From assembly GCA_013816805.1 (NCBI GenBank), contig JACDDS010000015.1, positions 1 through 64,000 on the forward strand: a stretch of DNA of 64,000 nucleotides, given 5' to 3'. The notes beneath the pieces are model-generated. The model did not search any database. It worked only from the letters and a program-made list of their open reading frames with translations, and was not told the DNA's origin. Both the position numbers and the translations under genes were made by a program. This DNA is from Chitinophagales bacterium. GTDB lineage: Bacteria > Bacteroidota > Bacteroidia > Chitinophagales > UBA10324. This document shows, piece after piece, positions 1-64,000 of the stretch. The number at the start of each line of letters is the position of its first letter. Within the stretch, counting starts at the first letter, position 1.

Positions 1-75
1 CAATCAGGTTACAGAATTATCAACAATTTTGTATTTAATTAACAAAAGAAAAAGTAGCAAAAAGAAAAATAATAA

Positions 76-106
76 TTGCAAAGTGATTGAAAATATCACT
101 TTGCAA
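76..106. repeat. perfect 12-bp hairpin
   Basis: Positions 76-87 and 95-106 are perfect reverse complements around a 7-nt loop. No U-tract follows on the plus strand. A second, imperfect hairpin built on TTGGTCT/AGACCAA lies just downstream at about 110-162. The first may act as a transcript end for the minus-strand transposase remnant at 179-304 or be part of a REP-like palindrome. The rest of 1-178 shows no coding signal. Confidence 0.5.
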
Positions 107-178
107 ATCTAAAGGTTGGTCTTGGCCAAGAAATAAGTATTGGCAGACCAACAACCTTTGAGCTGGACTAATATCGCT

Positions 179-304
179 TTATGCTTCCTTGATATGTCTA
201 ATGAAATCCCATTCACTTTTATATAGAACATAAAATGATGCAGATGAAAAGCGATAATTTTCCGGATACGTTGCTAATTGCCAACGGTTGTTGAAAGGGT
301 TATT
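179..304 (-). pseudogene. C-terminal remnant of a second REP-associated transposase
   Basis: Read on the minus strand from 304 to the TAA at 181-179, this segment encodes about 41 residues beginning NNPFNNRWQL and ending FIRHIKEA. It aligns by eye with the C-terminus of the intact transposase at 436-954 (NNPCRDKWQL ... FITHIQQA), and the SSA...Y and EW.FI positions are kept. A TAG precedes the first NNP codon, so only the tail survives. It faces the intact gene and differs from it at many positions, so it is a different, older family member rather than a recent copy. It has no start codon or catalytic HUH motif and is not expected to be functional. Confidence 0.75.
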
Positions 305-328
305 CTACACCGCAGCGGTCACAAACAA

Positions 329-387
329 TTTTTCACCCGTGTTGGTGCTTCGGAGGTTTGCCGTTGCCGTGTCCCCTGACCGGCAAC
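329..387 (-). repeat. REP-like repeat, inverted copy upstream of transposase
   Basis: The 22-bp core at 366-387 is the exact reverse complement of 970-991, and matches 1178-1199 with one mismatch. The similarity decays but continues to about 329 (GCACCAAC... followed by an A-run in the reverse orientation). The intact transposase gene therefore lies between inverted copies, the usual arrangement for RAYT genes and the REP sequences they act on. The adjoining 388-420 also resembles the ATAAGAGG...AATGC part of the downstream copies. Confidence 0.7.
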
Positions 388-435
388 GAATAAGAGGTTC
401 ACCTGTAATGCTCAACCCGCTATTTTTACTTTACC

Positions 436-954
436 ATGCAATCCGGTAAGCTATATTTTTTCACCGCAACTATTCTCCACTGGAAACCTCTGCTTGCCCA
501 TGAAGAATGTATGCAGATCATCGGAGATGAATGGAAACGACTGGTTATGCTGCGCAGAATCAGCATCTATGCCTTCATCATTATGCCCAATCATTATCAC
601 ATCATCTGGTCCGTGGAAGAGCCGTATCATCCTGATAATATTCAAAGAGATTTTCACAAGTGGACTGCAAAAAAACTCATCAAATGGATGACAAGATATC
701 AGCCGCACCTTCTGAAAGATTTCACAGTAAATGCCGCAGATCGTGCCATTCAGATATGGGAACGAAATCCTCTGCCGATTGAATTGTACAGTCAAGAAGT
801 AATATGGCAAAAGCTGGAATATATTCACAATAATCCTTGTCGCGATAAGTGGCAATTGGCTGAATTGCCTGAATTGTATCATTACTCTTCTGCACAATAT
901 TATTTACTGAACAAAGATGAGTGGGGATTTATTACGCATATACAACAAGCTTAG
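436..954 (+). CDS. REP-associated tyrosine transposase (Y1/HUH, RAYT-like)
   Basis: The 172-residue protein belongs to the IS200-like Y1 transposase superfamily. It carries the HUH motif as MPNHYHIIW (His53 and His55) and a candidate catalytic tyrosine at Tyr129 in KLEYIHNNP, which is the typical RAYT C-terminal signature. RAYTs nick and rejoin single-stranded DNA at palindromic REP sequences. REP-like repeats flank this gene in inverted orientation at 329-387 and 970-1035. Length and motifs are complete, so it may be active. The ATG at 436 gives a normal N-terminus (SGKLYFFT). Its last 126 nt are repeated downstream in a tandem duplication. What it mobilises, if anything, cannot be read from the sequence. 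Confidence 0.88.
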   Translation: MQSGKLYFFTATILHWKPLLAHEECMQIIGDEWKRLVMLRRISIYAFIIMPNHYHIIWSVEEPYHPDNIQRDFHKWTAKKLIKWMTRYQPHLLKDFTVNAADRAIQIWERNPLPIELYSQEVIWQKLEYIHNNPCRDKWQLAELPELYHYSSAQYYLLNKDEWGFITHIQQA

Positions 955-1243
955 TAAGCTTGCGCTTCTGTTGCCGGTCAGGGGACACGGCTACGGCTCG
1001 CGCATAAGAGGCGACAATGCACTAACAATGGTAAAAATAACCCTTGTCGCGGTAAGTGGCAATTGGCTGAATTGCCTGAATTGTATCATTACTCTTCTGC
1101 ACAATATTATTTGCTGAACAAAGATCAGTGGGGATTTATTACGCATATACAACAAGCTTAGTTTAGCTTGCGCTTCTGTTGCCGGTCAGGGGACATGGCC
1201 ACGGCTTACGCATAAGAGGGGACAATGCACCAACCATGGTAAA
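829..1243 (+). repeat. 207-bp tandem duplication of transposase 3' end plus REP
   Basis: Unit 1 (829-1035) and unit 2 (1036-1243) are near-identical head-to-tail copies that differ by a few substitutions and one extra base. Each contains the last 42 codons of the transposase from the NNP motif to its TAG, followed by a REP-like element (cores at 970-991 and 1178-1199) and a tail GCAC(T/C)AAC.ATGGTAAAA. The junction is at a shared AATAA(C/T)CC. Unit 2 (1036-1161) therefore holds a headless copy of the transposase C-terminus that cannot be translated as an independent protein. This accounts for the whole 955-1259 gap. Confidence 0.9.
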
Positions 1244-1259
1244 AAGTTAACTTTGATTT

Positions 1260-1505
1260 ATGGCAAAAAACCGCTCCACTGCGATAAATACAAACCCTGA
1301 AATCCTAAACGGCACTCCTGTTTTTATGGGTACCCGAGTGCCCATAAAAAACCTTTTTGATTTTTTAGAAGCCGGCCGAACCATTGAATTTTTTATTCAA
1401 CAATTTCCTTCGGTAAAAAAGTCACAGGTTATTACCGTGCTTACTTTAGCAGAACATCTGATTGTTACCCCAAATGAAGATTCTTCTCGACGAGTGCCTG
1501 CCTAA
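1260..1505 (+). CDS. DUF433 domain antitoxin
   Basis: The 81-residue protein has the DUF433 pattern: NPEILNGTPVFMGTRVPI followed by a helical segment (LFDFLEAGRTIEFFIQQFP) and an AEHL-type helix, which form a small winged-helix DNA-binding fold. In this family it is the antitoxin and autorepressor paired with a DUF5615 PIN-like toxin. The pairing is present here, since the toxin reading frame begins at 1474 and overlaps the end of this gene by 32 nt. The antitoxin frame itself is intact. It sits directly downstream of the transposase/REP patch, which suggests an accessory locus. Confidence 0.85.
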   Translation: MAKNRSTAINTNPEILNGTPVFMGTRVPIKNLFDFLEAGRTIEFFIQQFPSVKKSQVITVLTLAEHLIVTPNEDSSRRVPA

Positions 1506-1790
1506 AGATCTGAAAAAAGAATTTCCGGATCATGAAATTAAAACAGTGAAAGAAATGAAATGGCAGGGAGAAAAAATGGAGAACTTCTTTTACTGCTTTC
1601 AAAAAACCGCTTTGATATATTCATTACCATAGATACAAACCTGGTTTATCAGCAAAACCTGAAAAGATATTCGATTATTATTGCTGTAATCGAGGTTACC
1701 ACCACCGATATTGAAACTTTAATTCCCATCGCAAAAAAGATGAATAAAAGAATTAAGAGTTTACAGCATGGAAGAATTTATCGCTTTTAG
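1474..1790 (+). pseudogene. DUF5615 PIN-like toxin, frameshifted at an A6 run
   Basis: From the ATG at 1474 the frame reads MKILLDECLPKDLKKEFP then HEIKTVKEMKWQGEK, the N-terminal half of a DUF5615 toxin with the early acidic DE pair. At the six-A run 1571-1576 the family match moves to the frame that contains NGELLLLLSKNRFDIFITID and ends at 1790 with HGRIYRF. Adding one A would join the halves into a normal protein of about 105 residues. As written, the 1474 frame stops at a TAG near 1630. This is either a real loss-of-function mutation, a homopolymer sequencing error, or slippage on the A-run. Toxin identity is secure; activity is not. Confidence 0.8.
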
Positions 1791-1825
1791 GACCAGCATT
1801 TATTTATTAGCCTTATGCTCTTTAT

Positions 1826-2797
1826 TTAAACCAATCCCTCTTTCAGCAGGTCGTGAACGTGCACCATGCCGGCATATTTTTTCTTATCCATAACAATCAC
1901 CTGTGTTATCTTATTTTTACGCATCATCTCCAGCGCGTCTACAGCCAGCTCATCTTTTGAGATAGTCCTGGGGTGTTTCCCCATAATATCCTTTGCCCTA
2001 AGCTCCTGGATAGAACCGTTTTTTTCCATCATCCTTCTGATGTCGCCATCGGTGATAATGCCGCTCACCTCGTTCTTCTTATTTAACACTGCGGTGGCAC
2101 CCAACCGGTTGGAGGTGATTTCCACTATTACCTTATGGAAGGAATCTTCTTCCTGTACCAATGGCCGCGGATGCCGTGCATAAAGATCACTGACCCTTAA
2201 ATAGAGCTTCTTGCCCAAAGAACCACCCGGATGGAATTTGGCGAAATCTTCCGGTGAGAATCCCCGCAGCTTTAAGAGACAAACCGCCAGGGCATCTCCC
2301 ATGGCCATCTGTGCAGTGGTGCTTGACGTAGGGGCGAGGTTATTGGGACAAGCCTCCTGGGAAACGGTGGTATTTAACACAAGATCAGCGTGGCTGGCAA
2401 GGAAGCTGTTCATGTTTCCTACCATTCCTACCAGTAAATTGCCGTTATGCTTCACTAACGGCACCAGCACCTTGATCTCAGGGCTTTCCCCGCTTTTGGA
2501 AATGCAGATCATGATGTCATTTTCCTGCGCCATTCCCAAATCGCCATGAATGGCGTCGGCAGCATGCATGAACATAGACGGGGTACCGGTGGAATTAAAG
2601 GTGGAGACAATCTTACTGGCAATAATGGCACTCTTCCCGATGCCGCTGACGACGACCCTGCCTTTCGATTTTAAAATTTCCTGAACAATCTTTACAAAGT
2701 CCTCATTAAGCAAGCTTTTAAGTCCTGATATAGCGTTTGACTCAATAGTAAGTGTTTCACCGGCTATATCAATAATGTGTTTTGAAGAGAACTTCAA
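1826..2797 (-). CDS. kdsD: D-arabinose 5-phosphate isomerase (KpsF/GutQ family)
   Basis: This enzyme interconverts ribulose 5-phosphate and arabinose 5-phosphate, the first committed step towards KDO for lipopolysaccharide. The 323-residue protein has an N-terminal SIS domain (SGIGKSAIIASKIVSTFNSTG, then MHAADAIHGDLGM and SKSGESPEI) and two C-terminal CBS motifs (VTSNRLGATAVLN..., then MGKHPRTI... to the end), the standard KdsD architecture and length. The start codon is TTG at 2797. No ATG lies upstream in frame before a stop, and the next methionine falls inside the SIS domain, so TTG is the likely start. It is transcribed away from recQ and is not in an obvious operon. Confidence 0.93.
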   Translation of the reverse strand: MKFSSKHIIDIAGETLTIESNAISGLKSLLNEDFVKIVQEILKSKGRVVVSGIGKSAIIASKIVSTFNSTGTPSMFMHAADAIHGDLGMAQENDIMICISKSGESPEIKVLVPLVKHNGNLLVGMVGNMNSFLASHADLVLNTTVSQEACPNNLAPTSSTTAQMAMGDALAVCLLKLRGFSPEDFAKFHPGGSLGKKLYLRVSDLYARHPRPLVQEEDSFHKVIVEITSNRLGATAVLNKKNEVSGIITDGDIRRMMEKNGSIQELRAKDIMGKHPRTISKDELAVDALEMMRKNKITQVIVMDKKKYAGMVHVHDLLKEGLV

Positions 2798-2907
2798 AGA
2801 TTTATGAACGAAATTTAAGTTACAATTTTTGTAAAAGTATTAAAATTCCTATTTTTAGATGCTAGGTTGTAAATCAAAGCATAAACGGATAATAACAATT
2901 CCTGTTT

Positions 2908-2915
2908 TATATTTG
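2908..2915 (+). promoter_or_regulatory. putative Bacteroidota -7 box for recQ
   Basis: TATATTTG matches the TAnnTTTG -7 consensus of the Bacteroidota housekeeping sigma factor. It lies about 110 nt before the recQ ATG, in the intergenic region divergent from kdsD. No convincing TTG -33 element is seen at the usual spacing, so this is weak. Confidence 0.3.
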
Positions 2916-3028
2916 TTTCCCTATCTTCTGATCCCGAACCCACGCTATCTACTTCTTGCAGATGCCAAAACCAGTCGGGACCAAAAATGAGATGATAAAT
3001 TTTTCATACTACCTACAATAAATAAGGA

Positions 3029-5365
3029 ATGGCAAAGCGTGCAATCACTGATGAGGCTGTAAAAGAGAAGCCGGTCAAGGTTAAAAGTGTAACAATTAAA
3101 AAAGAAGCGGTAACTGTTTCAGCCCAAAAAAGACTTGCTGAAAAATCTATTGCTAAAAACGGCAGTGGAAAGACTTCGTCCTCCTCGTCAAATCTTCGCG
3201 AAGCGCTGAATGAATACTTCGGATTCGAAAATTTTAAGGATGAGCAGGAAATGATTATCCGAAGTGTGATGCAGGGTGAAGATACTTTTGTGATTATGCC
3301 GACGGGTGGTGGTAAATCCCTTTGTTACCAGCTGCCTGCCATATTGCTCCCGGGCACTGCCGTAATCATTTCGCCCCTGATCGCTCTGATGAAAAACCAG
3401 GTAGACCAGATACGGGGATACAGCAGCAAAGACACCATTGCGCATTTCCTGAACTCTTCGCTCACCAAGGCCCAGCAAAAGGAGGTTAAAAAAGATCTGA
3501 TGAGCGGTGAGACGAAGATGCTTTATGTGGCTCCCGAAACACTGACCAAAGAGGAAAACATACAATTTTTAAGCGAGCTCGAAATTTCTTTTGTGGCAGT
3601 AGACGAGGCTCACTGCATATCTGAATGGGGCCATGATTTCAGGCCGGAGTACCGGAAGATCAGGACCATGGTGGAAAGCATGGGTACGCGCATTCCGGTG
3701 ATGGCATTAACTGCAACCGCCACTCCAAAAGTGCAGCTTGATATTTTAAAGAACCTGGATATGAAGGAGCCGAATGTCTTTATCAGCTCTTTCAACCGCC
3801 CAAACTTGTACTATGAGGTGCGCCCGAAAGGAAATAAGGAGACTACGCTAAAGCAGATCACAAAATTTGTGAAAGGCATGCCGGGCAAGTCCGGAATTAT
3901 TTATGTGCTCAGCAGAAAATCCACGGAAGAAATTGCAGAATTTTTATGTGCGAACGGAATCCGGGCCGGCGCCTATCACGCCGGGCTTGATGCCACTACC
4001 CGCTCACAGAGGCAGGACCAGTTCCTGATGGAGGATATAGAAGTGATTGTGGCCACTATAGCTTTTGGGATGGGGATCGATAAGCCTGATGTTCGGTTTG
4101 TGATACATTATAACATTCCGAAATCACTGGAAAACTATTACCAGGAAACCGGTCGTGCAGGCCGTGACGGGCTTGAAGGCAAGTGCATTGCCTTTTATAA
4201 CTACAGCGATATTCTGAAGCTTGAAAAGTTCATGCGCGATAAGTCGCAGAGCGAACGCGAGATGGGCGGACATTTACTGATGGAAACGGTTGCTTACGCA
4301 GAAACCTCTGTATGCCGCCGCAGGTTCCTTTTGCATTATTTTGGAGAAAAGTATGGGATTGAAAACTGTGAAAAATGCGATAACTGCCTTAACCCGAAAG
4401 AGCAGACCGAAGGGGAAGAATACATTAAGCTGTTGCTTGAAACGGTGGATGCCATCCATGAAAGCTTCGGTATTAATTATGTAATAGATATTCTCTGCGG
4501 AAATAAGCATAACCAAGTTACCATGTTCCGCCATGACGATCTTGAAGTATTTGGCGCTGGCAAAGACCATGATGACCATTTCTGGAATTCGGTTTTACGG
4601 CAGGCATTGCTGCACAACCTGATTATTAAGGACATCGAAAATTACGGAGTTATCAAGATCAGTGAGAAAGGCAGGAAATTCCTGCAGAAGCCGCACTCTA
4701 TTATGATTTCGATTAACCATGATTTTGATAACCTTGATGAGGTTGCAGAACCGGAAGGTGGAACAAGTGCTCTGGATCCTATGCTGCTTAACATGCTGAA
4801 GGATTTGAGGAAACAGGTTGCCAAAGAAAAAAACCTGCCGCCCTTTGTGCTCTTCCAGGATCCTTCGCTGGAAGAGATGGCCACCTTGTACCCGTGCACC
4901 ATCGATGAGCTCTCCCACGTAATGGGGGTAAGCAAGGGCAAAGCATTGAAGTATGGTAAGCCGTTTATTGAGATGATAGCGGAATATGTAGAAGAAAATG
5001 AGATAGAAAAACCTTCCGAAATGCTGGTGAAATCAATAGCTAATAAATCGGGTGTGAAGGTCTATATTATTCAGAATGTAGATAAGAAAGTCCCAATGGA
5101 AGCTATTGCCCACGGAAAGGGGATGAAGATGGATAAGCTGCTCGAAGAGATGGAATCAATCGTTTCATCAGGAACCAGGTTGAATCTTAATTACTATATA
5201 AATGATATTATTGAAGAGGACCGTCAGCAGGAGGTCTATGATTATTTCCGCACGGCGCACAGCGATTCACTTGAACATGCGATTAATGAATTAGGTAAAG
5301 ACAACTATTCCATGGAAGAAATTCAATTGATGAGGATAAAATTTATGAGTGAAATGGCGCATTGA
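3029..5365 (+). CDS. recQ: ATP-dependent DNA helicase RecQ
   Basis: RecQ unwinds DNA 3'-5' in recombination and fork repair. After a Lys/Ser-rich N-terminal extension (residues 1-55, likely disordered) the protein shows Walker A TGGGKS (92-97), the DEAH box (192-195), motif III TATATP, motif VI (YYQETGRAGRDG) and the RQC zinc cysteines (C...CEKCDNC). A winged-helix region follows, then an HRDC domain (LLNMLKDLRKQVAKE...). At 778 residues it is longer than E. coli RecQ (about 610) because of the N-terminal extension and extra C-terminal sequence after HRDC, which also occurs in other Bacteroidota RecQ proteins. The ATG at 3029 follows AAGG, a plausible ribosome binding site. It is a single-gene unit. 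Confidence 0.95.
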   Translation: MAKRAITDEAVKEKPVKVKSVTIKKEAVTVSAQKRLAEKSIAKNGSGKTSSSSSNLREALNEYFGFENFKDEQEMIIRSVMQGEDTFVIMPTGGGKSLCYQLPAILLPGTAVIISPLIALMKNQVDQIRGYSSKDTIAHFLNSSLTKAQQKEVKKDLMSGETKMLYVAPETLTKEENIQFLSELEISFVAVDEAHCISEWGHDFRPEYRKIRTMVESMGTRIPVMALTATATPKVQLDILKNLDMKEPNVFISSFNRPNLYYEVRPKGNKETTLKQITKFVKGMPGKSGIIYVLSRKSTEEIAEFLCANGIRAGAYHAGLDATTRSQRQDQFLMEDIEVIVATIAFGMGIDKPDVRFVIHYNIPKSLENYYQETGRAGRDGLEGKCIAFYNYSDILKLEKFMRDKSQSEREMGGHLLMETVAYAETSVCRRRFLLHYFGEKYGIENCEKCDNCLNPKEQTEGEEYIKLLLETVDAIHESFGINYVIDILCGNKHNQVTMFRHDDLEVFGAGKDHDDHFWNSVLRQALLHNLIIKDIENYGVIKISEKGRKFLQKPHSIMISINHDFDNLDEVAEPEGGTSALDPMLLNMLKDLRKQVAKEKNLPPFVLFQDPSLEEMATLYPCTIDELSHVMGVSKGKALKYGKPFIEMIAEYVEENEIEKPSEMLVKSIANKSGVKVYIIQNVDKKVPMEAIAHGKGMKMDKLLEEMESIVSSGTRLNLNYYINDIIEEDRQQEVYDYFRTAHSDSLEHAINELGKDNYSMEEIQLMRIKFMSEMAH

Positions 5366-5526
5366 CGGGATTATTTATCAATGGATGTAGTGATAGCAAT
5401 CGATTATATTCACGTATAGCACACACCTTTCGCTTTCCTTAAGCCTGACTGTTTTTACAGGTTATCGCAGGTTTTATAATTTCTTTTATAGCTACCATAA
5501 AGTTTTACAATTTTCCGCATCCAACC

Positions 5527-7779
5527 ATGCCGGTTTTCCGCAATATTTTTTATTCTTTTCCCTTCCAGCTTGTACTACTGCACTTGCGGAGGTACCTGTT
5601 CATGCTGGCTCCCTGGCTGTTATTAATCCTGATGGTAACCGATAATTTCGGCCATCTCTATGGATTTCATTATCTTTTCCTGGATCCTGAATATTTAGGT
5701 AAGGTAAACTGGTTAAGCTTCTTTATTGTCGGGCTTTCTTTGGGCGGCTTTATTTTCGTGTGGAACATTACCAGCTATATTCTCAATAGTTTTCGCTTTC
5801 CATTTCTGGCCACCTTTGAACGGCCCTTTCTTCGCTATTCACTTAACAATGCCTTTTTTCCACTGGTTTTTTTAATCATCTATTTTACAGTTATTACAAA
5901 GTTTCAATATTACGCAGAGCTGAAATCTTTTTGGGAGGTGGTAAGCTATCAGCTTGCCCTTCTCCTGGGAATGATGGCATGGCCCCTGATGACCTTCAAC
6001 CGCTCTCTAAATATAAAAATTGAAACTTTTATTGAGCGCACTGCAAGACATCAGCTCCACATCCGTAAAAAAAAGCACTTAATAAATGCTTCCGTAATGA
6101 CATCACCGGTAATAAAAAGGTTAACGCCTGAATTGCGTGTAGACTACCTGCTAATTCATCCCTTTAGGGTTCGTCCTGTACGGCAGGTGCTGCACTATGA
6201 GCAGGAGGTACTATTACGGGTCTTTCGCCTTCACCATAAGAATGCACTGTATTTTGAGCTGATCGCATTCTCACTGTTAGTGGTTCTTGCTTTATTTATG
6301 GAGGTGCCCTTCTTCCAAATACCTTCAGCAGCGAGCATGCTCCTGATGATCTCTATATTGCTGGCGCCTTTTGGCGCACTTTCTTACTGGCTAAGATCCT
6401 GGGCGATATCAGCTTTTATCGTATTGCTGATACTATTAAATCTGCTTGTAAAATATAATTTTCTCAATCACCGGAGTGAAGCTTATGGCTTGAATTATCA
6501 CAATCCGGTAGCATATACTTTAAAAAATATTGAAAGCGCCGTAACTCAAATAACCATTGATCATGATAAGGCAATGGGTTTACAGATGCTGGAAAACTGG
6601 AAAAAGAAAGTCGCTGATTACCACAACCCTTTACAAAAGCCACCGCTGATTATTGTGAATGCCAGTGGTGGAGGATTGAAGGCTTCGCTGTGGTCATTCC
6701 GGTTAATGCAACTGGCGGACAGCGTGACAGCAGGTCGTTTTTTTGAACATTGTGTTTTTATAAGTGGCGCCTCGGGAGGCATGATCGGTGAGGCATATTA
6801 CCGCGAGCTTTACCTCGATAAAAAACTGGGAGATTCAATTAACCTGCAAAACCCGCGGTACACTGCTAATGTTTCAAAAGATATTTTAAATGCAGTTTCT
6901 CTTACGTATGTGGTAAACGATCTGATGTTCCCGTTCCAGCATTTTACATTGGGGAATAACAGGTATCATAAAGACCGTGGGTATATGTTTGAAAAGCGAT
7001 GGAATGAAAACCTGGGTTACATCATGAATAAATCCCTGGCAGATTATTCAAATTATGAATCGAATGCCACCGTGCCCATGATTCTTTTTTCTCCCACTAT
7101 AATTGATGACGGACGAAGGCTGTTATTGTCGGGCATGCCGGTTTCATACCTTACTCAGCCATCAAAACGAATGCTTTCAGGGAATCCAAATGAGATGAAA
7201 GTAGATGCCATTGATATCCATTCTTTTTTTAAGGAACAAAACGGATCCCATCTCTTATTTACTTCTGCAGTGAGAATGAATTCTACCTTTCCCTATATCC
7301 TGCCCAATGTTTATTTGCCTACCAACCCTCCCGTGCAATGTATGGATGCCGGCATGAGAGATAACTACGGAGTAGAACCGGGCCTCCGCTTTTTATACAC
7401 TTTTAAAGACTGGATCAATACCAATTGCTCCCGCGTAATAATTATTCAGGCACGCGGTGATTATGAAAAAAATTATGAACCGCGCGTTACCATCCACCCA
7501 TCATTACTGCAGCAAATTTTAGATCCTTTTACAAGCTTATACTCCACCTGGAGTGACTATCACGACTTCCACAGTGATGATGTGATCAATATGATTGATA
7601 GCTGGCTAAAGGTGAATCTTAACGTCCTTTCCTTTGAATATGTGCCTGCAGAAAAAGATCAGATTGCTTCCATGAGCCTGCATCTTACTACAAGGGAAAA
7701 ATTAAATATTCTGCAAACGATGAATAACAAGAAAAATAAAGAGCAGATGAACAGGCTACTAATTTTACTTTCTCACTGA
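5527..7779 (+). CDS. membrane-anchored patatin-like phospholipase
   Basis: The protein has 750 residues in two parts. The N-terminal half (about 1-330) carries roughly eight hydrophobic segments separated by a basic loop (RKKKH). The C-terminal half is a patatin-like lipid acyl hydrolase: the glycine-rich oxyanion motif ASGGGLK (about 379-385), the nucleophile elbow GASGG (about 414-418) with the catalytic Ser, and the DAG motif in MDAGMRDNYG (about 607) with the catalytic Asp. All expected Ser-Asp dyad elements are present. The probable role is hydrolysis of acyl chains from membrane lipids at the inner-membrane face. The substrate is unknown. It converges with the next gene at 7819. Confidence 0.8.
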   Translation: MPVFRNIFYSFPFQLVLLHLRRYLFMLAPWLLLILMVTDNFGHLYGFHYLFLDPEYLGKVNWLSFFIVGLSLGGFIFVWNITSYILNSFRFPFLATFERPFLRYSLNNAFFPLVFLIIYFTVITKFQYYAELKSFWEVVSYQLALLLGMMAWPLMTFNRSLNIKIETFIERTARHQLHIRKKKHLINASVMTSPVIKRLTPELRVDYLLIHPFRVRPVRQVLHYEQEVLLRVFRLHHKNALYFELIAFSLLVVLALFMEVPFFQIPSAASMLLMISILLAPFGALSYWLRSWAISAFIVLLILLNLLVKYNFLNHRSEAYGLNYHNPVAYTLKNIESAVTQITIDHDKAMGLQMLENWKKKVADYHNPLQKPPLIIVNASGGGLKASLWSFRLMQLADSVTAGRFFEHCVFISGASGGMIGEAYYRELYLDKKLGDSINLQNPRYTANVSKDILNAVSLTYVVNDLMFPFQHFTLGNNRYHKDRGYMFEKRWNENLGYIMNKSLADYSNYESNATVPMILFSPTIIDDGRRLLLSGMPVSYLTQPSKRMLSGNPNEMKVDAIDIHSFFKEQNGSHLLFTSAVRMNSTFPYILPNVYLPTNPPVQCMDAGMRDNYGVEPGLRFLYTFKDWINTNCSRVIIIQARGDYEKNYEPRVTIHPSLLQQILDPFTSLYSTWSDYHDFHSDDVINMIDSWLKVNLNVLSFEYVPAEKDQIASMSLHLTTREKLNILQTMNNKKNKEQMNRLLILLSH

Positions 7780-7818
7780 AATAAAAGCACTGAGACAGCA
7801 GTTTTTACTTGTTGAATT

Positions 7819-9249
7819 TCAATTTAGTCTTACTGGCTCAGGCTCATTAGTTGCTCCATGTACACTTTCATAAAAAGGACGGTGCTTTCTTTTTTGTATC
7901 CTGTTATTAAGTTGTGCTTCCTTTGAAAGTGAGTTTAAAATGATCAGTCCTACCAGGTAAAAAGGGATACATGGTATTTTAAAACGCACCAGGGCGCCAA
8001 AATTATAGGATGTAAAACCCACCGCAAAAGCAAAGCATAAAGAGAAAAATAAACAGAAAAAAAGTGTTGGATTTTTGAGGGAGAATTGCACTAAATTTTT
8101 TATCCCGCTTTTCGACAGCACGTAAACGGTAAACAATAATATAAAAGCACTTTCCAGGGCTGCGGCTAAAATTACCAGGCTGTGTGCTTCCCACAAATAA
8201 GGCCTGAAGAGCGTAACATTAATAGCCAGGGGAACTTTGCTTATAACGTTTGTCCATGTTCCTGTCATAGTACCGAGGCTGTACCCCGACTCATTCTGAG
8301 TTTGGGCAAGATACCCGTGCCACAGCTGAAAATCACTGGCAGTTTTCATTAGATTTTCTATCGAAAATTTTGAAAACTGGTTTCCTAAATTTATGATAAG
8401 TGCATATCCTGATAGCAGGGTGATAGCAATTACAAAAGGCCCGCTTACAATCTTTAAAAAAGAACTTTTAATAATATTTCTGTAAGTAAGAAATATCCAA
8501 AACAACAATGCAGGAAGAAAACTGATAATAATATACGGCTTGATGATAATAGAAATATATGCAAGTACCAGAAGCACAAAAGAGTTGATGATCAGGTTTT
8601 TTTTCCGGAAAAAAATCTGGTAGGAGCACCGGGTGATCCAGCCTAAGCATCCAAACGTTACTGAATCTTTTAAAATGCCGGAGCCCCAGAAGAAGACCGA
8701 GGGCACAAATAAAATAGCCCATGCAAAGGCAACATATTTTTTAGGATATATGTTGACAAAAGTCAGATATAAAGCCCATACGCCGGTATAGGATAGAACC
8801 GCAATCATCATGGACATTACCGGATACGAGTGGAAACTGAATATGCTGATGATACCATAAACTTTATCGGTCATCCAGCCGGAAGGGTCACGAAAAAATG
8901 TTGCAGCATGGGTGTAGTTATACAGCGAAAAAGTAGTTGCATTAGCAGGTAAAAAAAGAAATTGGAAAAAGGTGAACACAGAATTATTGAGGGCTATATT
9001 AAAAATTCCTGCATCTGAATAATAATAGATCGTATCTCCCCCAGGGTAATAAAAACCATAGACGAGGCCCATGGCAATACCTCCCAAAATCTTTACCAGG
9101 AGTCCCGGAATAAAAAACTTTTTAAGAGGGGAATCACGAAGGTTTATATTCCGGATTAAAAATGCTGCAATCAAAATGGTGATAAAATATATCGGGACCA
9201 ATATATAATCAGAATGGAAGAAGAGCTGTACCCCAATATCTTTTTTCAT
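7819..9249 (-). CDS. polytopic membrane protein of unknown function
   Basis: The 476-residue protein has about ten to twelve predicted transmembrane segments. The family is not recognised with certainty. The pattern of an early periplasmic loop with an acidic motif (YYPGGDTIYYYSDA), a WGSGILKDS segment after a hydrophobic helix, and long alternating helices resembles GT-C type glycosyltransferases or Wzy-like O-antigen polymerases, but no diagnostic motif proves this. The C-terminal tail is polar and basic (NNRIQKRKHRPF). It lies 49 nt downstream of the aminotransferase at 9299-10456, also on the minus strand, so the two may be co-transcribed. A role in surface polysaccharide is only inference. 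Confidence 0.6.
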   Translation of the reverse strand: MKKDIGVQLFFHSDYILVPIYFITILIAAFLIRNINLRDSPLKKFFIPGLLVKILGGIAMGLVYGFYYPGGDTIYYYSDAGIFNIALNNSVFTFFQFLFLPANATTFSLYNYTHAATFFRDPSGWMTDKVYGIISIFSFHSYPVMSMMIAVLSYTGVWALYLTFVNIYPKKYVAFAWAILFVPSVFFWGSGILKDSVTFGCLGWITRCSYQIFFRKKNLIINSFVLLVLAYISIIIKPYIIISFLPALLFWIFLTYRNIIKSSFLKIVSGPFVIAITLLSGYALIINLGNQFSKFSIENLMKTASDFQLWHGYLAQTQNESGYSLGTMTGTWTNVISKVPLAINVTLFRPYLWEAHSLVILAAALESAFILLFTVYVLSKSGIKNLVQFSLKNPTLFFCLFFSLCFAFAVGFTSYNFGALVRFKIPCIPFYLVGLIILNSLSKEAQLNNRIQKRKHRPFYESVHGATNEPEPVRLN

Positions 9250-9298
9250 GACCTTTTTAAACCTATACTTTTAATATTTATTGATTCCTGGCGTTGTT

Positions 9299-10456
9299 TT
9301 ATATTTTTATTAAGCGCTCAGCAGCTGATTCCAGCGTATGATCTTCTTTCGCGAAACAAAACCGCAGCATTTTATTATCTAAGCTATTGTGGTAAAAAGC
9401 GGAGACAGGGATAGAAGCTACTCCGTGCTCTTTTGTAATCCGGATGGCAAAATCTGTATCTTTTTCCATTGTAATTTCTTTATAGCTGAGCATTTGAAAA
9501 TAGCTCCCGTCGGCAGGCTTAGCTATAAACCGGGATTCTTTGATCAGCTTTAAAAAATAATCCCGTTTTCCCTGGTAAAAGTCCCTAAGACCTGAATAAT
9601 AGGATTGCTCTTTTAACATTTCTGCAAAAGCATATTGGTAAGGAGTGTTAGCCGAAAAAACAATGAACTGATGGGCTTTACGGAATTCACGCATTAGTTC
9701 AGCCGGAGCGAGGCAGTACCCCATTTTCCATCCAGTATTATGGTAGGTTTTTCCAAAAGAAAAAATTACAAAGCTCCGTTCTGCAAGTAAAGGATATCGA
9801 AGAACACTCTGATGGGCATGATCATCAAAAATAATATGCTCATAGACCTCATCGCTTAAAATAATAATATCGGAATTAGAAGTAAGCCTCTGCAATTCCT
9901 CCATGTCATTTTTGCTCATCACCATTCCTGAAGGATTATGAGGCGTATTGATAATAATCATCCGGGTCCGGTCACTTATACATTTTCTCACTTCATGCCA
10001 GTTAATAGAATAATCGGGCGATGTTAGCTCTATGTACACCGGTATACCCAGGTTAAGCTCAACAGCAGGGGCATAACAATCGTAGGCGGGTTCAAATATT
10101 ATTACTTCATCTCCTTCGTGAACTACGGCTGTTATGGCCGCGTAAATTGCTTCTGTACCTCCGGAGGTGATGGTGATCTCTGTTTCAGGACTATACTTTG
10201 CCTGGTAAAGTAACTCTGCCTTTTCTGCTATTGCTTCGCGTAACGATAAAATTCCGGGCATGGGCGCATACTGATTCATTCCCTTTCTCATATAATATTC
10301 CACCAGGGAAATCAATCTTTCATCACAAAGAAAATCCGGAAACCCCTGGGATAAATTAATAGCACCACATTCATTGGCCAGTGTTGACATGATGGTGAAG
10401 ATGGTAGTCCCTCTTCCGGGTAATTTAGATTTTATCGGCGTACGAAAGGCAGGCAT
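9299..10456 (-). CDS. PLP-dependent aminotransferase, methionine/kynurenine type (YbdL-like)
   Basis: This is a fold-type I class I/II aminotransferase of 385 residues. It opens with SKLPGRGTTIFTIMSTLANECGA.NLSQGFPDF in pieces typical of YbdL and kynurenine aminotransferase, then has the NTPHNPSG motif, the LSDEVYEHIIFD motif and the Schiff-base lysine in SFGKTYHNTGWK. C-terminal PLP and substrate residues (LRFCFAKED) are present. YbdL-type enzymes transaminate methionine, using keto acids such as 2-oxo-4-methylthiobutanoate in methionine salvage. The precise substrate here is not determined by sequence. The ATG at 10456 gives the family N-terminus. Confidence 0.88.
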   Translation of the reverse strand: MPAFRTPIKSKLPGRGTTIFTIMSTLANECGAINLSQGFPDFLCDERLISLVEYYMRKGMNQYAPMPGILSLREAIAEKAELLYQAKYSPETEITITSGGTEAIYAAITAVVHEGDEVIIFEPAYDCYAPAVELNLGIPVYIELTSPDYSINWHEVRKCISDRTRMIIINTPHNPSGMVMSKNDMEELQRLTSNSDIIILSDEVYEHIIFDDHAHQSVLRYPLLAERSFVIFSFGKTYHNTGWKMGYCLAPAELMREFRKAHQFIVFSANTPYQYAFAEMLKEQSYYSGLRDFYQGKRDYFLKLIKESRFIAKPADGSYFQMLSYKEITMEKDTDFAIRITKEHGVASIPVSAFYHNSLDNKMLRFCFAKEDHTLESAAERLIKI

Positions 10457-10652
10457 AAGTTTTTAAAAATAAAAAAAATCGGCTGCTTATGAGAGAATGC
10501 TAAACCTTAATCTTACTGAATACGATAGATATGGATAATTTAAACTGGTTTATTGCAGTGTCTTAGCTTTATCAATTCCATTTTTTCCTGTGCCTTGAAT
10601 TTCATTTATTTGCTATGTGGGGCGACCGTATTACGTTAAGGCGATATGAGCT

Positions 10653-11381
10653 ATGAGTTTTCTTCTTCTCTTTTTTATATTCTATAAATGTCATGGTGCT
10701 CAGCCTGATGCAGATACTACTGAGCATACGTTAGTTATTTCTCATGACAGATGGGACGGTCTGTTAAGAAAATATGTTTCTGCATCCGGTACTGTTAATT
10801 ATAAGGATCTGCTGCGCGAAAAACCAAAGCTTGACAGCTATTTAAAGGAGTTAAGTGAAACACCCGCTTCAGAGGCATGGACGCGAAATGAACAGATAGC
10901 CTATTGGATAAATGCTTATAATGCTTTTACGGTTGATCTTATCCTTAGGAATTACCCGGTAAAAAGCATACGTGATCTTAATTCAGGTAAGCCGTGGGAC
11001 GATCCCTTTATTCACCTTAATGGTAAAACATATACACTGAATGCTATTGAGAATATCCTTCGTGAAAAGTTTTCGGATCCAAGGATTCATTTTGCTATCA
11101 ATTGTGCATCGAGGTCCTGTCCTAAATTGATGAATGCAGCATTTAATTCCGGTTCATTAGAGCAACAGTTAACGAAGCTGACGGTTGAATTTATAAATGA
11201 TCCAATTAAAAATAAGATTGCGGCCGGGAAAATAGAAGTATCTCCTATTTTCAACTGGTACAAAAATGATTTTCTGAAGTACGGATCGCTGATTTATTTT
11301 ATCAATAAATATTCAGCATCAAAAATTTCTCCTGACGCATCCATCATTTACCTGGATTATGATTGGAGCTTAAACGAATAA
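10653..11381 (+). CDS. DUF547 domain secreted protein
   Basis: The 242-residue protein starts with a hydrophobic signal segment (MSFLLLFFIFYKCHGAQ), followed by a DUF547 domain with its hallmark motifs YWINAYNAFTVDLIL (about 95-109) and FAINCASRSCPKL (about 150-162). The biochemical role of DUF547 is unknown; the conserved Cys pair and Asn/His residues suggest a papain-like or peroxidase-related fold, but that is inference. It is followed after only 7 nt by the TIGR04282 glycosyltransferase, so the two form an operon. DUF547 genes often neighbour arsenosugar-type clusters, which fits the ArsS gene further on. Confidence 0.85.
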   Translation: MSFLLLFFIFYKCHGAQPDADTTEHTLVISHDRWDGLLRKYVSASGTVNYKDLLREKPKLDSYLKELSETPASEAWTRNEQIAYWINAYNAFTVDLILRNYPVKSIRDLNSGKPWDDPFIHLNGKTYTLNAIENILREKFSDPRIHFAINCASRSCPKLMNAAFNSGSLEQQLTKLTVEFINDPIKNKIAAGKIEVSPIFNWYKNDFLKYGSLIYFINKYSASKISPDASIIYLDYDWSLNE

Positions 11382-11388
11382 TTGTTTT

Positions 11389-11988
11389 ATGAAAAACAGT
11401 AGTTTACTAATTATTTTCATTAAAAATCCCGTAATCGGAAAGGTGAAAACCAGGCTTGCAAAAACGCTTGGTGATGAGAAGGCACTGGATATTTATATGC
11501 AACTGTTGCAGCATACCCAAAAGGTTACACGTAAGCTTTCTTTTGATAAAGCGGTTTTTTATTCAGATGCTATTGATAACAATGACATGTGGGATAATGG
11601 CAATTATCAAAAATATCTTCAGGAAGGGAGCGACCTGGGAAAGCGCATGGTAAATGCTTTTAAAATAGCGTTTAGCAAAGGATATCGTAAGGTGGTGATC
11701 ATTGGAAGCGACTGCTTCGACATAACTTCCAAAATTATAAATGATGCATTCGAGGCATTACCCCAAAATAATTTTGTGATTGGTCCCTCACACGACGGTG
11801 GTTATTATTTATTCGGAATGAGCACACTGTACGCCTCTATTTTTAAAAACAAAAGATGGAGCTCTGATGAGGTATTGCACGATACGCTGGTGGATATCCG
11901 GAATATGAACGGCTCTTATAAATTATTAAAGGAACTGGTGGATATAGATACTGAAGATGATTTAATGACGGTGAAAAACCTTGCTTAA
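11389..11988 (+). CDS. TIGR04282 family arsenosugar-type glycosyltransferase
   Basis: The 199-residue protein belongs to the DUF2064/CofC-like nucleotidyl- or glycosyltransferase family. Its motifs are LLIIFIKNPVIGKVKTRLAK at the N-terminus (nucleotide-binding GKVKTRL), GSDLGKRM, VVIIGSDCFD with the metal-binding Asp, and FVIGPSHDGGYYLFGM. Members of TIGR04282 co-occur with the ArsS radical SAM protein and are annotated as arsenosugar-biosynthesis glycosyltransferases. The assignment of step is inferred from genome context, not shown biochemically. It is translated with the upstream DUF547 gene (7-nt gap), and the ArsS block lies 4 kb away on the same strand. Confidence 0.85.
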   Translation: MKNSSLLIIFIKNPVIGKVKTRLAKTLGDEKALDIYMQLLQHTQKVTRKLSFDKAVFYSDAIDNNDMWDNGNYQKYLQEGSDLGKRMVNAFKIAFSKGYRKVVIIGSDCFDITSKIINDAFEALPQNNFVIGPSHDGGYYLFGMSTLYASIFKNKRWSSDEVLHDTLVDIRNMNGSYKLLKELVDIDTEDDLMTVKNLA

Positions 11989-11994
11989 ACCAAA

Positions 11995-12783
11995 TCATAA
12001 ATCCCTCTTTTGTAAAACGAACATGGCAATGGCGGTGAATAAAAGCAAATAGAATCCAGTCAGAATCACTCCATTTATATTTATTTGCTGCTGCAGCGTT
12101 CCTCCCATCAACTTCTCAAAAGGTGAGTTAATAAGTTTACGGATGATACTTAATGGCATATATAAAGCGATCTTTTCAGGAAGTTTATATACCATAATTG
12201 GTTCAATAACGTAAGTATAAAGCAGCAGGAGTCCAATGGTCAGAGCTGCCTTTTTAATGATAATAGCGAGCATCAGCGCAAAGGAGAGAAATCCTAATAA
12301 TTGTAAAAAATAGGACAGGATAAAATGTGAATTTCCCCACATACTATTAAAGCTAACGTTGTTCGAATAACTATATCCTAAAATTAAAGCAAGCATTAAA
12401 AGGAGAATGGAGGACGTGGCGCTCAGCAATGCAACGGTAATTAATTTTGAAAAAAGAAATTCACTCCTCGTCAGGCCATCTACAATATTCTGCCGCAGGG
12501 TTCTGAACTCATATTCGTTGCAGACGGTAATGATTATTACAATGGCAGGAATCACCATAAAGAAACCGGCAATATAAGTCAGCCATTGCCAGATATCCGG
12601 AAAGCGGAAAATTCCGAATTTATCAAATTGAATATCTGAATCATTGTTTAGGGTAATGTTAAAAGAGTTAAGGCTGCTCAGCACAAATGCCATCAATAAA
12701 AAATAAAGAATTGTTAAAATCCAGAATGTGCGGTTATGCACTAATTTCCGGACTTCAATTTTCCAAAGGTTAGAGACCATCAT
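11995..12783 (-). CDS. ABC-2 type transporter permease
   Basis: The 262-residue protein has six hydrophobic segments and the usual ABC-2 opening: a short cytosolic helix (LWKIEVRKLVHNRTFWIL) leading into TM1, and an NEYEFRTLRQNIVDGLTRSEF coupling segment between TM2 and TM3 in NatB/YhaP-like proteins. It would form the membrane channel for the ATPase encoded immediately upstream on the same strand, whose stop overlaps this start (TAATG). The cargo is unknown. Such pairs export lipids, antibiotics or small ions, and nothing in this sequence distinguishes between them. Confidence 0.88.
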   Translation of the reverse strand: MMVSNLWKIEVRKLVHNRTFWILTILYFLLMAFVLSSLNSFNITLNNDSDIQFDKFGIFRFPDIWQWLTYIAGFFMVIPAIVIIITVCNEYEFRTLRQNIVDGLTRSEFLFSKLITVALLSATSSILLLMLALILGYSYSNNVSFNSMWGNSHFILSYFLQLLGFLSFALMLAIIIKKAALTIGLLLLYTYVIEPIMVYKLPEKIALYMPLSIIRKLINSPFEKLMGGTLQQQININGVILTGFYLLLFTAIAMFVLQKRDL

Positions 12784-13679
12784 TATTGCTTTGTAATTTC
12801 CAGGAAATAAGATTCCAGGGTTTTCTTTTTAAATGACAGGTAAGACAGACAAATTCCTTTTTCGAAAAAATCCTGATTAATTCTGCTTCCGGTGATCCCA
12901 GGTTCGGCCAGGGCGGCACTAAAAATTCCCTGTGAGGTTTTTGTGATATTTCTTAAATAGGAAAGATGGTGCATTGCTTCCACCAATTGCAGTTCATCAT
13001 CAGCACAGAATTCAACACTGGCATTTTCATTTACCACTTCGTTTACCAGGCCTGATATCAACACTTCTCCCTGTTTCAGCACCGCTACGTGCGTACAAAC
13101 CTTTTCCACTTCATCCAGCATGTGGCTTGCCAGAATTATTGTGGTCCCTTGCAATGCAATACTCCGTATCAGGTTCCGTACATCTGCAATACCCTGCGGG
13201 TCGAGACCATTGGTTGGCTCATCGAGTACCAGCACTTCCGGTTGGTTAAGCAAAGCAGATGCAATAGCAAGGCGTTGCTTCATCCCGAAAGAAAAATTTT
13301 TGAACAGGTCATTCCGCCGATTAGATAAACCAACTGTTTGCAATACACCATCGATCCCCGAGTAAGGGATATTCTTGATATCACAGCTGATTTTTAGATT
13401 ATTAACAGCAGATAAATAGGGGTATATATTTGGTTGCTCCAGCAATGCTCCTATTCGCAACAGGGCTTCTTTAGAAAATGGCTTTTCAAACCATGTAAAG
13501 GAACCTGAAGAAGCGTGAATGACGCCAAGAATAATTCCTAAGGTGGTGGATTTTCCGCTGCCATTGGGTCCTAAAATTCCAAAAATATTGCCCGGTTCAA
13601 TTGTAAGAGTTAAATCGTTAACCGCGTGTACGTGGTTGTAAAATTTGTGAAGACTGGAAATCTTTAAAACTGAGGGCAT
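12783..13679 (-). CDS. ABC transporter ATP-binding protein
   Basis: This is the ATPase subunit for the adjoining ABC-2 permease. Motifs seen: Walker A GPNGSGKST, Q-loop region LLEQPN, signature FSFGMKQRLA, Walker B LVLDEPTNGLDP and the switch histidine in ASHMLDE. The C-terminal extension of about 90 residues is typical of CcmA/NatA-type exporters. The frame is open to 13724, but that would use a TTG and add 15 atypical residues. The ATG at 13679 gives MPSVLKISSLHKFY, the normal start for this family, and is preferred. The gene overlaps the permease by one base, so the two are translationally coupled. Confidence 0.92.
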   Translation of the reverse strand: MPSVLKISSLHKFYNHVHAVNDLTLTIEPGNIFGILGPNGSGKSTTLGIILGVIHASSGSFTWFEKPFSKEALLRIGALLEQPNIYPYLSAVNNLKISCDIKNIPYSGIDGVLQTVGLSNRRNDLFKNFSFGMKQRLAIASALLNQPEVLVLDEPTNGLDPQGIADVRNLIRSIALQGTTIILASHMLDEVEKVCTHVAVLKQGEVLISGLVNEVVNENASVEFCADDELQLVEAMHHLSYLRNITKTSQGIFSAALAEPGITGSRINQDFFEKGICLSYLSFKKKTLESYFLEITKQ

Positions 13680-13768
13680 GCCGGAATTAATCCAGGCAAG
13701 GTCTGAAAAATATTTGAACTGCAATATGCTGCAATAAATATGATTTGAATCAATTGATATAGTTCATA

Positions 13769-13808
13769 AAAATAAAACCCGCAGATTTTAGACTGCAGGT
13801 TTTATTTT
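13769..13808 (-). terminator. hairpin terminator after the sugar dehydrogenase-like gene
   Basis: AAAATAAAACCCGCAG (13769-13784) pairs with CTGCAGGTTTTATTTT (13793-13808) around an 8-nt loop, with one mismatch. Its A/T-rich flanks give a U-tract on either strand. It lies 12 nt past the stop of the minus-strand gene at 13820-15295 and before the ABC operon, so it should end that transcript. Confidence 0.75.
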
Positions 13809-13819
13809 AACACTATAAT

Positions 13820-15295
13820 TTATTCAACTATAAGTTTTTGACTTGTTAATCCTCTCGAAGAATTCATTTGAAGAATAAAATTACCTGATGACAGCGTTCC
13901 CGGTTCAATCTGCCACCTGTTCCAGCCCTGGTGGGCATTTAATTTTTGACTGAATACAGTTTGACCCAAAACGTTTGTGATTATAAGAGTGCATTTCTCA
14001 TTTTGATTGGAGTTCCAATCTAGTGTAAACATTCCGTTATTAGGATTCGGATATAATTGCAGGAAATGATCAGCGGTGAGCAGTGCTGTTTTACCTGCAA
14101 GCTGGGAGGCATCGACAACGTGATAGATGGTTCCATCAAACGTGTTCGTGACAAATAATTCACCTCTGTAATTTACTCCCCAGGCTACGTAGGAATAATC
14201 GGCCAGGTTAAGTAAAACGGAATTTTCCCAGGTACTTCCATTTTTAAATAGCACTTTAAAATTTCCACTGCAATAATCATTATAGAAATATTTTCCGAAC
14301 ATATTTTGAAAGTTCGTTCCGCGATAAACGTATCCGCCAATAACCGAGCAATCACCATTGTCCTGATGAGGGTAATCATAAACCGGGAAAACGTAGTTTG
14401 ACATGCTGCCACAACCGGTTAAATTGTAAGGATGGTTTCCTTCATAGCAACGCCAGCCATAGTTTTCACCACCATTACTCGGTGAGAGCTGCAGATCAAC
14501 TTCTTCCCATGCATTCTGCCCTACATCACCAATCCAAAGGTCATTTGTTAATTGGTCAAAGCTAAAACGCCATGGGTTACGCATTCCAAGTGCCCATATC
14601 TCATCCTTATATCCTGATACACCTACAAAAGGGTTCGATGGCGGAATGCTGTAAGGATTTCCGGAGTGAACATCAATACGAAGCATTTTCCCCAATAACT
14701 CTTTTGGGTTTTGCGCATTATTCTGAAAATCTCCTTCGGGGCCGCCATCACCCAAGCCTATATATAAATAATTATCAGGACCAAACCTTAGACATCCACC
14801 ATTGTGGTTTGGAGAGGGCTGATGAACTCCAAGAATTTTAAGCTCACTTTGTTTATCTGCTTTGTTCGGATTAGTATTGCTTACCTGAAACCGTGCAATA
14901 CGTGTATCCTGGTTTTGATTAATATAGTTTACATAGAAATAGCCATTGTTCTTATAGTCAGGATCAAAAGCTAAACCAAGAAGCCCCTGCTCACTTCCAA
15001 CTGAATAAACTTTATTGGTGATGTCGAGAAAAGGTTTAGCTCTTTTATTTCCTGCAGAATCACAGATCCAGATTTTTCCGCTTTGCTCAACAATAAACAA
15101 CCGGCTGTCACCGCAATTTTCAATATCCAGGGCTCCTGAATATCCGCTTGAAAAAGGAACCAGCTGAAGCGTGGGTAATTGTGCACTACTCCATTTAGAA
15201 GTACACACTATTATTGAAAAGAAGAAAAGGAAACTAATAACCCGGCCATAAAGAAAACCTGTTAAATTTTTTTTTGAAAGTAATGTGTGCGTCAT
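13820..15295 (-). CDS. secreted PQQ-type sugar dehydrogenase-like protein, T9SS type A
   Basis: The 491-residue protein starts with a signal peptide (FFFSIIVCTSKWSSAQ). The next 370 residues form a six-bladed propeller of the glucose/sorbosone dehydrogenase and HHIP-like family: GLLGLAFDPDYKNNGYFYVNY, LRFGPDNYLYIGLGDGG, LGKMLRIDVHSG, EIWALGMRNPWRFSFD, and VFPVYDYPH. The last 80 residues are a type A T9SS sorting domain (LYPNPNNGMFTLDW ... GNFILQMNSS). Members oxidise sugars with PQQ, but the cofactor contacts cannot be confirmed here. It is a predicted cell-surface protein. It is transcribed divergently from the nucleoside phosphorylase gene and is probably unrelated to the arsenosugar set. 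Confidence 0.87.
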   Translation of the reverse strand: MTHTLLSKKNLTGFLYGRVISFLFFFSIIVCTSKWSSAQLPTLQLVPFSSGYSGALDIENCGDSRLFIVEQSGKIWICDSAGNKRAKPFLDITNKVYSVGSEQGLLGLAFDPDYKNNGYFYVNYINQNQDTRIARFQVSNTNPNKADKQSELKILGVHQPSPNHNGGCLRFGPDNYLYIGLGDGGPEGDFQNNAQNPKELLGKMLRIDVHSGNPYSIPPSNPFVGVSGYKDEIWALGMRNPWRFSFDQLTNDLWIGDVGQNAWEEVDLQLSPSNGGENYGWRCYEGNHPYNLTGCGSMSNYVFPVYDYPHQDNGDCSVIGGYVYRGTNFQNMFGKYFYNDYCSGNFKVLFKNGSTWENSVLLNLADYSYVAWGVNYRGELFVTNTFDGTIYHVVDASQLAGKTALLTADHFLQLYPNPNNGMFTLDWNSNQNEKCTLIITNVLGQTVFSQKLNAHQGWNRWQIEPGTLSSGNFILQMNSSRGLTSQKLIVE

Positions 15296-15634
15296 AGAAA
15301 TAAATTTATAGGTTAAAAATTAATGATTGGTTAACCAATTTTACGCATAAATACCATGCAAAAAAAATAGTCTTTAGCTGTTCTTTTTCTGCAGTAGATA
15401 CTCTTCATATTTGAATATCTGTTGAATAAGTAATCTTAAGGAAAACTAAATTATAACAATCCTGCGCTACCTGCCCTTGGAAATATCAAGGGTTACTAAG
15501 CTTTTTTTTCATTGACGCCTATATAAATTCGACCATCTTTAAAAGAATCTTCTTCATCCTTAACATACTTTTACATTTTACCAGAGGCAGTTAAATAATT
15601 TTGTCCACCAGATTATTATATAGCAGAAAACGAT
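15296..15634. other. divergent intergenic region, no gene
   Basis: No coding signal is seen in these 339 nt between the divergent sugar dehydrogenase-like gene and the purine nucleoside phosphorylase gene. It contains a small hairpin (CCCTTG at 15474-15479 with CAAGGG at 15487-15492) and a TAATTTTG at 15596-15603, which matches the TAnnTTTG -7 consensus 31 nt before the phosphorylase ATG but lacks a clear -33 partner. Confidence 0.45.
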
Positions 15635-16459
15635 ATGGAATTAACGGACCAGATTAAACAAGCAGCTGCATACATTCAGAATAAAAAAATTTCAGAACCA
15701 CAAATTGGAATTATTCTTGGAACCGGAATTGGTAAGCTTGGTGATAAAATTCAGGCAGATGTAATAATTAACTACGAAGAGATACCTCACTTTCCCCTTT
15801 CTACTATTGAATTTCACAGTGGTAAATTAATCTATGGCAATCTTGGAGGAAAGAAGGTAATTGCACTGCAGGGTCGCTTCCATGCATATGAAGGTTATAC
15901 CATGCAGCAAATCACGTTTCCTGTAAGGGTTTTGAAGCAGCTCGGAGTTCGGGAGTTGATCATTACCAATGCTGCAGGAAGTATGAATCCAGCTATGAAG
16001 AAAGGAGAATTGATGGTTATTGAGGATCATATAAACCTGCAGCCTGGAAATCCGCTTGCCGGTAAAAATTACAATGAATTAGGCTCCCGGTTTCCCGATA
16101 TGAGCAAGCCATATAACCATTCGATGATTCAAAAATTATCAGACATTGCAGCTCACATGAACCTTACGCTCCATAAAGGTGTTTACGTGTCCGTGCAAGG
16201 TCCTAATCTCGAGACAAAAGCCGAATACCGTTATCTGAGAATGATTGGTGCAGACGTTGTTGGTATGTCAACTGTTCCTGAGGTGATCGTTGCAAATCAC
16301 TCGTCTCTGCCTGTAGCAGCAATTTCTGTAATTACGGATGAGTGCGATCCGGAAAATCTAAAACCTGTTAGCATTGCGGATATCATTGAAACGGCTGGCA
16401 AAGCTGAAGTGTTTCTTACTTCATTAATCTATAAGTATATAGAAGAAGTGAACTTTTAA
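15635..16459 (+). CDS. purine nucleoside phosphorylase (trimeric class)
   Basis: The 274-residue protein shows the PNP/MTAP family motifs: IGIILGTGIGKLGDKI (phosphate-binding), FHSGKLIYG and LQGRFHAYEGYTMQQITFPVRVLK, then LIITNAAGSMNP, and VYVSVQGPNLETKAEYR followed by GADVVGMSTVPEVIVA (base and ribose site). It splits purine nucleosides with phosphate to free base and (deoxy)ribose 1-phosphate. It starts a tight run with the CMD-like gene (34-nt gap) and arsS (32-nt gap). In arsenosugar loci a phosphorylase of this kind is proposed to remove adenine from the arsenic-containing adenosyl intermediate. General purine salvage remains possible. Confidence 0.92.
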   Translation: MELTDQIKQAAAYIQNKKISEPQIGIILGTGIGKLGDKIQADVIINYEEIPHFPLSTIEFHSGKLIYGNLGGKKVIALQGRFHAYEGYTMQQITFPVRVLKQLGVRELIITNAAGSMNPAMKKGELMVIEDHINLQPGNPLAGKNYNELGSRFPDMSKPYNHSMIQKLSDIAAHMNLTLHKGVYVSVQGPNLETKAEYRYLRMIGADVVGMSTVPEVIVANHSSLPVAAISVITDECDPENLKPVSIADIIETAGKAEVFLTSLIYKYIEEVNF

Positions 16460-16493
16460 ATGAATTATTATAACTAAGTCATATCAAAAATAT

Positions 16494-16826
16494 ATGAAGA
16501 CCTATTACAACCCCGATGATCTTAAAAAATTTGGAAATATTTCCGAATTCGATAAACCGCTTGCGGATAAATTTTTCAGCTGGTATGGAGACGTCTTTGC
16601 TGAAGGTGCACTTACAGCCCGGGAAAAATCATTGATTGCCCTGGCCGTTTCACATGCCGTTCAATGCCCCTATTGCATCGATGCATACAGTGAAGACACG
16701 CTTGCAAAAGGATGTACCGAAGAGCAAATGATGGAAGCAGTTCATGTAGCAGCTGCCATCCGGGGTGGTGCTTCTCTCGTACATGCCACACAGATGATGA
16801 ATAAGGCAAAAGAACTTTCCATGTAA
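16494..16826 (+). CDS. carboxymuconolactone decarboxylase-like protein, arsenosugar-associated
   Basis: This 110-residue AhpD/CMD-like protein has the redox CxxC motif in CPYCIDAY with the following conserved residues, and the AVHVAAAIRGGASLVHA helix that completes the active site. The family resembles AhpD-type peroxidases. A subset occurs next to ArsS and is annotated as arsenosugar-biosynthesis-associated peroxidase-like protein; the N-terminus (YYNPDDLKKFGNI) fits that subset. Its reaction is not established. It lies between the nucleoside phosphorylase and arsS genes in the same direction with gaps of about 33 nt, so it is probably in one operon with them. Confidence 0.85.
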   Translation: MKTYYNPDDLKKFGNISEFDKPLADKFFSWYGDVFAEGALTAREKSLIALAVSHAVQCPYCIDAYSEDTLAKGCTEEQMMEAVHVAAAIRGGASLVHATQMMNKAKELSM

Positions 16827-16858
16827 TTTTCTTTATAACCGCATTTCATCACAGCCTC

Positions 16859-17941
16859 ATGAAGTCACTCCTTGCCCAGCACCATGAATTATCAAGTACT
16901 GCAAAGCAAATGCAGCTACTGGATGATGTAGTGCAGGCAGGTTTAATTCCTTCTTTTCAGGAAAAAATTAATGAGATAGGCCATTATCCATTACGGCCTG
17001 GCGCCATGGAGATTTTCCAGCTTAACATGGGTAAAATGTGCAACCAGACCTGTAAGCATTGCCATGTGGATGCAGGACCTGACCGCTCAGAAATAATGAG
17101 CAGAGAAACGATGGAACTGTGTTTGCAGGCGCTTGCTGAAACAAACATACCTATTGTTGACATTACCGGTGGTGCCCCTGAATTGAATTCTGACTTTCGC
17201 TGGTTTGTTGAAGAGTGCCGGAAGCTTGGGAAAAAAGTAATGGATCGGTGCAACCTCACCATTATTCTTGCCAATAAAAAATACTACGACCTGCCTCAAT
17301 TTTTTGCTGAGAACCAGGTGGAAATAGTGAGTTCCCTTCCCTTTTATAATGCTGATCGCACGGATCGGCAACGTGGTGTAGGAGTCTTTGACACATCGGT
17401 GAAAGCGTTAAAGATGTTGAATGAAGTGGGCTACGGTAAAGAGAATTCGGAATTGATTTTGAACCTTGTCTACAATCCCACAGGCGCATTTCTTTCATCA
17501 GGGCAGCAGGTATTGGAAGCTCAATTTAAAAAAGTATTGCTTGAAGAGCATGGTATTGAATTCAATAATTTATACGCTATTACCAATATGCCTATCAGCA
17601 GGTTCCTGGAATACCTTGTGAGATCCGGAAATTATGAATCATACCTCGAAAAACTAGTGACTGCATTTAATCCATCGGCTATTGCCGGAGTAATGTGCCG
17701 GAATACCATTTCGATCGGATGGGATGGTTATATCTATGATTGCGACTTTAATCAAATGCTCGATCTGAAAATCAGCAACAGCACTCATCAGCCTATGCAT
17801 ATCAGGGAATTTAATCTTGATTATTTAAATAAGAGAGATATTATTATTTCACAGCACTGTTTTGGTTGTACTGCAGGAGCGGGATCGAGTTGTGGAGGAG
17901 AAGTAATAAAAACTTCTGTGGAAGCATTGATGCCAGTATAA
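16859..17941 (+). CDS. arsS: arsenosugar biosynthesis radical SAM protein ArsS
   Basis: The 360-residue radical SAM enzyme has CNQTCKHC, with the 4Fe-4S cysteines at 61, 65 and 68, followed by HVDAGPDR, the TGGAPELN motif, and a Cys-rich C-terminal region ending CFGCTAGAGSSCGG. This matches the ArsS family (TIGR04167), some of whose members are selenoproteins; here the positions are Cys. ArsS acts with the methyltransferase ArsM to join a 5'-deoxyadenosyl group to a dimethylated arsenical, the precursor of arsenosugars. ArsM is not in this window. The gene is the last of the phosphorylase-CMD-arsS run. Confidence 0.92.
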   Translation: MKSLLAQHHELSSTAKQMQLLDDVVQAGLIPSFQEKINEIGHYPLRPGAMEIFQLNMGKMCNQTCKHCHVDAGPDRSEIMSRETMELCLQALAETNIPIVDITGGAPELNSDFRWFVEECRKLGKKVMDRCNLTIILANKKYYDLPQFFAENQVEIVSSLPFYNADRTDRQRGVGVFDTSVKALKMLNEVGYGKENSELILNLVYNPTGAFLSSGQQVLEAQFKKVLLEEHGIEFNNLYAITNMPISRFLEYLVRSGNYESYLEKLVTAFNPSAIAGVMCRNTISIGWDGYIYDCDFNQMLDLKISNSTHQPMHIREFNLDYLNKRDIIISQHCFGCTAGAGSSCGGEVIKTSVEALMPV

Positions 17942-17965
17942 GTCGTAAATAGAGTTAGCGAAGAA

Positions 17966-19681
17966 TTACTTTAATCCGGATTCATCAATTATTCTTACAA
18001 CCGGATACCTCCTATACGATTTCTCATAATTAGTGGAATGAGTATAAATAAAATAAAGCTGGGCTTCCTGATCCTTTGCGAATGAAATGTCTTGTATTTT
18101 TTTGTTTTCAAAAATATTTTTTAGAGAAGCATTTTCCTTTAATAGCTCAGCGGCCTTTTCTTCCCAAACGTAATCTGAAAAATATTCCTTCTCCATAAGT
18201 ATCGGGTCAAAAAAATTCCATGCAAAGTAAGAGTCCACGCCCTGCGGTTCCAGCATTTCCACTATGTAACGATTTGCCGGCTGATCTAATGGAATAAGGT
18301 AATCTCCTTGAAAAAATGGGAACGTTTGTTCTTCTGAATGAACGGTTACTTTAGAATGGATATAATGTCCCTCATAAGCCTCTTTCGAAGTGTTGAATGT
18401 GTCGATATAATATACCTGTGCTTTGATAAAGGTGTCTTTGGATAAAGGGACCATCTGAACGCCGTTTAGCGTTAAACGCCTGATCACTTGTTCCCACGCC
18501 TGTGGAACAATGTATCCAAAAGGTTTTTCAATTATTTCTGAAGCTGTATAATGATTAAAATATTTTACTTGCTGTTCATAAGGCAGGCTTTTATTGTAAT
18601 ACAATCGGGGCTGACCACTGACTTCACTTGGCCTGTATTCTGCAGTAAATCCTTTGAAAGGAATTAAACTGAAATTATTCTCATCAAGGTTCCATTGGAG
18701 AGCAAATTCTTTTTGCTGACTTACTTTTAGATCTGCACTTTCTTTATTCTCACCGACTTGTAAATAATCACGGTTGATGATGCGGGTAACTTCCATCAAT
18801 AAGTGGTAAGTTGAAAATACACGGGCCTTGTATGGTTTCAGCATGTGGGTTTCGGGCATCATTCCAATGCAGTTAAAAAGAGCAGCATAACCTGTTGAGA
18901 AACGCGGTGTCTCCAGGAATGCAACTATCCCTGAGTCAGGTGTCGTATTGATTGGATTTACGTAAGGTGTCACTTCATAACCGGCATCTTTCATGGCAGC
19001 ATTTAAGTCAGGAAGCAAAACTTTTTCCTGGTAAGCTGAAAGTGTAGGGTTTAATTTATCAGGCTGAGTGGAAATCAACGTCATGGTATATTGGTAATCA
19101 GCTCCATCGCTTACGTGTGTATCGATAAATATTTCCGGTTTCCACTCCTGGAATATCTGCGTGAACGTTTGCGCCTCACGTGAATCACATTTTACAAAAT
19201 CGCGGTTGAGATCATAGTTCTGCGCAGTTCCGCGGAAGCCGTACTCTTCTGGTCCGTTTTGATTTGCCCTGGAAGAGCTTCCCCGGTTCAGCATGCCACT
19301 CACATTATACACAGGGATGATAATGATCACCACATGATCGAGCAGAGACTGCAAATCTTTCTTAACTAAAATATCACGAGCGAACATCATGCTTGCATCA
19401 ATACCATCCGGTTCGCCGGGGTGGATTCCGTTATTGATGAGAAGAATCCTCTTGTTCGTTTTCCGAATCTGAACCGGATCAAAAATTTTATCCCTGGAAA
19501 GGATCATCAGGTGTAAAGGCTTTCCAATGCTGGTAGTTCCGTAAGTGGTTAATTTCGCTTCATTATATAAACCATCTAATTTTTCATAATAGGAAATACA
19601 CTCCTGGTACGTCGTGCTCTGATTACCGTTGCCTTTTTCGAATGGAGTACGCAGGTCATTATCAATTAAATTCATAAGCAT
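17966..19681 (-). CDS. M14 family zinc carboxypeptidase
   Basis: The 571-residue protein contains an M14 zinc carboxypeptidase domain: HPGE with zinc ligands His87 and Glu90, the DLNRDF motif (about 157-162) that binds substrate carboxylate, the third zinc ligand His189 in FIDTHVSDG, and FLETPRFSTGYA with a candidate catalytic Glu. A C-terminal region of about 250 residues has no recognised domain. Related Bacteroidota proteins have a signal peptide just before the NDLRTPFEKGNG stretch, but here the ATG leaves only seven residues before it. The 18 codons upstream (to the in-frame TGA at 19736-19738) are open and hydrophobic but lack ATG, GTG or TTG. An unusual or lost start is possible. Confidence 0.85.
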   Translation of the reverse strand: MLMNLIDNDLRTPFEKGNGNQSTTYQECISYYEKLDGLYNEAKLTTYGTTSIGKPLHLMILSRDKIFDPVQIRKTNKRILLINNGIHPGEPDGIDASMMFARDILVKKDLQSLLDHVVIIIIPVYNVSGMLNRGSSSRANQNGPEEYGFRGTAQNYDLNRDFVKCDSREAQTFTQIFQEWKPEIFIDTHVSDGADYQYTMTLISTQPDKLNPTLSAYQEKVLLPDLNAAMKDAGYEVTPYVNPINTTPDSGIVAFLETPRFSTGYAALFNCIGMMPETHMLKPYKARVFSTYHLLMEVTRIINRDYLQVGENKESADLKVSQQKEFALQWNLDENNFSLIPFKGFTAEYRPSEVSGQPRLYYNKSLPYEQQVKYFNHYTASEIIEKPFGYIVPQAWEQVIRRLTLNGVQMVPLSKDTFIKAQVYYIDTFNTSKEAYEGHYIHSKVTVHSEEQTFPFFQGDYLIPLDQPANRYIVEMLEPQGVDSYFAWNFFDPILMEKEYFSDYVWEEKAAELLKENASLKNIFENKKIQDISFAKDQEAQLYFIYTHSTNYEKSYRRYPVVRIIDESGLK

Positions 19682-19871
19682 AATTGTTTGTAGCAGGAAA
19701 ATAAATGACCACTTACAGAAGGCAGTAACTATTATTCAGAAAACCAAATCAGTCCGGTAATTAAAAGAAATAGATCGTATTAACAATTCAACAGATAAAT
19801 TGAAAAAATAGGAATTAGTTATTTATTCAACTATTTTTTTTCGTAACACATTTAATTAAAGCAAACACTCG

Positions 19872-20237
19872 ATGAAAAAATCTTACTTATTGATGGCTGT
19901 AGCCGGATATATAATTCCTAATATTTGGGTGGCAATAGAATCTTATAAAATAGGAAACTTCCTGTTGTGGCTCGATCCAAATGCCACCCATAAATGGAAT
20001 GTTTGACAACCGGATCTCAACAGCCTTCATTTTTAATCTATTATTTGCTGTATTGGTTTTTGTATCTGGGTGTATAGAGAATCAAAAAAATTTAAAATCA
20101 AAAATCCATGGAAATACTGGCTCCTTACTTTTCTTTTTGGATTAGCCGGCACGCTACCCTTATTTCTTTATGAACGTGAAAAGCGTTGGAAAAAGATAAT
20201 CGCGTGTTTGAAGTTCCATGCTGATATTATAAAATAA
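19872..20237 (+). pseudogene. DUF2834 membrane protein gene with two frameshifts
   Basis: From the ATG at 19872 the frame encodes MKKSYLLMAVAGYIIPNIWV and ends at a TGA at 20004-20006. The family match then moves to the next frame (MFDNRISTAFIFNLLFAVLV, from 19999) and back near 20055-20066 to the first frame (WVYRESKKFKIKNPWKYW, then LLTFLFGLAGTLPLFLYERE), ending with TAA at 20237. Joined, the parts have the three to four membrane helices and the NRIST..F, WVYRE and LPLFLY..RE landmarks of DUF2834 proteins. Two compensating one-base shifts are needed. Function is unknown even for intact members. This explains most of the 561-nt gap between the two peptidase genes. Confidence 0.7.
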
Positions 20238-20242
20238 ATGTT

Positions 20243-22300
20243 TTACCAGATTCTCACGCGCAAGCTGTCTGGCACATACATTTTATCGCCAGGCTTCACA
20301 TTAAAGGCTGTATAAAAGTCGTCAACGTTTGTAACAGGGCCGTTTACACGCTGGAAATTTGGGGCGTGCACATCGGTCTTTACCCTAACTGCTAATGCCT
20401 CAGGCCGTATTTGCCCATACCAGGAAAGCGCAAAGCCAATAAAATAACGCTGAAGCGGAGTAAACCCTTCAATTGTTTTTCCAGCCTTATATTCATCGGT
20501 CTTTTTATAGGCATCCAGGCCAAGCAGCATGCCGCCCAGATCGGCTATATTTTCTCCCTGCTCAGCTTCACCATTAAGGTGAATACTGTCGAGCACTAAG
20601 TAGTTGTTAAACTGTTTTACAATTTTGCCGGTACGCGATAAAAATTTAGTACGATCTTCTGTACTCCACCACTCTTTCAGATTCCCTTTCTCATCAAACT
20701 GGCTGCCCTGGTCATCGAAGCCATGTGTTATTTCATGGCCAATGGTGGACCCTGCAGCATATCCATACATAATGGCATCATCCACGCATGAATCGGATAT
20801 ACCGGGCACTACAAAAGCTGCGGCCGGCAATACAATTTCGTTATTGGATGGATTGTAATAGGCATTCCACGTTTGCGGTGTCATATCCCATTCCGTACGG
20901 TCAACCGGCTTTCCCAGTTTTGCAATTTCAAAATCGCTGAACCATTTACGGGCACCGATTTCATTTTCAGCATAAGAATTTCTATTGATGGACAGAGAAG
21001 AATAGTCCCGCCATTTATCCGGATAACCCACCTTCTTCATTACTGTACTTAATTTTTCTACGGCTTTTTGTTTTGTGGAATCGCTCATCCAGTCAAGCTG
21101 GCTTATACGATTGCGGTAGGCATCTATCACATTATCCACCATTTTATCGTATCGGCCTTTGGTTTTTACAGAATAATATCTTTCTATATACAATTGACCG
21201 AGCATGAAGCCCATCACATTTTCCTCTTCATCCAGTACCCGCTTCCATCGGGGACGCTGTTCCTTTGTTCCATTCAGAATGGTATCATAGAAATGAAAAT
21301 TTTCTTTGTCGAAAGCGCTGCTTAAAAATTCCGCGTAAGTATTTACCAATTGCCAGCGCAGGTACGTCTTCCAGGTTTCGAGTCCAGCCTGTTTCAGTAA
21401 TGATTCCAGTTGCGTAAAAAATTCCGGCTGACCTACAATTACCGTATCCAGTGATTTTATTCCTCCAGCAGCCAGCAGCTCATTCCAGTTTACTGATGGG
21501 GTAATCTTTGTAAGTGCTGCCACATCCATCTTATTATAATTTTTATATGGATCACGGAGATCAGCTAGCTTGCGCGATTTTTCTGCCAGGGATGTTTCCA
21601 GCTTCATTACCCCATCTGCATTTTTTGCAGCGGTTGCTTCATCATCACCCATTAACACAAACATTTTTGCAACGTGTTTTACATATTCATCACGAATATT
21701 TTTTGTAGCATGATCTTTATCGAAGTAATAGTCACGGTCAGGCAATCCGAGACCGCCCTGACCTAAATGGAATGCAATTTTTTCACTGTTTTTCTCATCC
21801 TGGTAGATATAATTTCCGAAGGCAGCACCCACCCCGATAGATTGCAAATGGCCGATTTCTTTTATTAAGCCATTCTTATCCTGAATACTATTTATCAAAT
21901 CCAATTCAGGCTGCAATGGTTTCAAACCCTGCTGTTCAGTGTTTAAAGTATCCATTCCGGCATGCCAGAAGTCGCCGATCTTTTGCCAGTTGCTGCCCTG
22001 ATCCGCTTTTTTGGTGGCCGCTTCATCATTAATGGCTTTCATACGGACATAATTCTCTTCATTTACAAGCTTCCAGATGCCCCATGAATTTTCTGAAGCT
22101 GGTATGGGATTGTCTTTTATCCATTTTCCCATTGTGTACATAAAAAAATTATCCTGCGGCCGTACTGTAGTATCAACGTAATCAGTGAGGAACGTTTCAG
22201 AATTACAGGCAGACCGCTGCTGCTTTTTAGCGGACTGGGAGCACGAGCAGATAGTAATGGCGGCAAGCAGAACTATGGAGTAATTTACAAAAGCATTCAT
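20243..22300 (-). CDS. M13 family metalloendopeptidase (PepO/neprilysin-like), lipoprotein
   Basis: This zinc metallopeptidase of the neprilysin family has 685 residues from the ATG at 22300. It has the HEITH zinc motif (GHEITHGFDDQGSQFD, about residue 520), the downstream glutamate ligand in ENIADLGG, the substrate-binding NAYYNPSNNEIVLPAAA segment and the C-terminal FxxA/W pattern ending VRIW. The N-terminus (MNAFVNYSIVLLAAITICSC) is a signal peptide with a lipobox-like ICSC, so it is probably lipid-anchored in the periplasm or outer membrane. An extended frame to 22318 would need TTG and add six residues; ATG is preferred. It likely degrades small peptides. Confidence 0.93.
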   Translation of the reverse strand: MNAFVNYSIVLLAAITICSCSQSAKKQQRSACNSETFLTDYVDTTVRPQDNFFMYTMGKWIKDNPIPASENSWGIWKLVNEENYVRMKAINDEAATKKADQGSNWQKIGDFWHAGMDTLNTEQQGLKPLQPELDLINSIQDKNGLIKEIGHLQSIGVGAAFGNYIYQDEKNSEKIAFHLGQGGLGLPDRDYYFDKDHATKNIRDEYVKHVAKMFVLMGDDEATAAKNADGVMKLETSLAEKSRKLADLRDPYKNYNKMDVAALTKITPSVNWNELLAAGGIKSLDTVIVGQPEFFTQLESLLKQAGLETWKTYLRWQLVNTYAEFLSSAFDKENFHFYDTILNGTKEQRPRWKRVLDEEENVMGFMLGQLYIERYYSVKTKGRYDKMVDNVIDAYRNRISQLDWMSDSTKQKAVEKLSTVMKKVGYPDKWRDYSSLSINRNSYAENEIGARKWFSDFEIAKLGKPVDRTEWDMTPQTWNAYYNPSNNEIVLPAAAFVVPGISDSCVDDAIMYGYAAGSTIGHEITHGFDDQGSQFDEKGNLKEWWSTEDRTKFLSRTGKIVKQFNNYLVLDSIHLNGEAEQGENIADLGGMLLGLDAYKKTDEYKAGKTIEGFTPLQRYFIGFALSWYGQIRPEALAVRVKTDVHAPNFQRVNGPVTNVDDFYTAFNVKPGDKMYVPDSLRVRIW

Positions 22301-22404
22301 TAGAGGAAATTTAAACAATGATAAATCAAAATGACCTGGGTGTTAACAGCTATAAATTACAATTGCATGATTGGCTTAATCCGGTTATATAAATCGAACT
22401 GTTG

Positions 22405-23793
22405 TTATTCAGCTGATTTATACATCTCTTTCCACAATTGATTAAAGGACTTAGGTGCTACTTTGAACATTTCACGATGAGTTCCCCATGATTTTTTGAA
22501 CAGGAAATTAAGCATGTAGTTTTTCATCTTCTCACCACCTATATTCATAAGACTGCGGTTAAGCATGGCGCGCTTCCAGGCATACCACCCGAATTTTTCA
22601 GATTTGCTGTAGTTTCCATCCATTACAGAATCATGCCTGTTAATCACTAACAAATTGTGCAAATTTATTTTGATGGGACATACTTCAGTACAATTGCCAC
22701 ACAGGGAAGAGGCAAAGCTCAGGTGCTTATACTCCTTCATTCCACGCAGGTGAGGAGTAATTACAGAACCGATCGGTCCTGTATAAGTGGTCTGATAGGC
22801 GTGTCCACCAATATTTTTATAAATAGGGCATGCATTTAAACAGGCCCCGCAACGGATGCAGTATAATGCTTCACGCTGTACAGCCTCTGCAAGCAATTCA
22901 GTTCTGCCATTGTCCATCAGTATCACAATCATTTCCTCAGGTCCATCCACCTCATTTTCCTGGCGGGGGCCTGTTACTACAGTATTATATACTGAAATCT
23001 GCTGACCGGTACCAAAGGTTGCGAGTAACGGGAGAAACAGATGCAAATCATTATAAGACGGAATAACCTTTTCTATTCCCACTAAAACAATATGCACTTT
23101 AGGGAAAGTTATGGTAAGCCTGGCATTGCCTTCATTTTCAAGTATGAGCACGCCGCCAATATCAGGCAGTATAAAATTTGCTCCTGTAATGCCAATATCA
23201 GCCTGCAAATACTTCTGCCTCAATTGTTCTCTTGCTATTAATGTAATTTCCTGCGGCGTTGATTCTATCGGTGTGCCAAAGTTTTCATTAAACACACGGG
23301 CAACATCTTCCTTAGACTTATGCATCGCGGGTGTTACGATGTGAAAAGGAGGCTCCCCATCGAGCTGCTGTATGTATTCACCTAAATCGGTTTCTACCAC
23401 TTCAACATTCATCTTCTCCAGGAATTGATTTAAGTGCACCTCTTCGGTAGTCATTGATTTGGATTTCACTACCGACCGTGCGCCTACTCTCTTTATTACG
23501 GATTCAATTTCTTTCAGAGCTTCCTCTTTATCTTCTGCCCATACCACCTTTGCTCCGCGTTTACTGATATTTGATTCAAATTCGAGAAGGTACTTATCAA
23601 GATTGGCAATGGCTTTCCATTTCAAATTTTTTGCTCGTTGCTTGGCCAGCTCAAGGTCAGTGTATTGAAGCTTGCCCTTTTTAACTGTATCCGCATATTT
23701 ACCAATATTATAATTCAGTTTGTGATGCAGCTCTTTATCGGCCGCTGTCTTATGGGCCGCTTCTAAAAAGGATTCCACCGTGGATACTGCCAT
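22405..23793 (-). CDS. LutB-like iron-sulfur protein (LUD domain)
   Basis: The product is 462 residues long and resembles LutB/YkgF. An N-terminal helical region is followed by the LUD domain (KSKSMTTEEVHLNQFLE, GITGANF), then two 4Fe-4S clusters (CIRCGACLNACPIY and CGNCTEVCPIKI), and a C-terminal LutB region. LutB works with LutA and LutC in L-lactate oxidation to pyruvate; neither partner gene is nearby, so the role is inferred. The frame is open to 23967 from a TTG, but those 58 extra residues have no family support, and ATG at 23793 gives MAVSTVESFLEAAHK, a normal start. It diverges from the next gene across a 287-nt region without recognised features. Confidence 0.88.
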   Translation of the reverse strand: MAVSTVESFLEAAHKTAADKELHHKLNYNIGKYADTVKKGKLQYTDLELAKQRAKNLKWKAIANLDKYLLEFESNISKRGAKVVWAEDKEEALKEIESVIKRVGARSVVKSKSMTTEEVHLNQFLEKMNVEVVETDLGEYIQQLDGEPPFHIVTPAMHKSKEDVARVFNENFGTPIESTPQEITLIAREQLRQKYLQADIGITGANFILPDIGGVLILENEGNARLTITFPKVHIVLVGIEKVIPSYNDLHLFLPLLATFGTGQQISVYNTVVTGPRQENEVDGPEEMIVILMDNGRTELLAEAVQREALYCIRCGACLNACPIYKNIGGHAYQTTYTGPIGSVITPHLRGMKEYKHLSFASSLCGNCTEVCPIKINLHNLLVINRHDSVMDGNYSKSEKFGWYAWKRAMLNRSLMNIGGEKMKNYMLNFLFKKSWGTHREMFKVAPKSFNQLWKEMYKSAE

Positions 23794-24080
23794 AGACAAT
23801 AAATTTTTATGGATGCCACATGTTACCGGCGCATATTCCGGTTGCAAAGGCAGCAGTTGACTTGCGCGCAAAAATAATAACAAATGAGGGATGGCACCGG
23901 GAAATAGTTTGAGGTTTTTCACACACTTGTCTAAAAGCAATTGGTGTCTGAGGAGCCTATTCTTCAAATTTCTTTTACCAGATCATGACGTTGTATGCCT
24001 TCTTTTCGTCGAATTTTATAAATGCTGTGGCTGTAATTATGCAACTTTATTCACGTGAACCATTCCTAATAAATTTCTTC

Positions 24081-26627
24081 ATGAAAATAATTTTCCTTTT
24101 TTCCTCTTTTGCTGCTGTATTTCTAGTTGCATCCATGCCTGTTTTATTTCGCGCTAACTATAATTTGTCGTCGGAACTAAACAATAAGAAAACATTCAAA
24201 GAAAATTCCATGGAAGCGTATGAAGCGCTTACGTTTCTTACTGCAAGAGATGCTTTTCCAAACAATGATATACCAGCCGATGGTTACAGGAAAGCCTGGG
24301 AAAGGCATGGCCAAATATTGGCAGCAATGAATAAGCGTGCATCAGCAGACCAGAGCCCGTGGCAGAATATAGGACCAACCAATACCGGTGGAAGGACGAT
24401 CAGCATAGCAATTGATCCGGCAGATACTTTTGTAATCTGGCTTGGCTCAGCCAGCGGTGGATTATGGAAATCCAGTACAGGTGGCATCGGGGAAAACACC
24501 TGGTCGTACATACCCACCGGGTTTCCGGTATTAGGTGTTGGCGGCATTGCAATTAATCCTTCTAATTCTCAGGAAATGTTTATTGGTACCGGTGAAGTTT
24601 ATGCCTATGGCACATCAACAAATGGCCTCGTGGACCGCACTCAAAGGGGTTCCTATGGCATAGGAATTTTAAAAACTACTGATGGAGGTGCCACCTGGTC
24701 CACATCACTGGATTGGAGCTTTCAGCAGCAGAGGGGAGCATGGGAAATTATTTATAACCCACAGAATCCAGAATCACTTTTAGCTGCCACCACAGAAGGT
24801 ATATACAGAACAGATGACGATGGACTAACCTGGAGTAATGTTTTAGATCAGAAAATGGTAATGGATATATTATGGGATCCAATAGATACCAGCATTGCCT
24901 ATGCAGGAGTTGGTAATGAAGAGTCCAAAGGAAAAGGAATTTATAAGTCTGTTGACGGAGGAAGGACATGGGTTTTGCTTACTAATGGATTACCCGCATA
25001 TACAGAAGATGGCCGTATTAACCTGGCCTTTGATCCGGCAGATCATAATATCTTGTTCGCGCATATTGCGAACAGGTTCAATACTCTGGGAATGTACAAA
25101 AGCATTGATAATGCCGAATCATGGTCTAAACTGCCATACACTGATATTGCATCTTACCAGGGCTGGTATGCAAAAGGATTATTGATCAATAAAAATGATC
25201 AGTCAGAAATTCTGGCAGCAGGAGTTGATATTTTTAAATCGGAAAATTCCGGTAGCTTATTCATTAACACTACCAATTTTAATTCGAATGGCGACATCAG
25301 TAAATTTCATGCTGATGTGCACGACGTAATTTCAAATCCATTAGACCCCGATCAGGTTTATGCCATTACAGATGGAGGTCTCTATCGTTCAGGTGATTTT
25401 GGATCTACTTTTTATCCCTGCGTTGATGGTTATGTAGCAGGTCAGTTTTATATCGGTTCTCTATCTGCTACCGATCCTGATTTAGCTTTGGGCGGATTAC
25501 AGGATAACAATACTTTTATCTACACCGGACTGCCTGCATGGACAGAAAGTAATATCGGCGGTGACGGAAGCTATAATGCCATTGATCAAACGGATGATTA
25601 TATTCAGTACGGATCGGCACAATACCTTTTTATGGCCAAGTCAACAGACCGTGGCAATATATTCGACTATTTATTTATTCCGGACTCACAGCAGGGTACC
25701 GTTGCTTTCCTGGCGCCATTCGTATTAAGTCCGTCAGATCAGGAGACCATCTATGCAGGTGCGTCCACTCTTTACAAAACAACCGATGCTGGACTTACCT
25801 GGTTGCAGACACAACCGGATCCGGTGGATGGAGGGAATGCAATTCTATCTATTGCTGTATCTGCTTCAAACACTGACATCTTATATTTTGGCACAGCACC
25901 CAGCGATTTTAACCCGATGCACCTTTTCCGTAGTGACGATGGAGGGTTTACCATTCACGATATTTCAAACGGTTTACCTAATCGCTACCCGAACAGGATT
26001 GCGGTGAATCCTTTAAATGATCAGGAGCTCTATGTGGTTTTCAGCGGCTTCGGAGGCGGACACATTTTTAAGTCAGAAAACGGAGGCAGTTCATGGACAG
26101 ATATAAGCATTTCTTTACCGGATCTGCCATTTCATTGTCTTACCATTGATCCGCTTCAGCCAAAGAATCTTTATGCAGGATGTGATTTTACTGTATATGC
26201 GTCTACGGATGGAGGATTGTCATGGTTTACCTACGCAACAAATTTTCCGGATGCAGTAATGGTGTTCGATCTGGTAATTTCTCCAGGCGACCGCACATTG
26301 CTGGCTTTCACCCATGGTCATGGTGTTTACAAAAACCAGCTTCTCGATGTGAGTGCCGGCATTGCGGAAATTAATGCTTCTTCTTTCACCATTTTTCCGA
26401 ACCCGGTAAGTGATAGACTGACTATCAGCACTAATAATAAAGGAGGGTTACCGCTGAGTATTAATATTTATAACTCTTTGGGAGCTCTGATCAAAACACA
26501 AAAGCTAGTTACAAATTCCGGAGGAAAAATAAGTGTTGATGTTTCTTCGCTTTCGGAAGGCAATTTTTTGGTGTCCCTGGTGGGAAATAATTTATCCCTA
26601 ACCCGAAAAATGGTGGTATTACGATAA
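24081..26627 (+). CDS. secreted beta-propeller (sortilin/BNR-like) protein, T9SS type A
   Basis: The product has 848 residues from the ATG at 24081, which begins a clear signal peptide (MKIIFLFSSFAAVFLVASMP). An in-frame ATG at 23985 would bury that signal and is rejected. The body holds many Asp-box/BNR-type repeats (TTDGGATWS, SVDGGRTWV, TTDAGLTWL, SENGGSSWTD, STDGGLSWF), the pattern of sortilin/VPS10-like or xyloglucanase-like propellers. The C-terminal 80 residues are a T9SS type A sorting domain (IFPNPVSDRLTIS ... SLSEGNFLVSLV). It is probably displayed at the cell surface. No catalytic residues can be identified, so binding or enzyme activity remains open. Confidence 0.85.
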   Translation: MKIIFLFSSFAAVFLVASMPVLFRANYNLSSELNNKKTFKENSMEAYEALTFLTARDAFPNNDIPADGYRKAWERHGQILAAMNKRASADQSPWQNIGPTNTGGRTISIAIDPADTFVIWLGSASGGLWKSSTGGIGENTWSYIPTGFPVLGVGGIAINPSNSQEMFIGTGEVYAYGTSTNGLVDRTQRGSYGIGILKTTDGGATWSTSLDWSFQQQRGAWEIIYNPQNPESLLAATTEGIYRTDDDGLTWSNVLDQKMVMDILWDPIDTSIAYAGVGNEESKGKGIYKSVDGGRTWVLLTNGLPAYTEDGRINLAFDPADHNILFAHIANRFNTLGMYKSIDNAESWSKLPYTDIASYQGWYAKGLLINKNDQSEILAAGVDIFKSENSGSLFINTTNFNSNGDISKFHADVHDVISNPLDPDQVYAITDGGLYRSGDFGSTFYPCVDGYVAGQFYIGSLSATDPDLALGGLQDNNTFIYTGLPAWTESNIGGDGSYNAIDQTDDYIQYGSAQYLFMAKSTDRGNIFDYLFIPDSQQGTVAFLAPFVLSPSDQETIYAGASTLYKTTDAGLTWLQTQPDPVDGGNAILSIAVSASNTDILYFGTAPSDFNPMHLFRSDDGGFTIHDISNGLPNRYPNRIAVNPLNDQELYVVFSGFGGGHIFKSENGGSSWTDISISLPDLPFHCLTIDPLQPKNLYAGCDFTVYASTDGGLSWFTYATNFPDAVMVFDLVISPGDRTLLAFTHGHGVYKNQLLDVSAGIAEINASSFTIFPNPVSDRLTISTNNKGGLPLSINIYNSLGALIKTQKLVTNSGGKISVDVSSLSEGNFLVSLVGNNLSLTRKMVVLR

Positions 26628-26763
26628 TCTTATTGCTATACCATTTAAAAGTAGAAAGATAATTTTTAAAGTGCCATCGAGGCCAAAGCGAAGCAATCTC
26701 CTGAGTATGGGTTGTTCCGCAATTACTCGTTTAAAAGAAAACTGTTATTCTATGGTTTTCAAT

Positions 26764-28164
26764 TTACCTCATTATTTCCATAGCGGTAATATATACTTTT
26801 TCACGATCGATCACCTTTATATGGTACCATCCATTCTCCAGCCCGGATACATCAATTGCTTTTGAAAATTTTTGTGTGGAATCTTTTACGATCCTCCCTT
26901 GTGCATCAATAATCTGGAACCGGATATTTTTGAAGCAATCTTTTGACCGAAGCAGAATGAAGCTGCTTGCAGGATTAGGATAAACAGACACTTCAGTTAA
27001 GTTTCCAGGATTTTTAATTCCGAGAACTGAATTAGCAAACAGCCATTCATAGCAAGCGGGAAACTCGCGTGCCCAGAACCACTCCGCATGCTGTCCGTCA
27101 CTTTGTACTACCGTATCGATCTCTGAGGTGGTGAAGCCGGCAGCAGAGAGTGTATCGTACATCCTTTTTATATCGGGCACCATATCGGTGCTTTCATACC
27201 TTCCTGCCACAAAATAAAATTTCTCTGTAAGTGATTTCGGATGATCTGCAGCGTAGGTATAGATTGAATCGTTAAACCATAGAGAGGGAGAAAAGACACC
27301 GATCTTGCTGAAGACTTCCGGATACTTTTCCCCTGCATAAAAAGAGATCAATCCACCCATGGAGCTGCCGGCAATCGCCGTGAAATCACGGGTGCTCAGG
27401 GTTCGGTAATGCGAATCGACATAGGGCTTAAGTGTGGTTACAATGAAATCCAAATACTCATCACCTTCACCGCCGCCATAAGAAGCATTGATGTAAGGAG
27501 AATATTCATCCAGGCGGTATTGACCTCCGTTTTCGATACCGATCACAACAGCGCCTGAATCGCCGTTCATTTGCAGGTTGTGCAGCGTTTCATCCACCTT
27601 CCACTCGCCTGCAAAAGAGGTGGAATCGTCGAAGAGGTTCTGTCCGTCGTGCATATAAATCACGGGGTAAAATTTATTGGTTGCAGTACTATAATCATCC
27701 GGCAGATAGATCCAGATTTTCCGGGTACGGTTCAGCTGCGGAATGAAGAAAGCCGGATCCATCACCGAGACATTCGGAAGCGCCGTAGAGTGTTTAATGT
27801 TCCCTCCGAAGAAATCGTCCCAACCGGCTATAGTCAGGTTGAGCGTATCGCCGTTGCCGTAAGTGAATGTCCGGTTAGGAAGGAAAGAGCCGTCGGCATT
27901 GCATTCTCCGCGGCTCCAGTCGCCGCGCGTAAATTTAAATTCAATGGTGCCGCTTCCCTCTACAAGGGTAATGCTATAGGCGGCTGCGTCGGTCTTCATA
28001 AGCCGGTACAATGTATCGCCGGGGTTCCAGCCATTAAACGTGCCTGCAATATAAATGTCATCCTTCGAAGGTGTGTTTGACGGAACAGAAATAATGTTGA
28101 TGGTGACCTGGGCATCAGTAAATATTGCAACAACCAATAGCAAAAGGGAGAAGAAAAATTTCAT
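26764..28164 (-). CDS. secreted esterase with N-terminal starch-binding-like domain, T9SS type A
   Basis: The 466-residue protein has a signal peptide (MKFFFSLLLLVVAIFTDAQ), then an E-set/CBM20- or CBM48-like domain (IYIAGTFNGWNPGD, IEFKFTRGDW; about 20-115). A putative esterase D-type alpha/beta hydrolase follows, with YLPDDY, VIYMHDGQNLFDD and the nucleophile in GSSMGG (about 265-270). A histidine in DGQHAEWFWAREF may complete the triad. The last 75 residues (SVYPNPASSFILLRS ... GWYHIKVID) are a T9SS sorting domain. The architecture matches Bacteroidota esterases of the IroE/Fes and feruloyl-esterase type. The carbohydrate or ester substrate is unknown. Confidence 0.88.
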   Translation of the reverse strand: MKFFFSLLLLVVAIFTDAQVTINIISVPSNTPSKDDIYIAGTFNGWNPGDTLYRLMKTDAAAYSITLVEGSGTIEFKFTRGDWSRGECNADGSFLPNRTFTYGNGDTLNLTIAGWDDFFGGNIKHSTALPNVSVMDPAFFIPQLNRTRKIWIYLPDDYSTATNKFYPVIYMHDGQNLFDDSTSFAGEWKVDETLHNLQMNGDSGAVVIGIENGGQYRLDEYSPYINASYGGGEGDEYLDFIVTTLKPYVDSHYRTLSTRDFTAIAGSSMGGLISFYAGEKYPEVFSKIGVFSPSLWFNDSIYTYAADHPKSLTEKFYFVAGRYESTDMVPDIKRMYDTLSAAGFTTSEIDTVVQSDGQHAEWFWAREFPACYEWLFANSVLGIKNPGNLTEVSVYPNPASSFILLRSKDCFKNIRFQIIDAQGRIVKDSTQKFSKAIDVSGLENGWYHIKVIDREKVYITAMEIMR

Positions 28165-28412
28165 GAAGCAATTTCGGATAAAAAGGGGAATTGAGAATAT
28201 GAATTAAACAGGTTTCTATATTTTTTCTAATAATTGGTGACTATTAAAAAAGAACAGGTATATAGTGCACGAAGATTGCTATCGAGCCCATTCAACAATT
28301 GAATATAGATATATCCTTACTATGCAACAGGATGTATCTTTTGATAGTTTAAGAAAGAACAAAGACCTTCGAAAGAATTATCAAGGTATCTCATTGATTT
28401 TACCCCAAATTC

Positions 28413-29015
28413 ATGTCCTCATTAAATCTTGGAAGAACTTCATTCGGTGATCCTTCGAATAAAGACCGCGTAATTTCAAAAGAGGAAGCGTCAGTATTGC
28501 TAGATGACTGGGTGAAGAATGACCGCCTGAAGCTCCACATGAAGCAGGTAGCAGCACTCATGAAGATGTGGGCAAAGGAGAAGGAGTTGCTCAGCGAGCC
28601 CGATCAATGGAAATGGGAACTTGCCGGTTTACTGCACGATGCCGACTGGGATCAGTGGCCCGAGGAGCACTGTAAACGGATCATCTCGGAACTGGAAAGC
28701 AGAAATGTAGATGCTGAAATTTTGCATGCTATTGCCTCTCATGGCTGGCGCTATTTTGGAATAGAGCCGGAAACAAAAATGGATCAGATGCTCTATGCCT
28801 TCGATGAATTATCGGGACTGATCCATGCCTATTCGCTGATGCGGCCCAATGGATATGAGGCCATGGAGGTGAAAGGCGTGAAAAAAAGACTGAAAGAAAA
28901 AACCTTTGCAGCAAACGTTTCAAGGGAAGATATTACGGATGCAGCAAACAGAGCTAAAGTCGACATGGATGAGCTGATCTCCTTCATAATCCAGCATCAG
29001 CCATTAGTAATGTAA
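28413..29015 (+). CDS. HD domain phosphohydrolase-like protein
   Basis: The 200-residue protein has an HD domain: LHMKQVAALMK at about residue 44 (first His), LLHDADWDQWP with the HD pair near residue 77, ILHAIASHGWRY, and a distal Asp in YAFDELSGLIHA. This is the pattern of small stand-alone HD hydrolases that act on nucleotides or related phosphates. Substrate cannot be predicted. The ATG at 28413 gives MSSLNLGRTSFGD; a short open frame at 28265-28450 overlaps it but looks random. The gene converges with dnaJ, leaving five nt between them. Confidence 0.85.
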   Translation: MSSLNLGRTSFGDPSNKDRVISKEEASVLLDDWVKNDRLKLHMKQVAALMKMWAKEKELLSEPDQWKWELAGLLHDADWDQWPEEHCKRIISELESRNVDAEILHAIASHGWRYFGIEPETKMDQMLYAFDELSGLIHAYSLMRPNGYEAMEVKGVKKRLKEKTFAANVSREDITDAANRAKVDMDELISFIIQHQPLVM

Positions 29016-29020
29016 GCCGG

Positions 29021-30190
29021 CTAAGAAAAGAAATCCCGCATTTTCTCGAAGATATTTTTCTCGTTCTTGCCCGGTTGCGGCTTAAAGTTCGGAGAATCCC
29101 GCAGCCGTTCAATGGTACTCTTTTCTTCGCTGCTTAAATCTTTCGGCACCCATACATTTACATGAATAAGCTGATCGCCGGAGCCATAGGCATTTACATT
29201 CGGCAACCCTTTTCCCTTTAACCTGAAAATTTCTCCAGCCTGAGTGCCGGGCTTTATCTTTATGCGCGCCTTACCATCAATGGTAGGTACCTCCAGGCTT
29301 GTGCCCAGCGCCGCATCTATAAAAGAGATATATAGTTCATAAGCCACGTTATTTCCATCTCGCTTCAGATCCGGATGTTCTTCCTCTTCAATAGAAATAA
29401 TTAGGTCGCCGGCAGCACCGCCGCGTTCGCCCTCATTTCCTTTTCCGCTCAAAGAAAGCTGCATACCTTCTGCCACGCCTGCAGGTATATCTACCGGAAT
29501 GGTTTCTTCACCGTATACACGTCCTTCTCCATGGCACGTACTGCACTTTGCAGTAATCATCTGGCCTTCTCCATTACAGGTGGGGCAGGTAGCCGTAGTA
29601 GACATCTGCCCAAGTATGGTATTCTGTACGCGGCGCATATAGCCGGTGCCTTTACAGGTAGAACAGGTCTGAAAAGAATTCTTGTCTTTTGCACCGGAGC
29701 CATTACAGGTATGGCAGGAAACGTACTTCTTAACCTTAAGCATTTTATGGACGCCTTTGGCTATCTCCTGGAGCGTCAACGGCACTTTTATACGCAGGTT
29801 GCCGCCTCTTACGCCCCTGGTTTGTTCACGGGAAGATCTTCCTCCACCAAAAAATGCTTCGAAGGGGCTTCCTCCCAAATCTGAAAAAATATCACCGAAG
29901 TTGGTAAAGATATCTTCCATACGCATGCCACCGCCTCCACCTCCGCCAAATCCGCCATTACCTCCTACACCGGCATGTCCGTACTGATCATAACGTCTTT
30001 TCTTATCTGTATCACTTAGCACTTCATAAGCTTCTGCAGCTTCCTTGAATTTATCCTCGGCAGATTTATCTCCGGGATTTCTATCAGGATGGAACTGCAT
30101 TGCAACCTTGCGATAAGATTTTTTTATTTCCTCCGCTGCTGCATTTTTACTCACACCTAATACTTCGTAATAATCTCGCTTTGCTGCCAT
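29021..30190 (-). CDS. dnaJ: molecular chaperone DnaJ
   Basis: This is a full-length type I Hsp40 co-chaperone (389 residues) that stimulates DnaK ATP hydrolysis and delivers unfolded proteins. Seen in order: J domain with the HPD motif ([10 protein letters not shown]), a Gly-rich linker ([20 protein letters not shown]), four CxxCxGxG zinc motifs ([32 protein letters not shown]), and the C-terminal beta-sandwich substrate domains with a [11 protein letters not shown] motif. It follows grpE on the same strand after 46 nt, forming a chaperone operon; dnaK is not in the window. No heat-shock operator was recognised upstream. Confidence 0.97.
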
Positions 30191-30236
30191 TATTTTTTCT
30201 TTACGAATTACGGATTACGTAATTCATATTATATTT

Positions 30237-30887
30237 TTATTTACCGACAATTACTTTGGCATGCCGGATTATTTTATCGTTGAGGAAATAGCCTGATTCA
30301 ATCTCATCCACCACTCTGCCCTTCATATCACGGTCTTCTACCGGAACTTCGGTTATTGCATCGTGAAATTCCGGATTGAATGGTTCACCGATGGAATTCA
30401 TAGGTTTTAATCCGCGTGATTCAAAAATGTTGTTTAGTTTCTGGTAGATCAATTGGACCCCTTCATTCAAAGCATTTAAGTCCCGTGAAGTCTCCCGTTG
30501 TTTCTGCGCACGCTTAAAGTCATCAAGAACCGGCAGGATAGAATTGATTACATCGAGCCCCGCTATTTTGGCAAACTCAGTTCGCTCTTTCGCAGTGCGT
30601 TTCTTATAGTTATCAAATTCAGCATACAGCCGCAAATACTTATCGTTAAGCTCTTCTGCTCTTTGCTTTAATTCGGTGTTCTCTTTTTTAAGCTTATCCT
30701 TTTTTGATAATCCTAATCTCTTAAGCAACTCATTTCCCTCATTTCCTTCGTCAGCATCTGTGGCTGCGGTGTTTTCGTCACCATCCATTTTTATTTTATT
30801 CAGAATTTCTTCACCCGATAAATTTTCAAATTTATCCTGGTTGTTTTCTTCCGGTGATTGACCTGTATTTTCCTGGTTGTTCTCCAT
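30237..30887 (-). CDS. grpE: nucleotide exchange factor GrpE
   Basis: This 216-residue GrpE releases ADP from DnaK. The N-terminal 60 residues are polar and acidic (ENNQENTGQSPEENNQDK...), followed by a long coiled coil (about 65-140) and the C-terminal beta domain with the family signature NPEFHDAITEVP and GYFLNDKIIRHAKVIVGK. Placement directly before dnaJ agrees with the usual Bacteroidota grpE-dnaJ order. The ATG at 30887 is the only start giving the acidic leader. Confidence 0.96.
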   Translation of the reverse strand: MENNQENTGQSPEENNQDKFENLSGEEILNKIKMDGDENTAATDADEGNEGNELLKRLGLSKKDKLKKENTELKQRAEELNDKYLRLYAEFDNYKKRTAKERTEFAKIAGLDVINSILPVLDDFKRAQKQRETSRDLNALNEGVQLIYQKLNNIFESRGLKPMNSIGEPFNPEFHDAITEVPVEDRDMKGRVVDEIESGYFLNDKIIRHAKVIVGK

Positions 30888-31106
30888 TTCAACAAAATTT
30901 AAGCAGTAGTGCCACTCAAATGACTTGCCATTCCATCTTTACCGTCAAAGTGTCATCATTAACATTTCGGCGGCCAAAAATAAATGAAATGTATTTAAAA
31001 CAGGGATCAGGAATCCAGCGTTATAAATGTTTACTATATGTCGAAAGAATTTCTTAGCATCTAATCGTTTTGTAACTTTAAATGTTCTGCTCGTAAGAGG
31101 TGGATT

Positions 31107-33461
31107 ATGAAATCGCGGTTGTATCTATATGTTATATTATTGGTTTCGGTGATGCCTGTGCGCACTTCTGCATTTCATATCATCGGAGGAGAGCTTAACT
31201 ATACGTGCCTTGGAACCTACAATTATGAAATCACCTTAAAAGTCTATCGCGATTGCAGCAATTCTAATGCTGCAGGATTTGATGATCCGGCTTTGATTGC
31301 AGTTTATGATGCAAATGCATTTTTGGTCACCCAGCTGGAATTAAGTTTGCCCGGATATTCCAATGTGGAACCTGATAATACAAATCCCTGTCTTCAAATC
31401 CCACCGGGCATCTGCGTAGAATATGCTATCTATAAGACCACTGTTTTTCTGCCCCCAAAGGCGGGTGGCTATGATCTGGCATACCAGCGTTGCTGCCGGA
31501 ACAGCAGTATTGTAAACATAATTGACCCTGATCACGAGGGAGCCACTTACTATGCACATATTCCTGACAACAGTATCGCCGTTTGCAATAGCAACCCAGC
31601 ATTTAAAAATTATCCTCCTATAGTAATCTGTGTTGATCAGCCACTGATCATTGATCAAAGTGCAACAGATGCTGATGGAGACTCTTTAGTATATTCTTTA
31701 TGCTCACCTTTTCAGGGTGCATCATACTTAATGCCTATTCCAAATCCGGCACCACCCCCGCCTTACGATACCGTTGTATGGGTTCCTCCTTTTAATGCTT
31801 CAAATCCTGTTGGGGGGAATCCCGGAATGCAAATTGACAAAGTTACCGGCTTGCTTACTGCTCATCCTGAAGCTATAGGCCAGTATGTGGTGGGTGTGTG
31901 TGTTTCAGAATATAGAAACGGAGTTTTGCTGGGTACCCATGTTCGTGATTTTCAGTTCAACATAACCAGCTGTGACCCCTTGGTTCTGGCAAATTTTAAG
32001 GCAGATGAGGAACAAACTGAAAAGGCGGATACCCTATTGGTTTGTACAGTTGGAACAGTTGTGTTTCAGAATTTCAGCTATGGCTCCAATGATTTCTTCT
32101 GGGATTTTGGTATCGAAGGCGTATCAGGTGACACATCGCATGAAACCAATCCTTCTTATACCTTTCCCGATACCGGCCTTTACAAAGTAACATTGATCGC
32201 TTCTCCGGGAATACCTTGCGGAGATACCACCTACCGATATATTGAAATACGGCGGGGTGTTTCCGCTGATTTTACTTTTAAAAGTTTTTGTGCATACACT
32301 CCCGTGCCCTTCAATGACCTGTCTTCATCGCAGGACGGTTATTTAACTCAATGGAATTGGAATTTTGGAGACGGACAAAGCTCCTCCGGGCAAAACCCTG
32401 AGCACATTTTTCAGACACCGGGTTTTTTTCCTGTAACCTTAACCGTGAACGATAATCATGGCTGCTCTGCTGATATTATGAAGCAGGTAAGTGTAGATCC
32501 TACCCCGAATGTAAATGCTCATCCCGATACTTTTGTATGCAATATAGATACTGTTATGTTACATGCATCAGGAGGCACGGTTTACAGCTGGTCACCTTTC
32601 CAAAATATTAATGATACTACTTTTGCAAATCCATTGGTAAATCCTCAGACCACAACTACCTATTTTGTTACTGTGATCAATTCTGAGGGATGTATTAGCA
32701 GGGACTCCGTAATGGTTCGGGTAACAGATACAGTTATTGCTGCTACCAGTCCGGATACTATTATCTGCCAGGGGCAAAGCATACAACTTTCTGCTAATAA
32801 TGCTGTGTATTACCGTTGGTCACCGCCAGACGGCCTAAGCAGTACCATCATTTCTAATCCTGCTTCAACGCCAGATGCCACTACCACTTATTTTGTAAAA
32901 TCATACATAGGTTCATGCGTTGATGAAGATACTATTGTGATTTCAGTGCTGCCGGTACCTTTGCCCGAGGCAGGACCGGATGTAACCATAAACCAGGGTG
33001 ATACTACGCAACTCCATGGCAGTGGCGGCGCCTTATACCAGTGGGATCCACCAACTGCTTTAAGCAGTTCTGCGACTGCTGAACCACAGGCAAATCCACT
33101 TGCCAGCACTCAATATTCCCTGCTTGTAACCGGCGAAAACGGTTGCTCTTCAAAAGATGAAGTAACAGTGGATGTTACTCACAACCATTTGATTTTTGTT
33201 CCAAATGCTTTTACTCCAAACGGAGACGGAATTAATGATTTGTTTCAGTTTTATTCAAAAGGAATAGCACAGATCCTGCAGGTGCAGGTTTTCAACCGCT
33301 GGGGAGAACTGGTTTTTTCATCGCATGGCGAAACACCTTTCTGGGATGGAACCTACAAAGGACAACCCTGTAATCTTGATACCTATATATACCAGATAAC
33401 GGGAGAATCTTACGATGGAAATGTGATCGCTGAGAAGGGCGCTGTGACCCTTATCAGATGA
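31107..33461 (+). CDS. PKD-domain surface protein with CHU_C (T9SS type B) domain
   Basis: The 784-residue secreted protein has a signal peptide (LYVILLVSVMPVRTSA), an N-terminal Cys-containing domain common in gliding-associated proteins (FHIIGGELNYTCLGTYNYEI, VYRDCSNSN, YQRCCRNSSI), then two PKD-like domains (FFWDFGIEGVSGDTSHETNP and WNWNFGDGQSSSGQNPEH). Ig-like/SprB-type modules follow (YSWSPFQNIND, YRWSPPDGLSS), and the last 90 residues are a gliding motility-associated C-terminal domain (FVPNAFTPNGDGINDLF ... VFNRWGELVF ... GAVTLIR). The last is the type B T9SS signal. AAGAGG six nt before ATG is a good ribosome binding site. It is probably an adhesin or cell-surface scaffold. Confidence 0.9.
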   Translation: MKSRLYLYVILLVSVMPVRTSAFHIIGGELNYTCLGTYNYEITLKVYRDCSNSNAAGFDDPALIAVYDANAFLVTQLELSLPGYSNVEPDNTNPCLQIPPGICVEYAIYKTTVFLPPKAGGYDLAYQRCCRNSSIVNIIDPDHEGATYYAHIPDNSIAVCNSNPAFKNYPPIVICVDQPLIIDQSATDADGDSLVYSLCSPFQGASYLMPIPNPAPPPPYDTVVWVPPFNASNPVGGNPGMQIDKVTGLLTAHPEAIGQYVVGVCVSEYRNGVLLGTHVRDFQFNITSCDPLVLANFKADEEQTEKADTLLVCTVGTVVFQNFSYGSNDFFWDFGIEGVSGDTSHETNPSYTFPDTGLYKVTLIASPGIPCGDTTYRYIEIRRGVSADFTFKSFCAYTPVPFNDLSSSQDGYLTQWNWNFGDGQSSSGQNPEHIFQTPGFFPVTLTVNDNHGCSADIMKQVSVDPTPNVNAHPDTFVCNIDTVMLHASGGTVYSWSPFQNINDTTFANPLVNPQTTTTYFVTVINSEGCISRDSVMVRVTDTVIAATSPDTIICQGQSIQLSANNAVYYRWSPPDGLSSTIISNPASTPDATTTYFVKSYIGSCVDEDTIVISVLPVPLPEAGPDVTINQGDTTQLHGSGGALYQWDPPTALSSSATAEPQANPLASTQYSLLVTGENGCSSKDEVTVDVTHNHLIFVPNAFTPNGDGINDLFQFYSKGIAQILQVQVFNRWGELVFSSHGETPFWDGTYKGQPCNLDTYIYQITGESYDGNVIAEKGAVTLIR

Positions 33462-33572
33462 TGAAGCTTTTAATGTTGAAATATAAAAGTTCATCAATTG
33501 TTAATACATTTACAATTCTCTGTCAGGGGGAAATAAACATATCATTTCACTCGTCTTCAAAACTTTATAACC

Positions 33573-34688
33573 ATGAAAAAATATCATGTGCTGGGAATGA
33601 TGTCTGGCAGCTCTATGGATGGAGTGGATATTACTTTTTGCAGGCTGGAAGAAGATAATGGAAAATGGCGTTTTGAAATTGAGAAAGCAGAATGTGTGCC
33701 TTACCCTCCTAAATGGAGGTTAAGACTTCAAAGTTTGGTTTTACAAAATGCAGTAACTTACTTAAAGACCGATAGCTTTTATGGACATTATTTGGGTGAA
33801 GTAGCACGGAAATTCATTCAGGAAAATATGCTGGAAGAGAAGGTGGACTTTATTGCATCCCATGGTCAAACTGTTTTTCATCAACCTGAAAACCAGATGA
33901 CCAGCCAGATTGGTGATGGTGCGGCTATTTCAGCCGAAACAGGCTTGGCTGTTGTCTGTAATTTCAGAACGATCGATATTGCACTGGGTGGCCAGGGAAC
34001 ACCAATGGCACCTATTGGCGACCAATTGCTTTTTCCTGAATTCAAATTTTTTCTTAATCTGGGTGGCATCGCAAATCTCTCCTGCCGCCTCGATAATAAA
34101 ATGATCGGTTTTGATGTATGCGGTGCCAATATGGTGCTGAATGCACTGGCCGCAGACATTGACCTGGAATTTGATAAGGATGGAAGTATTGCCCGGTCAG
34201 GAAATCTAAATCAAGACCTGTTAAATGAATTAAATACTCAATGGTATTATGAAAAGCCTTATCCGAAGTCTATTGGCGGCGGCTGGGTGACTAAAATATT
34301 TCTGCCTGTATTTAAGAAATACCGCCTGCAGATAGAAGATAAATTACGAACTGCTGCCGAGCATATTGCCGTCCAGATCGGTAAGGATCTTAAAAGTATA
34401 TACGCAACCGAGTACCTTACCAAAGACGATACACAATCAATGCTTGTTACCGGCGGCGGTACCTTTAATAAGTTTCTGCTGGAACGTATTAACTATCACT
34501 CTCCTGTTGAAGTGGTAGTTCCAGACCCGATGACCATTAAATTTAAAGAAGGATTACTAACCGGACTCATGGGCGTGTTGCGTCTTCGGGGGGAGGTAAA
34601 TATGCTTTCTTCGGTAACCGGTGCCTCAGCTGATTCATGTGGTGGCGAAATCTATCAATCGCTCAATCGCAAAGTTGAAATGGCTTAA
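33573..34688 (+). CDS. anmK: anhydro-N-acetylmuramic acid kinase
   Basis: AnmK phosphorylates and opens 1,6-anhydro-MurNAc released during peptidoglycan turnover, giving MurNAc 6-phosphate. The 371-residue protein has the family N-terminal motif GMMSGSSMDGVD (about 7-18), the catalytic region ASHGQTVFHQP, the VVCNFRTIDIALGGQGTPMAP segment, FFLNLGGIANLS, and C-terminal VTGGGTFNKFLLERI, in line with the ASKHA kinase fold. Length is typical. The gene is followed by an SDR gene 63 nt downstream in the same direction. MurQ and AmpG partners are not in the window. Confidence 0.94.
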   Translation: MKKYHVLGMMSGSSMDGVDITFCRLEEDNGKWRFEIEKAECVPYPPKWRLRLQSLVLQNAVTYLKTDSFYGHYLGEVARKFIQENMLEEKVDFIASHGQTVFHQPENQMTSQIGDGAAISAETGLAVVCNFRTIDIALGGQGTPMAPIGDQLLFPEFKFFLNLGGIANLSCRLDNKMIGFDVCGANMVLNALAADIDLEFDKDGSIARSGNLNQDLLNELNTQWYYEKPYPKSIGGGWVTKIFLPVFKKYRLQIEDKLRTAAEHIAVQIGKDLKSIYATEYLTKDDTQSMLVTGGGTFNKFLLERINYHSPVEVVVPDPMTIKFKEGLLTGLMGVLRLRGEVNMLSSVTGASADSCGGEIYQSLNRKVEMA

Positions 34689-34751
34689 TTAAGTTTGCCA
34701 TTAGTTACTCCCTGATTTGTTGTAAATATTTATGAAGGAAGAATATATGTT

Positions 34752-35768
34752 ATGGTCTTTGTAACCGGAGGCACAGGTTTTATTGGAACTTATTTACTCC
34801 GCGAATTACTGCAGCAAGGCCAGAATGTGAGGGCACTCAAAAGATATGATAGTGTAATTGATCTGGAAGATCATCTTGCGAACCAGATTGAATGGGTGGT
34901 AGGGGATGTCCTCGATATTTCATCGCTCGAAGAGGCAATGGTTGGTTGCGAAAAAGTATATCATTGTGCGGCTATGGTTTCATTCCTTTCCCGTGATAGG
35001 AAGGCGATAATAAAGGTGAACGCAGAAGGAACTGAGAACGTGGTAAATGCAGCACTGGAGAACAAAGTAAAAAAGTTCGTGCACCTGAGCTCTGTTGCCG
35101 CTCTTGGACGCGATACAGATTCAAACCTGTTCACTGAGGATGCAAAATGGGAAGATGGAATAAATAATTCGAATTATGCTATAAGTAAGCACCTGGCGGA
35201 GCGGGAAGTATGGCGCGGGGCAGCGGAAGGATTAAAGGTAGTGATAGTAAATCCTTCAATGGTTATCGGCTCAGGTAACTGGAATAAAAGTACCCCCCGT
35301 CTTTTTCTTGATACCTGGAAGGGCTTGCCAGCATATACTTCCGGAGGTGTTGGAATTATTTGTGCCGAAGACGTTTCGGCACTTATGTTTAAATTAATGG
35401 AAAGCCATATCGAAAATGAGCGCTTCGTTCTAAATGCTGAGAATTGGAAATTAAAAGATTTCTTTTTCAGGATATGCCGTTTGCTAGGCAAAGAGCCGCC
35501 ACGTTTAAATGCCTCTTATTGGATAACGGAAATAATCTGGAGGATAGAAGCATTAAAATCTATTTTCCTGGATTTTCCTCCTCTTAATTCAAAAGAAACT
35601 TCGCGGATGGCTTCGCATGACTCATTTTCAGATAATAGCAAAATTCTGGAAGCCTTACCGTATCGATTCAAACCTGTTGATAGCTGCATTATAGAAATAT
35701 GCCAACGATTTTTACAAAGTATAACCGATGCTAAGGTTAATCATTTATCTGGAAAAGATTTTTTTTAG
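34752..35768 (+). CDS. NAD-dependent epimerase/dehydratase (extended SDR)
   Basis: The 338-residue protein has a Rossmann TGGTGFIGTYLL motif (5-16), a VVGDVLD acidic turn, the HLSSVAALGR strand and the catalytic YxxxK as Tyr142 and Lys146 in NYAISKHLAERE. It lies in the DFR/GalE-like clade of extended SDRs, which use NAD(P) to reduce or epimerise sugar nucleotides, flavonoid-like or sterol-like substrates. The substrate is not predictable. It follows anmK in the same direction, but that spacing alone does not prove a shared role. Just after the stop, ATTGCC...GGCAAT (35787-35813) may form a weak terminator hairpin. Confidence 0.87.
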   Translation: MVFVTGGTGFIGTYLLRELLQQGQNVRALKRYDSVIDLEDHLANQIEWVVGDVLDISSLEEAMVGCEKVYHCAAMVSFLSRDRKAIIKVNAEGTENVVNAALENKVKKFVHLSSVAALGRDTDSNLFTEDAKWEDGINNSNYAISKHLAEREVWRGAAEGLKVVIVNPSMVIGSGNWNKSTPRLFLDTWKGLPAYTSGGVGIICAEDVSALMFKLMESHIENERFVLNAENWKLKDFFFRICRLLGKEPPRLNASYWITEIIWRIEALKSIFLDFPPLNSKETSRMASHDSFSDNSKILEALPYRFKPVDSCIIEICQRFLQSITDAKVNHLSGKDFF

Positions 35769-35828
35769 TTCCTATAAAATAAAAATTGCCCTCCCGGAAT
35801 GGAAAGGCAATCTCTTCCTGAAAAGGCA

Positions 35829-37700
35829 TTAATTTTTGAATATCTTTTTTGTAATTATTGAGGTACTGCTTTGTATGGTGCAGAAATAAATACCACTACT
35901 TAACGAATTGTTATTGACCTGCACAGAATGCACCCCTTCATCAGCAACTTCGTTCACAATAGTTTGCAGTTTCTTACCTGAGACATCCCAGAGAGAAATA
36001 ATAATATGATCCTTTTTTTGCAATGAAAAATTAATTGTAAAATCATTTGAGAATGGGTTTGGATATATTGTTCCCTCTTCCGGATTCGCTTCATTTAAAT
36101 CCTCATAAGTTCTGCAGTTGTTTCCGCCTCCAGAAAAACTGTACCAGCCGGAATAAGAAGAAGTAGTTCCATCAGGGCACTTTGATCTTACTTTAAACTC
36201 ATAGACGCTGCATGCACTTAGAGATACATTTATTGAATTAGTAGTAGCGGTATATGTTTGAGTGATGTTGGTTCCAATGTCCTTCACTTTAACAGTGTAT
36301 TTGGTTGCCGACTCATCACTCCATGAAAGGTCTATGCTTCCCGGATTTAAGACCGTAGCATTAAGATTAACTGGTGTTGTGCATAGCGGCAGCGAGGTGC
36401 TTTTCATTGTTAAATTTAAAATAGTGGTAACGCCATTGGATAAATTCACCTTCTTAAAGGTCTTAGTGTAATAGCCACTTTTAGTAAAGGTTACGGTATA
36501 TTTTCCGGCGACTGAGTAACCGGTTGCATAATTTCCCGAAAGGTCTGTATTATCAGTATTATCTGCTCCTGTAATTTGTACCGTTACGCCGTTTAAGGGT
36601 GAACCAGTGGCATAGTCTGTAACGATGCCCCGCAGATAGCATGCCGGTACATAAGTAGGTTTCAATACAAACAGACCCTGTTCAATATCCGAGGCAATTA
36701 TATTTCCAGAAGCAAAAAACGGATAGGCATCCCAGCAACCATTATAGCCATTGCCTGAATAAGGGCTGGTATCATAATTCCCGACTTTAATTATGTTATC
36801 CGGTTGTGTTGCATCTGCGAGAATTACCCCATCGCGGTAATACGCAATTACCAGGTATTTGCCTTTAACACGCACATTATGTGCAATGCTGCTTGTACCT
36901 GGATTTGCCTGAAACTGGTCAAGTGGCTCAGAAATGTTAGATAGGTCACTTTCATCATAAGAAGTTACACTCGAATTGCTAACTTCATCAGTGGTAAATA
37001 CATAACGGCTGTTATCTGTTGGCCAGCAATTATGGGTAAATGCTCCCGGCGTAGTTTGTTGAGCCAATACTTGAGGATTTGTTTTACTTGCAACATTTAC
37101 TACTCTGAAATATCCATTATAAATCTGAGCTGCCCACATGGTATCGTTCTTTGCATAGCAGTCGTGAACATATCCCTGATTATACTGCCCTGCATATGTT
37201 GGGTTCATAGGATCTGTCTTTAGATCCAGGAAAACTACGCCGCCTGAACCCACGTTTGAACCATTAATGTATGCAAAGCCTTTTTCATCAATCCAGATAC
37301 TATGACCGGTGCTCAAGCCCAGCGTTCCACCGGTATATTTTACTGAAGTAACTGTGTTGGGAAGATTAGCGAGGTCAACAATCAATAAGCCTCCGCCTGA
37401 TTCATTTACGCAATAGGCGTAATGACTATAAACTTTTACTTCATGCCATTCTGATTTTTGGGTGGAAACAAGCTGAACCTGTTTAGGATGTGCAGGATCA
37501 CCCAAATCCACGATGGAAAGCCCGGAGTAAGATCCAACGAGAGCATACTCATGGCCTGTGGCATCAGTATAACCCCAGAGAGCTGCAAGATTTTCTGAAT
37601 ACGTGAGGTGCCCTAACTGTTGCACATTAAGCTGCGCGCGGGTGTTAGCAGGCAGAAAGCCTGTTATCAATAATAAAAAGAAAAGTAAATTTTTACTCAT
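35829..37700 (-). CDS. choice-of-anchor B family protein, T9SS type A
   Basis: The 623-residue protein has a signal peptide (FFLLLITGFLPANTRAQ), then LVIVD-type repeats (SGLSIVDLGDPAHPKQVQ, GLLIVDLANLP, VVFLDLKTDPMNP, VILADATQPDNI) typical of choice-of-anchor B proteins. A carboxypeptidase-regulatory-like module (YLRGIVTDYATGSPLNGVTV) follows, then a fibronectin III-like module (VNLNATVLNPGSIDLSW) and a C-terminal sorting domain (IYPNPFSNDFTINF ... SSGIYFCTIQSS). It is a likely surface protein. No enzyme motif is visible; the function of the LVIVD repeat family is unknown. Confidence 0.88.
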   Translation of the reverse strand: MSKNLLFFLLLITGFLPANTRAQLNVQQLGHLTYSENLAALWGYTDATGHEYALVGSYSGLSIVDLGDPAHPKQVQLVSTQKSEWHEVKVYSHYAYCVNESGGGLLIVDLANLPNTVTSVKYTGGTLGLSTGHSIWIDEKGFAYINGSNVGSGGVVFLDLKTDPMNPTYAGQYNQGYVHDCYAKNDTMWAAQIYNGYFRVVNVASKTNPQVLAQQTTPGAFTHNCWPTDNSRYVFTTDEVSNSSVTSYDESDLSNISEPLDQFQANPGTSSIAHNVRVKGKYLVIAYYRDGVILADATQPDNIIKVGNYDTSPYSGNGYNGCWDAYPFFASGNIIASDIEQGLFVLKPTYVPACYLRGIVTDYATGSPLNGVTVQITGADNTDNTDLSGNYATGYSVAGKYTVTFTKSGYYTKTFKKVNLSNGVTTILNLTMKSTSLPLCTTPVNLNATVLNPGSIDLSWSDESATKYTVKVKDIGTNITQTYTATTNSINVSLSACSVYEFKVRSKCPDGTTSSYSGWYSFSGGGNNCRTYEDLNEANPEEGTIYPNPFSNDFTINFSLQKKDHIIISLWDVSGKKLQTIVNEVADEGVHSVQVNNNSLSSGIYFCTIQSSTSIITKKIFKN

Positions 37701-37849
37701 GTCAAAAGTTTTGTGTGTTAAATTGAAAAAAAATTGGTACGTATAAAATATTGTTCATCTGCCCACCAAGGTTGGAAAGTTATTAATACCGTACAAATAT
37801 TATTAAATCATGCACGAAAATATCTTAACAGGGTGAGGTATAAATCTAT

Positions 37850-38323
37850 CTAATAAAAGTTAAGTGCCACCAATTGCCCCATCACACCTATAAAGTATCC
37901 GATAAAAACTTCTGCTGAGTCGTGTGCGTTCAGCATTAAACGTGAACTGCCCACGGCGCCCCCCAGCAGTATCATAAGAATTAGCACCATGCTATAATTT
38001 GAAGGAGAAAGAAGGCACATGAACAGCGTAATTATTACCATGCAACCCATGGCTCCTGCATGAATGCTTACTTTTTGAAAAATATTAAGTATAAAAATTG
38101 CAAATAGTGTTATAGTAGCCCCCAGTATAGTAATATTCAGTATCTCCGGTAACCCCGATTTTCTGAACACCACATATGCCCAAATGTAAAATACTCCAGT
38201 AACCAGATAAGGTACCAATCGTTCCTGTTGCTCTTTCATGTACAGGGACTTTACAAATCCAAGGCGCCAGCACAATAAGATGGTTACTACCGGAAATAAA
38301 AAAGTGTTAATAAAAATAGTCAT
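37850..38323 (-). CDS. PAP2-like membrane protein, 5' end probably displaced
   Basis: This 157-residue hydrophobic protein has about five membrane segments. Its C-terminal part (KVSIHAGAMG, SSRLMLNAHDSAEVFIGYFIG) keeps the SR...H...E pattern of PAP2-family phosphatases seen in Bacteroidota, with the H-D-S-A-E part near the end. ATG at 38323 begins inside the fold: the frame continues upstream without a stop to 38497 and encodes residues that fit the N-terminus of these proteins. A true start is therefore likely upstream. The biochemical role is probably lipid-phosphate hydrolysis in the membrane, but the substrate is unknown. Confidence 0.65.
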   Translation of the reverse strand: MTIFINTFLFPVVTILLCWRLGFVKSLYMKEQQERLVPYLVTGVFYIWAYVVFRKSGLPEILNITILGATITLFAIFILNIFQKVSIHAGAMGCMVIITLFMCLLSPSNYSMVLILMILLGGAVGSSRLMLNAHDSAEVFIGYFIGVMGQLVALNFY

Positions 38324-38480
38324 GAAAATCCGCAGCAGGTTGGCTGTATCATAGTTTGAAAAGAGAAATGGGTTGGTCCAGACAATCAGTGCAAATGCAT
38401 AAGTTGGTAAAATCAGCGGATGAAATAATATGGATATAATCTTTGCAGTCGTTTTCAGGGAAAGGCTATTTAAAATCCAT
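38324..38480 (-). other. open in-frame 5' extension of the PAP2-like gene lacking a start codon
   Basis: Codons upstream of the ATG at 38323 read ILFHPLILPTYAFALIVWTN then PFLFSNYDTANLLRIF, an N-terminal segment typical of this PAP2-like family. No ATG, GTG or TTG occurs in frame between 38324 and the in-frame TGA at 38498-38500. An ATG at 38478-38480 lies one base out of frame and reaches a TAG after four codons. Removing one T between that ATG and 38467 would restore a continuous reading of MDFKSLSLKTTAKII. The result suggests a one-base insertion or sequencing error. Confidence 0.6.
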
Positions 38481-38521
38481 ATTTTATTGAAGAGGTTTCA
38501 CAGCATAAAAAACAGCCATTG

Positions 38522-40081
38522 TCAGAGTTCCTTCCGCAATCGCGCTACAGGAATTTCCAATTGCTCCCGATATTTTGCAACGGTGCGCCTCGCGATATTA
38601 TATCCTTTTTCTTTTAAAAGATCAGTTAATTTTTCATCCGAAAGCGGCTTTTTTTTATTTTCCATTTCTATTAAATCCGTCAGAATTTTTTTTACTTCCC
38701 TGGTAGAGACTTCTTCGCCGCTATCCGTGGAAAGAGATTCAGAGAAAAATGATTTCAGCTTAAGTGTTCCCCATTCAGTCTGTACAAATTTGCTGTTAGC
38801 CACACGTGATATAGTAGAGATATCGAGACCTGTTCTTTCGGCGATATCTTTTAAGATCATCGGTTTCAGTTGAGTTTCATCACCGGTCATCAGGTAATCG
38901 TGCTGATATTCCATGATGGCGTTCATGGTTAGAAACAGGGTTTGGTAGCGCTGTCTTATAGCATCAATAAACCATTTAGCAGAATCAATTTTTTGTTTGA
39001 TAAACATAACTGCTTCACGCTGCTGCTTATCTTTTTTCTGACCTTTTTGATAATCGCGAAGCATGTCTCTGAATTGGGTGCTGATCCGAAGTTCCGGAAG
39101 GTTAAGGTTGTTCAGCGAGAGTTCCAGCTTTCCTTCATTATTGGTTATGAAAAAATCCGGGATAAGGAATGTTTCGGTACCGGATGATACGTATGCGCTG
39201 CCAGGTTTTGGGTTAAGGTGTGTAATTTCAGTAATTACTTTTTTAAAAATCACATCATCTACATCCAGTTGTTTTTGTAATTTCTCATAGTGTTTTTTTA
39301 CGAACTCCTCAAAGTGCTCCTGAATTATTTTAATTGCCAGCGGTGTAGTTTCCTGGTCTTTTTTTCGTTCGAGCTGTAACAACAAGCACTCTCTCAGATC
39401 GCGGGCACCTGTACCCGGAGGATCAAATTGCTGGATAATTTTAAGCACTGAACTCAGTTCCTCTTCTGTAGCAGTTACATTTTGTGAAAATGCAAGATCA
39501 TCTACCATTGCATCGAGCGGCCTTCTTAAATATCCGTCTTCATCAATGCTGCCAATAAGATACTCACCCAAATGATAAAAGTGATCGTCAAGATCTTCCA
39601 TCCCCAATTGTTCTTCCAGGTATTCATGGTAGCTCCTTGAAACAGGCACAGGTAATACCCGCTTATCGTCCTGCTCCGGATAATTTTCATCCCGCATCTT
39701 ATATTCTGCCACTTCATCCTCGTCCATATAGTCGGCGAGATCAACATCATTATCAGCAGAAAAATCATCTTCATCATTTGACTCTATATCTTCTATTTCT
39801 TTTTCATCGGCAGCTACTTCTTTTTCATCTTCTGTTTTTTCTGCTTCGGTTTTTTCTTTCGCACTTTCATTTTCTGCTGCTGTTTCTTCCTCATTTATAA
39901 CTGTAGCTTCTTCTTCCTCCTCATCTCCTGTAAGCCCCTCTTCCAGGGCAGGATTAGCCTCCAGCTCGTCCTTAATTCGCTCCTGTAATGCATCTGCCGG
40001 TACCTGCAATAATTTAATAAGCTGAATCTGCTGTGGTGACAGCTTCTGCAACATCTTTTGAAATTGTCCCTGCTTCAGCAT
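38522..40081 (-). CDS. rpoN: RNA polymerase sigma-54 factor RpoN
   Basis: Sigma-54 directs RNA polymerase to -24/-12 promoters and needs an AAA+ activator. The 519-residue protein has the Gln/Leu-rich region I (LSPQQIQLIKLLQVPADALQERI), a long acidic region II (about 47-138, with many Glu and Asp), a core-binding region III and a C-terminal DNA-binding domain with the RpoN box ARRTVAKYRE. Region II is longer and more acidic than in many relatives. It diverges from asnS. No activator gene is nearby. Confidence 0.96.
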   Translation of the reverse strand: MLKQGQFQKMLQKLSPQQIQLIKLLQVPADALQERIKDELEANPALEEGLTGDEEEEEATVINEEETAAENESAKEKTEAEKTEDEKEVAADEKEIEDIESNDEDDFSADNDVDLADYMDEDEVAEYKMRDENYPEQDDKRVLPVPVSRSYHEYLEEQLGMEDLDDHFYHLGEYLIGSIDEDGYLRRPLDAMVDDLAFSQNVTATEEELSSVLKIIQQFDPPGTGARDLRECLLLQLERKKDQETTPLAIKIIQEHFEEFVKKHYEKLQKQLDVDDVIFKKVITEITHLNPKPGSAYVSSGTETFLIPDFFITNNEGKLELSLNNLNLPELRISTQFRDMLRDYQKGQKKDKQQREAVMFIKQKIDSAKWFIDAIRQRYQTLFLTMNAIMEYQHDYLMTGDETQLKPMILKDIAERTGLDISTISRVANSKFVQTEWGTLKLKSFFSESLSTDSGEEVSTREVKKILTDLIEMENKKKPLSDEKLTDLLKEKGYNIARRTVAKYREQLEIPVARLRKEL

Positions 40082-40280
40082 TTCTATGGCAAGCTTCTGT
40101 TAAAAAATTTCCGTAAAGATAACGTTCAATCACATGACAGCGAAAGTTTTCTCGGACAGCAAGCAAAAATTAATAGCTATTTTCGGGCTTCATTTTTTTA
40201 AAATTTATCTCTGATTAAGACATACATAATAACGCCAATGTGGATTATTGTGCTTGAAAAATTTAGTGACTTTTTATTCT

Positions 40281-41804
40281 ATGAATACAGTTTCAATAAA
40301 GGATGTTTACAATCACGAAAATGAAATCATAACGCTTTCGGGATGGGTTTCCAATAAACGTTCAGGGAAAGGCCTCTACTTTATAATTCTGCGTGATGGC
40401 AGCGGATTTTGCCAATGTGTGGTAGATGAAAAAAAAGTAGGAGCAGAATTTTTTTTAAATACGGGTAAGCTAACAATGGAAAGTTCTTGCAAAATAACCG
40501 GGAAAGTGGTAAAGGATGACCGGCAGATTGGGGGTTACGAGGTACAGGCCGATTCTGTTGAAATTATCAGCATTGCGGAGGAATACCCGATTTCAAAAAA
40601 AGAACATGGCGTTGATTTTTTAATGGATAACCGCCATCTCTGGCTTCGCTCACAAAGGCAATGGGCAATAATGCGCATTCGCAATTCAATAATCCTGGCA
40701 ATACATAGTTTTTTTAAACAGGAAAATTTCATACAAACGGATGCTCCTATTTTCACGGGTAATGCCGTTGAAGGGACCAGCACTTTATTCGAAACGGATT
40801 TTTATGGTGCACCCGCTTATCTTTCACAGTCGGGGCAGCTATATGGAGAAGCGATGGCAATGGCTTTTGGAAAGATTTATACGTTTGGTCCCACTTTTCG
40901 TGCAGAAAAATCGAAGACCAGAAGGCACCTTTCTGAATTCTGGATGATTGAGCCGGAAATGGCCTTCTATGATCTTGATATGAATATGGATCTGATTGAG
41001 GCGTTTATAAAATACATTGTCAGGCAGCTTTTGTCCGAATGTAAAAATGAATTTGAAATAATAGAACGTGATATCCATGTTCTGGAAAGTACCGTGAATA
41101 AAAAATTTCCAAGACTTACTTATGATGAAACGGTACAAATTATAAAGGGACAGCAAAATGCAAATGGTAAAAACTCAATAGGCTCACTTGAAGATGATTT
41201 AAATAAAGTGAATGCTCGTATCAATGAAGTGCAGAATAGTCTAAGTGATATTGATTCCAGGCTGAAAAATACTTCAATGAAAAAAGGTGAAATTACTTTC
41301 AACCAAAATAAAACCGATCAGCTGAGAAATGAATTAAAAGATCTTGAAGAGGATGCCCGGAACATTCCGCTATGGATGGAAAGCGCGAAAAATTTTGAAT
41401 ACGGCAACGACCTTGGCGGAAGTGATGAGACAGTGATTACGAGGCTTTTTGATGTGCCTGTAATGGTATATAACTGGCCGCATGCCGTAAAGGCTTTTTA
41501 TCTTAAAAGGGATGCGGATCCCCGGTGGGCAAAAGGTGTTGATTTACTGGCCCCTGAAGGATATGGTGAAATTGTTGGTGGAGGAGAGCGGGAAACGGAT
41601 ATTAATTTGCTGAAGGAAAAAATAATTGAGCATAAATTACCGATGCAGGCTTTTGAATGGTATCTTGATTTACGCCGCTACGGATCAGTGCCGCATTCCG
41701 GTTTTGGTCTTGGATTGGAGAGACTGGTTGCCTGGGTTTGCAAGCTACCGCATGTAAGGGAAACCATCCCTTTTCCAAGAATGTACGGGCGGCTTGAACC
41801 CTGA
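40281..41804 (+). CDS. asnS: asparaginyl-tRNA synthetase, with coiled-coil insertion
   Basis: Class IIb aminoacyl-tRNA synthetase, 507 residues from ATG 40281 (MNTVSIKDVYNHE). The frame is open from 40248 but that start is TTG and adds 11 atypical residues. Seen: OB-fold anticodon domain (LSGWVSNKRSGKGLYFIILRDG), motif 2 region (FGPTFRAEKSKTRRHLSEFWMIEPE) and motif 3 (FGLGLERLVAW). Between about residues 290 and 365 lies a charged, helical stretch (LEDDLNKVNARINEVQNSL ... LRNELKDLEEDARNIP) with no counterpart in the compact E. coli enzyme. Similar inserts occur in some Bacteroidota AsnRS, so it is probably normal for this lineage. Confidence 0.95.
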   Translation: MNTVSIKDVYNHENEIITLSGWVSNKRSGKGLYFIILRDGSGFCQCVVDEKKVGAEFFLNTGKLTMESSCKITGKVVKDDRQIGGYEVQADSVEIISIAEEYPISKKEHGVDFLMDNRHLWLRSQRQWAIMRIRNSIILAIHSFFKQENFIQTDAPIFTGNAVEGTSTLFETDFYGAPAYLSQSGQLYGEAMAMAFGKIYTFGPTFRAEKSKTRRHLSEFWMIEPEMAFYDLDMNMDLIEAFIKYIVRQLLSECKNEFEIIERDIHVLESTVNKKFPRLTYDETVQIIKGQQNANGKNSIGSLEDDLNKVNARINEVQNSLSDIDSRLKNTSMKKGEITFNQNKTDQLRNELKDLEEDARNIPLWMESAKNFEYGNDLGGSDETVITRLFDVPVMVYNWPHAVKAFYLKRDADPRWAKGVDLLAPEGYGEIVGGGERETDINLLKEKIIEHKLPMQAFEWYLDLRRYGSVPHSGFGLGLERLVAWVCKLPHVRETIPFPRMYGRLEP

Positions 41805-41875
41805 TTATTTAGAGGATTATTGTTTTAATCTTACCAACGTAAATATAGGTTCCGGTACCTAATCTGATTTTTTAA

Positions 41876-42997
41876 ATGCCTTTGACAGATTCCGTTAAGC
41901 CATATTGGGCGAACCTCGATGCTTTACGCTTCATAGCTTTTATGGGTGTATTTATGGCACATGTGTATAGCTTATCAATATCCGAAATGCGTGTACCGGC
42001 ATGGATGGCAGGAATTAAGGAATGGTCTCAGGCAGGAGGCCTGGGATTAAATTTTTTATTTGTATTGTCAGGCTTTCTTATCACCTATTTATTGCTTCTG
42101 GAAGAAAAAGTAAAAGGCATTTTTCACATCCGCAACTATTTTATCCGGCGTACGCTTCGGATCTGGCCACTTTACTTCCTGGTAGTTGCTGCATCATTTT
42201 TACTATTGCCGCCTGTGTTAAATGCGCTGGGTAAATCTTATGCGGAAACCGCAAATCCGTGGTATTATATTTTATTTATCAGCAATTTTTATATCCTCAG
42301 TTACGGCTATCCGTATTCTCCTCTGCTTGCCATCCTGTGGTCACTCGCAGTGGAAGAACAGTTTTATTTGATATGGCCGTGGCTGATGAAGGGCTTTAAG
42401 AATTTCAGACGGGCGCTCTTTGTTTTGCTGCTCATCATTTCTGTTCTCTTCCGATGGATTCATGAAGGTGACAGTAAGATTCTATTCTTCCATACACTAA
42501 GTCTTTTGGGTGATTTTGCAGTAGGAGGGTTGCTGGCAGAGATGGTTATACTTAAAAATAAATTCTTCGTGAAATTGACAGCAATATCAACTCTTAAAAT
42601 TTTAACTGGTTACATAATAATTGCACTTATGATTATTTTTTACCGGCAGATCTTTCATTTTGGACTAGCAATCATTTTTGAGAGGTTATTGTTCGCATTG
42701 GCATTTTCCTTTATAATATTCGAACAGACTTTTTGTGTGAACCGCATATTCAATGCAGCATCCATTCCATTCATCGCATGGCTTGGCAGCATTTCCTATG
42801 GACTATATTGCTTTCATGAGCTGGCAATACTTTTGGCAAAAAATTTATTAGCTCATCTCCACTTACTCTATAAGCCAACGGGCCATTTTCTGTTTTTACC
42901 TGCCTTTGCATTTGTTATCCTTTTGCCCCTTGCAATAATTAGTTATTATGTCTATGAAAACAGATTTCTAAATCTAAAAAAGCGGTTTGAACTTTAG
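41876..42997 (+). CDS. acyltransferase 3 (OafA/YrhL) family membrane protein
   Basis: The 373-residue membrane protein has about ten transmembrane segments. The family landmarks are near the N-terminus: LDALRFIAFMGVFMAHV with the catalytic-type His, and GLNFLFVLSGFLITYLLL, followed by RNYFIRRTLRIWPLYF and WSLAVEEQFYLIWP. Such proteins transfer acyl groups, often acetyl, to surface polysaccharides, LPS or peptidoglycan. Which acceptor is modified here is unknown. It is downstream of asnS (71 nt) but is probably independent. Confidence 0.9.
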   Translation: MPLTDSVKPYWANLDALRFIAFMGVFMAHVYSLSISEMRVPAWMAGIKEWSQAGGLGLNFLFVLSGFLITYLLLLEEKVKGIFHIRNYFIRRTLRIWPLYFLVVAASFLLLPPVLNALGKSYAETANPWYYILFISNFYILSYGYPYSPLLAILWSLAVEEQFYLIWPWLMKGFKNFRRALFVLLLIISVLFRWIHEGDSKILFFHTLSLLGDFAVGGLLAEMVILKNKFFVKLTAISTLKILTGYIIIALMIIFYRQIFHFGLAIIFERLLFALAFSFIIFEQTFCVNRIFNAASIPFIAWLGSISYGLYCFHELAILLAKNLLAHLHLLYKPTGHFLFLPAFAFVILLPLAIISYYVYENRFLNLKKRFEL

Positions 42998-43073
42998 TGA
43001 GAAAATCAGGTTCAAAGCTATCAGAATCTTATTCATGAATTTGATCATTTAAACTGTTCATATTAATTCAGAT

Positions 43074-44165
43074 TTAGCCATTGCTGTTTGTTACCTGAAA
43101 AGCTTTTGCTTTTGTTGACGATAAGGGAATATAAAACTTCTTTGCAGACAGGCAATAATTCATATAAACGGAAGCAGTAAGCAACAGCAGCGCAACAATC
43201 TGGTGGACCTCAGCAGTAAATACAGGGATCTTTCCAAGCGAATTCCATAGCGTTAATATGCCTAAAGTGATTTGAATAACTACTAAGATAAGCATGGTAA
43301 TTGCTCCGGGCATCAGGGATGAATGCACTCTTTTTTTTCTGCAGGCATAATAGAAAGAGCCTATTGCCAAACCTATAAAAAGGCCGAGAGAGCGATGAAT
43401 AACCTGGATCATCGCCACGCTGGAAAATAAATTAGCTGCCGCAGGTGAATGAATAAATAATCCATCAGGGATCCACTTATCTCCAAACTTTGGAAAGGTG
43501 GGATAAAAAAGAGCGGCATGGTTTCCTGCCATTAGCCCTCCGTAAAAAATTTGCACGAAGAGCAGGCCCGTAATCAGGTAGGAAAATTTTTTTAAGGAAG
43601 GTGGTTGATAATCTTGAACTGACTGCCCTATGGTTTCAAGTGCTACCCAAAACAGGTAACAATAGAGGACAAGAGCAAGAACCAGGTGGGCACTAAGGTC
43701 AACAGCATTTACGCTGGGTTTATCAGTTAACCCGCTGCTCACCATTATCCAGCCAAGTAAACCCTGGAGAGCACCAAGCATAAAGGCAATAAGCGCTTTG
43801 ATAAGCAGTTGCCTGCTGATCATTTTTTTAAACAGAAAATAGACAATAGGAAAAACAAAAACAATAATGAATAGCCGTGCCCAAAGGCGGTGCAAATATT
43901 CCCAGAAAAATATTGCCTTGAAGCTGATCAGGGTCATGCTGCTGTTCATAATTTTGAACTGCGGAGTTTGCCTGTACAAATCGAAAGCATGATCCCACGC
44001 CTGCTGGTTCTGCGGTGGTAGGGTGCCCATTATCAGGTCCCATTGTGTAATGGATAATCCGGATCCGGTGAGCCTGGTAATACCACCCAGCAATACCTGG
44101 ACGAATATCATAAATACTCCAATTAACAGCCAGATACCAACAACTCGTCGCGATTTTTTATCCAT
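43074..44165 (-). CDS. ctaA: heme A synthase (COX15/CtaA)
   Basis: This enzyme oxidises the methyl group of heme O to give heme A for aa3-type terminal oxidases. The 363-residue protein has eight predicted membrane helices and the family motifs: VLLGGITRLTGSGLSITQWDLIMGTLPP, FWEYLHRLWAR (His ligand), VNAVDLSAHLVLAL, QVIHRSLGLFIGL and TAEVHQIVALLLL. Each of these carries the paired His residues. The length fits type 2 COX15. Cytochrome oxidase genes are not in this window. Confidence 0.94.
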   Translation of the reverse strand: MDKKSRRVVGIWLLIGVFMIFVQVLLGGITRLTGSGLSITQWDLIMGTLPPQNQQAWDHAFDLYRQTPQFKIMNSSMTLISFKAIFFWEYLHRLWARLFIIVFVFPIVYFLFKKMISRQLLIKALIAFMLGALQGLLGWIMVSSGLTDKPSVNAVDLSAHLVLALVLYCYLFWVALETIGQSVQDYQPPSLKKFSYLITGLLFVQIFYGGLMAGNHAALFYPTFPKFGDKWIPDGLFIHSPAAANLFSSVAMIQVIHRSLGLFIGLAIGSFYYACRKKRVHSSLMPGAITMLILVVIQITLGILTLWNSLGKIPVFTAEVHQIVALLLLTASVYMNYCLSAKKFYIPLSSTKAKAFQVTNSNG

Positions 44166-44485
44166 GAAATAATTGCTGAAGCAAAATTAGGAAAGAATCT
44201 TTTGCCTGTGGGCTGGTTCCTGATCTTCATTGGAAGTACAACCTGTATGAAAGTTGCAAAGGCTATAAAAGTGAAAAATCCTAAAAAGAAAAAACTAAGT
44301 AAAGAATTTTTATAGGGGTATATGCGATCGGAGGATTGTTTTTCACGAAAACAAAGTTTAATAATTAATCTGAATTTAATGGCTGAACCGATCGGTATAA
44401 ATGCCTTCAGCTCATTTCATTCTTCTGCTGAATTGCTCTCCTGGTTTTTATTTTATTTTTGAAACCTATACTATATCGTTAAAAA
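44166..44485. other. divergent intergenic region, no supported gene
   Basis: These 320 nt separate the divergent ctaA and murF-alr genes. They are AT-rich and contain a 23-codon plus-strand frame (44247-44315) encoding a Lys-rich peptide, and no recognisable conserved motif. No clear TAnnTTTG box is seen close to either gene. Confidence 0.4.
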
Positions 44486-47008
44486 ATGGAAAAGGGCTAT
44501 AAGCCGGAGCAGTTGGCAAATATCGTTAAGGGAAAATTGATTCAGCGATTTTCCTCCGCCATTATTGAACATATTGTACTCGATAGCCGTAAGCTTATTT
44601 ATCCTGCCCAATCGGTATTTTTTGCATTGAAAGGTGCGCGCCGGGACGGCCACCAATTTATCACTGACTTATATGATCGGGGTGTCAAAACATTTATTGT
44701 GAATGACATTCCTGAAAATGATTTATCGGAAGCAAACTTCATAAAGGTAAAAGATACGGTGCAGGCGCTGCAATTGTTAGTTGCTTTTCATCGTAAAAGC
44801 TTTAACATTCCTGTAATTGGAATTACAGGAAGCAATGGAAAAACGATTGTTAAAGAATGGCTGTATCAGTTGCTTCAGCCTGATTTCAGTATATGCAGAA
44901 GCCCCCGGAGTTATAACTCTCAGACAGGAGTCCCTCTTTCGGTATGGCAGCTAAGTGATTTTCATGATCTGGCAATTTTTGAAGCAGGTATTTCACAACC
45001 AGATGAAATGGGAAATCTTCAGAAAATCATCGCGCCAACCATAGGTATCTTCACCAATATAGGTAAGGCTCACAGTGAGGGTTTTTTAAATATTCGCCAT
45101 AAGATCAATGAAAAGCTTAAGCTCTTTGCACACACAGAGGTCATTATTTTCCGGCGTGATTACCTGGACATTAATGAATGCATTCTAACTGTGAAAGCAC
45201 AAATGAAAAGGGCTGATCCTGATTTCGAAGGCTTCCATACATTCTGCTGGAGCATGGAAAATCCGGAGGCGGATGTTTGTATAAAATCAATTGAAAAAAA
45301 ACCATCGCACACTTACATTCAGCTTGAACACAATGGTGCGCATTTCATTTTCAGCATACCTTTTATTGATGATGCTTCCATTGAAAACGCTATTCACTGC
45401 TGGTTGGTGCTGCGGTTTATGAAGATTGATCCGGAGATAATAGCACAGCGTATGCCCGGGCTTAACCGGGTTGCCATGCGTTTAGAAATGAATGATGCCA
45501 TCAACAATTGTTCTTTAATTAATGATTCTTATAATTCTGATATCAACTCGTTAACCATCGCGCTTGATTTTTTAAGCCAGCAAAAACAGCATCCCCATAA
45601 GACACTGATTCTGTCTGATATACTGCAAAGTGGATTGAGTGATGAAAAATTGTACCGCGATGTGGCTAACCTGATGAGCTCAAAAGGAGTAACGCGGTTT
45701 ATTGGTATTGGCCCTGCCATTTCACGACAGCACCAGCTGTTTGTAATAAACGATAATATTTCCGCCTCGTTTTTTTTATCTACTGAGGAATTTTTGAAAT
45801 CTTTTTCAGGTGACCAATATCATGATGAGACCATTTTATTAAAAGGCGCCCGCAAATTTGAGTTTGAACAGATCAGTAAATATCTTATTCAAAAGGCCCA
45901 TGAAACCATTCTTGAAGTAGACCTCAATGCCTTACTGCATAATCTTACTGTTTTTCAGTCGCAGCTTGGTTCCCAGACAAAGATTATGGTGATGGTAAAA
46001 GCATTTTCTTATGGCAGCGGAAGCTTTGAAATTGCAAATGCATTGCAGTTCCATAAAATAGATTATCTGGCCGTAGCTTATTCTGATGAAGGAATTGAGT
46101 TGAGGAAGGCGGGTATTAACCTGCCCATTATGATTATGAATCCTGAACAGCAAAGTTTCGAGGGAATTATTCAATATCATCTCGAGCCTGAGCTGTACAG
46201 CTTGCGGCTGTTAAAGCAATTTCAGCAAACTATAGCCTTTTCGTCAAAACCATTTCCGGAAGGGTATCCAGTTCACCTGGAGCTGGAAACGGGAATGAAT
46301 CGTTTGGGAATCGGAGCTGAGAACGTTGAAGAATTGCTGCAGCTGTTAACAGCAAATAAAAGCTTACGTGTTAAATCTGTGTTCACCCATCTTGCAGGCA
46401 GTGAAGATCCGCTGCTTGATGAATTTTCCCGAATTCAAATCAATCGCTTTCAAAAATTAAGTGAAAAAATAGTGCGGCAATTACCCTATCCGGTATTACG
46501 GCATGTACTTAATTCAGCAGGTATAATTCGTTTTCCGGAAGCTCATTTTGATATGGTGCGGCTAGGAATCGGATTATATGGAATTGATTCAACAAATAAA
46601 ATCCAGCACCAGCTCAGGAACGTAAGCACTCTGAAAACAACCATTTCACAAATAAAAAAGATTCGGGCTGAAGAAACGGTTGGGTATGGAAGAAAAGGGA
46701 TGGCGCTTACAGATTTAATGGTTGCCACGGTAGGGATCGGTTATGCCGATGGCTTATCGAGAAACTTAAGTATAGGGAAAGGTAAGATGATGGTTCGTGG
46801 AGTGTTGACACCAATAATAGGGAACATCAATATGGATATGGCAATGATTGATATTACCGCGGTGCCGGAGGCAGAAGAGGGAGATGAGGTGATTGTATTC
46901 GGGGATATGCTTCCCGTGCAAAAGCTGGCGGAATGGGCTGGCACCATTCCCTATGAAGTGCTGAGTACTATTTCCCGAAGAGTAAAAAGGGTGTATTTCC
47001 AGGAATAG
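44486..47008 (+). CDS. murF-alr: bifunctional MurF ligase / alanine racemase
   Basis: The 840-residue protein is a fusion of two peptidoglycan enzymes. Residues 1 to about 460 are MurF (UDP-MurNAc-tripeptide:D-Ala-D-Ala ligase) with the ATP motif GITGSNGKT (112-120), a FEAGISQPDEM segment and LNDS-type downstream residues. From about 465 the protein is alanine racemase: EVDLNALLHNL, the PLP lysine in VMVKAFSYGSG (about 503), ETGMNRLGI, and the tyrosine-bearing VGIGYADGLSRNLS. Racemase D-alanine would supply D-Ala-D-Ala for the ligase. This fusion is common in Bacteroidota. The AAGCTG...CAGCTT terminator follows. Confidence 0.95.
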   Translation: MEKGYKPEQLANIVKGKLIQRFSSAIIEHIVLDSRKLIYPAQSVFFALKGARRDGHQFITDLYDRGVKTFIVNDIPENDLSEANFIKVKDTVQALQLLVAFHRKSFNIPVIGITGSNGKTIVKEWLYQLLQPDFSICRSPRSYNSQTGVPLSVWQLSDFHDLAIFEAGISQPDEMGNLQKIIAPTIGIFTNIGKAHSEGFLNIRHKINEKLKLFAHTEVIIFRRDYLDINECILTVKAQMKRADPDFEGFHTFCWSMENPEADVCIKSIEKKPSHTYIQLEHNGAHFIFSIPFIDDASIENAIHCWLVLRFMKIDPEIIAQRMPGLNRVAMRLEMNDAINNCSLINDSYNSDINSLTIALDFLSQQKQHPHKTLILSDILQSGLSDEKLYRDVANLMSSKGVTRFIGIGPAISRQHQLFVINDNISASFFLSTEEFLKSFSGDQYHDETILLKGARKFEFEQISKYLIQKAHETILEVDLNALLHNLTVFQSQLGSQTKIMVMVKAFSYGSGSFEIANALQFHKIDYLAVAYSDEGIELRKAGINLPIMIMNPEQQSFEGIIQYHLEPELYSLRLLKQFQQTIAFSSKPFPEGYPVHLELETGMNRLGIGAENVEELLQLLTANKSLRVKSVFTHLAGSEDPLLDEFSRIQINRFQKLSEKIVRQLPYPVLRHVLNSAGIIRFPEAHFDMVRLGIGLYGIDSTNKIQHQLRNVSTLKTTISQIKKIRAEETVGYGRKGMALTDLMVATVGIGYADGLSRNLSIGKGKMMVRGVLTPIIGNINMDMAMIDITAVPEAEEGDEVIVFGDMLPVQKLAEWAGTIPYEVLSTISRRVKRVYFQE

Positions 47009-47012
47009 TTTT

Positions 47013-47034
47013 AAGCTGATCCGCCAGCTTTTTT
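47013..47034 (+). terminator. rho-independent terminator after murF-alr
   Basis: AAGCTG (47013-47018) pairs with CAGCTT (47025-47030) around a six-nt loop, followed by TTTT. It lies 4 nt after the TAG of murF-alr. Confidence 0.6.
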
Positions 47035-47116
47035 CAATATACAGGTTATTATATAGGAATTCTTTGGTATGATTTCTGCCAAAATTGAAGTGTTTTCATA
47101 ATCAAAAATTAAATCT

Positions 47117-47548
47117 ATGAATGCAGCAATAGATGCTAAGAAAATAGTTCAGGCAATTGTAATATGCTACCTGGTGGTTTTAACTTCTGCCATTTCATTT
47201 GCCCAGGAAAACCCATTGCCAACGCCGCCTGCTACACCTACGTTAGATAAGCAGGATTCATGGCAATCTTTTACTTTAGAATTGAAAGATAAGTATCAAA
47301 AAATAAGCAATGAAGTGGCCGACATCAGGAAGCAGGCCACAGAAAAGAAAATTGATTCGCCTTCACTTAATGACGCTTTATCTGATTTTGATGAAGCCGC
47401 CAAAAATTTTGAACAGCAAATCGGGCAGGAAAGCAGTATTACAGCTGATAGAAGAAGCTCTTTTAAAAGTGATGTAAGTAATCAGTGGGATAAGGTAAAT
47501 ACTGCGTATAATAAAGTAAGGGAAGAATGGGATAAGGTTAACAAATAA
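47117..47548 (+). CDS. small secreted helical protein, unknown function
   Basis: The 143-residue protein has a signal peptide (VICYLVVLTSAISFAQ), a Pro/Thr-rich linker (ENPLPTPPATPTLDKQ), then about 100 residues of predicted helix rich in Asp, Lys and Ser (TLELKDKYQKISNEVADIRKQ ... WDKVNTAYNKVREEWDKVNK). No family is recognised; the pattern suggests a periplasmic coiled coil. It lies between murF-alr and the convergent DUF4369/thioredoxin gene, only seven nt from the latter's end, with no operon link. The coding call rests on the signal peptide and a clean start at ATG 47117. Confidence 0.7.
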   Translation: MNAAIDAKKIVQAIVICYLVVLTSAISFAQENPLPTPPATPTLDKQDSWQSFTLELKDKYQKISNEVADIRKQATEKKIDSPSLNDALSDFDEAAKNFEQQIGQESSITADRRSSFKSDVSNQWDKVNTAYNKVREEWDKVNK

Positions 47549-47555
47549 TTTTTTG

Positions 47556-48986
47556 TTAGATTTTACCTTTCCCAAGTCTATCGAGTAATTCAGGAATTTG
47601 TTCAACACTGATACGCTTGGCCCGGATTACCTTTTTTTCATCCAAAATATAAATCACCGGGGTACTGTATATATCATACAGCTGACGAAAGTTACTTAAG
47701 TGCTGAGCGTCATTTACGTTGATCCAATCTCCAAGCTTATTATCCCGGATAAATTTTTTCCATTTTGATTCTTCTACCTCAATGTCAATTGCATATACCT
47801 TTAAATCGCTGCCATTCTTTTTCAGGGAATCAGTAACATGTTTCAGCTTTGGAATTTCCTTCTGACAATGGCTGCAGTCGGGATCCCAAAAAACCAGTAT
47901 GGTAAATTTAGCTGGCACCTTGCTCAATATTTCCCAATTACCAATGGAATCTTTTAACGCTATTTCAGGTGCAGTGCTGCCGATCAGGTTGGGCGCAATT
48001 TTTCTCGCCCGGTCCGTTATTTTTGAAAGACTGGCTGAATCCATCCAGTACGCCTGGCCGGGTATGTAATAATTTTCTACCATATGAACGAATACGGCAT
48101 CAAGCCCCATAATTTTAGAAGTCTCATAAGTATAAGTGATCCACCAAACCACATATTTAAACACTTCACTGTCTCCTTTGGCTTTAGCCACTACTAAATC
48201 TGCTGCTTTATCGATAGAGTCCGGAATCTGCGGTGTAATATCCTGAATATATTTTTTCAGCTTCGATCCTAAAATAGGAGTTCTTAATAACCTGCTGTCT
48301 TGAAAGTCTATATTATCCAGAAAGTGATCTTTAAAATAATGATAGGCAAATAAAGAATCTTTTTTTCCATTAGGCAGCGTGGGTGTTTCTTTTGGTATTT
48401 CCGGTTCCGGCATCGATTTAAACACTTTTGCTAAAAAGGTCTCCGGGTAATCAGAAAGGTATTTTTCCCGGTATGCCATTAACTCTTCCTCATTTTTCTT
48501 AGTCTGTTCCCTGAGGTTTGAAGAATCTTCCTTTGTTTTAGCAACCTTGAGACTGTCATCCCACTTTAAGGATTTTCTCTGAAGCTCAATTGCCGTACGG
48601 AGGTAATCATAAAATAGCTGGTTGTCTCTGGAGTCCTTAACCTTCATGTCCCGGATGGGATCGCTCCAGGACGTTTCTATTGTAAAATATTGTTCGCGGT
48701 CAACGATCATTTCAAAATAATGCTTATCAGGAAAAACAAAAAGATAGATACCACCGGGAAGCATTTTTTTTCCATTAAATACTGCCGTGCCATTCCGGTC
48801 TGATCTTACGGTATCTACGATGTATTGCTTGTCTCCATAATAGTTCGCCAGGAAGCAAGTGGTATCCTTCATTTCCGGAATATGAACTATAATCTGATGT
48901 CCTGTTTTTTGACCCATACTAAATTGGCTCAAAACAGCTGAAAACAGGATGAAAAGAATAATCCGAAGCTTTGCACAAATATTCAT
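47556..48986 (-). CDS. periplasmic thioredoxin-fold protein (DUF4369/DUF5106/redoxin)
   Basis: The 476-residue protein has a signal peptide (IILFILFSAVLSQFSMGQ). An N-terminal DUF4369-type domain (FLANYYGDKQYIVDTVRSDRNGTAVFNGK) is followed by a DUF5106-like helical region, and the last 140 residues are an AhpC/TSA-type redoxin with the CSHC active-site motif (about 369-372) in DPDCSHCQKEIPKLKHV and a cis-Pro segment (STPVIYILDEKKVI). Such proteins act as extracytoplasmic thiol-disulfide reductases or resistance factors in Bacteroidota. The electron partner is unknown. It diverges from atpD. Confidence 0.88.
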   Translation of the reverse strand: MNICAKLRIILFILFSAVLSQFSMGQKTGHQIIVHIPEMKDTTCFLANYYGDKQYIVDTVRSDRNGTAVFNGKKMLPGGIYLFVFPDKHYFEMIVDREQYFTIETSWSDPIRDMKVKDSRDNQLFYDYLRTAIELQRKSLKWDDSLKVAKTKEDSSNLREQTKKNEEELMAYREKYLSDYPETFLAKVFKSMPEPEIPKETPTLPNGKKDSLFAYHYFKDHFLDNIDFQDSRLLRTPILGSKLKKYIQDITPQIPDSIDKAADLVVAKAKGDSEVFKYVVWWITYTYETSKIMGLDAVFVHMVENYYIPGQAYWMDSASLSKITDRARKIAPNLIGSTAPEIALKDSIGNWEILSKVPAKFTILVFWDPDCSHCQKEIPKLKHVTDSLKKNGSDLKVYAIDIEVEESKWKKFIRDNKLGDWINVNDAQHLSNFRQLYDIYSTPVIYILDEKKVIRAKRISVEQIPELLDRLGKGKI

Positions 48987-49092
48987 AGTCGCAAAATTAA
49001 ATGGTTTTAAAATACCTGAAGAATTGCCACTCAGGGCTGCGAACCAAAGTGATTAATTATGACTCTGATTACCAACTTAAACGTTAGGAACA

Positions 49093-49100
49093 TATCTTTG
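49093..49100 (+). promoter_or_regulatory. putative -7 box for atpDC
   Basis: TATCTTTG matches the Bacteroidota TAnnTTTG -7 consensus and lies 88 nt before the atpD ATG. No TTG -33 element at the expected spacing is evident. Confidence 0.4.
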
Positions 49101-49110
49101 CGGCCGTTAA

Positions 49111-50700
<1,590 letters not shown>

Positions 50701-50772
50701 CCGATACCATTCTTTCTGATGTTTTCTTATAAATAAACAAATTTACTTCACTCTTTATCACTCACTTCTATT

Positions 50773-51021
50773 ATGCAACTCGATATTCTTACTCCGGAAA
50801 AAAGAATTTATAGTGGAGAAGCTGATGCAGTTATGTTTCCGGGCACAGAAGGAGTCTTCCAGGTTTTAAATCACCATGCACCGTTGATTGCTTCGATTAA
50901 GGAAGGAAAAATAAAAGTAAATCTTAAAAAAGAAGAGTTCTTCTATACCGTACAAAGTGGATTTGTAGAAGTATTGAAAAATAAGGTCACTGTATTGGTA
51001 GAGGGAGCAATTGCAGGTTAA
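50773..51021 (+). CDS. atpC: F1 ATP synthase subunit epsilon (short form)
   Basis: The 82-residue protein matches the N-terminal beta-sandwich domain of epsilon (LDILTPEKRIYSGEADAVMFPGTEGVFQVLNHHAPLIA). The C-terminal helical domain of enteric epsilon (about 138 residues) is absent, as in other Bacteroidota, so the classical inhibitory helices are missing. It is translated after atpD from ATG 50773. Confidence 0.93.
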   Translation: MQLDILTPEKRIYSGEADAVMFPGTEGVFQVLNHHAPLIASIKEGKIKVNLKKEEFFYTVQSGFVEVLKNKVTVLVEGAIAG

Positions 51022-51100
51022 TTCCTTGCTGAATAAATTTCACAGCATTTTTTTCCCACACATAAAATAACCTGTCTTGCGATTTTGGCTATGGTGCAAG

Positions 51101-53320
51101 CTACCGGAGATTGTTATTTCCAAAAATAAAATCAGTGTTTGTATTTTCCTGGATGTCATTATACTTGGAGCAATCCGTTTCAATTGTGAAATCGCCGGAG
51201 GGAGGTACAAAATGGGACTTAGTGGAAATGTTAAGTGATTTATCAGCATAGCAGCTTTTCATAAAGTAAGCCCACACGGGAAGTGCCATATTAGCACCCT
51301 GTCCATAAAAGGTAGACCGAAAACGGATGATGCGGTCATCTCCCCCTACCCAACAACCTCCTACAACCTGCGGAGTTATGCCCATAAACCAGCCATCGGT
51401 GTTATTCTGAGTAGTACCTGTTTTCCCCCCCATCTCCGAGGCAATACCATAAGCGGATCGTAAACGGCGGGCAGTACCATAGTTAACTACATTTTCAAGC
51501 ATTTTTACCATCACATAAGAAACCTGCTCACTCATTACTTCAGCACGCTTGGTTGTAAAATCATGAATTACGTTTCCTTTATTGTCTTCAATTCTGATTA
51601 AATATTGTGGCTGAGTATATACACCCTTATTTGCAAATGTGCCATATACGCCTGTCATCTCATAAATTGAAATGTCAGGAACACCAAGGCAAAGAGAGGG
51701 ATAGGGGTCCATTTTACTGGTGATGCCCATTCTTTTTGCAAGATCTATCATTGGCTGCGGTCCGATTTGCTTCATTAGAAAAGCACTTATGCAATTAACG
51801 GAACCCGCAAGGCCCTGATACAGGTTAAGCAAACCGCCATACCTGCCATCTGAATTTTCGGGAGACCAGTTCTGAAAATTTTCGAATACCACCCGTTCAT
51901 TGGGGACTTCAAAACAAGGTGAATATCCATTATCAATAGCTACGCTGTATAAAATCGGCTTAATGGCAGACCCCACTTGTCGTTTTGCATTAATGTTTAC
52001 ATGATCATATTGAAAATAATGGTGGTTAATACCGCCTACCCATGCGAGCACAGATCCAGTGCTGGCATCCATCGCCATGAACCCGCAATGCAGAAAGAAC
52101 TTATAATACTTCAGCGAATCCCACGGACTCATAACAGTATCCACATCACCATGGTAGGAAAAAACGGTCATGGGTAACTTTGTCTGAAAGGCATGCAGAA
52201 TGGAATCTTCTGAAAATCCTTCGTACTTCATCCTCGTCCACCTTTCGCTTTGTTTCATTGCATCTTCTATGTACTTATTATTTTTCCCCCACGGAACACT
52301 GCTTTTATAACTTTGATAAAACTGCTGCTGCAATTCTTTCATATGCTTTTGAACAGCAACCTCTGCATATTGCTGCATGGTGGAGTTGATAGTAGTATAT
52401 ACTTTTAAGCCATCCTTGTAAATATTATATTGCGAACCATCGGGTTTCTTATTCTGTTTACAAAAATTTACTAAATCCTGGCGGAGATATTCCCTGAAAT
52501 ATGTTGCAAGTCCCTCATTATGGTCGGGGCTTACATAATGCAGCGTGATAGGTGTTTTTTTTAAAGCGGAGGCCAGCTGATTTTTTAGAAAGCCATATTT
52601 TACCATTTGGGATAATACTATGTTTCTTCGTTTTAATGCATTTTCCGGATTGCGGCGTGGATTGTATAAGGTAGCACCCCGCAGCATGCCAATCAGGACG
52701 GCTGCTTCCTCTACTTTTAAAGAATCCGGAGTCTTGCCAAAATAGGTTAGTGCTGCTGATTTAATGCCGAAGGAATTTTCGCTGAACTGTACTGTTTGAA
52801 GATAGAGATCCAGAATTTCATCTTTAGTATAACGCCTTTCAAGTTTTACGGCTATTACCCATTCTTTAAATTTTGAGAAGATAGTGGTTATGACACTTGC
52901 ATTCTGCGGACGCGGGAAGAGATTTTTTGCCAGTTGCTGTGTAATGGTGCTGCCTCCCCGCTTATCGCCTAAAAGAGTTGAAAAAATTGCTGCAAATTGT
53001 CCCCGGAAATCAATACCTGAATGCTGGTAAAAACGCACGTCTTCCGTGGCAATCAGGCATTTCCTGATCATGGCTGGAATTTCATCATAGGAAATCGGGG
53101 AGCGGTTTTCAAAATAATATTTGCCAAGCAATATCCCGTCGGCCGAGTATACCTCCGTTGCCAAGGAATTTTTTGGATTTTCCAGCTCATCAAAGGATGG
53201 CATTTGGCCAAAGGCACCCAACATGGCCAGTACAAACATTAGGAGAAATATTCCAAGACCCCCAGAAACGATATACCAGAAATAACGAACGTATTGTTTA
53301 AAATTTTTATTTCCGGTCAT
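51101..53320 (-). CDS. penicillin-binding protein 1A (bifunctional glycosyltransferase/transpeptidase)
   Basis: A class A PBP with 739 residues from ATG 53320; the frame is open to 53329 but only through TTG. An N-terminal membrane anchor (WYIVSGGLGIFLLMFVLAMLG) is followed by a GT51 glycosyltransferase (ATEDVRFYQHSGID, GGSTITQQLAKNLF, RRYTKDEILDLYLQ). The transpeptidase follows with SxxK as SAIK in RQVGSAIKPILY, SxN in AGSVNCIS, and KTG in GGKTGTTQNNTDGWF. It polymerises and crosslinks peptidoglycan. It is convergent with atpC. Confidence 0.94.
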   Translation of the reverse strand: MTGNKNFKQYVRYFWYIVSGGLGIFLLMFVLAMLGAFGQMPSFDELENPKNSLATEVYSADGILLGKYYFENRSPISYDEIPAMIRKCLIATEDVRFYQHSGIDFRGQFAAIFSTLLGDKRGGSTITQQLAKNLFPRPQNASVITTIFSKFKEWVIAVKLERRYTKDEILDLYLQTVQFSENSFGIKSAALTYFGKTPDSLKVEEAAVLIGMLRGATLYNPRRNPENALKRRNIVLSQMVKYGFLKNQLASALKKTPITLHYVSPDHNEGLATYFREYLRQDLVNFCKQNKKPDGSQYNIYKDGLKVYTTINSTMQQYAEVAVQKHMKELQQQFYQSYKSSVPWGKNNKYIEDAMKQSERWTRMKYEGFSEDSILHAFQTKLPMTVFSYHGDVDTVMSPWDSLKYYKFFLHCGFMAMDASTGSVLAWVGGINHHYFQYDHVNINAKRQVGSAIKPILYSVAIDNGYSPCFEVPNERVVFENFQNWSPENSDGRYGGLLNLYQGLAGSVNCISAFLMKQIGPQPMIDLAKRMGITSKMDPYPSLCLGVPDISIYEMTGVYGTFANKGVYTQPQYLIRIEDNKGNVIHDFTTKRAEVMSEQVSYVMVKMLENVVNYGTARRLRSAYGIASEMGGKTGTTQNNTDGWFMGITPQVVGGCWVGGDDRIIRFRSTFYGQGANMALPVWAYFMKSCYADKSLNISTKSHFVPPSGDFTIETDCSKYNDIQENTNTDFIFGNNNLR

Positions 53321-53461
53321 TGAGCACAAAAAAATTTAATAGTCACAACAATTGATGGATACTTATTAATTGAGATAGTCGATTTTGTTTACTAAAGTTT
53401 GTAAAGTAAATCATTCTTGAAGCGGGTAAACAAAAATCAAATTTAGAAGTAAAGGTAAAAG

Positions 53462-56284
53462 TCAATTTCCTTCATCATCTAAATCGTAATTTGTTTCGAA
53501 GAATTTCCGGTACTCGTCCATGTTTTTGAGCTTATAAAAGATAGGGTAGTTTTTATCGTCAATAAGGAGCAATTCATAGGAGAGATCTTCAACAGGCTCA
53601 AATACTCCATCCTGATCTGAGAGCTCATTATAATATGCAATAGCCTCCTTACTGCTTTTCATTTGCTTTACCAGGATCATTTGTGATTTAGTGTCGAGCA
53701 ATTGGGAACTTACTTTGTAATTATCTATGGAATAATTCAAGGAATTATAATTATCTATAGAATCCATTACCGCCCTGGTTTTAGGAGAAATTGTATTAAA
53801 AACAATAACCAGATACTGAGGATTATCAGGATGATATTGATATGGAGAACTTTTGGTTTCTTCTTTTTTAGGAAAATTATCGGAGATATTTTCAGCAGGT
53901 TTTTCAATCTCCGGTTCTACGCCAAGGTTTATAAGAAGGTCTACTGCAATCTCATGCTCAGCACCCGTCGGGTAACGCTTTATAAAAGAATCAAGAGCTG
54001 CAATTAGCGCAGTAGTATCCTGCAGCTTTCCAATTGAAAATGCCTCCAGTAAGTCAAATTTTGATTGCAGTGGATTATCTTTAAAAAGAGTATCAGCTGC
54101 CTGGGCATGGGCAATTACATCCGGATACTTCTCGGCTACGTAATAATTATAAGTAGATGCATAGTAAGTATTTAAGGCATTCTGCTGCGCCTTTGCCTTA
54201 TTCAGATAATTAGGATCAGTAAGCACTGCGGCATAAGCGCTATTAGGATAGTTGTTGATCAGCAGCTGCTTAAATGTTTCTGCTTTGGCAATATTTCCTT
54301 TTTCACTGTAAATCAGGTAAAGGCTATAGTATACACGGGAAATATTTTCGTTTTCAGGAAATCTTGATGCTAATTTTTCAAATGTTTCTGTGGCTTTAGC
54401 GCTGTTGTGTAACTCATCTTTATATATAGTGCCCAGGATATAATAAGCGTCAAAGATTTTATTGTTTGAAGCCTCCATTTTTGCAGTGGTAAGGGGAATG
54501 TTTAAAAGCATAGCGCTCAGGGCATTCTCTGCATTGTCTTTTTGAAGATTTTCGGCACCGGCACCTGTTTGCTGTTCCCCTGGTAGCGTATTTTGTCCAT
54601 TAGCAGTGGTGATATCAGACGAAGATTTATTGTTTCTACGCCAGTTATCTTCATTTTTTCGGTTCCCCCATTTCTGCCTGAACTCATTAAAGCCTGTTGC
54701 TTTGAGAGAAGTGTTGTAAAAATACCAACTACTTCCCTGAGCCTGATTCTGAACAGTACTTCTGTCGTTGTTTAATTGCTGATTTTGAAACGACTCTGAA
54801 TTCACAACAGAATCTCTTGACTGTTCCTGCTTTTGTCGTTCCTGTTCAGCGATCAGATCATCAATAAAACGATTTCGGTCTTTTTCGCTCATGGCAGCAA
54901 GTTTTTGCAGGCTGTCCTGTTCCAGTATAATGTAATATTGATCAGAAAGGTTTTTCAGAGTGCGTTGAAGGCTCTTGACCTGGTCAAGCGTATCGAATTT
55001 AGCGTCAAGGAATGAAACGGCACTGTCGTAGTCCGGAGAGGCAGAAAGATAATCCTGCTCATTGAAATCCATTTCTCCTAATTTTAGAAATGCCAGACCC
55101 TTTTGGTTAATATTGCTGGTGCTCTTACGAATTGAGGATTCTAAATTTTTTACTGCAATATCTTCCTTATTCTGGCGAAGATTAACTAAGGCCAGCTCAT
55201 AATAAATCTGGTCATAAAAATCTTCATACCGGTCGTCCCGCACCATGGACTCAAGTTGCGCTGAAATGGCTCCCGGTGATCCTGCCCCGGAAATCACATA
55301 GTTCTTTGCTACCGCTATCCTGGAATTAAATTCCATTTCATAGGATGGCTTCATCCTGGTTATGGCGTCAAAATACTGAGAGGCTAATTTGTAGTTTTTT
55401 GTAAACTGGTAAAGCTGGGCAAGTACATACGTATACCGCGTTTTGTCTTTATGGTCTTTAGCGGAGGCTATTGCAGATTTTAATGGTTCTATCGCATTTG
55501 TATACTGCTTTTGTTCGATAAATAAATTGGTTTGAACTACACCATATTCTTCTTTTAAATTAACAGGCAATGATTTGTTTTTCATGAACGACAATACAGA
55601 TTGCGCATCCGAAAATTGGCCCAGGTTGGTAAAGGTGCGGGCCATCCAGAATAAATCTTCATCATGTACAGGTGTATGTTTAAGCAATCCACCGGACGAA
55701 GATGAAGGCAGCGATGCCTGGGTTTTCGCAGCTTCTTTGGCCTCAGCATCTTCGGCAGCTTTCTGTTTTTGAGCTGCGGACTGAGGTTTACCATGGCTGC
55801 CTGATTTTGATGGAGTGCTGGTTTTTTTATTATTGCTGGCTTCCGTTAGCGCTTTTTTATCTCCAAATTTGCCGGACACATATTGGAAAGTGGCAAGTGC
55901 CGCTTCATAATTTTTCTTATAGTAATAAGCTTTGCCAATATTCAGATAAGCATCATCTGTCCATTTGCTGTCGGGATGCAGCTTTACCACAATAGTCAAT
56001 CGCCTGATAACTGAATCCATGTCATTGTTCCCCGCGGCATCGTCCGGATTACCCACCTTAAAAAGAGGAAGCAATTGATCAAAATTGTATTTTCTGCTGG
56101 TAATCATTTGATTTTCAGCCTCAGTTAATTTCAGCTTTGCATAATAGAAGCCGTTATAATGTGCGGTAGTATTTTGATAAACACGACCTATAGCCGACCT
56201 CTCGCCTTTCTTTGAAGATGAGCAACCTGCAATAAGAAGGAAAGCAGCACTTATTGTACAAACTAATAATACAATTTTCTTCAA
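53462..56284 (-). CDS. porW: T9SS-associated TPR lipoprotein PorW/SprE
   Basis: The 940-residue protein begins with a lipoprotein signal (KKIVLLVCTISAAFLLIAGC) and continues with many TPR-like helical pairs (SKWTDDAYLNIGKAYYYKKNY, AYYILGTIYKDELHNSAK). The N-terminal RSAIGRVYQNTTAHYNGFYYAKLKL segment is characteristic of PorW/SprE, an outer-membrane-associated component needed for type IX secretion and gliding. The start codon is TTG at 56284, directly before the KKIVLL signal; no better ATG is present. The central part is Gln/Ser-rich. It lies upstream of, and divergent from, three T9SS cargo paralogues. Confidence 0.88.
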   Translation of the reverse strand: MKKIVLLVCTISAAFLLIAGCSSSKKGERSAIGRVYQNTTAHYNGFYYAKLKLTEAENQMITSRKYNFDQLLPLFKVGNPDDAAGNNDMDSVIRRLTIVVKLHPDSKWTDDAYLNIGKAYYYKKNYEAALATFQYVSGKFGDKKALTEASNNKKTSTPSKSGSHGKPQSAAQKQKAAEDAEAKEAAKTQASLPSSSSGGLLKHTPVHDEDLFWMARTFTNLGQFSDAQSVLSFMKNKSLPVNLKEEYGVVQTNLFIEQKQYTNAIEPLKSAIASAKDHKDKTRYTYVLAQLYQFTKNYKLASQYFDAITRMKPSYEMEFNSRIAVAKNYVISGAGSPGAISAQLESMVRDDRYEDFYDQIYYELALVNLRQNKEDIAVKNLESSIRKSTSNINQKGLAFLKLGEMDFNEQDYLSASPDYDSAVSFLDAKFDTLDQVKSLQRTLKNLSDQYYIILEQDSLQKLAAMSEKDRNRFIDDLIAEQERQKQEQSRDSVVNSESFQNQQLNNDRSTVQNQAQGSSWYFYNTSLKATGFNEFRQKWGNRKNEDNWRRNNKSSSDITTANGQNTLPGEQQTGAGAENLQKDNAENALSAMLLNIPLTTAKMEASNNKIFDAYYILGTIYKDELHNSAKATETFEKLASRFPENENISRVYYSLYLIYSEKGNIAKAETFKQLLINNYPNSAYAAVLTDPNYLNKAKAQQNALNTYYASTYNYYVAEKYPDVIAHAQAADTLFKDNPLQSKFDLLEAFSIGKLQDTTALIAALDSFIKRYPTGAEHEIAVDLLINLGVEPEIEKPAENISDNFPKKEETKSSPYQYHPDNPQYLVIVFNTISPKTRAVMDSIDNYNSLNYSIDNYKVSSQLLDTKSQMILVKQMKSSKEAIAYYNELSDQDGVFEPVEDLSYELLLIDDKNYPIFYKLKNMDEYRKFFETNYDLDDEGN

Positions 56285-56752
56285 GAGGTATTTTTTAAAG
56301 CCTAAAATTAACTCTTATACCGTGATTTTATTTTGTTCCTGAGCAGACAATAGAGAAATATTAGCTAACAAAATCAGGCAAAAAACTGCAAATAATTATC
56401 AAAGCGCAATCAGCAAGCCTTGTATTAAAACTATGGTTTCGCTCAGAAATTATTGATTGTAATTCTGAAAGCGAAAGGCACCTAAACTATTACGCATCTA
56501 ATTAATTTTCAGGATTAAACACTTAAGAATAAATTATAGAATCCTCCGTTTCTCAAAAATTTTTGTTTGGCGCTAAATGTAAACTGTTAGTATTTCGCGG
56601 GGCTGTGACTTTTCTATGACAAAACCAATTCTTACAAAGTCATGCGATAATAACGCTTTTGAAATCAACCGGACGCTGATCACTGATAGTGAGAAGCCCG
56701 GAGTAAAGAATGGTCTGATCAGCTATTTTTCATTTATAAAAACACCAATAAC
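56285..56752. other. divergent intergenic region between porW and the paralogue cluster
   Basis: These 468 nt contain no supported gene. A TTTGG followed after about 18 nt by TAGTATTTC near 56565-56600 loosely resembles a TTG/TAnnTTTG promoter reading into the paralogue cluster, but the -7 match is poor. A short hairpin (TCACT/AGTGA) lies near 56680-56693. Confidence 0.35.
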
Positions 56753-58792
56753 ATGAAAAATTGTTTACATTTTTTAACAACACTGTTATGCTGCCTTGTA
56801 ATTTTTGTTTTAAGTGCCGGATCCGGTTACTGCTATACGGTTACAGGTCTCAAGGCAACCTTTAAAAGCGGTCAGGTATTTCTAACCTGGGTAAACCCAT
56901 CTTTTTCAAATTTAAAATACAAGATCTATCGCTCCACGTCAAAAATTACCTCATCAATTCAAATTACTTCTTCTGCTTATCTCGGTTATGTGATGGATAA
57001 TTCATCAAAAAATATCCGGAAATCTAAACTTGAAAACAAGGATTATTTTTTTGTGACAAATGCTGCAGACGGACCACTTAAAAGTAATCAGGGACTGTAT
57101 GTAGCAACCAGTATTAAAAACAAGCAATACTACTACGCGGTTACGGTTGTCACGCTTAATGATGATAAGGAAAACAAGACTATTGTGCAGGGGAGCAATA
57201 GTCTATCAAAAGCCGTTTCTGAAACAATTGAAGGCCCCCAGCCGGTTTTACAACAGAGCGAAACACTAAAAGATGGTACCATTCAATATGAGTACGTTAA
57301 CTGGGGCGATAATCAGGATGCGCCTGGTTATCCTGCTTTTAACAATTGCGGTTCTTACGGATATAATTTTTCAGTATTCAAACATGGCAGTGGAAAAAGC
57401 GAATTATTCGTTTTAGTAAAGGATGATAATCCTTTCGAAGATGCTTCTGATCTGTGCTCCGATTGTTCAGTATTGAAACCCGACGACTGGCTGCCCAACG
57501 AAAACAACACATATTGGGTGGGTTACAATGACCAGTATGATATTTATTCAGCAAGCAATCCTGTTTTCACTACCGGAATAATTAAAACCTATACCCAGGC
57601 GAGAATGGGACAGACTCTAAAATGGGCCAGATTGAATTTAAATGTTGATAGCAACAAGGTTTATATTACAGGAACCTCTCACAATGGTTTTGGGGCAATG
57701 TTCACCGGCCAGTTAAATACCGATCAGATTGCAGCCGTATATGGCGTAGTTCCACCTATACTTATTAAAGCGGAAAATGGATCGAGCCGTGAACGGCAAT
57801 GGTGTGATAACTCGGTAGACCTGCCAACTGACATTACGGATCCCCGAACAAATGAGCCTGTTCCTGTCTGGAAATTATTTGATAACCGTTTTATGGACCG
57901 CCTGAATTACGATTCTTATATTCCTTTCATGGGTGGTGTTAACGGCAAGAATGACATTACTGTAGGCTGGGTTCAAAAGTTTCATTGGTATGATTCATTA
58001 AACGCAACCCGTGCCGGAGGCACCTGGTATTGGGACCAAAGGGATCATGGAGGTGATGGTTCGCAGTTTACTCCGGATGAAACCAAACCGGATTATGAGC
58101 GATATGCCATTCATAAGTCATACCCCGCATTTGCATATTGCTCTATCAATCAAAATCCCGGTGATGGTGATTCGAAAAATGGCGATCCATATGGAGCCAT
58201 AAATGGATATCTTGACTGGGAAGATGGTTCATTAACTGACGAGGCATGCAGCTATGCAGTCACCTGCTTTGTAAAAGATTTTTATGTAGGCGGAAAACTT
58301 GATAAAGAACAATATAAATCATGTACGAGTGATATTACTCTGCGGAGAGTTCAAAAATTTAAGCCCGGAATGGGAGAAAAAATCTCATGGGCTGTTAAAA
58401 AGGAAGGCAATGAGATTCAAAGCGGCTCCTTTACTTATTACGGTGGCGCAATAACACTATATGGAGTAAAGATTTATAAATCAAAAAGTGATATTTCACT
58501 AAAAATAAATAAGTGTTCAAGCGGAAAATTAGCGGAAGACACCTTACCTGACGATCAGGTAAAAGTGGTTGCTATTCCGGATGGATACCAATTGGTGTTA
58601 AACCTTCCCTCAGATGACTACATCCGGCTTGATATATTTGATATGAGTGGAAAACTGATTTCATCCAGAATAATTGAAATGATGCGGGGCTTGAATTCCA
58701 TTCCCGTTTTTTCTCCGGGGAATGGAGTCTATGTAGCATTGATGCAGGGAAATAGTTTTAACCAGGCTGTAAAATTGAATTTTATGAAGTAA
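56753..58792 (+). CDS. secreted alpha/beta-hydrolase-like T9SS cargo, paralogue 1
   Basis: The 679-residue protein has a signal peptide (FLTTLLCCLVIFVLSAGSGYC), an FN3-like domain (TGLKATFKSGQVFLTWVNPS ... YKIYRSTSK), and an alpha/beta hydrolase core. Its nucleophile-type motif is GTSHNGFG (Ser309), with Asp401 in GKNDITVGW and His432 in WDQRDHGG spaced as an acid and base. A Cys pair (DLCSDC) precedes the core, and an Asp/Asn-rich loop NPGDGDSKNGDPYGAINGYL follows it. The last 75 residues resemble a T9SS type A sorting domain (LDIFDMSGKLISSRI). The family is not recognised; ester or polymer hydrolysis is only inferred. Confidence 0.8.
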   Translation: MKNCLHFLTTLLCCLVIFVLSAGSGYCYTVTGLKATFKSGQVFLTWVNPSFSNLKYKIYRSTSKITSSIQITSSAYLGYVMDNSSKNIRKSKLENKDYFFVTNAADGPLKSNQGLYVATSIKNKQYYYAVTVVTLNDDKENKTIVQGSNSLSKAVSETIEGPQPVLQQSETLKDGTIQYEYVNWGDNQDAPGYPAFNNCGSYGYNFSVFKHGSGKSELFVLVKDDNPFEDASDLCSDCSVLKPDDWLPNENNTYWVGYNDQYDIYSASNPVFTTGIIKTYTQARMGQTLKWARLNLNVDSNKVYITGTSHNGFGAMFTGQLNTDQIAAVYGVVPPILIKAENGSSRERQWCDNSVDLPTDITDPRTNEPVPVWKLFDNRFMDRLNYDSYIPFMGGVNGKNDITVGWVQKFHWYDSLNATRAGGTWYWDQRDHGGDGSQFTPDETKPDYERYAIHKSYPAFAYCSINQNPGDGDSKNGDPYGAINGYLDWEDGSLTDEACSYAVTCFVKDFYVGGKLDKEQYKSCTSDITLRRVQKFKPGMGEKISWAVKKEGNEIQSGSFTYYGGAITLYGVKIYKSKSDISLKINKCSSGKLAEDTLPDDQVKVVAIPDGYQLVLNLPSDDYIRLDIFDMSGKLISSRIIEMMRGLNSIPVFSPGNGVYVALMQGNSFNQAVKLNFMK

Positions 58793-58926
58793 CTGTGATG
58801 CTTTAGAACCCAATAGTTGGGGGGATACCAACATTGAGGTTTTACAAGCATCTTCTGTTATTGTTAATTAATGATCAGGCTTTAATTAATATCTAGTTTC
58901 TAATTTTTTAATACCAAACCACCATC

Positions 58927-60963
58927 ATGAAAACATTCAAAAAATTATTAGCAGGGCTATGCCTTGCGTGCGGAACATTATCTTATGCTTACCCGGCATT
59001 TTCTTACACTGTTTCAAATTTATCTGCCTCTTATAAAAGCGGTCAGGTTTTTCTTATTTGGAAAAACCCTAAGGCAAACAATTTAAAATATAATGTTTAT
59101 CGGAGTACAAAAAAAATTACCAGTCCGGATCAGCTTTCTTCTAATTATTTAGGAAATGTACGTGATAACTCAGGGCAGAATATAAGGAAGTCAGATGCCC
59201 AGAAGAGCTATAATTTTATAACACCTGCATCCAGTGATCCGCTTAGCAATGACGAAGGTCTTTATGTGATTACCTGTACTGATGAGGATGATTATTTTTA
59301 TGCTGTAACCGTAGTTAATCTTAACAATGATTCAGAAGATAAAACTATTGATTTGGGAGAAAATTCGTTATCAGGCAGTATTGCAGAATCGGTAGGCTTT
59401 CCACAGCCTGTACTCCAGAACAGTGAAACGCTAACAGATGGAGTGATACAATATGAATATGTGCAATGGGGAAATAATCAGGATACAAAGAATTGTCCAG
59501 CATTCAATAATGCGGGCTCGTATGGTTATAATTTTTCTCTTTTTGACAGGGGAAAAAGTAAAAATGGTCCACTATATGTTTATTTTAAAGACAATAATCC
59601 TTTTTCAGAAGAGGGAACAGATCTTTGTGATAATTGCACAGTATTAAAGATGGATGATTGGTTGCCCAATGGAGGCAATACCTATTGGGTGGGGTACAAT
59701 GAAAACTATGATATTTATTCTGAAACCAATCCGGTAGCTAAAAAAGGAACTGTTAAAACTTACTCGCAGGCAAGGGTAAAAAAAACTTTGCAATGGGTGC
59801 GAAACCATTGGGCAATAGACAGTAATAAGGTCTATCTCACAGGGAATTCGCATAATGGATTCGGTGCTTTATTAACGTCAGTGGTCTCGCCTAAGCAGGT
59901 AGCAGCTATTTATGTTACCTCTACACCGATATTAGTAAAAACAGTGGACGGCGACATTCGGGAACAGATGTGGTGTGATAACAGCCTGAATTTACCAAGC
60001 GACGTAACTGATCCAAATACCGGAGCAGCCATTTTAATCTGGGATTTGATGGATTCCCGCCACATGTATAACGTTGATAAAAACGATATACCGTTTAATT
60101 CAGGTGTAAATGGAAAGAATGACGTTACTGCAGGATGGGTTCAAAAATTCCACTGGTACGATTCTTTAAATGCAACCCGCCAGGGTGGAGTATGGTATTG
60201 GGATCAGCGCGTGCATGGAGGTGGGGGAGCGCAGTTTACTGATGCAGAAACTACTCCCGATTATGAACGCTACCGTATCAACCGTTCCTATCCCGCATTT
60301 GCTTATTGCTCTATTAATGAGGATCCCGGTACCGGCGACCCCAATGATGGTGATGATTATGGTGCCATTAACGGTTATCTTGACTGGGATGATGCTTCTA
60401 TTGAAGATGAAGCTTGTAATTATTCCATCACCTGCTTTATTAAAGATCTTTACGTTGGAGGAAGCCCTGATAAGAATCAATATTCCTCCTGCACCAGCGA
60501 TATAACCTTTCGTCGTGAGCAAAATTTTAAACCGGAAGAAGGGGACAAGATTACGTGGTCAGTAATAAATTCGGGTACTCAGATTCAGAATGGCTCATTT
60601 ACCTACAACGGCGGACCGATTACACTCTATGGAGTGAAGATATACAAATCTAAAAGTGAAATCTCTTTAAAAATAAGCAAATGTTCAAGGACACAGAAAT
60701 TTGAAGCGCAGCTTTCAGACCCCATTAAGGTAAATGTAGTCCCGATCCCCGGAGGATATGAAATGGTATTAAATCTTCCTTTTGATGACCATGCTGATAT
60801 GAAAATTCTTGACATGAGTGGAAAGGTGGTTATAGAGCAGCATTTAGATTTAGCTAAAGGCTTAAACTCAATACCGGTTCAGTCACTTAATAATGGGTTT
60901 TATATAGCAATGCTGCAGGGAAGCCATTTCCGGCAAAGTGCAAAGCTTGATTTCTTAAAATAA
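58927..60963 (+). CDS. secreted alpha/beta-hydrolase-like T9SS cargo, paralogue 2
   Basis: The 678-residue protein is collinear with paralogue 1 over its whole length. The signal peptide (LLAGLCLACGTLSYAYPAFS) is followed by the same FN3-like domain (NLSASYKSGQVFLIWKNP). The core has GNSHNGFG with Ser308, GKNDVTAGW with Asp399 and WDQRVHGG with His430, all at equivalent spacing. The LCDNC pair and the NGYLDW segment are conserved, as are SSCTSDITFRR and the C-terminal sorting-like domain (MKILDMSGKVVIEQHL). It follows paralogue 1 by 134 nt, with only a 5-bp hairpin (58809-58821) between. It is probably a duplication product; function is unknown. Confidence 0.8.
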   Translation: MKTFKKLLAGLCLACGTLSYAYPAFSYTVSNLSASYKSGQVFLIWKNPKANNLKYNVYRSTKKITSPDQLSSNYLGNVRDNSGQNIRKSDAQKSYNFITPASSDPLSNDEGLYVITCTDEDDYFYAVTVVNLNNDSEDKTIDLGENSLSGSIAESVGFPQPVLQNSETLTDGVIQYEYVQWGNNQDTKNCPAFNNAGSYGYNFSLFDRGKSKNGPLYVYFKDNNPFSEEGTDLCDNCTVLKMDDWLPNGGNTYWVGYNENYDIYSETNPVAKKGTVKTYSQARVKKTLQWVRNHWAIDSNKVYLTGNSHNGFGALLTSVVSPKQVAAIYVTSTPILVKTVDGDIREQMWCDNSLNLPSDVTDPNTGAAILIWDLMDSRHMYNVDKNDIPFNSGVNGKNDVTAGWVQKFHWYDSLNATRQGGVWYWDQRVHGGGGAQFTDAETTPDYERYRINRSYPAFAYCSINEDPGTGDPNDGDDYGAINGYLDWDDASIEDEACNYSITCFIKDLYVGGSPDKNQYSSCTSDITFRREQNFKPEEGDKITWSVINSGTQIQNGSFTYNGGPITLYGVKIYKSKSEISLKISKCSRTQKFEAQLSDPIKVNVVPIPGGYEMVLNLPFDDHADMKILDMSGKVVIEQHLDLAKGLNSIPVQSLNNGFYIAMLQGSHFRQSAKLDFLK

Positions 60964-60968
60964 AATCA

Positions 60969-61042
60969 GGATCGGATTCGGATTGTTGATTCCGGGGTTA
61001 ACAATAAAACACCACCTGGTTTCAGCAGTCCGAATCCGATCC
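60969..61042. repeat. 14-bp perfect inverted repeat between paralogues 2 and 3
   Basis: Positions 60969-60982 are the exact reverse complement of 61029-61042, with 46 nt between. Inside, ATTGTT and AACAAT (near 60982-61005) form a second, smaller pair. It begins 6 nt after the stop of paralogue 2. It could be a transcript-end structure or an mRNA stabilising element; no U-tract follows. Confidence 0.7.
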
Positions 61043-61238
61043 ATATATAGTTAGGTATTATTATTGGCCCAATCAGGATTACCTATTTATAGGTAGCCAT
61101 TTATACCATAATATTCTATATTCTTACTTCTGGCACCATTTTATCCCTGGAGCGTGACACTTCCCATAAATATTTCCGTAAGAGAGCATTCATTTTATAA
61201 TGCTTCATCTTATTTTTTCATCACCAAATCAAAGCCTC

Positions 61239-63278
61239 ATGAAAAATTTTTTTTACTTCCTGTCAAGGGTGTGCCTAACCATTACCCTGCTCATTTTTAC
61301 AACTTCCGTATTTGGTTATACTGTAGCTAGTTTAACAGCTACTTACAAAAGCGGTCAGGTATTTCTTACGTGGCAAAATCCTGCGGCAACCAATTTGAAA
61401 TATAAATTGTACCGCTCACCGGTAATGATTACCTCCTCGCTGGATTTAGCAGCAAGTACTTACCTGGGATATGTAAGGGATAATTCCTCGCAGAATATCA
61501 GAAAATCAAACGTCAAAAGATTACCTTATTACTTCACTATTGATCCTGCTTCAGGCCCTTTGGCCAGTACAAATGGTTTATACGTCGCCACCTCTGCTTC
61601 AAGTTCAAACTGGTATTATGCAGTAACTGTTGTAACCTTAAGTAATAACCAGGAAGATCAAACTATTATAGCGGGTAGCAATAGCCTGAACAACGGCGTT
61701 AATGAAGTCGTTGCAACACCCCAGCCCATACTACAGAAAACCACTTCCTTAGAAGGTGGGATTGTACAATATGAATACGTAAACTGGGGTGATAATCAGA
61801 ATGCGCCAAATTATCCCCCATTTAATAATGCAGGGTCGTACGGCTACAATTTTTCCGTTTTTACAAAGGGTTCTTACACAAATAAATCGTTGTATTTTTA
61901 TGTGAAAGACAACAACCCCCTTTCCAGTGACGCCACCACGCTTTGCGATAACTGCATTTCCTTAAAAATGGATGATTGGCTTCCGAATGGAAGCAATACC
62001 TATTGGGTAGGGTATAATACCGGTTACGATATGTACAGCACCACCAATCCTGTATTCAGTTCTGGTTCGGTAGGCACTTACAGCCAGGCTCGGGTAAGGC
62101 AAACACTACTATGGATTCGCAAGAATTTTCCTGTAGATACTAACAAAGTGTACTTGACGGGTAATTCCCACAATGGCTTCGGAGCATTATTTCTGGCGGT
62201 AATGAATCCCGATCTGATAACCGTAGCATATGCTTCTTCTGCACCAATTTTAGTCAAATCTGCGCCGGGGTCATCGTTTGAGCGTGAATGGTGTTCATCC
62301 GTTACAAACGTTCCTTCCGATGTTATTGACTTCAGAACAGGCATTGCCATTCCTATTTGGAATTTAATGGATATGCGTTATATGTATCGGCTCAATTATG
62401 ACAGAGGCGTACCCTACCTTACCGGCGTAAACGGAAAGAACGATACGAAAGTGGGCTGGGTCGGTAAATTCCATTGGTACGATTCCGTGAATGTAACTCA
62501 TCAGGGAGGTTTATGGTTCTGGGATCAGAGGCAGCACAGTGGCACAAATCGGCAGTTTACTGATATTGAAACCACTCCAAATTATGAGCGGTTCACAATG
62601 GCACATTCTTATCCTGCTTTTGCTTATTGTTCCATCAATCAAAATCCGGGTACCGGAGATTCAAAAAATGGCGATGCCAATGGAGCCTTAGATGGTTACC
62701 TGGATTGGACGGATGAATCAATAGCAGATCAATCCTGCCAGTATTCTATTTACTGTTTTGTGAAGGATATGTATATGGGCGGAATCCTTTATCCAAAACA
62801 ATATGATTCCTGCACTACTGATATTACTTTACGCCACTTACAATTGTTTAAACCTTTAAGTGGACAAACCATTTCATGGTCGGTGAATAACAATGGTCAA
62901 ACAGTTCAAAGCGGAAACTTTCTTTACCAGGGTGGTTGCATTACTGTTAAGGGAGTTAAAATATTCAGAAGCGGAAGCAGTATAACGCTTACTATAGACA
63001 ACTGCCTGAAATCAGTGCCTGCTGAAGCAGGAATTTCTGCAAAGGCAAAAGTGATTATAACTTCAAGCGGTTATTACCTGCTGTTAGATTTGCCTGAAAC
63101 TGACCCGGTTCAAATGAAAATTTTTGATCTGATGGGGAGAATGGTCAATGCCAATAATTACTATTTGGAAAAAGGAAGAAACTCAATTCCTATTCAAACT
63201 TTAACACCTGGTTTGTATATAGCTATAGCAGAAAGCCGGAATTTCAGGGAAACAGTGAAATTTGCAGTAACGCGGTAA
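61239..63278 (+). CDS. secreted alpha/beta-hydrolase-like T9SS cargo, paralogue 3
   Basis: The third member starts best at ATG 61239, where the signal peptide MKNFFYFLSRVCLTITLLIF begins; this gives 679 residues, matching its neighbours. The ATG at 61200 adds 13 residues before that signal and is less likely. The motifs are GNSHNGFG (Ser310), GKNDTKVGW (Asp402) and WDQRQHSG (His433). The LCDNC pair, the NPGTGDSKNGDANGALDGYL loop, the CTTDITLRHLQ segment and the C-terminal sorting-like domain (MKIFDLMGRMVNANN) are all kept. It is followed by a strong terminator, so the cluster probably ends here. Confidence 0.8.
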   Translation: MKNFFYFLSRVCLTITLLIFTTSVFGYTVASLTATYKSGQVFLTWQNPAATNLKYKLYRSPVMITSSLDLAASTYLGYVRDNSSQNIRKSNVKRLPYYFTIDPASGPLASTNGLYVATSASSSNWYYAVTVVTLSNNQEDQTIIAGSNSLNNGVNEVVATPQPILQKTTSLEGGIVQYEYVNWGDNQNAPNYPPFNNAGSYGYNFSVFTKGSYTNKSLYFYVKDNNPLSSDATTLCDNCISLKMDDWLPNGSNTYWVGYNTGYDMYSTTNPVFSSGSVGTYSQARVRQTLLWIRKNFPVDTNKVYLTGNSHNGFGALFLAVMNPDLITVAYASSAPILVKSAPGSSFEREWCSSVTNVPSDVIDFRTGIAIPIWNLMDMRYMYRLNYDRGVPYLTGVNGKNDTKVGWVGKFHWYDSVNVTHQGGLWFWDQRQHSGTNRQFTDIETTPNYERFTMAHSYPAFAYCSINQNPGTGDSKNGDANGALDGYLDWTDESIADQSCQYSIYCFVKDMYMGGILYPKQYDSCTTDITLRHLQLFKPLSGQTISWSVNNNGQTVQSGNFLYQGGCITVKGVKIFRSGSSITLTIDNCLKSVPAEAGISAKAKVIITSSGYYLLLDLPETDPVQMKIFDLMGRMVNANNYYLEKGRNSIPIQTLTPGLYIAIAESRNFRETVKFAVTR

Positions 63279-63296
63279 AGATTTTAGGAAATTACT

Positions 63297-63329
63297 GTGC
63301 ACCCTTGCAGATGATATGCAGGGGTGCAC
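63297..63329 (+). terminator. hairpin terminator after paralogue 3
   Basis: GTGCACCCTTGCA (63297-63309) pairs with TGCAGGGGTGCAC (63317-63329), with one G-T pair, around a seven-nt loop. TTATTT follows. It starts 18 nt past the TAA of paralogue 3. Confidence 0.75.
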
Positions 63330-63506
63330 TTATTTAATGATTGCCTGAACCAATTATTTGCCCTGTATTATCCTCCGCCAACCATAGCGTAGTGGGAAAC
63401 AATATCATGAATTATATAGGGTTAATATTTCTTTAACCTTAAGGTGATGTGAATATGTTTGCTTTTCCAAAATCACTCTTTTGATGATCTTTGCAATTTG
63501 CAAGAA

Positions 63507-64000
63507 ATGGCAGAGGCAACTACCCAGCATAAATTAAGAAAATCCTGGCTCCGCCGGCTTACTGATAAGTACCGGTTGATACTTTTAAATGATGAAACCT
63601 TTGAGGAAGTAACTACTTTCCGGCTTACCCGCATGAATGTATACATCCTGATAAGCACTCTTCTTTTGATGCTGGTTCTGATCACGGTTTCTGCTATTGT
63701 TTTCACACCTTTGAAGGAATATATACCGGGGTATGCTGACGTAAATACAAAAAAAGATTTTATTGATTTAAAATTGACGAGCGATTCCCTGGAGAAAGTG
63801 ATGTATGCCAATGACCTGTATCTTCAAAACATTCAGCGAGTGATAAATGGAGAGCTTCCGGTTACTAAGATCAGGGAAATCAGTAAATCTTCTGTACCCG
63901 TTTATGATTCCATTAATCCAGGAAAAATAAGTGCTTCAGAAAAATTGCTGCGGAAAGACATAGAGCAGGACCAGCGCTTTTCCATAAATGAAAAAAGTTC
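63507..64000 (+). CDS. M23 family peptidase, N-terminal part (runs off the window)
   Basis: The frame from ATG 63507 stays open to the window end (164 codons). It encodes a basic cytosolic N-terminus (KLRKSWLRRLTDKYRLILLNDETFEEV), one membrane helix (YILISTLLLMLVLITVSAIVF) and then TPLKEYIPGYADVNTKKDFIDLKL, a sequence typical of Bacteroidota membrane-anchored M23 peptidases that cleave peptidoglycan cross-bridges. The catalytic domain would lie beyond 64000. The opposite-strand frame at 63473-63811 is a shadow of this gene. Confidence 0.85.
   Translation, partial: MAEATTQHKLRKSWLRRLTDKYRLILLNDETFEEVTTFRLTRMNVYILISTLLLMLVLITVSAIVFTPLKEYIPGYADVNTKKDFIDLKLTSDSLEKVMYANDLYLQNIQRVINGELPVTKIREISKSSVPVYDSINPGKISASEKLLRKDIEQDQRFSINEKS

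Follow-up and report, generated by a model that had tools for sequence, protein, structure and literature searches.

A tandem trio of putative T9SS-exported alpha/beta-hydrolases from an expanded, unannotated family of Chitinophagales

The Bacteroidetes PET-active esterases PET27 and PET30 consist of a signal peptide, an alpha/beta hydrolase with an Asp-His-Ser triad and a tail for the type IX secretion system (T9SS) (PMC8767016). A literature search on the protein family described here returned nothing relevant beyond that report. In Pfam, CE1-type feruloyl and acetylxylan esterases are grouped with esterase D and antigen 85 (Ag85) under Putative esterase (PF00756). Here we analyzed three adjacent genes in a 64,000-nucleotide stretch of a Chitinophagales genome (the window). 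The trio probably encodes T9SS-exported carboxylester hydrolases of an unnamed alpha/beta-hydrolase family, with a Ser-His-Asp triad, diversified for different extracellular esters.

The three genes and all window features given below lie on the + strand. Paralogue 1 (positions 56753-58792, 679 aa) encodes a putative T9SS-exported serine hydrolase. It is followed by paralogue 2 (58927-60963, 678 aa), whose product was used for the structure model, and by paralogue 3 (61239-63278, 679 aa; a start at the ATG at 61200, upstream in the same frame, would yield 692 aa). All three ORFs are intact, and their coordinates and end-to-end alignment confirmed the lengths and the collinearity given in the original prediction. 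The full-length proteins are 60, 53 and 54% identical in pairwise alignments that need few gaps, and the order of parts is shared: a signal peptide, an N-terminal beta domain, an alpha/beta-hydrolase core, a C-terminal beta domain and a T9SS tail.

The core had earlier been described as not belonging to a named enzyme family, and our HMM searches of Pfam and NCBIfam and the PDB search agree with this view: no model matched the core above its cut-off in any window protein, and no full-length PDB sequence match was found. PF00756 scored 17.1 and 21.0 bits on the window proteins (cut-off 22), with no match in paralogue 1; NF050058 (PHA depolymerase type 1) scored 13 to 17.5 (cut-off 150), and TIGR02821 (S-formylglutathione hydrolase) reached 22.2 on the best window protein (cut-off 281.7). 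With scores below the cut-offs, membership of these three families was rejected. The weak matches of family members to PF00756, PF10503, NF050058 (in 20 of 26 members) and TIGR02821 cluster at the nucleophile elbow, where the PDB profile matches (acetylxylan esterase, LC-Est1C, feruloyl and PHB-depolymerase-type esterases) were also located.

The full-length AlphaFold (AF2) model of paralogue 2 had a mean pLDDT of 90.5 and a pTM of 0.79, and the model of the isolated core a pLDDT of 85.1. In Foldseek searches, the nearest solved fold to the core was S-formylglutathione hydrolase 3e4d (E 1.1e-9, 12% identity, TM 0.63 to the target and 0.53 to the query). The whole architecture had no solved-structure match, either in the PDB sequence search or in Foldseek with the full-length model, and no credible solved relatives were found for the N- and C-terminal beta domains. 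The catalytic region spans residues 157-497 (59395-60417). The N-terminal domain (residues 27-154, 59005-59388) had been called FN3-like: it is mostly beta in the model, and FN3/Ig-like may describe it, but there was no fn3 model match, and the best hit (RGI_lyase PF18370, E 0.007) fell below the cut-off, so that the label is weakly supported. The C-terminal beta domain (residues 484-590, 60376-60696) carries a conserved D-x-T-x-R-R-x-Q-x-F motif and has no Pfam match above the cut-off.

The proposed Ser, Asp and His positions, within GxSHNGFG, GKNDxxxGW and WDQRxH, matched exactly in all three proteins. The putative nucleophile is Ser309 in paralogue 1 (57677-57679), Ser308 in paralogue 2 (59848-59850) and Ser310 in paralogue 3 (62166-62168); the acid is Asp401 (57953-57955), Asp399 (60121-60123) and Asp402 (62442-62444), respectively, and the base is His432 (58046-58048), His430 (60214-60216) and His433 (62535-62537). 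In the model of paralogue 2, strand 297-307 precedes Ser308 and helix 309-320 comes after it; strands 390-396 and 422-426 lead to Asp399 and His430, respectively. The nucleophile elbow, the acid and the His are thus predicted to come after successive core strands in the canonical alpha/beta-hydrolase order, which, with the Foldseek matches, argues for the hydrolase reading of the core. Ser308, Asp399, His430 and Trp404 (the Trp of GKNDxxxGW; paralogue 2 numbering) are invariant in 84 of 84 aligned full-length members, some of them only ∼20% identical to the window proteins, and in the same alignment Arg428 is conserved in 83 and Asp426 in 76. Members were collected by whole-length similarity, with the triad residues no part of the selection, and the invariance is therefore no product of the sampling. 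Such conservation over 84 homologues is far beyond chance, and together with the strand order in the model it supports the triad assignment.

The same fold and triad would also serve surface S9-type serine peptidases, which cleave peptide bonds. The full-length model has S9 enzymes among its best Foldseek matches, and Peptidase_S9 (PF00326) weakly matches 7 of 57 family members. PF00756, however, matches 30 of the 57 (best E 3.3e-8), and esterase-D-type structures score highest on the isolated core, for which CE7, CE15, Ag85 and S9 structures are also among the matches. The model has no domain of beta-propeller size. Membership of peptidase S9 was rejected, since the N-terminal ∼125 residues are too small for a propeller and the window proteins have no S9 match, and we regard peptide-bond cleavage as unlikely.

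A second alternative is that the proteins are acyltransferases of the antigen 85 kind, transferring acyl groups from one surface glycan or lipid to another with no hydrolysis. Ag85C is found among the weak PDB profile matches as well as Ag85 structures among those of Foldseek, and the oxyanion-side loop is altered in the clade of the window proteins. The likeness is at the level of the fold only, at which sequence cannot separate a transferase from a hydrolase; we judge this alternative improbable.

This loop follows strand 214-220 and occupies residues 219-228 of paralogue 2 (YFKDNNPFSE, 59581-59610); from its position in the fold, it likely forms the oxyanion hole. The corresponding loop is mostly H[GAP]GG in the Calditrichaeota member, in many relatives and in one other family of the order (f18), where HGGG or HGGQ is found. 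The clade of a second trio, on contig 12 of the same genome, has YGGGG. In one clade YEGxx or FEGxx predominates, and in that of the window proteins [KRQ]DxxPF (KDxxPF) does. The GxSHN elbow is confined to the latter clade of 16, so that loop and elbow differ together by clade. These types are clade signatures, each probably arising in one event, and are thus a sign of co-inheritance, not of repeated coupling. With HGGG replaced by KDxxPF, oxyanion stabilization might differ in the window's clade. Going further, it is possible, if doubtful, that the trio stands for a distinct esterase family, whose lineage swapped HGGG for KDxxPF and a GxSHNG elbow and radiated in tandem onto extracellular esters unserved by described families.

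The T9SS sorting-like tail of the original prediction was recovered by TIGR04183. The type A sorting tail of paralogue 2 (residues 600-678, 60724-60960) scored 25.9 bits against a cut-off of 23, and paralogue 3 passed at 24.8, whereas paralogue 1 stayed sub-threshold at 13. The same genome encodes SprA (2498.6 bits, above the cut-off) and three C25 peptidases (PorU class), as expected for a working T9SS.

The window trio is monophyletic (SH-aLRT 90) and the contig 12 trio forms a separate clade (SH-aLRT 96); hence, tandem duplication occurred more than once. Related genomes carry tandem sets of their own, and the neighbours that some loci share between genera point to old vertical inheritance. 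The window trio is a local but old tandem duplication, its synonymous sites being saturated. Orthologue pairs from two related genomes gave an apparent dN/dS no higher than ∼0.07 in the cases that could be computed; such selection estimates are rough because synonymous sites are saturated. Within the trio, identity in segment 330-392 drops to 43-46% vs. 60-63% for the whole catalytic region, lower than in any other catalytic segment compared; the signal peptide and the T9SS tail also vary strongly. In many alpha/beta hydrolases the segment between these core strands carries a cap.

The original prediction had left the choice between dosage and substrate diversification. Gene dosage, in which three copies raise the amount of one same enzyme, would fit copies that are adjacent, on the same strand and of near-equal length. 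It is at odds with an identity of just 53-60%, with the saturated synonymous sites, with the lack of any sign of homogenization and with a strong hairpin separating paralogues 2 and 3, and we consider it very unlikely. Diversification is the better fit, because the duplication is old and its synonymous sites are saturated.

The hairpin between paralogues 2 and 3 (60969-61042; 28-nt arms, -48.5 kcal/mol, z -9.5) is single copy, not repeated in the genome, and has no Rfam match. A terminator or an mRNA stabilizer is a possible role, and with the hairpin at this place paralogue 3 may be transcribed as a unit of its own. A terminator-like hairpin also follows paralogue 3 (63297-63329), and such sites are no more numerous in the region than in shuffles. 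The ORFs upstream, on the opposite strand, resemble genes for a TPR-type lipoprotein and a penicillin-binding protein, and a further ORF lies downstream; judged by sequence, the neighbours look like housekeeping genes. No polysaccharide-utilization neighbour recurs at the family loci, where shared neighbours are of syntenic housekeeping type or are MopE-like repeat proteins, and the inference of substrates from neighbours was rejected for this reason.

The prediction of three tandem copies proved right for the window but captures a small part of the family. A protein search of the same assembly found eleven family loci, ten of them apparently intact. Outside the window, these comprise three single copies on contigs 1 and 2 (42-44% identity), the tandem trio on contig 12 (33%; L041 6330-13062), a single copy on contig 5 (31%) and a contig 1 copy (125513-127546; L039 9511-11427) that is broken into three overlapping frames, which would make it a pseudogene unless the assembly is in error. 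Used as the sole queries of a contig scan, the three window proteins found nothing; a broader alignment found 19 loci.

Of 16 genomes sampled from the same GTDB family, 8 (counting that of the window) have clear full-domain members, with 6 to 16 raw matches each when fragments and tail-only matches are counted. Related Chitinophagales genera hold up to ∼14 copies each, and one genus (g7) gave T9SS-tail matches only, with no full-domain member. Family f18 of the same order, presumably Saprospiraceae, has members in nine genomes, with one match listed in each. The relatives come from Chitinophagales MAGs and one Bacteroidetes MAG, with one more distant member in a Calditrichaeota MAG. No further full-length member was found among 395 sampled genomes of the phylum at E 1e-14; phylum-wide matches cover the nucleophile elbow only and resemble ordinary hydrolases. 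The full-length Calditrichaeota member (L143 8599-10575) was found in 1 of 40 genomes of that phylum, and its absence from the other 39 points to either horizontal transfer or mis-binning. Some longer relatives (L046, L065, L066, L075, L080) carry MopE metal-binding motifs (PF11617) between the hydrolase and the T9SS tail, and some of these also have Ig-like or PKD domains before the tail. Such additions, with the beta domains and T9SS tails, would suit surface adhesins or binding proteins that have a hydrolase scaffold and no catalytic function, but a triad invariant down to ∼20% identity is unexpected for pseudoenzymes, and this is the least probable of the alternatives, hardly to be credited.

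Our preferred reading, that of exported and diversified carboxylester hydrolases, suggests that (i) the signal peptide would direct export by Sec, and the C-terminal tail would let the type IX system carry the protein across the outer membrane, to be released or anchored at the cell surface; (ii) the Ser-His-Asp triad would hydrolyze carboxyl esters by the usual acyl-enzyme mechanism, with the N- and C-terminal beta domains probably presenting the core or helping to bind a polymer; and (iii) the many copies, with variable segments beside an invariant triad, would reflect specialization for different extracellular esters. Candidate esters include polyesters and the acyl or hydroxycinnamoyl groups that decorate polysaccharides. 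The family is thus an unannotated and strongly expanded group of putatively exported hydrolases in Chitinophagales, with clade-specific active-site loops. It offers a ready panel for substrate screening on polysaccharide decorations and polyesters, and a natural series on how an oxyanion loop is rebuilt; its value is that of an annotation and enzyme-discovery target, not of a conceptual surprise.

When compared with known systems, the trio belongs to a new family inside the known alpha/beta-hydrolase superfamily. S-formylglutathione hydrolase, or esterase D (3e4d, TIGR02821), is like the core in fold class and in Ser-Asp-His order but, unlike the window proteins, has a single domain of ∼280 residues and no export tail. 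In PF00756 esterases the match spans only part of the window core, and the flanking beta domains differ. The extracellular type 1 short-chain-length PHA depolymerases of NF050058 likewise act outside the cell. PET27 and PET30 share the signal peptide, the alpha/beta-hydrolase core and the T9SS tail with the window proteins (PMC8767016). Compared by description, however, their PETase/cutinase-type core runs from near the signal peptide into the tail, whereas two extra beta domains flank the core in the window proteins.
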